From IMG/VR virus record IMGVR_UViG_3300036790_000044, positions 1 through 31,416 of that record: a stretch of 31,416 bases of DNA; one strand, given 5' to 3'. Source of the DNA: a virus. Under the pieces are notes generated by a model. The model was given only the letters and a program-made list of their open reading frames with translations. It did no database searches and was not told the DNA's origin. A program made the translations under genes and the position numbers. Below, piece by piece: positions 1 to 31,416 of the stretch (the stretch's first letter is position 1; every line of letters begins with the position of its first letter).

Positions 1-122
1 TAAGAAACTGTTTTTGTCGTCTGTATCTCAATATTCCATAGCCCTTGCTTATGGCTCCGAGATACACAAAACAACCTTTTTCATTTATTACAATTCTTTT
101 CTTTGCTTTTTCCAGTTGTTGT
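1..122. other. Non-coding stretch downstream of the polymerase gene
   Basis: This AT-rich stretch lies after the polymerase stop codon. Open frames on either strand are only about a dozen codons long. I see no convincing hairpin, promoter or tRNA in it. Confidence 0.5.
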
Positions 123-1628
123 TCAAGCGACTGCGGGTGCGGTCCTGGCATCTTTTTGTCCTATCATAGCTAACAACTGTGCTCTAGCGGCTACCAACCC
201 ATCGTATGAAAGGTCTTTCACTTTTACGGTGGTAGCGAAGTCGTACCCTAATTCAGCTTCGATCGGAATCTGTACATCTATACCATTGTGAAAAACAATA
301 CGACGGTCAAAACCAGCAACAGTAGCACAGAGACAATTCCATAAATCGTCAGGAGTGTCTCGTATATCATTAACAATGGAATCATGACCTTCTTGTACAA
401 TAAAGGAAGATTGGCAAAATTCGCTTCCCAGATGTGCGACCGCGAAGCCAGTATTATCCCCAACAACAGACTGAGGTATCCAACTATAAGCTTCGTTAAG
501 TATTTTGACATTATTGTCATTAGGACGGAGTCCGAGGAACTGGCGTTCACGATGGAAAGGAGTAACGAGCATTCGTGTGTCATATACTGTATCCTCGATG
601 TATTTGTGAAACACTCCATGAGTATTAGGCTCTAGTTTATTTAGAGCGAGTAGCATAGCTCCGCAGGTGTTAACTGGAATCCAGTAACCCTCACGAATTA
701 GAGACTCGGCCATTGTATTCTGTTTCATGCCATAATTATTAGCATGACCAGTTTTCTTACCAAGATAATACTCCATCGAATCTTTCCACTGTGTTTCCGT
801 CCTGCTAGATTCAGGTATGTTAAAGATAAACACGGCACGTTTAATATGCCGATTAACTCCATTCATCATGTCTGAAATAGCTTCGTGATTTAGCGCGAGC
901 GCGGATACTGGCCACTCTTCGGCACTTTTCTGATCGACCATGAGGAATATTCGACCGGGACGCGCAATAAGACTTTCTCTGAACAACTTAGCAACAGCAC
1001 CATGCTTTGGGAAGTTCTGCGCATTATTGCCATAGCTAAAGGTATGTTTCCGTGAGGCACGCCGACCCGTAAGTGTTCCCGCAACATTGTAACTAGAGAG
1101 GTAGAATACGTCGCCGCTTGCTGTTCTGTAGAAACGCGCGCCGAGATATGAAGAATCAAGTTTGGACAACTCCCTGATTGCAAGAATTGCCTGTATTGCT
1201 GGATCGCCAGATGGATAATTAAATTGGTTGTCGCGTAGTATTCTCTGTAGCGCAAGTTCGTTTGTACTATACTTACTCTCATACTCGCCCTCTTGGTTAC
1301 GTTTGCTGATCTTGGGCACAGTATAGCCCAGGCGTTGCAACATCTTGAGCAACGACTTTTCACCACTGGTACTGTTTAAATTGTAGGCATCGACTAAGTT
1401 GGGGTCATCTTTCTTTAGGCCCAAGTTAGGATTATTCCCTGCGCCTATGAACAGTTTAATGTTCCATTGATTAGCTGCTATGCCCATGTTACGTAGCAAT
1501 TCAGACTTGACAAAAGAACGAGCAGTTTTGATTTTAGCCATATCAATGCGAATACCACGATTTGCTATATCGTAGTAGATCGCTTGTAGCTTGTGTTCAT
1601 AGCTGCTCGTTATTCGTGCTTCGATCAT
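123..1628 (-). CDS. Family A DNA polymerase, polymerase-domain subunit (split gene, C-terminal half)
   Basis: This 501-residue protein matches the polymerase part of pol I-type enzymes. The start resembles the post-exonuclease linker (RGIRID at 24-29). The TGR motif is at 187-189 and QNFP at 204-207. Motif A is VDQKSAEEW with the metal-binding Asp at 232. Motif B is GKKTGHANNYGM at 290-301, with Lys291 as the expected nucleotide-binding lysine. Motif C is GHDS with Asp416. No exonuclease domain is present; it is encoded separately at 3223-4338. Two deviations stand out: His295 sits where Klenow has Phe762, and Ser417 replaces the usual Glu of HDE. The ATG overlaps the upstream stop as TAATG, so translation is probably coupled. 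It should act with the exonuclease protein as the phage replicase, which is an inference from the domain split. Confidence 0.9.
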   Translation of the reverse strand: MIEARITSSYEHKLQAIYYDIANRGIRIDMAKIKTARSFVKSELLRNMGIAANQWNIKLFIGAGNNPNLGLKKDDPNLVDAYNLNSTSGEKSLLKMLQRLGYTVPKISKRNQEGEYESKYSTNELALQRILRDNQFNYPSGDPAIQAILAIRELSKLDSSYLGARFYRTASGDVFYLSSYNVAGTLTGRRASRKHTFSYGNNAQNFPKHGAVAKLFRESLIARPGRIFLMVDQKSAEEWPVSALALNHEAISDMMNGVNRHIKRAVFIFNIPESSRTETQWKDSMEYYLGKKTGHANNYGMKQNTMAESLIREGYWIPVNTCGAMLLALNKLEPNTHGVFHKYIEDTVYDTRMLVTPFHRERQFLGLRPNDNNVKILNEAYSWIPQSVVGDNTGFAVAHLGSEFCQSSFIVQEGHDSIVNDIRDTPDDLWNCLCATVAGFDRRIVFHNGIDVQIPIEAELGYDFATTVKVKDLSYDGLVAARAQLLAMIGQKDARTAPAVA

Positions 1629-1837
1629 TATTCCTCATCCACAACGATAATAAGTCTGTACTTTAACCTTGGATATGTTGTACGCATTAGTTTAAGCTGT
1701 TGTTCTACAGTAACTTTTCCGAGATCGCCCCCAAAATTACAATCTCGCCATGTAGTTTCGTATGTAGGAACAGCCCCCGGTATTTCTACTAATACTTCAC
1801 CGGTCTTTAGTTGTAGTTTTGAAGTGCCTGTTTTCAT
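1628..1837 (-). CDS. Hypothetical 69-residue protein
   Basis: This small protein has no recognisable domain. It has a beta-rich look, with several alternating hydrophobic stretches, and ends in an acidic tail (VVDEE). It sits between the lectin-like gene, two bases upstream, and the polymerase-domain gene, with which it shares a TAATG overlap. That tight packing is the main support for it being real. It shares the short string IPGAVP with the N-terminus of the preceding protein, which may be chance. It could be a remnant of the DNA between the two polymerase halves, but nothing visible proves that. Confidence 0.6.
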   Translation of the reverse strand: MKTGTSKLQLKTGEVLVEIPGAVPTYETTWRDCNFGGDLGKVTVEQQLKLMRTTYPRLKYRLIIVVDEE

Positions 1838-1839
1838 GT

Positions 1840-2607
1840 TTACCAGTAGATGATGTCAAAACTAAGTACGTTACACTGCATTAAACCACTAGAATTGGCC
1901 CCGTCGAGTTGGAAGTTAGGCAGAATTATTTGTTTAGTCCAACCCATAGGAGAGTCACTTATACCTTGACAAGTCGGAGCAAATGGGGTATAGACTCCAT
2001 CTTCTTCAACGCCGACGTAAATAACTTTGCCCGTAGTCAAGTTGCGCTGCGTGAAAATACGAATATGCTTCGGAGTGTTCTTCGGCCACAGCGTAGGATT
2101 GACCTTAATTGTGGACGGGTTCCAACCATAACCACCAGCCGATTTTAGCAGCGTGTACTCATAAGAATCAGAGTATTCGCTAGCTTGAACACATAGTAGA
2201 TACGTATCTCCCTTTGAGTCAACATGGTTGATGTCCATCTCGACGCAGGCTTGCTGTGTTGGATCGGGAAATTCATACGTGATGTCGTAGACATAATTTG
2301 CTACAGTATCAGGTACACTTGTAGCAACAGTCCTCGACCAACGAACGCCGCCTTTACCTGTCTGATTCGCTGAAAATAAACAGGCTTTGGTAGTAGCATC
2401 GTAGACCATCTTAATGTTAGTTGCAGTTCCAGGCGTGCCAGTATCTTTCTCCATCTTCCAGCTAGGAAGTGAGCAGATGTTAGCTACAGTAGTAGCATTG
2501 CCAGGAATGATCGGTGCTACAGGTTGCGGCGGCACTGGAACTGCGCCGGGAATAGTGTACTTGTTATTCATTGTATCTAGAAAGATACCGGATGCTGTAG
2601 TTGTCAT
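1840..2607 (-). CDS. Lectin-like (concanavalin A / laminin G fold candidate) beta-rich protein
   Basis: This 255-residue protein has a short Pro-rich N-terminal linker (about 18-36) followed by a beta-strand-rich domain. Its C-terminal pattern, NFQLDGANSSG followed about ten residues later by SFDIIYW, resembles jelly-roll carbohydrate-binding proteins, which I recall as frequent in Acidobacteria. There is no clear signal peptide and no catalytic motif I can name. The start overlaps the preceding gene as ATGA. Such a domain would be expected in a tail fibre or secreted protein, yet it sits between the two halves of the DNA polymerase in the replication operon. The fold call rests on pattern recognition alone. 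The alternative is an unrelated beta-sandwich protein. Confidence 0.6.
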   Translation of the reverse strand: MTTTASGIFLDTMNNKYTIPGAVPVPPQPVAPIIPGNATTVANICSLPSWKMEKDTGTPGTATNIKMVYDATTKACLFSANQTGKGGVRWSRTVATSVPDTVANYVYDITYEFPDPTQQACVEMDINHVDSKGDTYLLCVQASEYSDSYEYTLLKSAGGYGWNPSTIKVNPTLWPKNTPKHIRIFTQRNLTTGKVIYVGVEEDGVYTPFAPTCQGISDSPMGWTKQIILPNFQLDGANSSGLMQCNVLSFDIIYW

Positions 2608-2780
2608 TTCACCGTCCTTGTTAAATCTCGCAATTTAATCAACGCATTCGTAGCTTCAGTCAACGACGAACGCAGGGCTGGAGTACCTGCCATAATCGGG
2701 TGATCGTATACCCGGTTAATATGTTTCAGAGCCTCATGATAATGAGATTCTAATTCTTTTTCTTGTTCTGGGGTAATCAT
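2604..2780 (-). CDS. Hypothetical helical 58-residue protein
   Basis: This small, charged, mostly helical protein has no recognisable motif. I chose the ATG at 2780 because it overlaps the TGA of the HNH gene as ATGA. A TTG two codons further upstream is possible but less likely. Its own stop overlaps the start of the lectin-like gene in the same way, so it is embedded in a translationally coupled run. Function unknown. Confidence 0.6.
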   Translation of the reverse strand: MITPEQEKELESHYHEALKHINRVYDHPIMAGTPALRSSLTEATNALIKLRDLTRTVK

Positions 2781-3226
2781 TTCCAAGTTACCTGCCTTAT
2801 TATCTGTGAAACTGTGGCTTGAGATATACCGTAGCTAATAGCTAAATCACACTGGAGCTGGCCTTTATTATATTCATTTCTTATTTCATTAGCTATGGCT
2901 AGTGTGATTACAGGTACTCTACCACGTCTAATATTCTCTTTGTTTGTAACTGGTTCTAGATGATCCGGATTTACACAGTCACGATAACTACAAATTTCTT
3001 TCACATGATCCAAAAACTTTCCAGCTGGAATTTGTCCTTTATGTAATTCATAGATATATCTACTAGCTTGGATCATCTTAGGCTCTTGTGGTGATTTAAT
3101 CTTTCTGGAATAATTATAGTTACAAATCATACCATAACCACCACGTTTAGTACCGATCCATCTCCAGCAGCCTGTGACTACATCTACTACATAAAAATCA
3201 GTAATAGGCTTCCTTTTTCCACTCAT
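2777..3226 (-). CDS. HNH homing-type endonuclease with C-terminal helix-turn-helix
   Basis: This 149-residue protein follows the layout of phage HNH endonucleases: GCWRWIG at 19-25, GYGM at 30-33, the ASRYIYELHKGQIP segment at 54-67, LDHVKEIC at 72-79, CVNPDHLEPVT at 84-94 and ENIRRG at 97-102. The catalytic His is expected at 74, with Asn86 and His89. A C-terminal helix-turn-helix (about 109-147, SYGISQATVSQII) would read DNA sequence. The usual His of the aHR motif is Ser55 here. Its ATG overlaps the stop of the exonuclease gene. It lies exactly between the exonuclease and polymerase halves of the split polymerase, which suggests that its invasion led to the gene division. It could also be a free-standing homing endonuclease that arrived later. 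Confidence 0.92.
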   Translation of the reverse strand: MSGKRKPITDFYVVDVVTGCWRWIGTKRGGYGMICNYNYSRKIKSPQEPKMIQASRYIYELHKGQIPAGKFLDHVKEICSYRDCVNPDHLEPVTNKENIRRGRVPVITLAIANEIRNEYNKGQLQCDLAISYGISQATVSQIIRQVTWK

Positions 3227-4338
3227 CGTAGATGTGGCCTTTCATTAAAATCTTTTTCCTGTCCCAAATATACTTCAAAAGTTACTGTGGTATCTAAACA
3301 ATTATAACGACGTAACTTAGCCATATTTTTGAAATTCCAGCCATGACTTTCATCCTTGTAATAAGGCTCTCTTGTATACTGCCGAGTCATGAATGCTAAA
3401 TCCTTCGGTAGCTCTGGCCACAGAATATGCTGCCGGATCATCGTGTCTACTATTTTAGTACGATCAATTCTGAATCCGAGCATTTCCCAGCGCGGGGCAT
3501 CGAACTGAAAGAAGTTTTGTCCAAGCTGGGGAACTTTATCAAAGACGGATTGTATCTTCCTCCAGAGGATTCGTGTTTCTGCTGCATCTTCACGAAACAA
3601 CTCAAAAGCCACACCGAAAGTCGGAGAGTCAGCAAAGCTACAGCTAACATGAATGCCGGGATGCCATTCATAAGCTGATGGCCTGTTCTTATTGGTTTTA
3701 GGGTATACAGTCTCGATGTCGTTGGAGAGCAGATTTCTGTGTTCAAATCTATCCAAGTATCCGAGTAACTCTCCAAAATCTTTAATTTCATATCTGAGAG
3801 TCCGATCGAGATACGGCTGTAGAGTGTTGCTATGAGTTGCATAGTACTCCAGTTCGGACGCAGCTTTTCCTAAATCGAGGGAAGTTACAATATCGCGGAT
3901 TTTCCAGTCTTTTACTACAGTGTCAGGCGAGAAGGTTGGAATTATCCAATGAGGATAAGTTAGCAACGGCGAGCGAAGTAGGCTGCCGCAATATTTGCTT
4001 ATTTCAGATTCATCTTCTTTTGTGTTTCTAGAACTAAACTCTGATTTAACGAGTTGATCGCAGAAATGTTTGCCAGCGTTTTCGACTGCAATGATAATTG
4101 GAGGTTGGTAATGATTAAGTTCGTTTTCGACGATAGCCATAGCATACTTATCGTCAGTGTCCGGAGCGCGAGCAATAACATGGTAGTCATTAATACCCAC
4201 ATTAGCAAGCATCTTTTCAAAAACATATCCGTAGCCTCCACTCCAGACAAAACCCTTCTCTACATCCTGCGGGAAGGGTTTTTCAACAACTACCCAGACT
4301 TTGCTATTAGGATTGCCCTTAGGTTTTAGGTATGGCAC
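3223..4338 (-). CDS. DNA polymerase, 3'-5' exonuclease subunit with N-terminal uracil-DNA-glycosylase-like domain (split gene, N-terminal half)
   Basis: This 371-residue protein has two domains. Residues about 10-150 resemble the uracil-DNA glycosylase superfamily domain found at the N-terminus of some phage pol I proteins (GYVFEKMLANVGI at 37-49). Residues about 180-360 form a DEDDy proofreading exonuclease: Exo I SNDIET with Asp207 and Glu209, Exo II GQNFFQFD ending at Asp280, and Exo III YNCLDTT with Tyr345 and Asp349. The protein stops shortly after Exo III, where family A enzymes continue into the polymerase domain; that domain is encoded at 123-1628. The start is GTG, one base after the upstream stop, with GGAG ten bases upstream. 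It probably supplies proofreading in trans. Whether the glycosylase-like domain is active cannot be judged here. Confidence 0.88.
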   Translation of the reverse strand: MPYLKPKGNPNSKVWVVVEKPFPQDVEKGFVWSGGYGYVFEKMLANVGINDYHVIARAPDTDDKYAMAIVENELNHYQPPIIIAVENAGKHFCDQLVKSEFSSRNTKEDESEISKYCGSLLRSPLLTYPHWIIPTFSPDTVVKDWKIRDIVTSLDLGKAASELEYYATHSNTLQPYLDRTLRYEIKDFGELLGYLDRFEHRNLLSNDIETVYPKTNKNRPSAYEWHPGIHVSCSFADSPTFGVAFELFREDAAETRILWRKIQSVFDKVPQLGQNFFQFDAPRWEMLGFRIDRTKIVDTMIRQHILWPELPKDLAFMTRQYTREPYYKDESHGWNFKNMAKLRRYNCLDTTVTFEVYLGQEKDFNERPHLR

Positions 4339-4518
4339 TTACTGGACTCCAAACTGATTCAATTCAAAATACCATACAAAGCATTTATATTCTTCCATGT
4401 GCTTTTTACACAAGTCCGAATAATCAAACGGATGATCGCGGCTAAAAATAACACGTTTAATAGCTTGGTTTTCACAGCGACGACCATCCCCATCGTGATA
4501 CGAGCATTGCCAGCTCAT
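4339..4518 (-). CDS. Zinc-binding miniprotein (59 residues)
   Basis: This short frame fills the gap between the exonuclease and zinc-ribbon genes. It encodes Cys5, His8, Cys15, Cys37 and His40, in the arrangement C-x9-C-x21-C-x2-H. The same layout occurs in the 85-residue protein at 6881-7138, so the two may be distant relatives. Its TAA is directly followed by the GTG of the exonuclease gene. Its ATG lies four bases from the TGA of the zinc-ribbon gene. Probably an intracellular metal-binding accessory protein of the replication operon; the partner is unknown. Confidence 0.7.
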   Translation of the reverse strand: MSWQCSYHDGDGRRCENQAIKRVIFSRDHPFDYSDLCKKHMEEYKCFVWYFELNQFGVQ

Positions 4519-4521
4519 AAC

Positions 4522-4701
4522 TCACTCCCAAGTTACAGACCTCGAACAAACACCGCAGGACAGTCCGTTTTTAAGTGGAGTTAGTTTAGAGCGCGCATCG
4601 CATAGTGGACATTGAGTTATCTCACGATACGGTTGAATGTATTTATCTGACGGAATTAGTTCCTGCCCGTCAGTTAAATTAGCGAGTATCGCCCGAGCCA
4701 T
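4522..4701 (-). CDS. Zinc-ribbon miniprotein (59 residues)
   Basis: This short frame begins inside the end of the MazG-like gene, overlapping it by 23 bases in another frame. It encodes two CxxC knuckles, Cys31/Cys34 and Cys49/Cys52, separated by 14 residues, which is a classic zinc-ribbon spacing. The N-terminal 30 residues have no recognisable motif. The regular CxxC-CxxC pattern, the lack of any other gene in this gap and its place in a coupled run argue that it is real. It could bind nucleic acid or act as a small adaptor; nothing indicates a specific partner. Confidence 0.72.
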   Translation of the reverse strand: MARAILANLTDGQELIPSDKYIQPYREITQCPLCDARSKLTPLKNGLSCGVCSRSVTWE

Positions 4702-5392
4702 GTAATTTATCTCTCTCTTTCCGATCTTCTAATTTGCGGTAGTTAGTTCTCATTACATCAAGAGGCTCGAAACGATAGCGGTCGCAAAGAATAAACCACT
4801 TAACTAAGCCTATAGAAGAACAGCACTCTTCTACAAAATCAGACATAAAGAACCCAATCGGTTTCTTATAGTCCTTGGAGAAATCTAGAATCAAGGCTAC
4901 TCTAGCTGCTTCATGGTGAGTTAAGCCAGTCATTCTAGTCTCTACTTTAGATAGAGCTTCCTCCAAATCTGGACAACTTTCGTGTGTAAGTCCAGTAACA
5001 GCTTTTATAACTGCTGTATCAGTAGCGCACAAAGGTTGAAAATACTTCCAGATGCTGTAAGCAATCGAAAAACAGTTCATGCTCTCCGGCTTTTCGATGC
5101 CGGTATTTATCAGAATCTCTTCAATTTTTTCATTTTTTTCGTTGTGGTCGTAATGCAGACGAGCGAGATACCACGCTATATCTCCAAGTTCCTTCTTCAG
5201 AGAAAGCCGCTCTAATGTATAATCTGGATCACGCAACTCTCGTTTCAACATACCACAAACTTCACCAATCTCAGAATACACTCCGAGAAATTCATAATTC
5301 CGACTCTGCTCTATATCATTCCTTGGATAAATAGCAGTAGTCTCGGTCCAGTTAACATAATCGCTAACTGTCTGAATGATGTGATCTGTCAT
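4679..5392 (-). CDS. MazG-like nucleotide pyrophosphohydrolase
   Basis: This 237-residue protein carries the metal-binding signature of the all-alpha NTP pyrophosphatase family: E41-I-G-E44 followed by E68-L-G-D71 in the context KKELGDIAWYLARL. Near the C-terminus, NYRKLEDRKERD followed by GSGDTR matches the tail often seen in MazG-type proteins. Such enzymes hydrolyse (d)NTPs or alarmone-like nucleotides to the monophosphate and pyrophosphate; phage versions are thought to adjust nucleotide pools or host stress signalling. The region between the two parts (about 90-205) is longer than in minimal MazG proteins and helical. It is the first gene after the 5421-5470 terminator, so it may need its own promoter or read-through. 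Confidence 0.82.
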   Translation of the reverse strand: MTDHIIQTVSDYVNWTETTAIYPRNDIEQSRNYEFLGVYSEIGEVCGMLKRELRDPDYTLERLSLKKELGDIAWYLARLHYDHNEKNEKIEEILINTGIEKPESMNCFSIAYSIWKYFQPLCATDTAVIKAVTGLTHESCPDLEEALSKVETRMTGLTHHEAARVALILDFSKDYKKPIGFFMSDFVEECCSSIGLVKWFILCDRYRFEPLDVMRTNYRKLEDRKERDKLHGSGDTR

Positions 5393-5420
5393 AGCTCGCT
5401 CACTTTCTCTGGTAACGCTT

Positions 5421-5470
5421 AAAAAATAAGGGCGGCCTAGCTGGATAAGCCGACTTTTCTAGCCGCCCTT
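5421..5470 (-). terminator. Intrinsic terminator after the DUF669-like gene
   Basis: On the minus strand a GC-rich stem is formed by 5462-5470 pairing with 5428-5436 (nine perfect pairs, GGGCGGC core), extended by three more pairs after a one-base bulge. The stem is followed directly by CTTATTTTTT. It lies 22 bases after the stop of the 5493-6017 gene. This is the clearest intrinsic terminator in the leftward block and separates the recombination set from the MazG/polymerase set. Confidence 0.85.
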
Positions 5471-5492
5471 GTCAAAGGGGAAACGTCTTAGG

Positions 5493-6017
5493 CTACTTAT
5501 CGCCCCAATTCATATTTGTCGAATGTTGAATCTTGGGGAACTTCGTAGCGCAATCCGGAATAGCACACAAGAAACGAAGAATCCTGTTATTATCCTGTCC
5601 TTGATAGCTATTGATATATAGCTCCGCCTTGCATTCCTTATTCATCAGCGGACCTTGATACACCCAGGTGCTAGGATCATCGGCTTGAAACTTGACCTGA
5701 TCTGCATCCCAGATACCCGGTATACTAGCAGGTGAATCAGGATCGTTGGGGTCTTGTTCCATAATTTCTCCCAGAGCATGAACCATGTCCTGTAGCAAAG
5801 ACGGAACCTTTGCGCTACCAACGAAGAGATACTTCTCGACCTTGCCATCCCACTTTTGGCCAGGATCAATAATTGTGAACTGCGGATTGAAATTGACCGA
5901 TTCACCGTCTTTTGACTTCTTCGGCTTAAAGCCAGTCAAGCGTAGCGTGTAGATGTTTTGGGGAATTGGTTCAGGACGACGCAGTTTCTCTGCGTCCATG
6001 TTGTACTTAAATGGCAT
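5493..6017 (-). CDS. Candidate single-stranded DNA-binding protein (DUF669-like)
   Basis: This 174-residue protein starts with MPFKYNMDAE, followed by a beta-rich domain of the form 'Y-x-L-x-L-x-G-x-K-P-K-K-S-K-D-G'. That opening is typical of phage DUF669-like proteins, which are regarded as single-stranded DNA-binding or recombination accessory proteins. It is encoded directly after the Sak4/RecA-like ATPase and near a RecB-like nuclease, the usual neighbourhood for such a protein. A strong ribosome site (AAGGA) precedes the ATG and a strong terminator follows the stop, which would allow high expression, as expected of a coating protein. No classic acidic Phe-ending tail is visible. The family call is from pattern only. 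Confidence 0.6.
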   Translation of the reverse strand: MPFKYNMDAEKLRRPEPIPQNIYTLRLTGFKPKKSKDGESVNFNPQFTIIDPGQKWDGKVEKYLFVGSAKVPSLLQDMVHALGEIMEQDPNDPDSPASIPGIWDADQVKFQADDPSTWVYQGPLMNKECKAELYINSYQGQDNNRILRFLCAIPDCATKFPKIQHSTNMNWGDK

Positions 6018-6034
6018 TGTTATTCCTTTCGATT

Positions 6035-6877
6035 TTACTGCGGTTTGTTAGCTGCGATAAACTTGTTGTGTTTGTTAAGCATCTCCGCTAGGTTAGGACT
6101 CTCGATAAGTTCAAGTCCCTTCAAAGTGGTAGCTGCGCTAAAATCCTTGGTTACGCGAGTCCAGACTTTGTACTGTCCGTTCGCATCGACTTTAATTCTC
6201 ATAACCTCATTAAATACGGAAAGCAACGTATTCAAATAAGGCGGGTCAACACCAATTTCACCTGTATAAACCGTTCGATCAGCGGTGGACAGAGTCTTAT
6301 CGACAATCGGGCGCTCGTGAAAAATAGCGATCAAGTGTCCTAAAGAACGAAGCTCCGCGATCGTATATAACATATAGTCTCGCACACCATTTATAGAATC
6401 CCAACCTTCTGGAATCCGAATTACATCTCCACCTGTTTTTACTTCTCTAAACATCTTAACTTTTCCAGACTTCATCTGGTCAAATATTTCATTCTCCATA
6501 ATCTTTTTCAAAAAACTCATAGAGTCCAGTACATAAGCCGCTGGAATAGGTTTATTGCTGATCTTGTTATATTTAAATCGTTCTATGTCCTTATCCAAAT
6601 TTTTCGCTGCCGTTGGAATTAACTGTGACGTATCTGTGTACGTCTTTCCCATCACATTGGGTCTACCTGCTACAGATGATAGTCTATCGTCGCAGTCAAA
6701 GAAATAAGTCGCACCCACAGCTTCAGCAATTGTAGCTGCTAGGTTAGACTTACCACTCTTAGGTGCGCCAACGATAGCCATACAGATTTTTTTAGTCGTG
6801 TCTATCTCTGTAGCGATGTTAACGCCCTGAATCCCGTCCAACATTTTGGACAGTTCTTCTTGTGATAGTACTGGCAT
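6035..6877 (-). CDS. RecA-like ATPase of the phage Sak4/AAA_24 type
   Basis: This 280-residue P-loop ATPase has Walker A GAPKSGKSN at 37-45 and a Walker B-like VLDSMSF at about 114-120. The short RecA-like core without RecA's DNA-binding extensions fits the Sak4 group of phage single-strand annealing/recombination ATPases. It would act on single-stranded DNA with the neighbouring DUF669-like protein (17 bases downstream) and the PD-(D/E)XK nuclease. The gene begins three bases after the upstream gene's stop. The alternative is a generic phage nucleotide-binding AAA_24 protein; both names are used for this family. Confidence 0.82.
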   Translation of the reverse strand: MPVLSQEELSKMLDGIQGVNIATEIDTTKKICMAIVGAPKSGKSNLAATIAEAVGATYFFDCDDRLSSVAGRPNVMGKTYTDTSQLIPTAAKNLDKDIERFKYNKISNKPIPAAYVLDSMSFLKKIMENEIFDQMKSGKVKMFREVKTGGDVIRIPEGWDSINGVRDYMLYTIAELRSLGHLIAIFHERPIVDKTLSTADRTVYTGEIGVDPPYLNTLLSVFNEVMRIKVDANGQYKVWTRVTKDFSAATTLKGLELIESPNLAEMLNKHNKFIAANKPQ

Positions 6878-6880
6878 GTA

Positions 6881-7138
6881 CTAGCTAACCCTTGTCTCGG
6901 GAGAGACTTGCTCGTGTTGTGGTCGTTCGGCTTCTAGCACGTACTGCTTACCAGAATTGGCTGCGATGCTCTTGAAAATGTTAAAATGAAAAGCGCAGAT
7001 GAAATTGTACTTGTCATCTTTCAACTCAAAAGCCGCGTGAGTAGTACATTTAGTTCCGTTCTTTCTCATAACTTCGCAGCTATGATTAGAACCCTCGGTT
7101 TGTGACAGCTTGTGGACGTAAATATGTTTCAGTTCCAT
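6881..7138 (-). CDS. Small zinc-binding protein (85 residues)
   Basis: Cys21, Cys31, His34, Cys48 and His51 form a compact probable zinc site (C-x9-C-x16-C-x2-H). This resembles the miniprotein at 4339-4518. The rest is charged and carries no recognised motif. The ATG overlaps the upstream stop as TAATG, and the next gene follows after three bases, so it belongs to the recombination operon. Likely an intracellular DNA- or protein-binding accessory factor; no specific function can be assigned. Confidence 0.75.
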   Translation of the reverse strand: MELKHIYVHKLSQTEGSNHSCEVMRKNGTKCTTHAAFELKDDKYNFICAFHFNIFKSIAANSGKQYVLEAERPQHEQVSPETRVS

Positions 7139-7374
7139 TACTTTTCTCCGTTTCTAACGGCTGTGTTAAATTCTTTTAATTCTTTGTGAAGTCTATCCAC
7201 CTTGCCAACTGCAATATCTTCCTCATATTCAGAGGCAACATTCATCAAATAAAACATAGCTGAATTGCCAGCATAGAATGCGCGACGACATTCTATGTAC
7301 TGCGCACTCTTATCGTCTAGTCCAGTGCGATAAACTTTCTTAATGTAGTCATCCCACTCATTCTGAATAGACAT
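7138..7374 (-). CDS. Hypothetical 78-residue phage protein
   Basis: This small protein is helical and charged. Its features are an N-terminal W-x2-Y, a middle RRAFYAG segment, and an E/K-rich C-terminal half. Similar short proteins are common beside phage recombination genes, but I know no function. It starts one base after the nuclease gene's stop and overlaps the next start, so it is clearly inside the operon. Confidence 0.7.
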   Translation of the reverse strand: MSIQNEWDDYIKKVYRTGLDDKSAQYIECRRAFYAGNSAMFYLMNVASEYEEDIAVGKVDRLHKELKEFNTAVRNGEK

Positions 7375-7375
7375 A

Positions 7376-8479
7376 TCAGTCCTTCCCCGCTGCTACAGCG
7401 GCTTGCTCTTTTTCATCCCGTGTTTCAGGATTCCAGACTGGTTTAATATCGTAGTCGTTATTCAAGACTACTAATTGATTCGCAGGGTCAGCGATTCTAT
7501 GCACCGGGAAGAATATACATTCCCTGTAGTATGTATTAGTGCAATGACTGGTATCGTACCAGAATGGAAGTGGCGGATCACTGAATAGACCCCACGTAGA
7601 ATTTAAAATATCTCTCACCGTGGCGATTTGACGTAAACGCCATTGCTCTAGCTCAGCGTCTGACTTATACAAAGGCACTCGTTTAAACTGACTCTGTAAG
7701 TCTTTAGCGCGGGCAACTTGAACATAATTCATCAGAATCATATTCGTCTTGCGAGCGAGCGGGTGCAACTTTAGAACGTCACGGACCATGTATTTAGATG
7801 CAAATACATAACCCGTCATTCCGTCTTGAATCATGTATCCCAGGTTTGGGTCTTTGCCTTTGAAATTCGAGCTAGTTTTATGGTCCAGCGGTCCAAGTGA
7901 AAACCCATTGTCGATAAGTAAATCTATTTTGCCACTGTAGAAAAGACGAAACGGTGCAGCACTTGTAGCTTCAAGCTGTAGGGGAACTTCTTTCCCTTTA
8001 CCGAAGTAAAGCTCTGTACCAATAACTCGCAGCCGCTCATTCTCAGTCGCGTACTTTGCAAAGTAGAAATTAATAAGCCACTGGAATCCTTCCAGTCCGC
8101 CCACGTTCTTATAGCCATCGGCTGCGGACCACGACTGGAAGCCCATCTCGTGCCACTGCTTAGTAGCGTATGCGATAGCCGTAGCTGCGGAAAAGTCGGG
8201 CGATCGAAAGTTAGTGTAATAATATTCCATAACTTTATGGAACAGAATACCAAAGTCAAGCGACCACGATCCAGTTCCAGCTGATCCTGCTGTAGCTTTT
8301 GGGCGTCTTCCATCTATCATCTCCAGTTTAAACTTAGCTGGGCAGCTTCTAAAAGTCGAAAGAGCGTGGTGATCCAGGTAGATTTCAATAACCCCGTCTT
8401 CCGCTATACGAATCCAGTGGAGTCTAGAGGCTAATGCTACACAGATGGCGAACTGTTCGTCGGTTAGGTAGTTTTTCAT
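7376..8479 (-). CDS. PD-(D/E)XK nuclease (RecB/Cas4-like)
   Basis: This 367-residue protein carries the RecB-family nuclease signature. The LSTFRSCPAKF segment includes Cys46. GILFHKV carries the conserved His81. TELYF has Glu156, GKIDLL has Asp186, and LDHKT provides Asp199 and Lys201. Two more cysteines near the C-terminus (HCTNTYYREC) together with Cys46 recall the iron-sulfur cluster of Cas4/AddB nucleases, though only three cysteines are obvious. Such phage enzymes trim DNA ends for recombination or replication. It sits four bases after an unknown 160-residue gene and one base before the 78-residue gene. A residual activity in DNA end repair with the Sak4 and DUF669-like proteins is the simplest reading. 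No helicase domain is fused. Confidence 0.85.
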   Translation of the reverse strand: MKNYLTDEQFAICVALASRLHWIRIAEDGVIEIYLDHHALSTFRSCPAKFKLEMIDGRRPKATAGSAGTGSWSLDFGILFHKVMEYYYTNFRSPDFSAATAIAYATKQWHEMGFQSWSAADGYKNVGGLEGFQWLINFYFAKYATENERLRVIGTELYFGKGKEVPLQLEATSAAPFRLFYSGKIDLLIDNGFSLGPLDHKTSSNFKGKDPNLGYMIQDGMTGYVFASKYMVRDVLKLHPLARKTNMILMNYVQVARAKDLQSQFKRVPLYKSDAELEQWRLRQIATVRDILNSTWGLFSDPPLPFWYDTSHCTNTYYRECIFFPVHRIADPANQLVVLNNDYDIKPVWNPETRDEKEQAAVAAGKD

Positions 8480-8483
8480 GGGT

Positions 8484-8966
8484 TTACTCGGTTTTTAGTT
8501 TAGTAGTGGGGAGGGCTGCGCGGGCTAACTCGTTAATCTTTCGCACTCCTGATGGATCAGTCATACAGACAATCTTTTCAAGCACGGTCACCAGTTCCTC
8601 TATGCGATCCTTTGCTTTATCCCACATTGCTACTACATCTTCCGACGAAATAGGATCTGCTATTTCATGGGGAACAGTGGATAGAGTTGGAATCTCGTCG
8701 ATACAAGCAACGTAAATTTGCTTTGGGGCACGTCCAATGCTCTCGCGTGCAATGACTGATCTTGCTGCTAATTCTTCAATCACTATTAAATCTGAATGAC
8801 CTTCATACCAATCACGTACTAATGCTATTTCTTCTCTTACTTTTTGTTTCAGGTCCGCCGGAATCGAAGGCTCTGAGCTAGGCGGAATAAAAGGATGGCT
8901 CGGCACCCCATCATAGCAAATACGCTGGCCTGTAGGACCGTAAGGAACTTTCTTATCGTCTGTCAT
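8484..8966 (-). CDS. Hypothetical 160-residue protein
   Basis: The N-terminal 40 residues are Pro/Gly-rich and probably flexible. The remainder is helical and acidic, with no motif I recognise. The gene begins at an ATG preceded by AGGGGGC and is the first gene after the structured 8967-9197 region. That region may therefore act as its 5' leader. Four bases separate it from the nuclease gene, so it heads the recombination operon. Function unknown. Confidence 0.7.
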   Translation of the reverse strand: MTDDKKVPYGPTGQRICYDGVPSHPFIPPSSEPSIPADLKQKVREEIALVRDWYEGHSDLIVIEELAARSVIARESIGRAPKQIYVACIDEIPTLSTVPHEIADPISSEDVVAMWDKAKDRIEELVTVLEKIVCMTDPSGVRKINELARAALPTTKLKTE

Positions 8967-9197
8967 TTTTTGCCCCCTAATTAAATCTTAGAGCCCCCAC
9001 TTCCCCGCGAGGATTGCTTTAGTAATCACTCGGCATATATTCAAAGTCCGATTACTTGCTGGGGGCTCTAGCATTCAACAAGGTTAATGGGGCAAGTGCC
9101 ACGGTAGAAACTACGTTAACACTACATAACGTATGCCCCGTAGTACATACAATGTGCTGCCTGTGCTTTGTCAGCACACCACCTGCCTCAACTTGTG
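8967..9197 (-). other. Structured intergenic region (possible regulatory RNA or leader)
   Basis: A 231-base gap in an otherwise gapless operon. Perfect inverted repeats: TAGAGCCCCC at 8989-8998 pairs with 9061-9070; AGTAATC at 9021-9027 pairs with 9050-9056, nested inside the first pair; TGTGCTG at 9153-9159 pairs with 9172-9178, with an alternative TGTGCT/AGCACA stem at 9162-9178; and a GGGGCA/TGCCCC pair lies between them. The alternative stems could allow switching. A 28-codon minus-strand frame spans the large stem but lacks a clear ribosome site. No tRNA signature (T-arm) is present. It could be a non-coding RNA, an attenuator for the downstream nuclease operon, or a processing site. Confidence 0.5.
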
Positions 9198-9647
9198 TTA
9201 AAACTTTTTATCTCTAACCTCTTCACCTAGCGCAACTACTGCATAAGCTAAATGCCAGATCATTCCAGCTATAGTTCCCTGTTCTTTAAAGCTTGGCGTA
9301 TTTTTAAGCCAGCCTTTTACTTCTTCAAGAGTGGTGGATTTTATCTGCGGAGTCATAGTAGCGTGGCGAGTATCTGGAGAATCTGGAATTTTTCGTATAC
9401 TCTGAGCTTGAGCTTGGTCACGTTCACTACAGCGAAACATCTTTTCATCGACTCCGCGTTGGATATAGAAATCCAACAAATCATCGGTTAGTAAACTCAA
9501 GTTGGGAAACGATATTGCATCTTTAATTTTATCCGTTTCCCGTTGTTGTTCTGCGCTAGGAATCGCACGCGCTGATTCTAAATTTGCCATATTTCCCCAC
9601 TCTTTTCTAGCTTTCGCTATTTGACCATCTGTTTTTTGCAAAGTCAT
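9198..9647 (-). CDS. Hypothetical 149-residue protein
   Basis: This mostly helical, charged protein has no recognised domain. The last 30 residues contain a hydrophobic helix (GMIWHLAYAVVALGEE) that looks amphipathic rather than a clear membrane anchor. Its ATG overlaps the stop of the Cys/His protein gene as ATGA. It is the last gene before the structured 8967-9197 region. Function unknown. Confidence 0.65.
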   Translation of the reverse strand: MTLQKTDGQIAKARKEWGNMANLESARAIPSAEQQRETDKIKDAISFPNLSLLTDDLLDFYIQRGVDEKMFRCSERDQAQAQSIRKIPDSPDTRHATMTPQIKSTTLEEVKGWLKNTPSFKEQGTIAGMIWHLAYAVVALGEEVRDKKF

Positions 9648-10363
9648 TTCTTACCTAACGCAGCTATCTGCTCTTTTGTAAGTCCTGCTTTAAGCAGTTG
9701 AGCAAGAGCTGCTGTAATGTCTGCCGTCTTTTTTTCCTGCCCCGTGCTAGAATCGCCGCTACTGGTAACTTTGACGGTTTTAACACGACGAACTGTACTT
9801 GATGTTGTACTAAATGTAGCACGGGCGCCTCCGCCCGTCTGGACAAGTGGATTGGCGGCAGTTCCCTCAAGTAAACTGCGCTGCTCGTTTCCGGCGACTT
9901 TTCCCTTATTGCGATTAACATGCGCTACTCTCCTGGCCTCACGCTCAGATAACATGCCATTAAGTATAGCACGATGGTATTCGATAGCATGATCCAACTC
10001 CAGATCGGACATTGTTGAAATCGCGCGATTGTGAAATAACCAGTGATTCCCGCTGAGAGTGATATGCCTAACACGATAGGACTTTTGACTTGTAACTTCT
10101 CCTCTAGCATTGTGGACTTCACGCAAGACTGATTCCTCAATGTCCACAACTTTAAAATCATTACAGCAATAGACACAATGTTGAGGGTCGAGAATAGAAG
10201 CGCCGTGTACACAATACAACTCCCCACAAGTTACGCACGTTCGGAACGTACCGATAACTTGTTCTGTTAAGTTAAGTTCTAAACAAGCTGTACAGACTTT
10301 ATCAGGAGGGAGTTGATTCTCGGAATCGGGGGATGTTGAAAGGCCGTCTACTATATCACTCAT
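9644..10363 (-). CDS. Cys/His-rich N-terminal domain protein with C-terminal helical tail
   Basis: This 239-residue protein begins with a probable two-zinc module: Cys24/Cys27, Cys43/Cys46, Cys51/His53 and Cys63/Cys66 (Cys67 also present). A helical middle (about 115-150) is followed by a Ser/Thr/Gly-rich linker. The protein ends in a compact helical tail, ITAALAQLLKAGLTKEQIAALG. The 196-residue protein at 13974-14564 has the same order: Cys/His module, helical middle, and tail with a K/A-G-x-T-K-x-Q pattern. The two may be distant paralogues. RING- or B-box-like zinc modules bind proteins, so an adaptor role is plausible but inferred. An AAGGA ribosome site lies upstream, 13 bases after the ribbon-helix-helix gene. 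Confidence 0.7.
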   Translation of the reverse strand: MSDIVDGLSTSPDSENQLPPDKVCTACLELNLTEQVIGTFRTCVTCGELYCVHGASILDPQHCVYCCNDFKVVDIEESVLREVHNARGEVTSQKSYRVRHITLSGNHWLFHNRAISTMSDLELDHAIEYHRAILNGMLSEREARRVAHVNRNKGKVAGNEQRSLLEGTAANPLVQTGGGARATFSTTSSTVRRVKTVKVTSSGDSSTGQEKKTADITAALAQLLKAGLTKEQIAALGKK

Positions 10364-10376
10364 CGAGTATTAGTCC

Positions 10377-10580
10377 TTATGCCAGTTTTTGCAGGTCGAG
10401 GTATTGCTCAAGTTCTGTCTTGAGTGAGGGCGGTAGCTCATCGTTAATTAACTTATTCAAGAAAAACCTGATAATGGCCCCGGACTTACCAGCATAACGA
10501 GCGGACGCTAGCACCGCGCCCTGAACTGGCGTTACGCGAATCGAGAGTGGAACGGGTGCTACTTTATCAAGTTTTGGCAT
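10377..10580 (-). CDS. Ribbon-helix-helix (CopG-like) DNA-binding protein
   Basis: This 67-residue protein has the expected RHH layout: a short beta strand PLSIRVTP (about 11-18), helix one VQGAVLASARYAG, the turn KSG, then helix two AIIRFFLNKLI, followed by a helical tail. Such proteins bind DNA as dimers, often as repressors of their own operon or of early phage promoters. A good ribosome site (AGGAGA) precedes the ATG; the start overlaps the end of the zinc-ribbon gene by 22 bases in another frame. It is a reasonable candidate for a regulator binding palindromes such as the one at 18061-18089, but nothing links them directly. Confidence 0.7.
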   Translation of the reverse strand: MPKLDKVAPVPLSIRVTPVQGAVLASARYAGKSGAIIRFFLNKLINDELPPSLKTELEQYLDLQKLA

Positions 10581-10687
10581 TTCTTTCTCCTGCTATAGCG
10601 ACAACCCTGTGCATGATCGTACTCGTTGAGCTTCTTTTTAATCCCTTTAGGTTTCATCGGTTGCCCACAATATTTACAGAGTTTCAT
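10559..10687 (-). CDS. Zinc-ribbon miniprotein (42 residues)
   Basis: The frame can be opened further upstream, but the ATG at 10687 has an AAGAGG ribosome site nine bases away, and the upstream extension would run through a GC-rich hairpin region. From this start the protein has Cys4, Cys7, His25, Cys29 and Cys37 plus many lysines. This suggests a small nucleic-acid-binding zinc protein. It overlaps the start of the ribbon-helix-helix gene, so the two are probably co-translated. Confidence 0.65.
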   Translation of the reverse strand: MKLCKYCGQPMKPKGIKKKLNEYDHAQGCRYSRRKKCQNLIK

Positions 10688-10950
10688 GCTATAACCTCTT
10701 GCCCCTACACAAGTAACTCGGCACCGGACATTCACTTGGCCTATGCTAGGACCGTCCCGTCGTAGCATGACCGTCGGCGTATGGCACCTGTGTAGGGGCA
10801 GGTGTAGTGTACGGTCGGCGCGGCGGCGAAGCAAGGGTCCGTAAATCGTTGATTCTAATGCACTTTGCTGCGATTTGCACGCCTGTGGGAAGCCTGTGGG
10901 GAACTGGGCATCCCTGAGACGCTACCGGGCATCGCGGCGCGTCTGGGAGG
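10688..10950. other. GC-rich structured intergenic region
   Basis: This 263-base gap is richer in G+C than its surroundings. A perfect 10-bp inverted repeat, 10701-10710 with 10790-10799 (GCCCCTACAC), encloses a second stem of 6 bp, ATGCTA at 10743-10748 with 10763-10768. A possible third short hairpin near 10729-10735 would make a branched, junction-like fold. Further left, AGACGC at 10917-10922 pairs with 10939-10944, and GCCTGTGGG occurs twice at about 10881-10900. No ribosome-site-supported gene is visible; long frames here look incidental. It does not have a tRNA T-arm. Possible roles are a non-coding RNA, an RNA processing site or a protein-binding or replication site. Confidence 0.5.
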
Positions 10951-11211
10951 CTACTGCTGTAGCACGAAAAAATGCCAAACATAACTTCCGTCGATAACTG
11001 TATCAATGTGTTTCAAAGGCTCATCTGGTAACTCACGTCCAGTTCCTACTATTATAATGGTACGGTTTTCCATTGGTTGGTCAGGCTCAACTATAGCCCA
11101 CAATTCATAACTGAAATAATGTAATTTAATAGCTATTATTTCAGCGCCAGCGGGCATACCTATAGTTTCTCGCGAATACATTCCCAATGTATATTTATAA
11201 ATTGTTTTCAT
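10951..11211 (-). CDS. DUF7352-like small phage protein
   Basis: This 86-residue beta-rich protein has the pattern MKTIYKY..., MPAGAEIIAI, LWAIVEP, a GTGREL segment and an ending TVIDGSYVWHFFVLQ. I recall this pattern in a widespread small phage/bacterial family annotated DUF7352, of unknown function. Its ATG overlaps the FtsK-like gene's stop as ATGA and an AGGAG site precedes it. It ends the coupled cassette that starts at 12900. The family name is from memory and may be inexact, but the protein itself is convincing. Confidence 0.78.
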   Translation of the reverse strand: MKTIYKYTLGMYSRETIGMPAGAEIIAIKLHYFSYELWAIVEPDQPMENRTIIIVGTGRELPDEPLKHIDTVIDGSYVWHFFVLQQ

Positions 11212-12359
11212 AACGTCTCCTGTTCTACCATCATCTCCATAGCTTCCCTGATTTTCTTGTAATGAGTGACTACCCGCGCTATATCTTCCGTCCGAACAAA
11301 AGCTCCATGTCCTCTTTTGATGTCCGGGTTTTCAAATAGCTGATATAAATAGTCTCCCTTGCCAAGCAAATTTTGTGCGCCACCTTCGCCAAGAATAACG
11401 CGAGAATCAGCACTGGTAGGCAGCTTGAAGGAGAGACGCATCGGGAAATTAGCTTTGATGTCCCCAGATATAACTTCAACGGAAGGACGCTGAGTAGCAG
11501 CAATGACGTGTATACCAGCCGCTCGGGATATTTGAGTAAGTGTTTTAAGTTTCTGTTCGATTGTTTCACGTCCGTCGCGCTTCTTTCCTGTTCCGAAAGT
11601 TGATACATCTAAATCCATTACATCAGCCAGCTCGTCAATGACCAGTAGTTTATATTTCATCTGATCTTGATATTCTGTAATCGCATTCCACTCTCGAATG
11701 TTTCGTGCTAGTCCAGTCATCTGATCCGTACGCGAACGTACTAATTTAATGAGTGAGTCCAGCACTTGATGCACCTGCGTAATTTTAGTCATCACCGCTT
11801 TAACATGCGGGAGAGCCTGAAAGAGTGGAAGGTCTAGCTGTTTTGTATCGACTAGATATATGTCGATCTCAGATTCTTTCTTAGTGACTGCGATACCGCA
11901 AAGAATCTCTGCTAGGAACACTGACTTACCTCCGCCGGTGGTTCCTGCCATGAGCATGTGGGGTTGGTTAGCCAAGTCTATAGTAAACCACTGACCTGTA
12001 GTAGTCTGGCCCATCAGAAGTGGAATCGCAACGTCAACGGGACTTTTTAATACATTAGTAGCTAGCCATTGTAACGCGCTGTCGAATTTTATCAGCTCAG
12101 GATTCTGTAGCGGAATGGCGAACGCTATCTCGTTACGCTCACGAGTTATCATGCACGTATCAACACCACACGCGAATGATATATCTTCGCTGCGATTGAT
12201 AACTTTACTCAGCGGTGCATTAGCGCCGAGTTGCTGTTTAAAATAGTGAGTAGTAACTCGCGGGCCACGTTCAGTCCTGACGTGAGATACAGGAAAGCCG
12301 AGTCCAGCGCACTTGAGGATAATGAATCCTACATCTTTTTGAACATCGCTGTCTGTCAT
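11208..12359 (-). CDS. FtsK/SpoIIIE-type DNA translocase ATPase
   Basis: This 383-residue protein carries the FtsK/SpoIIIE motor core. Walker A is GTTGGGKS at 139-146 and Walker B is LLVIDE at 238-243. ATQRPSVEVISGDIKANFP at 288-306 and the DSRVILGEGGAQNLLGKGDYLY segment at 318-339 match the family almost word for word. There is no N-terminal membrane domain and no obvious C-terminal winged-helix gamma domain, so it is a minimal soluble motor. Known relatives pump double-stranded DNA in cell division, sporulation or conjugation. A packaging role is unlikely because a normal large terminase is present; a role in genome entry, segregation or replication is possible. It is coupled to small genes on both sides (ATGA overlaps). 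Confidence 0.92.
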   Translation of the reverse strand: MTDSDVQKDVGFIILKCAGLGFPVSHVRTERGPRVTTHYFKQQLGANAPLSKVINRSEDISFACGVDTCMITRERNEIAFAIPLQNPELIKFDSALQWLATNVLKSPVDVAIPLLMGQTTTGQWFTIDLANQPHMLMAGTTGGGKSVFLAEILCGIAVTKKESEIDIYLVDTKQLDLPLFQALPHVKAVMTKITQVHQVLDSLIKLVRSRTDQMTGLARNIREWNAITEYQDQMKYKLLVIDELADVMDLDVSTFGTGKKRDGRETIEQKLKTLTQISRAAGIHVIAATQRPSVEVISGDIKANFPMRLSFKLPTSADSRVILGEGGAQNLLGKGDYLYQLFENPDIKRGHGAFVRTEDIARVVTHYKKIREAMEMMVEQETL

Positions 12360-12526
12360 TGCATTTTCCTAGCCTGTTCTATAATTTCTCTGTTAGTATC
12401 TAACAACCGTGAAACTAAGTGCGCTGTGTTGCTACTGTTAACAAACTGACCAATCAGTAAATTAGCAGTTGCCATCACAACATTATTCTGCGCTACCTGT
12501 GCTAGCATCCATTTCTCTTCTGTCAT
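12356..12526 (-). CDS. Small helical protein upstream of the FtsK-like gene (56 residues)
   Basis: This short frame exactly fills the gap between two annotated genes, with ATGA overlaps at both ends (12523-12526 and 12356-12359). The product is a helical protein of 56 residues with hydrophobic patches and a charged C-terminus. No domain is recognised. The double coupling strongly supports it. It could be an accessory to the FtsK-like motor, which is inference from position. Confidence 0.72.
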   Translation of the reverse strand: MTEEKWMLAQVAQNNVVMATANLLIGQFVNSSNTAHLVSRLLDTNREIIEQARKMQ

Positions 12527-12732
12527 AATTCAACCTTCGAGAATTTATTGGAGTTACGAATGGCCCTGCGAATCTGTGCATTCTCCTCGTGTCTAGCGTG
12601 AGCCTGCATTGCTAGCTTCTTCATCTGTACTACAAGCCAGCGGTTTAGTTGCTCTTGATTCTTGATTAACTTGCCGTCAAGAATTAAATCGCATTCGCGT
12701 ATTACGTGTTTCGGTTCACTAGCGATTGGCAT
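12523..12732 (-). CDS. Small charged helical protein (69 residues)
   Basis: This small, basic, helical protein has no recognised motif. AGGAG lies eight bases before its ATG, and the upstream gene's TAG is directly adjacent. Its stop overlaps the next start as ATGA. It is part of the coupled run leading to the FtsK-like gene. Function unknown; the many Arg/Lys residues in the second half would permit nucleic acid contact. Confidence 0.68.
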   Translation of the reverse strand: MPIASEPKHVIRECDLILDGKLIKNQEQLNRWLVVQMKKLAMQAHARHEENAQIRRAIRNSNKFSKVEL

Positions 12733-12900
12733 CTAATCTCCTATCTCGTTATAGAAATATTTTACAATTGCCTCTAATTCATGTGGCTTTATCCAAACTA
12801 CATCGACCTGTTTGTTAACAGTCTCAGTAATTAACAGGTTTCCCTCATCGACTGTTGCATCTAGCGTCCGATCTAGCTCCTGTTTGAAATTGATTCGCAT
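12733..12900 (-). CDS. Small hypothetical protein (55 residues)
   Basis: This short frame starts at an ATG with a good GAGGG site six bases upstream and ends in TAG immediately before the next ATG. It encodes a mixed alpha/beta, acidic protein with no recognised motif. Its strong ribosome site and its position just after the 12927-12950 hairpin suggest it is the first gene of the coupled FtsK cassette. Confidence 0.68.
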   Translation of the reverse strand: MRINFKQELDRTLDATVDEGNLLITETVNKQVDVVWIKPHELEAIVKYFYNEIGD

Positions 12901-12926
12901 AATTCCCTCTTCGAGTATTACAGACT

Positions 12927-12950
12927 CAGACTCCCCTCGGGGAGTGGCTG
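12927..12950. other. Compact hairpin in the short gap before the FtsK cassette
   Basis: ACTCCC at 12930-12935 and GGGAGT at 12940-12945 form a perfect six-pair stem with a CTCG loop. CAG/CTG pairs can extend it across a small bulge. No T-run follows on the minus strand, so it is not a standard terminator. It may be an RNA processing or stability element at the border between the VWA genes and the FtsK cassette. Confidence 0.5.
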
Positions 12951-12951
12951 G

Positions 12952-13149
12952 TTACCTGTGGTTGGTTACGAAAGAATCCCACAACGCATCTCGCGCTATA
13001 CCATAACCGAAACAGCATGAAAACCAGCCTAGATGTAAGTATCCCAGACCATCTGCTAACTTGAATGCTGGCCAGAGCCATTGCAAATTAATATCGACCC
13101 AGATTGTAAGTCTGGGTCCGGTGCGCCTAATTGGCCTTCGTTCATTCAT
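12952..13149 (-). CDS. Small hydrophobic hypothetical protein (65 residues)
   Basis: The ATG overlaps the stop of the VWA gene (ATGA). The first 15 residues are basic (five Arg). The remainder is rich in Trp, Phe, Leu and Gly (about 18-55), suggesting association with a membrane. No motif is recognised. Because the frame lies in a gap of the right size and is coupled to the VWA gene, it is probably real. Whether it is a true membrane protein cannot be settled by eye. Confidence 0.55.
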   Translation of the reverse strand: MNERRPIRRTGPRLTIWVDINLQWLWPAFKLADGLGYLHLGWFSCCFGYGIARDALWDSFVTNHR

Positions 13150-13973
13150 ACGCGCCCACTTTCCAGCGCGCTCTTAAAGCTAGCATCCATGAGTAACAGG
13201 CGCTTACCCTTGCTCAGGTATTTGAATCCATGTTTAAATGAGCACTTGCCTTTCTCGAAGACGATGAAGATACCGCCCGTCTCGACTGCTAGGCGCTCCA
13301 TGATGACGTAGGCAGGTTGCTCTTTCGTGTAGTTGGCGTTCGCTATGAAGCAGGTGTCCAGCGGGATACCAGCCATTTTAGCCTTAGCGATAACCTGCTC
13401 CAGACCATTGAAGTATCCATCTGGTTCGCCGTCTGAAAAGACAATCATGCGGGTCGGCCTGACTCCCTCGGATAACTCAGCCTCTATAGCCTGATACAAT
13501 GGCGTGCTACCAGAAGCGTGCAAGCTAGCTACATCTGCCGCGTGCTGAGGCAAGTTGCAGCTATATGGGAGAATCTTGTTTCCAGCTGCATACATGGTAT
13601 CAGCATTGATCGGATGAATCTTCACTGCCGTTTCATTAGGCACGCACTCGCGCATAAATTCCGTTATGCCCGCGCGCGCGTCTGCTATCTTTTGCCCGCT
13701 CATGCTACTGGAATCGTCAGCTACGATACAGACACGTTCTGTAGCTTGATCGACCGTTGCAAACTTAAAATCGTCTACAGCCTTTTGGATGTTGTTGTTC
13801 TTGATTAGTTGCGAGCGCTCGCCATCACTCAGTTCAGAAACGTCAACGCTAGCTAGCGCTTCTTCCGTGGATTCGCCTTTTGCTCTAGCGTCGCGTGCTG
13901 CTAGCTTCGCAGCAAAACTACCTGACGGCGCTGCTGTCTTTGGGTCCAGTGGATTAAACTTCTTATCTGCCAT
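13146..13973 (-). CDS. Von Willebrand factor A (VWA) domain protein with intact MIDAS
   Basis: This 275-residue protein has a disordered N-terminus (about 1-60) and a VWA domain (about 78-255). The metal-ion-dependent adhesion site is complete: DDSSS (Asp86, Ser88, Ser90) in VCIVADDSSSMSGQK, Thr157 in SGSTPLYQ and Asp181 in VFSDGEPDG. The domain is closest in style to soluble bacterial VWA proteins such as TerY, which bind partner proteins through a divalent metal. The gene starts just after a Cys/His protein and a J-domain protein and is coupled to a small hydrophobic protein. No MoxR-type ATPase, its frequent partner, is seen. A scaffold or chaperone-like role during infection is inferred only from the domain set. 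Confidence 0.9.
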   Translation of the reverse strand: MADKKFNPLDPKTAAPSGSFAAKLAARDARAKGESTEEALASVDVSELSDGERSQLIKNNNIQKAVDDFKFATVDQATERVCIVADDSSSMSGQKIADARAGITEFMRECVPNETAVKIHPINADTMYAAGNKILPYSCNLPQHAADVASLHASGSTPLYQAIEAELSEGVRPTRMIVFSDGEPDGYFNGLEQVIAKAKMAGIPLDTCFIANANYTKEQPAYVIMERLAVETGGIFIVFEKGKCSFKHGFKYLSKGKRLLLMDASFKSALESGRV

Positions 13974-14564
13974 TTATTTCACCTTTCTTACTTGCTGAGT
14001 TAGTTGCTGTTTCGTAACTTGGCCCTTTGCTACCATGTCTGACAGTAGCGTAATAGCTTGCTGTATCTTAGCCTGACGTTTAGCATCTGCCGCGTCTTTG
14101 CGTGCTTCTTTCTTTACATCTTTGATAAATGCCGATTGCCCAAACGGTATAGTATGCGGTGATCCAGGCATCACTGGCGAGCGCCTATGAATACCTTGCA
14201 TCTCGGCGCTATAGACCATGCGCCGTTCCAGTTCGCGGGAGATACGTTTCAGTTCAGCGAATAGTCTAGACTTGCGCATGACTAAGCGCATCTCGGGAAT
14301 AGTCCGCAACTGTTCTTCAGAGTAAGCGGAGAATCCTTTCTCTGTCTCGTCATCTTCCATTCCGAAGAGTGTACTGTCAACGCTCGCAGCCTCTAGCACG
14401 GTCGGCCTACGCTTCAGTGTGTCATCTTCATACTGAGCGGCCAGATGCTCACACAGATGGTCCTCACAGTAGCGCTTGCCGTGCAGCTTACAGAAGTACA
14501 GTCCTTCATTCATGCAAGCCGGTTCCAGTGATGCTTCACAGTGTCTATAGAGTAGGCTCGACAT
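13974..14564 (-). CDS. Cys/His-rich N-terminal domain protein with helical tail (partner candidate of the VWA protein)
   Basis: This 196-residue protein opens with a dense Cys/His cluster: His8, Cys9, Cys17, Cys25, His28, Cys33, His36, Cys38 and His40, in the style of a small zinc finger. A helical region (about 75-115) and a long charged coiled-coil-like stretch (about 145-170) follow. It ends in a helical tail, ITLLSDMVAKGQVTKQQLTQQV. The layout parallels the 9644-10363 protein. A strong GGAGGG site precedes the ATG. Its start lies inside the end of the J-domain gene, and its stop is directly before the VWA ATG. Likely an adaptor in the same assembly; inferred from context. Confidence 0.7.
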   Translation of the reverse strand: MSSLLYRHCEASLEPACMNEGLYFCKLHGKRYCEDHLCEHLAAQYEDDTLKRRPTVLEAASVDSTLFGMEDDETEKGFSAYSEEQLRTIPEMRLVMRKSRLFAELKRISRELERRMVYSAEMQGIHRRSPVMPGSPHTIPFGQSAFIKDVKKEARKDAADAKRQAKIQQAITLLSDMVAKGQVTKQQLTQQVRKVK

Positions 14565-15150
14565 ATTCCCTCCATAGCTGCGTCAACGTGGACATCTTAG
14601 ACCCGTCACCATTATTCCTATCTGGGTGCCACTTGAGCGCTGCAACCTTGAATAGCTTTTTTGCCGTGCTACGATCCCTCGGGATGCTATCAAATGAGGG
14701 AAGCGCTAGCAGTTCGGCGAGCGTATCTCTGTCTGTCTTAGTAACTGCAACCTTCTCGATTACTTGATTGAAGTTGTTGAAGAATCCCGCCGCTGCCGTA
14801 TTATCCGGTTGCTTTACATAAGTTCGCGGTCGGTTCATGTTTTGGTATGCATCGTCACTCATGAACGATTGCCAGAGAGCATCTGTAGCATACGAGACTA
14901 ACTCGAAGACAGGCGCACCGTTGTCAAAGAACTTCTTAACTTTCTCCCAGTACTCGGAGTCGATCATCCACGTCTTAACGGTAGCATCCCATCTGCGCTT
15001 GCCAGCGGGAATCTGATTCACTGCCGAGACAGCTAACGCAAAGTGTTGTTTGTTTGGGATTGACTGATTAGGCCGCGACTGCGACCCGCTAAAGTGCAGC
15101 GTGGTGACTCCGAAACTATCAACGCAGTAATGAACGTACACATTTGCCAT
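14545..15150 (-). CDS. J-domain (DnaJ-like) protein
   Basis: This 201-residue protein has a C-terminal J domain (about 145-201): AKKLFKVAALKWHPDRN contains the diagnostic His-Pro-Asp that triggers Hsp70 ATPase. The N-terminal 90 residues contain RRWDATVKTWMID followed by WEKVKKFF, a pattern also seen in small DNA-helicase accessory (HARP-like) domains; that resemblance is tentative. J proteins recruit host DnaK to a client. Here the client would be chosen by the N-terminal part, the nearby VWA protein or the Cys/His protein. The order (J domain at the C-terminus) is inverted relative to canonical DnaJ and there is no Gly/Phe or zinc-finger region. Confidence 0.87.
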   Translation of the reverse strand: MANVYVHYCVDSFGVTTLHFSGSQSRPNQSIPNKQHFALAVSAVNQIPAGKRRWDATVKTWMIDSEYWEKVKKFFDNGAPVFELVSYATDALWQSFMSDDAYQNMNRPRTYVKQPDNTAAAGFFNNFNQVIEKVAVTKTDRDTLAELLALPSFDSIPRDRSTAKKLFKVAALKWHPDRNNGDGSKMSTLTQLWREYVEPTL

Positions 15151-15252
15151 AGCATCCCGTTCGCGCTAGGTGCGCGGTATCTGCTTTCCTCTACCTGCCA
15201 GCGTTCAATGAGTCCAGATAATAGGCCGGAATCAGTTTTCACTTAGTAAGTA

Positions 15253-15290
15253 GAGAAAAGAAGATGCGGGCACTTCTTTAGGGTGCCCGC
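15253..15290 (-). terminator. Intrinsic terminator after the 177-residue protein gene
   Basis: GCGGGCAC at 15266-15273 pairs perfectly with 15283-15290 (eight pairs, nine-base loop). On the minus strand the stem is followed by ATCTTCTTTTCTC. It lies 25 bases after the stop of the 15316-15849 gene. The T-run is interrupted by C residues, so it may be partial. It separates that gene from the J-domain/VWA cluster. Confidence 0.72.
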
Positions 15291-15315
15291 GTAGTGTCTC
15301 AGAAGAGTTACAGCC

Positions 15316-15849
15316 TTACTGCGCCGCATCTCCCATTGCGGAGATCATAGCACTGATCTGCGCTTCGCTAAGACCCGACATACGCAGCATCTTCACTGCG
15401 CGCTCAGATGGGCTAAGGTTGCGCCGCTTTGTCTCTTCATTCAGAAGATCGGAAGGATTGTAAACTTCCTCAGCGAAGACAAACTCAGGTGAACCATCGT
15501 CATTGGTTTCCGTGAGCTTCGCCGTTAGCTTCTGACTGAGCTTCTGTGACAGACCACGGTTGAAGATGTTAACGCGCTCATCTTCATCGGGAATGATCTG
15601 CGCAAACCCATCAACAGTTCCTGCACGCTGGACAATAACAGACTGTTCGGCTTGGCGTTTGAAACCTAGCTTATCCATCTCTTCATCTGTCTTATCGGTT
15701 GGCGCGGAGACAATCTTAACTTCCCAATCTGTCTTGTTCGCGTCCTTAGCGTTCGGAGTGCCCTTGACGTAACGGCGATAGACAACATTATCGGCCTTTA
15801 CGCTAACTGCGGCTTGCGACTGATCGGTTGTTACGGCTGTGGTGGTCAT
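15316..15849 (-). CDS. Hypothetical 177-residue protein with C-terminal helical tail
   Basis: The N-terminal 25 residues are Thr/Ala/Gln-rich and flexible; the middle is beta-rich and charged. The C-terminus, SERAVKMLRMSGLSEAQISAMISAMG, is a helix-turn-helix tail like those ending the two Cys/His proteins (9644 and 13974 genes). The ATG is preceded by GAGTCAAC. A terminator follows the stop, so this gene is likely expressed strongly and separately from the downstream cluster. No domain is recognised. The shared tail suggests a common binding partner, which is inference. Confidence 0.68.
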   Translation of the reverse strand: MTTTAVTTDQSQAAVSVKADNVVYRRYVKGTPNAKDANKTDWEVKIVSAPTDKTDEEMDKLGFKRQAEQSVIVQRAGTVDGFAQIIPDEDERVNIFNRGLSQKLSQKLTAKLTETNDDGSPEFVFAEEVYNPSDLLNEETKRRNLSPSERAVKMLRMSGLSEAQISAMISAMGDAAQ

Positions 15850-15871
15850 GATTGTTGACTCGTTTTCTGTC

Positions 15872-16126
15872 CTAGGGACGGTTGGGGAAGGTAGCCTCTA
15901 GACTACCTTCGATTAGGAACCGTAGCAGCAAATACGCTACTGCTATGCCGTGTGACTCCACGAAAATTGCTCTACCCCGTATGCCATACGTTGACGATAG
16001 ATACCCTGCCGCATTCGCTAGCTTGATCTGTCCACTGGTAGCATCACCCGTTGTATAGGGTGAGCGGTACTCGTGATAGACAGGCATTAGTCTAGCGTAT
16101 TCGACAGCGTCATCTAGTATCTGCAT
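15872..16126 (-). CDS. Hypothetical 84-residue protein
   Basis: This small protein has no recognised domain. A hydrophobic stretch (about 57-70, GIAVAYLLLRFLIEG) may be an amphipathic helix. A good AGGAGTCAAC leader precedes the ATG. Near the end of the gene GAAGGTAG at 15887-15894 pairs with 15903-15910, giving an eight-pair hairpin that lies within the last codons. Function unknown. Confidence 0.65.
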   Translation of the reverse strand: MQILDDAVEYARLMPVYHEYRSPYTTGDATSGQIKLANAAGYLSSTYGIRGRAIFVESHGIAVAYLLLRFLIEGSLEATFPNRP

Positions 16127-16218
16127 ATAGCGTTGACTCCTGTGATACGGGTGAATATGGAACAGCCATTAGTATACTACTTTGCAACGGCGAAACGAAA
16201 AATAATTTCAAACGATGG

Positions 16219-16452
16219 TCACTTCTTCAGATTACCATCGGCGTCGATCAACGTTGAAAATGTCTTGCCATCGGGCAAGTTTTGTGCTTGCGATTTTTCC
16301 GGTACTGGTACGATACTAATGCCTGAGTTAGTAAGCAGTTCGCTATCTGCTGAACTGGTAAACTCCTGCTCACATTCGAGCGAGCAAAAATCTGGATTAT
16401 GTCCCGTGCTAGTCGGATCAATATCGCCATCGCAATTAATGCAGTTAGCCAT
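16219..16452 (-). CDS. Small treble-clef-like zinc-finger protein (77 residues)
   Basis: The N-terminus has CINC (Cys4, Cys7) and FCSLEC (Cys23, Cys27), a spacing typical of short phage zinc fingers of the FCS/treble-clef kind. The rest is probably disordered. The ATG overlaps the upstream gene's stop. A role in binding nucleic acid or protein is likely but no target is visible. Confidence 0.75.
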   Translation of the reverse strand: MANCINCDGDIDPTSTGHNPDFCSLECEQEFTSSADSELLTNSGISIVPVPEKSQAQNLPDGKTFSTLIDADGNLKK

Positions 16453-17018
16453 TACTGTTTATCCTCAGGTTTAATACCGAAAATTGCGTCTAACTCATCG
16501 GCTTGTCTGCGTGATGTATCCTCGTCAATGTTTCCGCCGCGTGGTAATGCTGCTAGCTGGCGTGCTCTCTCTTCTGGACTGGCTAACGGATCATAGCCGC
16601 CTAGCTGATTAGTCAGTACGGATACATCGGCCCTCACAGCTACAGGTGCGCGATTCTCTACTGGCCGCGCAATGATAGCGCGCATGGCATCTGCTAATTC
16701 GGAGTTATGTTTGCGTTGCGCGGTAGTTCTGGCTGCACGTCGAGCGTTTTTAATCTTGAGTGCATCCAAGCGCTTTGTAACATTCGACTGCAAGCTAGCT
16801 GTAATCTTCATCTGCGTTCGCAATGGATGCAATGGACCTATAGGCCGCTCGGACTTAGCCATGTACTCAGCTAGTGACGCAGTCAACCTATCTAAAAATC
16901 GCACTTGTTCACTCAACCAAGTTATAGATTGCGACCCGCGATATATGTCTGAGATAGCTTCCAAGTCTAACTGATTCCTTCTTACTATCGTAGTTAGCAC
17001 GTCATCAGTTAATAGCAT
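16452..17018 (-). CDS. Hypothetical helical 188-residue protein
   Basis: A TTG at 17033 could open the frame, but the ATG at 17018 has a GGAG site at the right distance (GGAGTTAACCTGTATG), so I prefer it. The protein is helical throughout, basic in the middle (KNARRAARTTAQRK) and acidic at the end. No domain is recognised. The basic patch could contact DNA or RNA. It is the first gene after a 415-base gap and may have its own promoter there. Confidence 0.65.
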   Translation of the reverse strand: MLLTDDVLTTIVRRNQLDLEAISDIYRGSQSITWLSEQVRFLDRLTASLAEYMAKSERPIGPLHPLRTQMKITASLQSNVTKRLDALKIKNARRAARTTAQRKHNSELADAMRAIIARPVENRAPVAVRADVSVLTNQLGGYDPLASPEERARQLAALPRGGNIDEDTSRRQADELDAIFGIKPEDKQ

Positions 17019-17433
17019 ACAGGTTAACTCCAATCACCATAAGACAGGGTAACTCATTGATTGTAGGCCAGTCAAGTGTATTATCGAGGGTAGTCTCATG
17101 GCTAAATGGCACCTATCTATAATCGAATCAACAACTTAGACCGCTTTTGCCCTGCTAGGCGATTTTCAAAACGGGGTGAGAGTACACGCACCTTGCCGCC
17201 CTGCCTCTCTAGCGTATCGGCCCTCGACCCTCTTACGCTACAGTAATCATTGCTGCTACAGTAATCGTTCCCGCTATAAAGTAAGCCTGTAGCATAGTCT
17301 TCTTCTGTAGTAAAAAAAAAAATATTAGAAACAGTAGAACAAAAGGCCCGAGGTCATGAGGGAAGGTGGGTGTATATTTACCCTCGGTTTGAAATCGCCT
17401 ACATAGGCGTGAGCGGGGTATGTTGCAGATACA
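17019..17433. other. 415-base gap, AT-rich with repeats and hairpins
   Basis: No gene above 25 codons with a good start is seen. Contents: a run of 11 A at 17312-17322; the direct repeat at 17237-17266; a hairpin CGCCT-ACAT-AGGCG at 17396-17409; and a longer imperfect stem using CCGAGG at 17348-17353 and CCTCGG at 17382-17387, followed on the minus strand by GCCTTTTG. The latter two may stop transcription from the three small genes upstream. A 20-codon frame (17233-17295, minus) encodes a hydrophobic peptide. It may contain the promoter for the 17018 gene, but I cannot point to convincing boxes. Confidence 0.45.
17237..17266. repeat. Direct repeat GCTACAGTAATC, two copies 18 bp apart
   Basis: Identical 12-base copies lie at 17237-17248 and 17255-17266. 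The 18-base period places them nearly on the same face of the helix, as expected for protein-binding sites. The period is also a multiple of three, so it could instead reflect a repeated four-residue motif in the micro-frame that covers it. Confidence 0.6.
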
Positions 17434-17619
17434 TCAGGACTTGTCTAGTAACTGACGTGAGTACTCATCTCGAAGCAGCTGCAAACACTGCGCTGCCATC
17501 AAGTTACGATCGGCCTGAGCATCTGGAGCACTAGCACGCGCTACAGCATGAAAACGTGCTATACGCCGGGATTGCACGTATAGCACGATGGCGATAGCAG
17601 TAAACAGATGCAGTAGCAT
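17434..17619 (-). CDS. Small membrane protein (61 residues)
   Basis: A hydrophobic N-terminal helix (about 1-16, LLHLFTAIAIVLYV) is followed by a basic segment and a soluble helical tail. This arrangement suggests an inner-membrane anchor with the C-terminal part in the cytoplasm. The ATG overlaps the upstream stop (TAATG) and has a GGAGTC site. Third gene of the short leading cassette; its family is not recognised. Confidence 0.6.
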   Translation of the reverse strand: MLLHLFTAIAIVLYVQSRRIARFHAVARASAPDAQADRNLMAAQCLQLLRDEYSRQLLDKS

Positions 17620-17816
17620 TACCAGACTCCGCGCTGTAGCGCGGCGGCGCGTATAGCAGACTCTAGCGTCTCGACAGATACTAACTGTATATTGTTGCGG
17701 AGAAAAGCATTAACCCACCACATAAGTAAGTCATGGTCGCTAAACATCATAGTGTAATTGCTAGCATAGGGCAGAATTACAGTAAGTACGAAACGATGCT
17801 CAGTAGATACTTGCAT
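17619..17816 (-). CDS. Hypothetical 65-residue protein
   Basis: This small protein is of mixed helical and beta character, with no recognised motif and no strong membrane segment. A good GGAGG site precedes the ATG, and it overlaps both neighbours. It belongs to the first cassette transcribed leftward from the control region, where phages often keep host-takeover or exclusion genes. Its function is unknown. Confidence 0.6.
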   Translation of the reverse strand: MQVSTEHRFVLTVILPYASNYTMMFSDHDLLMWWVNAFLRNNIQLVSVETLESAIRAAALQRGVW

Positions 17817-18006
17817 ACAACCTCCGTGCTGCGCTGGCCAGATTGCCAGTAGTTAGATAATCCAATGAATGACCGGCGGCAAACACTAGCACGATCCACC
17901 ATGCTACGCCGCATCTGATAGCGTCTGCATCCCATGCTACGACTGCGACTATCATTGCTAGGCCGAACCATCTCATAGCGTCACCGTAATAGGTTACTGG
18001 TAACAT
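17800..18006 (-). CDS. Small membrane protein, first leftward gene (68 residues)
   Basis: Two hydrophobic segments are visible, about 13-25 (WFGLAMIVAVVAW) and 33-45 (GVAWWIVLVFAAG), consistent with a two-pass membrane protein. The ATG at 18006 has no obvious ribosome site. A second ATG at 17976 is possible and would remove the first ten residues. It is the gene closest to the divergent control region on the left. Could act in superinfection exclusion or host-membrane modification; this is inference from position and topology. Confidence 0.55.
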   Translation of the reverse strand: MLPVTYYGDAMRWFGLAMIVAVVAWDADAIRCGVAWWIVLVFAAGHSLDYLTTGNLASAARRLYASIY

Positions 18007-18050
18007 GCTATCATAGGTTACTACTGCGCTACAATACCACTATAGTTGTA

Positions 18051-18080
18051 TTGACATCATAGCTAGCGCTAGTGTACAAT
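18051..18080 (+). promoter_or_regulatory. Rightward sigma70-like promoter P1
   Basis: TTGACA at 18051-18056 and TACAAT at 18075-18080 are separated by 18 bases. The -35 box is a perfect consensus and the -10 differs at one position. It would drive the packaging/virion block, about 300 bases upstream of its first gene. Its -10 box lies in the centre of an inverted repeat, so it is probably regulated. Confidence 0.68.
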
Positions 18081-18089
18081 GCGCTAGCT
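18061..18089. promoter_or_regulatory. Operator candidate: 9-bp inverted repeat around the P1 -10 box
   Basis: AGCTAGCGC at 18061-18069 is the exact reverse complement of GCGCTAGCT at 18081-18089; the 11-base spacer contains TACAAT. A dimeric repressor bound here would block the promoter. The general abundance of CTAG/GCTAGC in this sequence slightly weakens the case. Candidate binder: the ribbon-helix-helix protein at 10377-10580, or a host factor. Confidence 0.55.
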
Positions 18090-18284
18090 GTTAGCTCCTA
18101 TGCTATTAGCAAACCAGTAAACATAGCCGCTCTGCCGCCAAAAAATAAATTGCCTGCGCTACGCGGCGGGGGGCGAGTCAAATAATTTTTCATAAATTCT
18201 ACTTTTTAATGCCATACAGTTATGTATACATGAAGATTATGCTATATTGACCCCTTGAGATACGCTTTGCAACCTTATATATGG

Positions 18285-18313
18285 TTGACAGCCCTGCGGG
18301 GGCGGGCCATACT
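18285..18313 (+). promoter_or_regulatory. Rightward sigma70-like promoter P2
   Basis: TTGACA at 18285-18290 is followed after 17 bases by CATACT at 18308-18313 (four of six -10 positions). The spacer is unusually GC-rich. It lies about 70 bases before the first rightward gene and may be a second, weaker start for the late block. Confidence 0.5.
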
Positions 18314-18381
18314 CGTAGCAGTGGGAGAGCGGCCAGTGGCTATGCTACCTGCGGACAACAGATGTATTGGGGAGGGACGCT

Positions 18382-18540
18382 ATGGCGGATTTGATTGCAC
18401 TTGAGCGGCAGATTAAACGCTCGCAAACTTTATCAGCATTAGCGTCCTATTTTTCATCTCCTGTAGCGCAGGCTGATAATACGCTAGTATTCACCACCCC
18501 CGACCCCGCCCCGAGCGAAGAAAAAGCGAAGGTAGCGTAG
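18382..18540 (+). CDS. Small leader protein of the packaging block (52 residues)
   Basis: The ATG has a strong GGAGGGA site seven bases upstream, and the TAG ends one base before the small-terminase candidate's ATG. The product has a helical N-terminal half and a Pro/Ala/Glu-rich, probably unstructured, C-terminal half. No motif is recognised. It may be a translational leader for the terminase gene or an accessory packaging protein. Confidence 0.68.
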   Translation: MADLIALERQIKRSQTLSALASYFSSPVAQADNTLVFTTPDPAPSEEKAKVA

Positions 18541-18541
18541 C

Positions 18542-19186
18542 ATGGCACACAACGGTGCTAAACGGGGGCGCAAGAACGGCGGGACAAACTTCCGTCGGCA
18601 ACATCGTATGCAGATTATGGCTCGGCTAGAAGCTACCGGCAATTACAGCGTGAATCAGCTCGCCAAGCATTTCGGATTACAAGCACAGACAATTTGTTTA
18701 ATGAGAGCGCAGCCTGAATATGTTCGGCTGCGAGCTTCTTATGTGACTGGCGTTCTGGACACTGTTTCAGATACAGTGCAGACTCTTGTTGAGTATCAGG
18801 CTCAGGAACTAGCTGACATGGTTCCTTCGTCGCTGCGAGTGCTACGAGATACGCTAGTTCGTGGGATGAATCAGAGTGCTACACTGGCCGAGCGTAAGAT
18901 GGCGCTTGACGCTACACGAGAGGTTCTTGACAGGAATGGGACATTTGCTAAAGTCAGCAAGTCAGAAGTTCATGTTAAGGATGTAGAAGACCTAAACGCT
19001 GAGAAACAGGTTCACGATGAGCTATCACTCCTACTCAAGTCAGCCGATGCCGCTCGAAACGGAGATACTGCTGCTGCTAAGGCGCTGGATGCGTTTGTCC
19101 AAGCGGCGGGTGATAGAGCGGCTCAGGATTCTATGGCGGAGCATATCAAGTTAGACGACTTTACAGTTACAGGACCGGTGCAATAA
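18542..19186 (+). CDS. terS: Small terminase subunit candidate (TerS)
   Basis: This 214-residue protein starts with a basic region, then a helix-turn-helix (about 34-56, YSVNQLAKHFGLQAQTICLM), then long helices expected to form an oligomerisation domain. KMALDATREVLDRNGTFAK at about 119-137 resembles the end of the helical core in several TerS families. TerS recognises the genome's packaging site and feeds DNA to TerL, which is encoded 0.7 kb downstream. The acidic C-terminus (about 140-214) may contact TerL. The ORF overlaps the lipoprotein gene by one base (TAATG). Sequence-only support is moderate; position is strong. Confidence 0.7.
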   Translation: MAHNGAKRGRKNGGTNFRRQHRMQIMARLEATGNYSVNQLAKHFGLQAQTICLMRAQPEYVRLRASYVTGVLDTVSDTVQTLVEYQAQELADMVPSSLRVLRDTLVRGMNQSATLAERKMALDATREVLDRNGTFAKVSKSEVHVKDVEDLNAEKQVHDELSLLLKSADAARNGDTAAAKALDAFVQAAGDRAAQDSMAEHIKLDDFTVTGPVQ

Positions 19187-19419
19187 TGTCTATTTACAAG
19201 ATTGTTGTTTTATTGTCTCTGGGCCTACTCTCTGGTTGTGCGCCGTTTAAAGTAACAGTGTACGGAACTACTGGCAAACAATACATAGCTCCTGATTTAT
19301 GTGGAGCTATATCTCAATGTAAACAAGCTAAGGAACTTGACTGCTACTACAATTCTTCAGTAGTTACTTCGTTGGATGGAAAATCCACTACTGTAGAAGT
19401 TTGTAAGGCAGCTAAGTAA
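19186..19419 (+). CDS. Small lipoprotein (lipobox LSGC)
   Basis: The N-terminus has a Lys, a hydrophobic stretch (IVVLLSLGLL) and LSGC at 15-18, a clear signal peptidase II lipobox, so the mature protein begins at Cys18 and is lipid-anchored. The mature part is small, with four further Cys residues that may form disulfides in the periplasm. In phages such lipoproteins are often outer-membrane spanins or exclusion proteins. Its place between terminase genes is unusual for a spanin. An i-spanin-like protein at 21741-22061 would be a possible partner. Confidence 0.75.
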   Translation: MSIYKIVVLLSLGLLSGCAPFKVTVYGTTGKQYIAPDLCGAISQCKQAKELDCYYNSSVVTSLDGKSTTVEVCKAAK

Positions 19420-19440
19420 GCTAACAATAAGGAGTCAATC

Positions 19441-19635
19441 GTGGCAAGATCACAAGATGCGCCTGTAGTATCAGCTCAGTTCGAGACACCTGGAGCCGAT
19501 CCACAAAAGAAGAAAGCTCCCAAGAAGCCAGCGACTACAGCAGGAACTGGTGATCCGCATGGAGTAGCCCCGGCCGCTGGACCGCAGAAGAAGAAACAGC
19601 CGTATGCGTCGAAGAACAATATCAACGTAATGTAA
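19441..19635 (+). CDS. Basic low-complexity protein (64 residues)
   Basis: It starts at GTG with AAGGAGTCAATC just upstream. The sequence is Ala/Pro/Lys/Gly-rich and includes two PQKKK segments, so it is probably unfolded and could bind DNA. The clean ribosome site is the best evidence for expression. No family is recognised. Confidence 0.55.
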   Translation: MARSQDAPVVSAQFETPGADPQKKKAPKKPATTAGTGDPHGVAPAAGPQKKKQPYASKNNINVM

Positions 19636-19691
19636 CGTGGCGAAGCCCATCGAAGATCAAATACTCAAATTTGAATGTGAGTGAGATTTAA

Positions 19692-19853
19692 ATGAAAATT
19701 GCTAGGAAACATATCATGCAAGCAATTGAAGCGGCTATGGAAAGTGACGGTGTAGCTTGTATTCAATTTAAAAAGTATACCATTTCTGTATCTGAATACA
19801 CCCAAGGACGTAAACTTTCTGGTATTCGTGTCGTGTGGTCAAAAAACAAATAA
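19692..19853 (+). CDS. Small hypothetical protein before the large terminase (53 residues)
   Basis: This short alpha/beta protein has no recognised motif. Its TAA is directly followed by the large-terminase ATG (TAAATG). The terminase ATG has no good ribosome site of its own, so terminase translation may depend on ribosomes finishing here. That arrangement supports this small gene being real. Confidence 0.6.
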   Translation: MKIARKHIMQAIEAAMESDGVACIQFKKYTISVSEYTQGRKLSGIRVVWSKNK

Positions 19854-21731
19854 ATGTACAGTGTCCAAGACCTCCGTTCATTAGCCTCGTCCGAAGACGA
19901 TTACGTCTCCGATGCTATCGGAGGTCTTTTCATATCCCGTAAAGTAGTTAATAGTTGGCGGTTGCTGCCAATTAATCTACCGGGAATAGGGCAAGAGACG
20001 CAGCGGATGGCGCTGCGTCTTAATGCTTTTGCAAACTTGCACTACTTCGCTCGCGTTATACTACGCCTTGATAAGCTGCAAATGAATCCGGACCCGGCAC
20101 TTAATCTTCACTGGAATATGTGCGCAGCGGTAATGAAAGACGGGCTGAAGGAAGTTATTGAAATCCCCCGCGATCACTACAAGTCCACGATTTATTCGCA
20201 AGCGTTCCCGCTATGGCGTGCTTTACCATTTCTTGATGCAGATGCCGAAGCACTTGATAAGTTAGGTTATCCCCCCATCTATATAGAGTGGATGCGCCGA
20301 TGCCATAACCAGGATGTAAGAATCCTGCTCGTATCGGAGACACAGCAAAATGCTGTCAAACTTGGAACTAAACTGCGCTCCCACTACCAGAACAACCGAA
20401 TTTTCAGGTACGTTTTTCCAGAAACTCTACCAGATGCTAGTTGCGTTTGGAAAGATGATTCTTTGCATCAGAGAAGAACGGAAGCGGGTAGACAGCACGG
20501 CGAGGGGACTTTTGACCTTATTGGCGTTGGCGGCGCTTTGCAATCTCGCCATTATGATATTGTGGTACAAGACGATTTGGTAGGAAAGAAAGCGCTTAAT
20601 TCTGAAGCGCACATGGAAGCTACCATTGAGTACCATCAGTTGCTGGTTGGTGCTATGGATGCGGCCGTAGGAAATGGCGGACGAGATAATGATGAGATTG
20701 TCGTTGGCAATCGCTGGTCGTATATGGACCTCAACTCACATATTAGGACGAATGAGACTTACTTCAACTTCGTCACTCATAGTGCTTTGGGCGGCTGTTG
20801 TTCTTTGCATCCTTATGGCACTCCAATCTTCCCCGAAGCCTTCACGGTCGAGAAACTGGCTCGTTGGCGCTACCGTCTTGGTACTCGTTTATTTACTTGC
20901 CAATTTCTTAATTTCCCGATAAATCCAGAAGCCTGCAAGTTTGAAATGAAGAATCTGCGTTACTATAAGTTCGTGCGCGATACTAGCGCAACGACTGGTG
21001 GGCAGATGCCGTTTCATCACTTGAGCGGAATTAAAAGAGAATACGCATCGACACAGCAGCGGACGTGGCGGCCTAAGATTGTTCACAAGGTAGCAGAAGG
21101 TAACGTCATAAAAGATATTTTCCCGCGTACACTCGACCGCTATATGATTGTCGATCCTAATCATAGCGGGAAGAAAGGTCGATGCAGGAATGCAATCACA
21201 GTTACCGGAGTGGACACGGAAACCCGTTATATCTATTTGCTGGACGTTTGGGCCAAAAGCTGCGACCCCGCAACATTTGTTGAAACAATGTTCAGAATGG
21301 CTGTGGCGTGGAAAATTAACAAAATCCACCTTGAAACCGTTGCAGCACAGAAGTACCTTGCTTACCATCTCCGATATTTCATTGACCAACATAAAGAATA
21401 TATTCCAGAGATTGCTCACATTCAAATCGTTGATCTAAAATATGACAATGCTGAGAATGCAAAAAAGACTCGTATAGAGTCACTTGAGCCAATCTTTCTG
21501 CGCGGCGAGTTCTGGATCAATGAAGTAGGAATGGCAGAGTTTCTTGAAGAGTACGAAGCCTACGGTAATACGAACGGAAAGATTGACGTTCTTGATACGC
21601 TAGGCTACGGACCAGAAGTTTGGAAGCTGGATCAAGTAACAGAGAACGAAATGCGTAAAACGATTCAAGAAAGACAGATGCGCTTCGAGCGAGCGCTGCG
21701 GGAGTCTACACAGGGCTACGCTGTAGCATAG
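19854..21731 (+). CDS. terL: Large terminase subunit (TerL)
   Basis: This 625-residue protein has the two-domain plan of TerL. The ATPase has a deviant Walker A IPRDHYKST at 104-112 and Walker B YDIVVQDD at 234-241. The RNase H-fold nuclease has Asp434 (MIVDPN), Glu494 (IHLETV) and Asp581 (VLDTLGY). TerL pumps DNA into the prohead through the portal and cuts it. The ATG at 19854 lacks a ribosome site and is adjacent to the upstream stop. A hairpin followed by TTTT spans codons 5-26, so a later start (TTG at codon 37 or ATG at codon 52) cannot be excluded; both would keep the catalytic parts intact. Confidence 0.92.
   Translation: MYSVQDLRSLASSEDDYVSDAIGGLFISRKVVNSWRLLPINLPGIGQETQRMALRLNAFANLHYFARVILRLDKLQMNPDPALNLHWNMCAAVMKDGLKEVIEIPRDHYKSTIYSQAFPLWRALPFLDADAEALDKLGYPPIYIEWMRRCHNQDVRILLVSETQQNAVKLGTKLRSHYQNNRIFRYVFPETLPDASCVWKDDSLHQRRTEAGRQHGEGTFDLIGVGGALQSRHYDIVVQDDLVGKKALNSEAHMEATIEYHQLLVGAMDAAVGNGGRDNDEIVVGNRWSYMDLNSHIRTNETYFNFVTHSALGGCCSLHPYGTPIFPEAFTVEKLARWRYRLGTRLFTCQFLNFPINPEACKFEMKNLRYYKFVRDTSATTGGQMPFHHLSGIKREYASTQQRTWRPKIVHKVAEGNVIKDIFPRTLDRYMIVDPNHSGKKGRCRNAITVTGVDTETRYIYLLDVWAKSCDPATFVETMFRMAVAWKINKIHLETVAAQKYLAYHLRYFIDQHKEYIPEIAHIQIVDLKYDNAENAKKTRIESLEPIFLRGEFWINEVGMAEFLEEYEAYGNTNGKIDVLDTLGYGPEVWKLDQVTENEMRKTIQERQMRFERALRESTQGYAVA
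19867..19930 (+). promoter_or_regulatory. Terminator/attenuator-like hairpin inside the start of terL
   Basis: AAGACCTCCG at 19867-19876 pairs perfectly with CGGAGGTCTT at 19919-19928, followed by TT (TCTTTT run). A second perfect stem, AGACG-ATTA-CGTCT, lies in the enclosed loop at about 19894-19907. The fold covers the first codons of terL. It could stop part of the transcripts after the small upstream genes or control terL translation. Confidence 0.55.
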
Positions 21732-21740
21732 GGTGGGCCG

Positions 21741-22061
21741 ATGGTAGACAGTCCGAACGTGGTAATTACGATTGGGAAGTACTGGCATTGGGCTATAGGT
21801 TCAACTTTAACAGTGAATATAGCAGCTTTCGTACGTCTATTCTGGTGGATTAATACCCATTATAGAAAGTACCGAAGAGAATATATAGAGCTGCTTAAAG
21901 AATACAACGAGATGGTGGATGAACATGACATTCTTGTCGAGGATTTTAACAAACGTAATCCACCGGGGCGGCAAATCATCCCCCGTTGTAGAAGAGAAGA
22001 GTGGTACGACAGAGAAGCTCGCTATCGCCGTGCCCATCGTTTTCAAGTCGGTCCTCGTTAG
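21741..22061 (+). CDS. Membrane-anchored coiled-coil protein (106 residues), i-spanin-like candidate
   Basis: A membrane segment at about 16-36 (WAIGSTLTVNIAAFVRLFWWI) is followed by a charged coiled coil (about 38-70, RKYRREYIELLKEYNEMVDEH) and a basic Arg-rich C-terminus. This is the layout of an inner-membrane spanin, but also of other phage membrane proteins. It begins nine bases after terL. A short GTGGGCC stretch precedes the ATG, which is a weak ribosome site. Without an endolysin in the window, the lysis assignment remains open. Confidence 0.5.
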   Translation: MVDSPNVVITIGKYWHWAIGSTLTVNIAAFVRLFWWINTHYRKYRREYIELLKEYNEMVDEHDILVEDFNKRNPPGRQIIPRCRREEWYDREARYRRAHRFQVGPR

Positions 22062-22095
22062 TAATTCAACCGCTTCAACAACAGGAGGAGTCAAC

Positions 22096-22497
22096 GTGGC
22101 AAACCCGTTTGCAGATGTATTTGACGCACTTAAAGGTTTCGTCGTGAAGTTATTCGCAGATGCCTCGAAAGTTAAGACCGTAATTGCAGCGGGAGTGGCA
22201 GATGCTCCTAAGACTGCTGCTGCTGGTGAAGCGTTGTGGACTGCTACACTGCCAGTTGTTGCAGCTTTGACTGTAGCAATTGACGATAAGGGGATTAATA
22301 TCCCGGCGGATACTACAGCGTACAATGATATTAAAGCGTGGCTGCCAGCTTTCAAAGCATTTTCTGCTGTCGTTGAGTCTGACTATAAGGATTTAGTCAC
22401 CAAGCAGGTAATTGCAGCTAATACTGCACCGGTCGTAGCTGCACCTCCAGCTATTGCACCTTCAGCAGTAGTCGGCGTAGCTGAAGTAAAACCTTAA
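22096..22497 (+). CDS. Ala/Val-rich hypothetical protein (133 residues)
   Basis: The frame opens earlier (21919), but the GTG at 22096 has a perfect AGGAGG site, while the upstream part is merely a shadow of the preceding gene. The product is helical, Ala/Val-rich and moderately hydrophobic (about 50-75), with a Pro/Ala-rich C-terminus. No domain is recognised. It sits between two membrane-protein genes and could belong to the same function. Confidence 0.65.
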   Translation: MANPFADVFDALKGFVVKLFADASKVKTVIAAGVADAPKTAAAGEALWTATLPVVAALTVAIDDKGINIPADTTAYNDIKAWLPAFKAFSAVVESDYKDLVTKQVIAANTAPVVAAPPAIAPSAVVGVAEVKP

Positions 22498-22511
22498 TTA
22501 AGAAGGTCGTC

Positions 22512-22727
22512 ATGTCGAATGCTATGAATGCCGTCTCAAACTTCTTCAACCAGAACTTTTACGGCTTTTGCATACTTCTCATGGCGGCCTTCTTCTACTA
22601 TCGTGGGCTGAATGAAGCTGGAGCAACGTTTTTTGGTGCTGGTGCAGCACTAATGGGTGTCAGACAGCAACCTGCTAATACTGTAACTACCACTTCAACA
22701 GTACAAGCAACGCCAGAGATCAAGTAA
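22512..22727 (+). CDS. Two-helix membrane protein, holin-like candidate (71 residues)
   Basis: Two hydrophobic helices, about 17-31 (YGFCILLMAAFFYYR) and 36-50 (AGATFFGAGAALMGV), are joined by a short polar turn (GLNE), making a hairpin. The tail is polar (Gln/Thr-rich). Small two-helix proteins like this are a known holin type. It is located between terL and portal rather than beside an endolysin, so another membrane role is possible. The stop is followed by one base and then the portal ATG. Confidence 0.5.
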   Translation: MSNAMNAVSNFFNQNFYGFCILLMAAFFYYRGLNEAGATFFGAGAALMGVRQQPANTVTTTSTVQATPEIK

Positions 22728-22728
22728 A

Positions 22729-24711
22729 ATGCCGCTATCTATTCGGAAATTAAGCAAAACGATTACTAATCCCGATGAAATGCAGAACTTGCAGACGTTT
22801 GTCTTTCTGCAAGTGGATTATTTGCTTAATAAGACCAGAATGTTGCGCGAGAATTTGCTACCGAAGTGGGTTAAGACCTATAAGGGGCGCCCGGAAGTTG
22901 AGCGTAAGACATTTCCGTGGCCCGAGGCGTCTAATTTAGTAATTCAGCTTGCTGCTACACACGCTGATGAGTTACTCTCGCGTGTGATGGCTATATTCCA
23001 AGCCGAGCAACTGTACATTGCCCAGATTTTAGGTGATTTTGAAAAAGGTGTGGGCGATGATGAGCGAGAAATCATTGAAAAGTTCATGGGTGACCAAGCA
23101 TGGAGCCCCATTGAGCTAGATATGTACCGTGTAGAAGAGGCAGCGTTCAGTTCTGCCATTCGTTATGGTACTGGGATTGTGAAAATTCCATTCAAGTACC
23201 AGACAGAACAGGTTTACACTGGTTCTATTAGCAATGATCCGTTCTCGGAGGAAGTAATTCAGAACGGACCCAAGCCAGAGAACGTGCCGCTTAATAAATT
23301 TCTCATTGACACACAGCGTCCAACGCTTCGTTCTTCAGATTTTATAGTTCATATCACCACATATAAACGTCATGAACTTAAAAATCTCATTGACTCGATT
23401 AAAGACGGAGAATCGGATGGATCGTCGTGGGATAAGAAAGCGCTGGAAGAGATTTATGCTGGCTCCTGCGATAGAGCGGGGCCGGATTATTATCAAGAAG
23501 TTCAAGAAGAACCGAAGGGGATGAATAATTATACTCCCCAAGAAGCTAGTGGCGAGTTTGACTTCTGTGAGTGCTGGTTTGCTTATATGTATGGTGGCAA
23601 ACGCTACAGGTGCATTGTAAATTGGCATCATAAGACGCAGAAGATGGTCGGTGGATTATTCAATTCGTACCCACAAAACCAAGTTCCCTTTGAAGATGCG
23701 AAGCTGGCTTATGATGATGACCAATACTACGGCTACGGCTTCATGGAAATGCTGGATGCTTACCAGCGTGAAGTATCTACGGTTCACAACCAGCGAATTG
23801 ATAACCGGAACCTGGCAAACACAGGCGCGCTCAGAATCTCAAACGGATCAAAGCTGGCTTCTATTATACAAATTTATCCCGGCGTTGTTATACCGGGAAA
23901 CAAAGATGAAGTCGAGCCACTTGCGCTAGGTGCTACGGCTGCTCCTATTACTACGGAAGATGAGCAACTAACTCTTGCGCTAGCAAAAGAGCGTAGTGGT
24001 GTTGACCCGGCGCAGGGTGGGACTGGTGGCGGTGTAGTAAATGCGAAGCGAGGAATTTATAGTGCACAGGGCACTGCAATTGCAATGCAGGCTACGAATA
24101 ATCGCAACACTCTTAGAATGTCAGATATGCGATCGGCTCATGTTAGGATCGGTATTAAAATCTTGGAGCAGTATGCGTATTTCGGAGTCGATGGAAAACT
24201 TCTACGCAAGTATGGAACCGATGCCGTCATTCTCAAGAAAGCTCTCGATTCTTACAAAGATGGAAAACTCGGACTTCTTATCAAACCTGCAACAGCTAGT
24301 ACCAATCGGGAGCTTGAGAAACAGAACGACATCTTGATGATGCAGACAATGAGTAATGCGCAGAATCAAGATATGCAGATGATTGCGCAGCTACAAACGC
24401 CAAACATGCCTCCTGATATGGCGGAATACATTATCTCCGCTATTCAAGCTAAGAATGTTCTGCTACGGCGCCTGTTCCGTGCATTCAATCATCAAGATGT
24501 AGATCGACTTGCACCACTTCCCCCGTTTATTCAAAAGATGAGAGAGCAGGCTATGAATGGACAACAGCAGCAAGCAGCTCCCCAAAGAAGTGCAGGCGTT
24601 GGTGGACAACGTCAGCTTACTGGAGGAAACGTTCCAGTCGGCGGGCGGGGTTCTTTTGGTAGCATACCTCAATTATCGGATGGTTCTGGAGCGGGAGGCC
24701 CTATTCAATAA
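22729..24711 (+). CDS. Portal protein
   Basis: This 660-residue protein lies directly after the terminase region and before scaffold-like and capsid genes, the canonical portal position. The N-terminal part has FPWPEASNLVIQLAATHADELLSRV (about 63-87), typical of large P22-type portals: a membrane/DNA-proximal segment rich in aromatic and acidic residues, then long helices. About residues 540-600 are helical (stem/barrel-like), and the C-terminus is Gln/Gly-rich and likely disordered. It forms the ring through which TerL pumps DNA. The last 155 bases overlap the next gene in another frame. Confidence 0.82.
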   Translation: MPLSIRKLSKTITNPDEMQNLQTFVFLQVDYLLNKTRMLRENLLPKWVKTYKGRPEVERKTFPWPEASNLVIQLAATHADELLSRVMAIFQAEQLYIAQILGDFEKGVGDDEREIIEKFMGDQAWSPIELDMYRVEEAAFSSAIRYGTGIVKIPFKYQTEQVYTGSISNDPFSEEVIQNGPKPENVPLNKFLIDTQRPTLRSSDFIVHITTYKRHELKNLIDSIKDGESDGSSWDKKALEEIYAGSCDRAGPDYYQEVQEEPKGMNNYTPQEASGEFDFCECWFAYMYGGKRYRCIVNWHHKTQKMVGGLFNSYPQNQVPFEDAKLAYDDDQYYGYGFMEMLDAYQREVSTVHNQRIDNRNLANTGALRISNGSKLASIIQIYPGVVIPGNKDEVEPLALGATAAPITTEDEQLTLALAKERSGVDPAQGGTGGGVVNAKRGIYSAQGTAIAMQATNNRNTLRMSDMRSAHVRIGIKILEQYAYFGVDGKLLRKYGTDAVILKKALDSYKDGKLGLLIKPATASTNRELEKQNDILMMQTMSNAQNQDMQMIAQLQTPNMPPDMAEYIISAIQAKNVLLRRLFRAFNHQDVDRLAPLPPFIQKMREQAMNGQQQQAAPQRSAGVGGQRQLTGGNVPVGGRGSFGSIPQLSDGSGAGGPIQ

Positions 24712-24862
24712 TGGTGCCGCTTCACATCCTGAGATGATTACAAGAAGGGAGAGACATAACGCATACGAAGATGTAGCTACAATTCCACAACAGATTAGGG
24801 CTCAGATTAAACAGAATCAAGAACTAAAGAAACGCATGGAAGAAATTTCAAAAGAAAGTTAA
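24557..24862 (+). CDS. Hypothetical helical protein overlapping the portal end (101 residues)
   Basis: This frame begins inside the portal gene and continues 151 bases past its stop, where nothing else is encoded. The product is helical, with a charged coiled-coil-like C-terminus (KQNQELKKRMEEISKES). The ATG at 24557 has an AG-rich region (GAGAGAGCAGG) upstream. A later ATG at 24680 would reduce the overlap but lacks a site. Possibly a head accessory or scaffold component. Confidence 0.55.
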   Translation: MDNSSKQLPKEVQALVDNVSLLEETFQSAGGVLLVAYLNYRMVLEREALFNNGAASHPEMITRRERHNAYEDVATIPQQIRAQIKQNQELKKRMEEISKES

Positions 24863-24883
24863 ATCGCAAACGAGGAGTCAACA

Positions 24884-25624
24884 ATGGCGTGGTTTGATAG
24901 AAACAATACGAATGGTGATGCTGGAGGCACTCCTAAAGATGTAGTGCTTACAGATGAACACTTCGAGCGCATAGCTACTGAAGTGGCTAAGAAGCTAGAA
25001 AAGCCGATGGCTGATAGTCTAGCTACAGCATCGCAGGCCGCACTAGATGCTAATCCAGTTCTCAGGCGGCTCAAAGATAACATGGACGCTGGACAAGCTG
25101 AGAAGGATCGTCTAGCGCGTGAAAAGGCAGCTGCTACGTCTTCGGCTGGTAATAAAGAGTTCACTGATTCATACGAAGCGCTGGATGATGACACGAAACG
25201 AGTAATTGACACTCGTTTTAATCAAGTTAATCAGACTGCTATGCGCGCTGAGGCACGCGAGACTCGTCGTAGCGTATTCGAGGACATTGAAAACTTCCCA
25301 TATTACACTGGCGATCTGAAACAAAAGATCGACGAGATGATTGAGAAGGAGCCGTTAACAAATCAAGTTAATCCACTGATGGCTCGTAATTGCTACAAGA
25401 TAGTTGTAGCAGATCACATCAAAGATATTCAAGACGGCAAAGTTCGTAGCCGTTTGTCTGCTGCTACTGGTTCTTCAACTAGTACTACCACCACAACTGA
25501 TGTAAACGCCCTGCCGACTCTAACCGATGATGAGAAAAAGACTGCTAAAGGAATGGGAATCCCAGAAGCAGAATGGGCTAAGGCTAAAAAAGACCTAATC
25601 GGGGAGGGTACAATCGGTGTCTAA
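24884..25624 (+). CDS. Scaffolding-like head assembly protein
   Basis: This 246-residue, highly charged, helical protein is rich in Glu, Lys, Asp and Ala, and has a Thr/Ser-rich linker at about 195-210. It is typical of tailed-phage scaffolds in composition and position (portal, scaffold, capsid). No protease catalytic motif is visible. A strong GAGGAGTCAACA leader precedes the ATG. It overlaps the next gene by eight bases. Function is inferred from composition and gene order. Confidence 0.6.
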   Translation: MAWFDRNNTNGDAGGTPKDVVLTDEHFERIATEVAKKLEKPMADSLATASQAALDANPVLRRLKDNMDAGQAEKDRLAREKAAATSSAGNKEFTDSYEALDDDTKRVIDTRFNQVNQTAMRAEARETRRSVFEDIENFPYYTGDLKQKIDEMIEKEPLTNQVNPLMARNCYKIVVADHIKDIQDGKVRSRLSAATGSSTSTTTTTDVNALPTLTDDEKKTAKGMGIPEAEWAKAKKDLIGEGTIGV

Positions 25625-26468
25625 AGAAAACGACGATCTCATTCAGCAGTCTCTTCGTAGCACAGAGGAAACTCTATCCTCTGAAGCCGCCGCCGCAGTG
25701 GAAGACCTTCTAGCAGATAAAGGACAGCAACAAGTTCCGCCTGCTACTCGCGTCCCACCGCCTGTAGTACCGATGAAAGCTAGTACATCGCCCGATCCAG
25801 CTAAGCCCGAGACTCAAAAAGTAGCGGCGGATACAGTTGGTAAGCCGATGTCGAATGCTGATCTAGCTGAAATGCTGAAGAATCTTCCAGCAGATCAGAT
25901 GGAGGAATTTACCCGTCGTGTAGCGGCTGAAACTCGTCGTCAAACTGCGGCTGAAGCTACTACAAAGTCCAAAGCACCGGGGCCAAAGTATGTTACAGAC
26001 TTCAGTAACGTACAAGAGAAGGATATTTTTGATCTTCGTGTGCAAATTGAAGCTATTTCACATGAAATTCCTGAATTTCTTACTGTTAAACTGAACGATG
26101 CTAACTATTCTCCTCGTTGGATTCAGGTTAATAGCAGAAGGATGGGTCAAGCACATGCCGAGGGCTGGCAGTATGTAATCAAAGAAGACTTGGCAGAGGA
26201 TTTGAAAGTAGAAGTAGCTGGTGACGCATCTGGTCATTACATCTACGCCGATGTTGTTCTCATGAAGATTCAAAAAGCTAAACTCTATTCCCGTATCAGG
26301 GCTAATTTCTTACGGTCACTTGCTGTAACAAAGAGCCAGACTGCTATACACGAAGCTATGAAGAAAGTGATCGAGCAAGATTTACAAAACTCTGAATATG
26401 GAGCCGATTTCGGTAAATATAGACAGAGTGGCGCTATGAACACATACTCACCTCTCGTGGGTGCCTAA
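25617..26468 (+). CDS. Hypothetical head-region protein (283 residues)
   Basis: It starts at GTG inside the preceding gene's end. The N-terminal 120 residues are charged and Pro/Ala-rich, probably disordered. The C-terminal part (about 125-283) is folded, with KYVTDFSNV, RWIQVNSRRMGQAHAEGWQYVI and a helical end. The order scaffold-then-this-then-decoration suggests a virion assembly function, for example a second scaffold or a minor head protein. No specific family is recognised. Confidence 0.6.
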   Translation: MSKENDDLIQQSLRSTEETLSSEAAAAVEDLLADKGQQQVPPATRVPPPVVPMKASTSPDPAKPETQKVAADTVGKPMSNADLAEMLKNLPADQMEEFTRRVAAETRRQTAAEATTKSKAPGPKYVTDFSNVQEKDIFDLRVQIEAISHEIPEFLTVKLNDANYSPRWIQVNSRRMGQAHAEGWQYVIKEDLAEDLKVEVAGDASGHYIYADVVLMKIQKAKLYSRIRANFLRSLAVTKSQTAIHEAMKKVIEQDLQNSEYGADFGKYRQSGAMNTYSPLVGA

Positions 26469-26524
26469 GCATTCGCAGGGAATCCGCGCTAACATTAACT
26501 AATTAACTAAGGAAGGAAATTGCG

Positions 26525-27178
26525 ATGGCGGGTGTTAACATCAATGACCACGATCCGATTTTCCCGATTGAGACAATTTCGGGAAACACGGAGTTTACGA
26601 ACGGGTCAACTCCCGAATTGGCGGGTCAAACCTACAAGCGCGGAGTTCCTGTTCAAATCTCTACCGGTGGTACGCCTGGATTTCTAGAAGTCTGGGATGG
26701 TACTACAATTGTTGACGGTATTGCAGGTGTTTCACTGCAAATTGGCAGCAATCTAGGAACTAACGGCCAAGGCGCACCGGCTCAAGGTTTCGGTCAGGTA
26801 ACTGGTCCGAAAGCTATTCAGACTTGGGGTTCAGTGCAGTTTCAACCTAATGCGGTTAACATCGCTGAGGGTACTCCTGCTACGGATGGTCGTGCATTGT
26901 TTGCAGTTGCAACGCAAGACACGATTTTCCGTATTCAGGTGGACAATTCTGCTGGAACTGTTCCAGCTGACTATACTCCGACCGATAATGCTATGATCGG
27001 GCAGCAGTATGGAATCAGCTTCGATTCCAATAACCAAGCCTATCTTGACATCAACAAAGATACTCCGGGGACCAATACTGTATTTGAAGTTCTGGAATAT
27101 GACCAGATCGACGGCAATACTGTCAATGGCCATGTTCATGGTCGTTTCATTCTGTCAGCACAACAGCTTGGGAACTAA
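26525..27178 (+). CDS. Head decoration-like beta-rich protein (217 residues)
   Basis: The protein is beta-rich, Gly/Thr/Asn-rich and lacks charged helices. GVPVQISTGGTPGFLEVWDGTTIVDGIAGVS is typical of head decoration/stabilisation proteins placed directly before the major capsid gene in many phages. A strong AAGGAAGG site precedes the ATG. Trimming of the start is not suggested. The alternative is another beta-rich capsid accessory. Confidence 0.62.
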   Translation: MAGVNINDHDPIFPIETISGNTEFTNGSTPELAGQTYKRGVPVQISTGGTPGFLEVWDGTTIVDGIAGVSLQIGSNLGTNGQGAPAQGFGQVTGPKAIQTWGSVQFQPNAVNIAEGTPATDGRALFAVATQDTIFRIQVDNSAGTVPADYTPTDNAMIGQQYGISFDSNNQAYLDINKDTPGTNTVFEVLEYDQIDGNTVNGHVHGRFILSAQQLGN

Positions 27179-27219
27179 CCCAAACTTCTAGCAGAAAAAT
27201 TCAACTTTGAGGTAAGGCA

Positions 27220-28176
27220 ATGTCCCAAGTTCGTGGAATGTTTGCTCAACTCATGGCTCCTGGTTTGAAGAAGATTTATACAGACTGGCAGCAGCATGAG
27301 ATGAAAGCGGAAGAATATCCGACACTGTTCAATGTAGACTCCTCGTCCTCACAGTACGAGCAGGCTCTTGAAATGGCGGGTATTGGTCCTATGTATGAGA
27401 AGCCGGAAAATACTCCGACTGCTTATACCAACATGGTTCAGGGCGCTAGCTATAGGTTCTTCCATCTGACTTACTCTCTAGGACTTCGCACGAGTAAGGA
27501 ATTGTGGGATGACGATAAGTACGGACTCATCAAACAGGGACCGCGTGTTCTAGCACGCAGCGCCCGCTTCACTCGTGAGGTTATTGCTGCTACTGTATTC
27601 AATCAGGGATTTAGCAATAACGTTACTACGTTTGATGGTAACCCGTTGTTCTACAACCAGCACGCATTGCTTGGTGGTAGCGCAGCGACGGCTATTGGAC
27701 CTGGAGTGTCTAACGTAATCAGTGCGGCCGGTACATATCCGAACCGCCCTGCTACGGACATCGACTTGTCAATTGCTGGCTTGCAGCTAGCAGTTAACCA
27801 GTCAAATCGCATGATCGACAACATGGGCTTCCCGATTACGGTGAAATTCCGGCACCTTATTATTCCGCCGGAGCTAATTTTCATCGCGCGTGAGATTCTT
27901 GGCTCGCCGGGTAAACCTTATACGTCTGACAACGAGATCAACAGCATCCTTGCTGAAGGTCTGGATGTGATGCAGTACCACTATCTTATCGGATCGTCTA
28001 GTTGGTTCCTGACGGCTGATAAGAAAGAGACTGCGCTTACATTCTACAATCGCGAGCGTGAAACTACATCGTTCGATGATGACTTTGACACTGATGCTAT
28101 CAAGCAGAAGACTCGTATGCGAGTTAGCTGTGGATGTCCTCAGTGGCAGGGAGTGTGGGGGACTCAGGGACCGTAG
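27220..28176 (+). CDS. Major capsid protein (HK97-fold candidate)
   Basis: This 318-residue protein has the hallmarks of a Mu-gpT/HK97-type major capsid: an N-terminal extended arm (about 1-60), a spine helix region (RVLARSARFTREVIAATVFNQG), then the FDGNPLFYNQHALLGG segment at about 138-153 common in this group, and a C-terminal beta-rich part. Position after scaffold and decoration-like genes fits. A GAGGTAAGG site precedes the ATG. Hairpins follow the stop, consistent with strong, defined expression. Confidence 0.85.
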   Translation: MSQVRGMFAQLMAPGLKKIYTDWQQHEMKAEEYPTLFNVDSSSSQYEQALEMAGIGPMYEKPENTPTAYTNMVQGASYRFFHLTYSLGLRTSKELWDDDKYGLIKQGPRVLARSARFTREVIAATVFNQGFSNNVTTFDGNPLFYNQHALLGGSAATAIGPGVSNVISAAGTYPNRPATDIDLSIAGLQLAVNQSNRMIDNMGFPITVKFRHLIIPPELIFIAREILGSPGKPYTSDNEINSILAEGLDVMQYHYLIGSSSWFLTADKKETALTFYNRERETTSFDDDFDTDAIKQKTRMRVSCGCPQWQGVWGTQGP

Positions 28177-28233
28177 TATTAACTACGATTCATGCTAGGG
28201 GGCTGTTACTTGGGGGACAGGGCGCAGCCCTCT
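28172..28233 (+). other. Two hairpins just after the major capsid gene
   Basis: CGTAGT-ATTA-ACTACG (28172-28187) is a perfect six-pair stem that includes the capsid stop codon. AGGGGGCTG at 28197-28205 pairs with 28225-28233 (nine pairs including one G-T). Neither is followed by a T-run, so they more likely stabilise or process mRNA than terminate it. Confidence 0.5.
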
Positions 28234-28258
28234 AAAATTCTGAATCTGGAGAATCTCG

Positions 28259-28813
28259 ATGAAGACGTTTCAAGTTGTCGTGAATACTGTTATACCAAGC
28301 CAGTATGCTGCATACGCGGCTGCTTTTCGGGCGGAGGGATTTGATGTAACCGCTGCCGGACTAGCAGACATGACTGCACAAATGGGCCGTGGTTTGACAG
28401 TAAAGGCGAGTTATAACCGGAATCAGCAGGTTGTTACTGCATCGGTTAGTTATTCTGAGTGGCAACCTGGTCTTTCGGATGATTTCCTGAAGACCAATGT
28501 GCTACGAGTACTTGGAAAATCGGATATGACTGGAAAAGTTCAATCTACTCCAGTTATGACTCCGCTTGGTAAGACTGGACAGCCTTTGTCTGCTGCAAAA
28601 TCTGTAGCAGCCACGACAAAGATTAGCACTGCTCCTCTTCCTGCTAAGCCAGCGGTTGCTACTAAACCAGTTGGTCCTACTACGGCGGCTGATGTTCACG
28701 CTTTGGTTGAAAAAATCAAAGCCGAACAAGCTGCTAGTAAGGCCGGAGCAGCAAAACCCGCTACGATTGTACCGCCGCCAGTAGTTCCAAAGCCGGCGAC
28801 TCCTGTAGCATAA
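28259..28813 (+). CDS. Hypothetical protein with Ala/Pro/Lys-rich C-terminus (184 residues)
   Basis: The N-terminal half (about 1-80) is a small mixed alpha/beta domain. The C-terminal half is Ala/Pro/Lys/Thr-rich and probably disordered, with one helix (TAADVHALVEKIKAEQAAS). No family is recognised. The ATG is preceded by GGAG at a suitable distance. A terminator follows, closing the head operon here. Confidence 0.62.
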   Translation: MKTFQVVVNTVIPSQYAAYAAAFRAEGFDVTAAGLADMTAQMGRGLTVKASYNRNQQVVTASVSYSEWQPGLSDDFLKTNVLRVLGKSDMTGKVQSTPVMTPLGKTGQPLSAAKSVAATTKISTAPLPAKPAVATKPVGPTTAADVHALVEKIKAEQAASKAGAAKPATIVPPPVVPKPATPVA

Positions 28814-28874
28814 AGATGTTCCTTGCTACTACTTCCGGCTGCCAAGCAAACGAAGATTCGTAGCGGGGAACGAC

Positions 28875-28912
28875 AGGGGGATGGTAAGTTGACTCCCCAT
28901 CCCCTTGTTTAA
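28875..28912 (+). terminator. Intrinsic terminator after the head gene block
   Basis: GGGGATGG at 28877-28884 pairs perfectly with CCATCCCC at 28897-28904, extended by a G-T and an A-T pair. The stem is followed by TTGTTT. It lies 60 bases after the 28259-28813 stop and before the next ribosome site. The T-run is short, so read-through to the tail genes is likely. Confidence 0.72.
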
Positions 28913-28931
28913 CTAACCACAAGGATCAAAT

Positions 28932-29204
28932 ATGGACGGACAACGTACATTAAATGACGGTCCTTGGCATTACGATGGACGGTCAGACGAAAAGACTAAG
29001 ATAAAACATATGACTTGGCAGAATGGAGTTCTGCTCGGTCCTACGCAGGTCGATCAATTCCCCGCCTCGCCTGGAGTGCGGGAGCGGATTATAGATCAAG
29101 TTTTATCTGATGGTAAAATTGAATTTCAAGTGGCACCAAAGCTGCTAGATCCGGATAATGACATTGATAGGGATGATGAAGATCCTGATGTAGCCAACAT
29201 ATAA
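28932..29204 (+). CDS. Hypothetical 90-residue protein with acidic tail
   Basis: The protein is mixed, with a tryptophan-containing N-terminal part and a very acidic C-terminus (DPDNDIDRDDEDPD). An AAGG site lies upstream. No domain is recognised. As the first gene after the terminator it may be made from read-through or a promoter I cannot identify. Confidence 0.62.
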   Translation: MDGQRTLNDGPWHYDGRSDEKTKIKHMTWQNGVLLGPTQVDQFPASPGVRERIIDQVLSDGKIEFQVAPKLLDPDNDIDRDDEDPDVANI

Positions 29205-29257
29205 CGTTCCTAGCAACCGCGGCCCGACGCACTGTAGACCTCTCGGGTGGAGGAATT

Positions 29258-30133
29258 ATGCGCACAGCAGGACCTCTCCTTGCAGATACTCCTAACACCG
29301 ATCTACAACTCTTTATCTCCGCAGCACAATCTATTGGATTTAATACTAGCACCGGTGCTGGAACTTTTCCAACTGCTACATCTGGAGTCGAAGCTGATGG
29401 CGCAGTTGAAACGGCAGTTCTAGATGCTATTGCTGTTGCTGCGTCTTCTACTGTGAATATTAAATTCAATCTTACTCATCTTTTGGTAAGAACTGGTATT
29501 TTGCAAAGTCAGAATTATGCTACAAATACCAGTCAGCAAGCATTCGGCACTGCTGAGGGACCGGGACCTAATTCTACTTTTGGGACTTCTGACCCTTCTG
29601 GTATGGGTTATGGTGAGCTTGAAGTTGAAAATAGTTCTACTAGTACAAATGTAGAAACTAGTGGTAGTAATACAAAAGCTCCCGTTACAGGTCAGTTTCT
29701 TCCTACTTTAGCTGGTCCTTTAACTCTTAATCAGGTTACAAGTGGAGTTATAACTAAAACTTCTATTGCAAATCCAAAGGGAATTAGAGTTAAGTGGATT
29801 GATCTACTTTATCAAGTCTCCGGTGTTGCTTTGACTTCGCTCGCAATGCAACTAGGAGGCTATGTAGTTTCGTTGGGTCATGACAATATAATAATTCTTC
29901 TAAATGATTATGCCGTAAATACTCTCACAGGTGCCGCTCTTGCAATTAACTCAGGCGTGACTAAGATTCACAGAGAGCGTTGTACTATCACTGATAGCGA
30001 TGGAAATTTAACTACCCAGTTTCTAGTCAACGATGGCACAATTCTCAGCTCAGTTGTTTCACTAGTAACTCCATCTGGTAGCACAGCCAAGTTTGTTGGT
30101 TTAATTCTTGGTTGCGACTATAACTTGAACTAG
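29258..30133 (+). CDS. Virion structural protein candidate, beta-rich (291 residues)
   Basis: Ser/Thr/Gly/Asn-rich with many short beta strands and few charges, as common in phage tail or head-surface proteins. A central low-complexity stretch (about 90-140, rich in Ser/Thr/Asn) separates two domains. GGAGG precedes the ATG. Its position between capsid and neck/tail genes supports a structural role. No specific family is recognised. Confidence 0.58.
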   Translation: MRTAGPLLADTPNTDLQLFISAAQSIGFNTSTGAGTFPTATSGVEADGAVETAVLDAIAVAASSTVNIKFNLTHLLVRTGILQSQNYATNTSQQAFGTAEGPGPNSTFGTSDPSGMGYGELEVENSSTSTNVETSGSNTKAPVTGQFLPTLAGPLTLNQVTSGVITKTSIANPKGIRVKWIDLLYQVSGVALTSLAMQLGGYVVSLGHDNIIILLNDYAVNTLTGAALAINSGVTKIHRERCTITDSDGNLTTQFLVNDGTILSSVVSLVTPSGSTAKFVGLILGCDYNLN

Positions 30134-30141
30134 GAGGTAAA

Positions 30142-30411
30142 GTGGCAAACTCATGGAATGGCCATCAAGCTGTAGTCGATACCGCTACTACTGAACCTAT
30201 TTTTAGCAGTAATTGCAAAGTTCGTGGTGGAGTATGGACTGGCATGTTGGCTGCGGCTACACTACAGATTATTGATCTGAATGGCAGAGAGTTTAATTTC
30301 TCGACGCCAGAAGCAGATTATCCAGTGGATATTGGGCCGTTGGGCTGGTTAAATGGCTTCGCGGTTCCAGTAATCAGTAGTGGCGAATTGAAACTATACT
30401 TCGATAAATAA
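30142..30411 (+). CDS. Hypothetical small virion protein (89 residues)
   Basis: A GTG start has a perfect AGGAGGT site eight bases after the preceding stop. The protein is beta-rich and compact, with no recognised motif. The tight spacing with both neighbours suggests a virion component co-expressed with them. Confidence 0.65.
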   Translation: MANSWNGHQAVVDTATTEPIFSSNCKVRGGVWTGMLAAATLQIIDLNGREFNFSTPEADYPVDIGPLGWLNGFAVPVISSGELKLYFDK

Positions 30412-30422
30412 GGCGGAGCGGC

Positions 30423-31416
30423 GTGGGACGTTACATTGATGATGGGCAAAACCATTTCAGAATCGAATACCGCACACCACTTGGCGGTATAGATAGTTCT
30501 GCGCCGCCCCAATTTATTGACGGAGGTAATTTAGTAAATTGTACTAATATTTTAGTGCGCAATGGGCAATATACTCCGGCTCAACCACAGCCGTTGAGTT
30601 CTACAGGTTTGCCCACTAATGAAGCGCTAATTGGCTTTGGTTCTCTACCTTTTCTAGGTGGTAACGGTTCTGTAGTACAGTACGATCCTACTGGTATTTT
30701 TGCTGTTACACTTAGCGGAACTGCTGGTGCGCTAACTATTAAAGCATATCAGGCTGATGATATAACCGGTGGCTGGGTAAATATCGGCACACAGACTGAT
30801 TTAGGATCGGGGCCGATTGGTAGATTAACTTATGTTACTATCAATCAGGTAGTATATTTCTCCGCACCTGGATTGACTTCGATTTATTCGTTATCACTAG
30901 TTACTGGTTCAATTACATTCGAGTTTCAACTTGGAGTGCTTACTACAGCACTTGGTTGTAGCTATTTAGGTGAGATGAATGGAAGATTGATTGCTATAAA
31001 CGTCTGGCAATTCGTAATGGGAACTGGAACAGTTAACTTCCCCTATCAAGTAGCATGGAGCGCTGCCGGTGAACAATACGGCGTCTGGAATGTACTCGAT
31101 GGCTCGGGTAATCCTACCGGTGCAGGTTTCAATAATCTGCCCGATGTTGAAGACGTGCTTACAGGAAGCCAGTTTATTGGTCCTACCGCTTATCTATATC
31201 GTCAACAAGGCATCACAGAAATGACTCCGCTTAATAGCGGGATCGACCCGTTTGATTTTAACCATTTGTGGGCTAGCGAACACGGTATAGGCTGTCCGTT
31301 CGATAATACTATGAGCCAGTACGGTTCCGAAGGGGCTTTCATATCGGATGTTGACGTGTTTACTATGGGCCTTGCGGGTATAAATCAGATCGGTGGAGTA
31401 GCAAAACAAGCTATTT
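30423..31416 (+). CDS. Neck/tail hub protein candidate, P22 gp10-like beta-propeller (truncated by the window end)
   Basis: This frame is open from a GTG at 30423 (GGCGGAG upstream) to the window end, with 331 codons visible. The sequence consists of repeated short beta strands. VAWSAAGEQYGVWNV (about residue 210) followed by an aspartate-rich turn, then LYRQQGITEM and a later IGCPFDNTM, recalls beta-propeller packaged-DNA stabilisation proteins such as P22 gp10. That comparison is from memory and only moderate. The gene lies where neck proteins are expected. The C-terminal end is missing. Confidence 0.55.
   Translation, partial: MGRYIDDGQNHFRIEYRTPLGGIDSSAPPQFIDGGNLVNCTNILVRNGQYTPAQPQPLSSTGLPTNEALIGFGSLPFLGGNGSVVQYDPTGIFAVTLSGTAGALTIKAYQADDITGGWVNIGTQTDLGSGPIGRLTYVTINQVVYFSAPGLTSIYSLSLVTGSITFEFQLGVLTTALGCSYLGEMNGRLIAINVWQFVMGTGTVNFPYQVAWSAAGEQYGVWNVLDGSGNPTGAGFNNLPDVEDVLTGSQFIGPTAYLYRQQGITEMTPLNSGIDPFDFNHLWASEHGIGCPFDNTMSQYGSEGAFISDVDVFTMGLAGINQIGGVAKQAI

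Follow-up and report, generated by a model that had tools for sequence, protein, structure and literature searches.

A conserved early-region gene set of J-domain, MIDAS-VWA, FtsK-type and DNA-processing proteins in a group of uncultured podovirus-like phages

Which function might bring a J-domain protein, a Cys/His protein, a VWA protein and an FtsK-type motor together in the early region of a virus genome, and do these genes form a set at all? The stretch of DNA analysed here (the window) is a virus contig of 31,416 bases, with its early region on the minus strand and its late genes on the plus strand. The latter encode a terminase, an SU10-type portal (PF23899) and a major capsid protein of the Mu-gpT/Phage_capsid_4 type, and are divergent from the module, which lies on the opposite strand. 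A first-pass annotation had placed J, Cys/His, VWA and FtsK-type genes, together with tiny open reading frames (ORFs), in a coupled chain at 11208–15150. All of these are present within those limits on the minus strand, but the limits are too narrow: the conserved set spans the minus strand from p15316 (15849) to at least the gene for an SSB-like protein (5493). The features are listed below, with identities to a related contig (G001).

15316–15849, minus strand: p15316, 177 aa, opening the conserved set; 46% identical to its G001 orthologue
14545–15150, minus strand: J protein, 201 aa; assigned from Pfam matches in relatives, a family profile, an AF2 model and Foldseek
13974–14564, minus strand: Zn1, a 196-aa Cys/His protein with an architecture like that of Zn2
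13146–13973, minus strand: VWA protein, 275 aa, with a complete MIDAS; assigned from a Pfam match in the G001 orthologue and conserved residues
12356–13149, minus strand: tiny coupled ORFs (65, 55, 69 and 56 aa) between VWA and FtsK
11208–12359, minus strand: FtsK-type motor, 383 aa; PF01580, E=1.7e-25
10377–10580, minus strand: small 67-aa protein, ribbon-helix-helix-like by eye; 47% identical to a G001 ORF over 49 aa
9644–10363, minus strand: Zn2, 239 aa, with an invariant Cys cluster; present after FtsK in 73 loci
7376–8479, minus strand: Cas4/RecB-family PD-(D/E)XK nuclease; PF12705, E=1.3e-13
6035–6877, minus strand: Sak4-like RecA-fold ATPase (AAA_24); PF13479, E=5e-6, slightly below the curated threshold
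5493–6017, minus strand: SSB-like protein, a conserved neighbour of Sak4, named from context and sequence; 47% identical to G001
3223–4338, minus strand: UDG-like and proofreading-exonuclease-like domains, separate from the polymerase; PF03167, E=0.0012, sub-threshold
123–1628, minus strand: family A DNA polymerase domain (PolA); PF00476, E=3e-11

The genes are tightly packed. Zn1 overlaps J on one side and abuts VWA on the other, and from VWA to FtsK the ORFs touch, overlap by 4 nt or sit a short distance apart. The tiny ORFs in this interval lack detectable conservation between the window and G001. Upstream of Zn2, sequence inspection of relatives revealed small genes resembling the 67-aa protein.

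Single-sequence searches with VWA, J and FtsK returned few or no relatives; the family was opened by a J profile built from two lineages and then by an 11-member VWA profile. In G001 (50,445 bases) and its near-identical counterpart G002, the window genes occur in the same order, at 26–79% protein identity with one exception at 89%. As both of its ends fall inside late genes, G001 is probably near complete. The J profile retrieved 23 loci, all but one of which carry J-VWA-FtsK-Zn2 and, where the contig reaches, p15316, the Cas4-type nuclease, Sak4, the SSB-like protein and the exonuclease; the remaining match (L049), in a 308-kb contig, is unrelated and lacks the module. The VWA profile yielded 78 loci in environmental contigs, 77 of which were analysed. 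Among these, FtsK follows VWA in 77, Zn2 follows FtsK in 73, Cas4 follows Zn2 in 67 and VWA follows J in 66, with p15316 directly upstream of J in 61; where one of these neighbours is missing, the locus begins or stops close to the edge of its contig. Wherever visible, the order p15316-J-VWA-FtsK-Zn2-Cas4-Sak4-SSB-exo-PolA is fixed, the only departures being L070 and L116, where a further Zn2-like copy sits between J and VWA, and no fusions between module genes occur among the loci analysed.

Scans anchored on two different genes thus return the same set (~78 contigs), with co-occurrence and fixed order wherever visible (77–78 contigs), which answers the question raised at first pass of whether these genes are conserved together or occur independently in related phages. 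As the loci were retrieved through VWA or J, relatives lacking both would escape; all loci belong to related phages, and their co-occurrence includes common descent. The core set consists of p15316, J, VWA, FtsK, Zn2, nuclease, Sak4 and SSB-like protein. Its gene composition is secure, and it is a core feature of a group of uncultured, podovirus-like phages, beyond chance and wider than first described. A tblastn search of 50,697 phage records detected no J, VWA or Zn2 homologues, the J query giving only short matches to cultured phages (E of 0.3 or worse). The major capsid protein has relatives in Caulobacter phage RW, Roseobacter phage CRP-902, Alcaligenes phage QDWS535, DSL-LC04 and Planktothrix phage Pag-Yong1; the stretches searched in these five contained no module genes.

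Median protein identities across the group are about 24–45%. Against this low identity, the HPD, MIDAS, Walker, Cys and nuclease residues described below are essentially invariant, and we read this as signs of preserved activity. In the J protein, the J domain is C-terminal, with HPD (residues 175–177) between helices II and III invariant in 41 of 41 non-redundant sequences (up to 90% identity). The window protein alone scores below the Pfam threshold (E=0.0071); all ten aligned relatives match DnaJ, and the family profile matches the Sis1 J domain (E=2.9e-9). In an AF2 model, the three J helices reach a pLDDT of about 82–94, the remainder being poor, and the top Foldseek match of the domain is the polyomavirus T-antigen J domain (1faf; probability 1.00, with a modest E=0.048). 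Profile, Pfam matches in relatives, model and fold search together argue for a genuine J domain, in line with the Hsp70 co-chaperone-type protein first annotated, and recruitment of host Hsp70 would be its expected role. The N-terminal domain has a beta-beta-alpha-beta-beta-alpha arrangement and an invariant Trp (W61) in a KTW motif; we take it to recall the W-x-x-x-x-K-x-W motifs of HARP type, a likeness that no Pfam match backs.

The VWA protein of the window falls under the Pfam cut-off on its own; its G001 orthologue lies above it (VWA_2, 6.3e-8). All five MIDAS residues (D86/S88/S90, T157 and D181; DxSxS...T...D) are invariant in 38–39 of 38–39 non-redundant sequences, bearing out the complete MIDAS originally noticed, and the C-terminus carries a conserved KYL...R..L element. 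The group comprises 47 VWA clusters at 95% identity and 21 at 60%. In contigs from bacterial and archaeal genomes, the VWA search turned up only generic VWAs at 27–29% identity.

The double-stranded DNA motor of FtsK type was likewise called correctly. Besides its PF01580 match, residues 12–380 align to residues 98–464 of the FtsK alpha-beta structure 2iuu (E=3.3e-49), and Walker A (GKS, 144–146) and Walker B (DE, 242–243) are invariant in 34 of 34 non-redundant sequences. Because this alignment fills the 383 aa, there is no room for N-terminal membrane segments or a C-terminal gamma domain; with its alpha and beta domains alone, the protein is predicted to be a soluble motor. In several relatives the VWA and FtsK frames, which are not adjacent in the window, touch or overlap, suggesting coupled translation there.

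A zinc protein does lie in the cluster as first delimited, but it is not the conserved one. Zn1, for which the Cys/His pattern makes zinc binding a reasonable reading and family searches gave no matches, was detected only in the window, G001, G002, L065/L066 and L096. It is an accessory present in few members. The zinc protein that is conserved throughout is Zn2, whose gene lies beyond those coordinates, with Cys 27/43/46/51 in 32 of 32 and Cys 63/66 in 32 of 33 non-redundant sequences. A low-confidence Zn2 model (mean pLDDT 61.6) comprises a zinc region, a beta hairpin, a long helix, a disordered linker and a C-terminal helical hairpin, and its fold search was without match. Matches of p15316 to designed proteins were set aside as probable artefacts of helix composition. 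The helical-hairpin tail is common to Zn2, p15316 and Zn1. In a profile comparison of the last 35 residues in 24 families, Zn2-p15316 (24.9) and Zn1-Zn2 (24.3) scored highest of 276 pairs, ahead of the next at 20.8, and the same two pairs came first again when 12 families were compared with broader alignments. The shared tail may be read as a common docking element.

Downstream, the nuclease retains invariant H81, D186, D199xK201 and Y224 and is apparently active. Cys 46/313/321, three candidates for the four cysteines of a Cas4-type iron-sulphur cluster, are conserved; a fourth Cys is not seen in the window protein, and such a cluster is putative here. The Sak4-like ATPase has an invariant Walker A and the exonuclease-like domain invariant acidic residues (D207, E209, D280 and D349); the SSB-like protein has no Pfam match.

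Pairwise distances of nine proteins across 31 genomes correlate at 0.76–0.96, as expected for block inheritance, and common descent might by itself explain why these genes are inherited along with the entire early region. After removal of the common signal, the strongest remaining co-variation links FtsK and Cas4 (0.47; bootstrap 0.30–0.63, from 31 related genomes), followed by Zn2 and Sak4 (0.46; bootstrap 0.27–0.60); J-VWA (0.24) and VWA-FtsK (0.22) are weak, with bootstrap intervals touching zero. Since Zn2 lies between FtsK and Cas4, simple linkage does not explain their co-variation.

The set very likely acts on DNA, as had been supposed. None of the specific guesses made at the time—anti-defence, DNA entry or segregation—is favoured; linkage to nuclease, recombinase, SSB-like and polymerase genes points instead to DNA-end processing and recombination-dependent replication. 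HerA, a hexamer of the FtsK family, pairs with NurA for end resection in archaea and Deinococcus (PMC9960219, PMC12977600). The module resembles this pair in encoding a double-stranded DNA motor of the FtsK/HerA family near a nuclease and recombination proteins; it differs in that the nuclease is of the Cas4/RecB PD-(D/E)XK type (PF12705) rather than NurA, the motor has FtsK alpha-beta rather than HerA architecture, and VWA, J and zinc proteins are added. It would thus work like HerA-NurA by analogy, not as a member of that system. The combination of a pump from a hexamer-forming family with a nuclease, a RecA-fold recombinase and an SSB-like protein led us to propose end processing, and gene order, the intact nuclease and recombinase, and FtsK-Cas4 co-variation favour a HerA-NurA-like motor.

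We therefore put forward, tentatively and at less than even probability, that the module performs HerA-NurA-like DNA-end processing for recombination-dependent replication, assisted by a chaperone and adaptors. A soluble FtsK ring would pump phage double-stranded DNA and feed its ends to the Cas4/RecB-type nuclease, whose products would be single strands on which Sak4 and the SSB-like protein could act. Coupling or loading of the motor might fall to the hairpin-tailed adaptors Zn2, p15316 and, optionally, Zn1, together with the VWA protein acting via its MIDAS metal site; the VWA step is modelled on Rea1/Mdn1, in which MIDAS domains hold substrates for ring ATPases (PMC6624252, PMC8837202). 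The J protein would bring in DnaK of the host, which would load the nucleoprotein assembly or take it apart. Rather unlikely in our estimate is the most unconventional arrangement, a new kind of DNA-translocating machine in which MIDAS-VWA and hairpin-tailed zinc adaptors couple the ring to DNA ends, with assembly or disassembly driven by host Hsp70 via J. Throughout, we infer the physical contacts, the motor-nuclease coupling, the use of DnaK and the biological step.

DnaJ and DnaK remodel the lambda O-P complex, and T-antigen J domains act in polyomavirus DNA replication. Nucleoprotein remodelling without resection might accordingly occupy these proteins, J/DnaK, VWA and zinc adaptors stripping or rearranging replication initiator complexes and FtsK segregating replicating DNA or clearing protein from it. 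The linkage to replication genes in all loci fits, as does the T-antigen fold match, a viral J domain in a context of virus DNA replication; the J domain here sits at the C-terminus of a 201-aa protein of its own, where its partner domain is a different one. J-VWA and VWA-FtsK co-variation is positive, but both intervals reach zero and FtsK co-varies best with the nuclease, leaving remodelling alone a somewhat improbable account.

Could the set instead act soon after infection begins, disabling nucleoprotein, restriction or chromosome functions of the host? It sits in the early region, and defence systems often contain FtsK/HerA motors and VWA proteins (PMC11090510, PMC11291478). FtsK indeed scores against the PADLOC models for SspH and Mad8, matches that we judged to be generic FtsK-motor similarity, and PADLOC gave no match for VWA, J, Zn1 or Zn2. 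Genes for anti-defence are usually patchy, whereas this module is in every member in invariant order. The first-pass comparison with TerY-linked sets fares no better: like the TerY-P triad of CoCoNuT and Ter systems (PMC11090510), the module has a complete-MIDAS VWA near zinc-binding proteins, but no PP2C phosphatase or Ser/Thr kinase was found among the operon proteins scanned, the VWA has no PADLOC match, Zn1 is accessory, no zinc protein here is a kinase-fused ribbon, FtsK is a single soluble motor and the module is a phage core set rather than a defence island. A TerY-P reading is disfavoured, and anti-defence or host takeover is unlikely.

More unlikely still is that unrelated early functions were kept together through inheritance of the region as one block: the whole-region distance correlations speak for this, but small intervening ORFs turn over freely, whereas J, VWA, FtsK and Zn2 are always retained in the same order as far as the contigs show, and hairpin tails are shared. 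MoxR-VWA pairs, proposed for the jumbo phages of group 2.2, which also contain DnaJ proteins, and reported for Acidianus two-tailed virus (PMC7824862), resemble the module in that a VWA gene adjoins an ATPase gene; here the ATPase is FtsK-type rather than MoxR AAA+, a metallopeptidase is absent and the linkage is to DNA-processing genes. Virion assembly or packaging by a VWA co-chaperone and host Hsp70 is disfavoured and the least probable reading, for although VWA and J proteins have been proposed as assembly helpers in other viruses (PMC7824862) and FtsK-family motors package DNA in other lineages, a terminase and a portal of conventional type are encoded, a MoxR-type AAA+ could not be recognised in the G001 proteins examined, and the module lies beside replication genes, divergent from virion genes.

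FtsK-like translocases of cultured phages (PHROG 1358, E=2.4e-70) are about 31% identical to the motor. In one example, Mycobacterium phage Thibault, gp178 lies near a Ku-like gene; unlike here, no J, VWA or Zn2 is annotated in the flanking genes. As first suspected, no description of a phage system of this composition came up in the open-access literature searched, and the composition is new to the resources searched, namely that literature and 50,697 phage records.

The set is invariant in a diverse uncultured group, and Zn2, p15316 and this J and VWA come without an explanatory family assignment. If the HerA-NurA-like proposal is true, these phages would join a double-stranded DNA motor with a nuclease under host Hsp70 control, and MIDAS-VWA proteins would gain a role in DNA processing. 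The Hsp70-driven coupling of the ring to DNA ends, if true, would constitute a chaperone-controlled DNA motor without a described counterpart.

Between the exonuclease-like gene and the gene for the family A DNA polymerase (PolA), the window carries an HNH endonuclease gene and one for a 255-aa protein:

3223-4338, minus strand: UDG-superfamily-like and DEDD-type exonuclease-like protein
2777-3226, minus strand: HNH endonuclease
1840-2607, minus strand: 255-aa protein

The UDG-superfamily-like domain is N-terminal and fused to the exonuclease-like domain, while the polymerase domain (123-1628) is encoded by a separate gene. The presence of HNH genes at the equivalent position in relatives, e.g. 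in the environmental phage loci L031 and L034, suggests this gap as an insertion hotspot. The 255-aa protein was assigned to no family and had no matches in cultured phages; among the loci, only the related phage contig G001 carries it. The two copies share 89% identity (82% at the DNA level), compared with only 59–63% for the adjoining genes, and the gene looks recently exchanged.

Further features were located in other phage loci:

L007:10904-11686 (G001 30904-31689): early-region protein with DnaJ-type zinc fingers
L047:4859-5089: separate copy of the J-domain protein's N-terminal domain, adjoining the full J gene (L047 and L069 are one contig)
L070:6246-6743: Zn2-like paralogue, between J and VWA
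L116:9122-9592: Zn2-like paralogue, between J and VWA

The L007 protein, whose gene position lies beyond the window's end, has its zinc fingers in the CXXCXGXG pattern, with a sub-threshold match to PF00684 (E=6e-4). By eye, its end appeared GroES-like, but comparison with a small GroES profile gave no confirmation of this. The paralogues of Zn2, the Cys-cluster protein downstream of FtsK, are without the cysteine cluster and perhaps substitute for Zn1, the accessory Cys/His protein between J and VWA.
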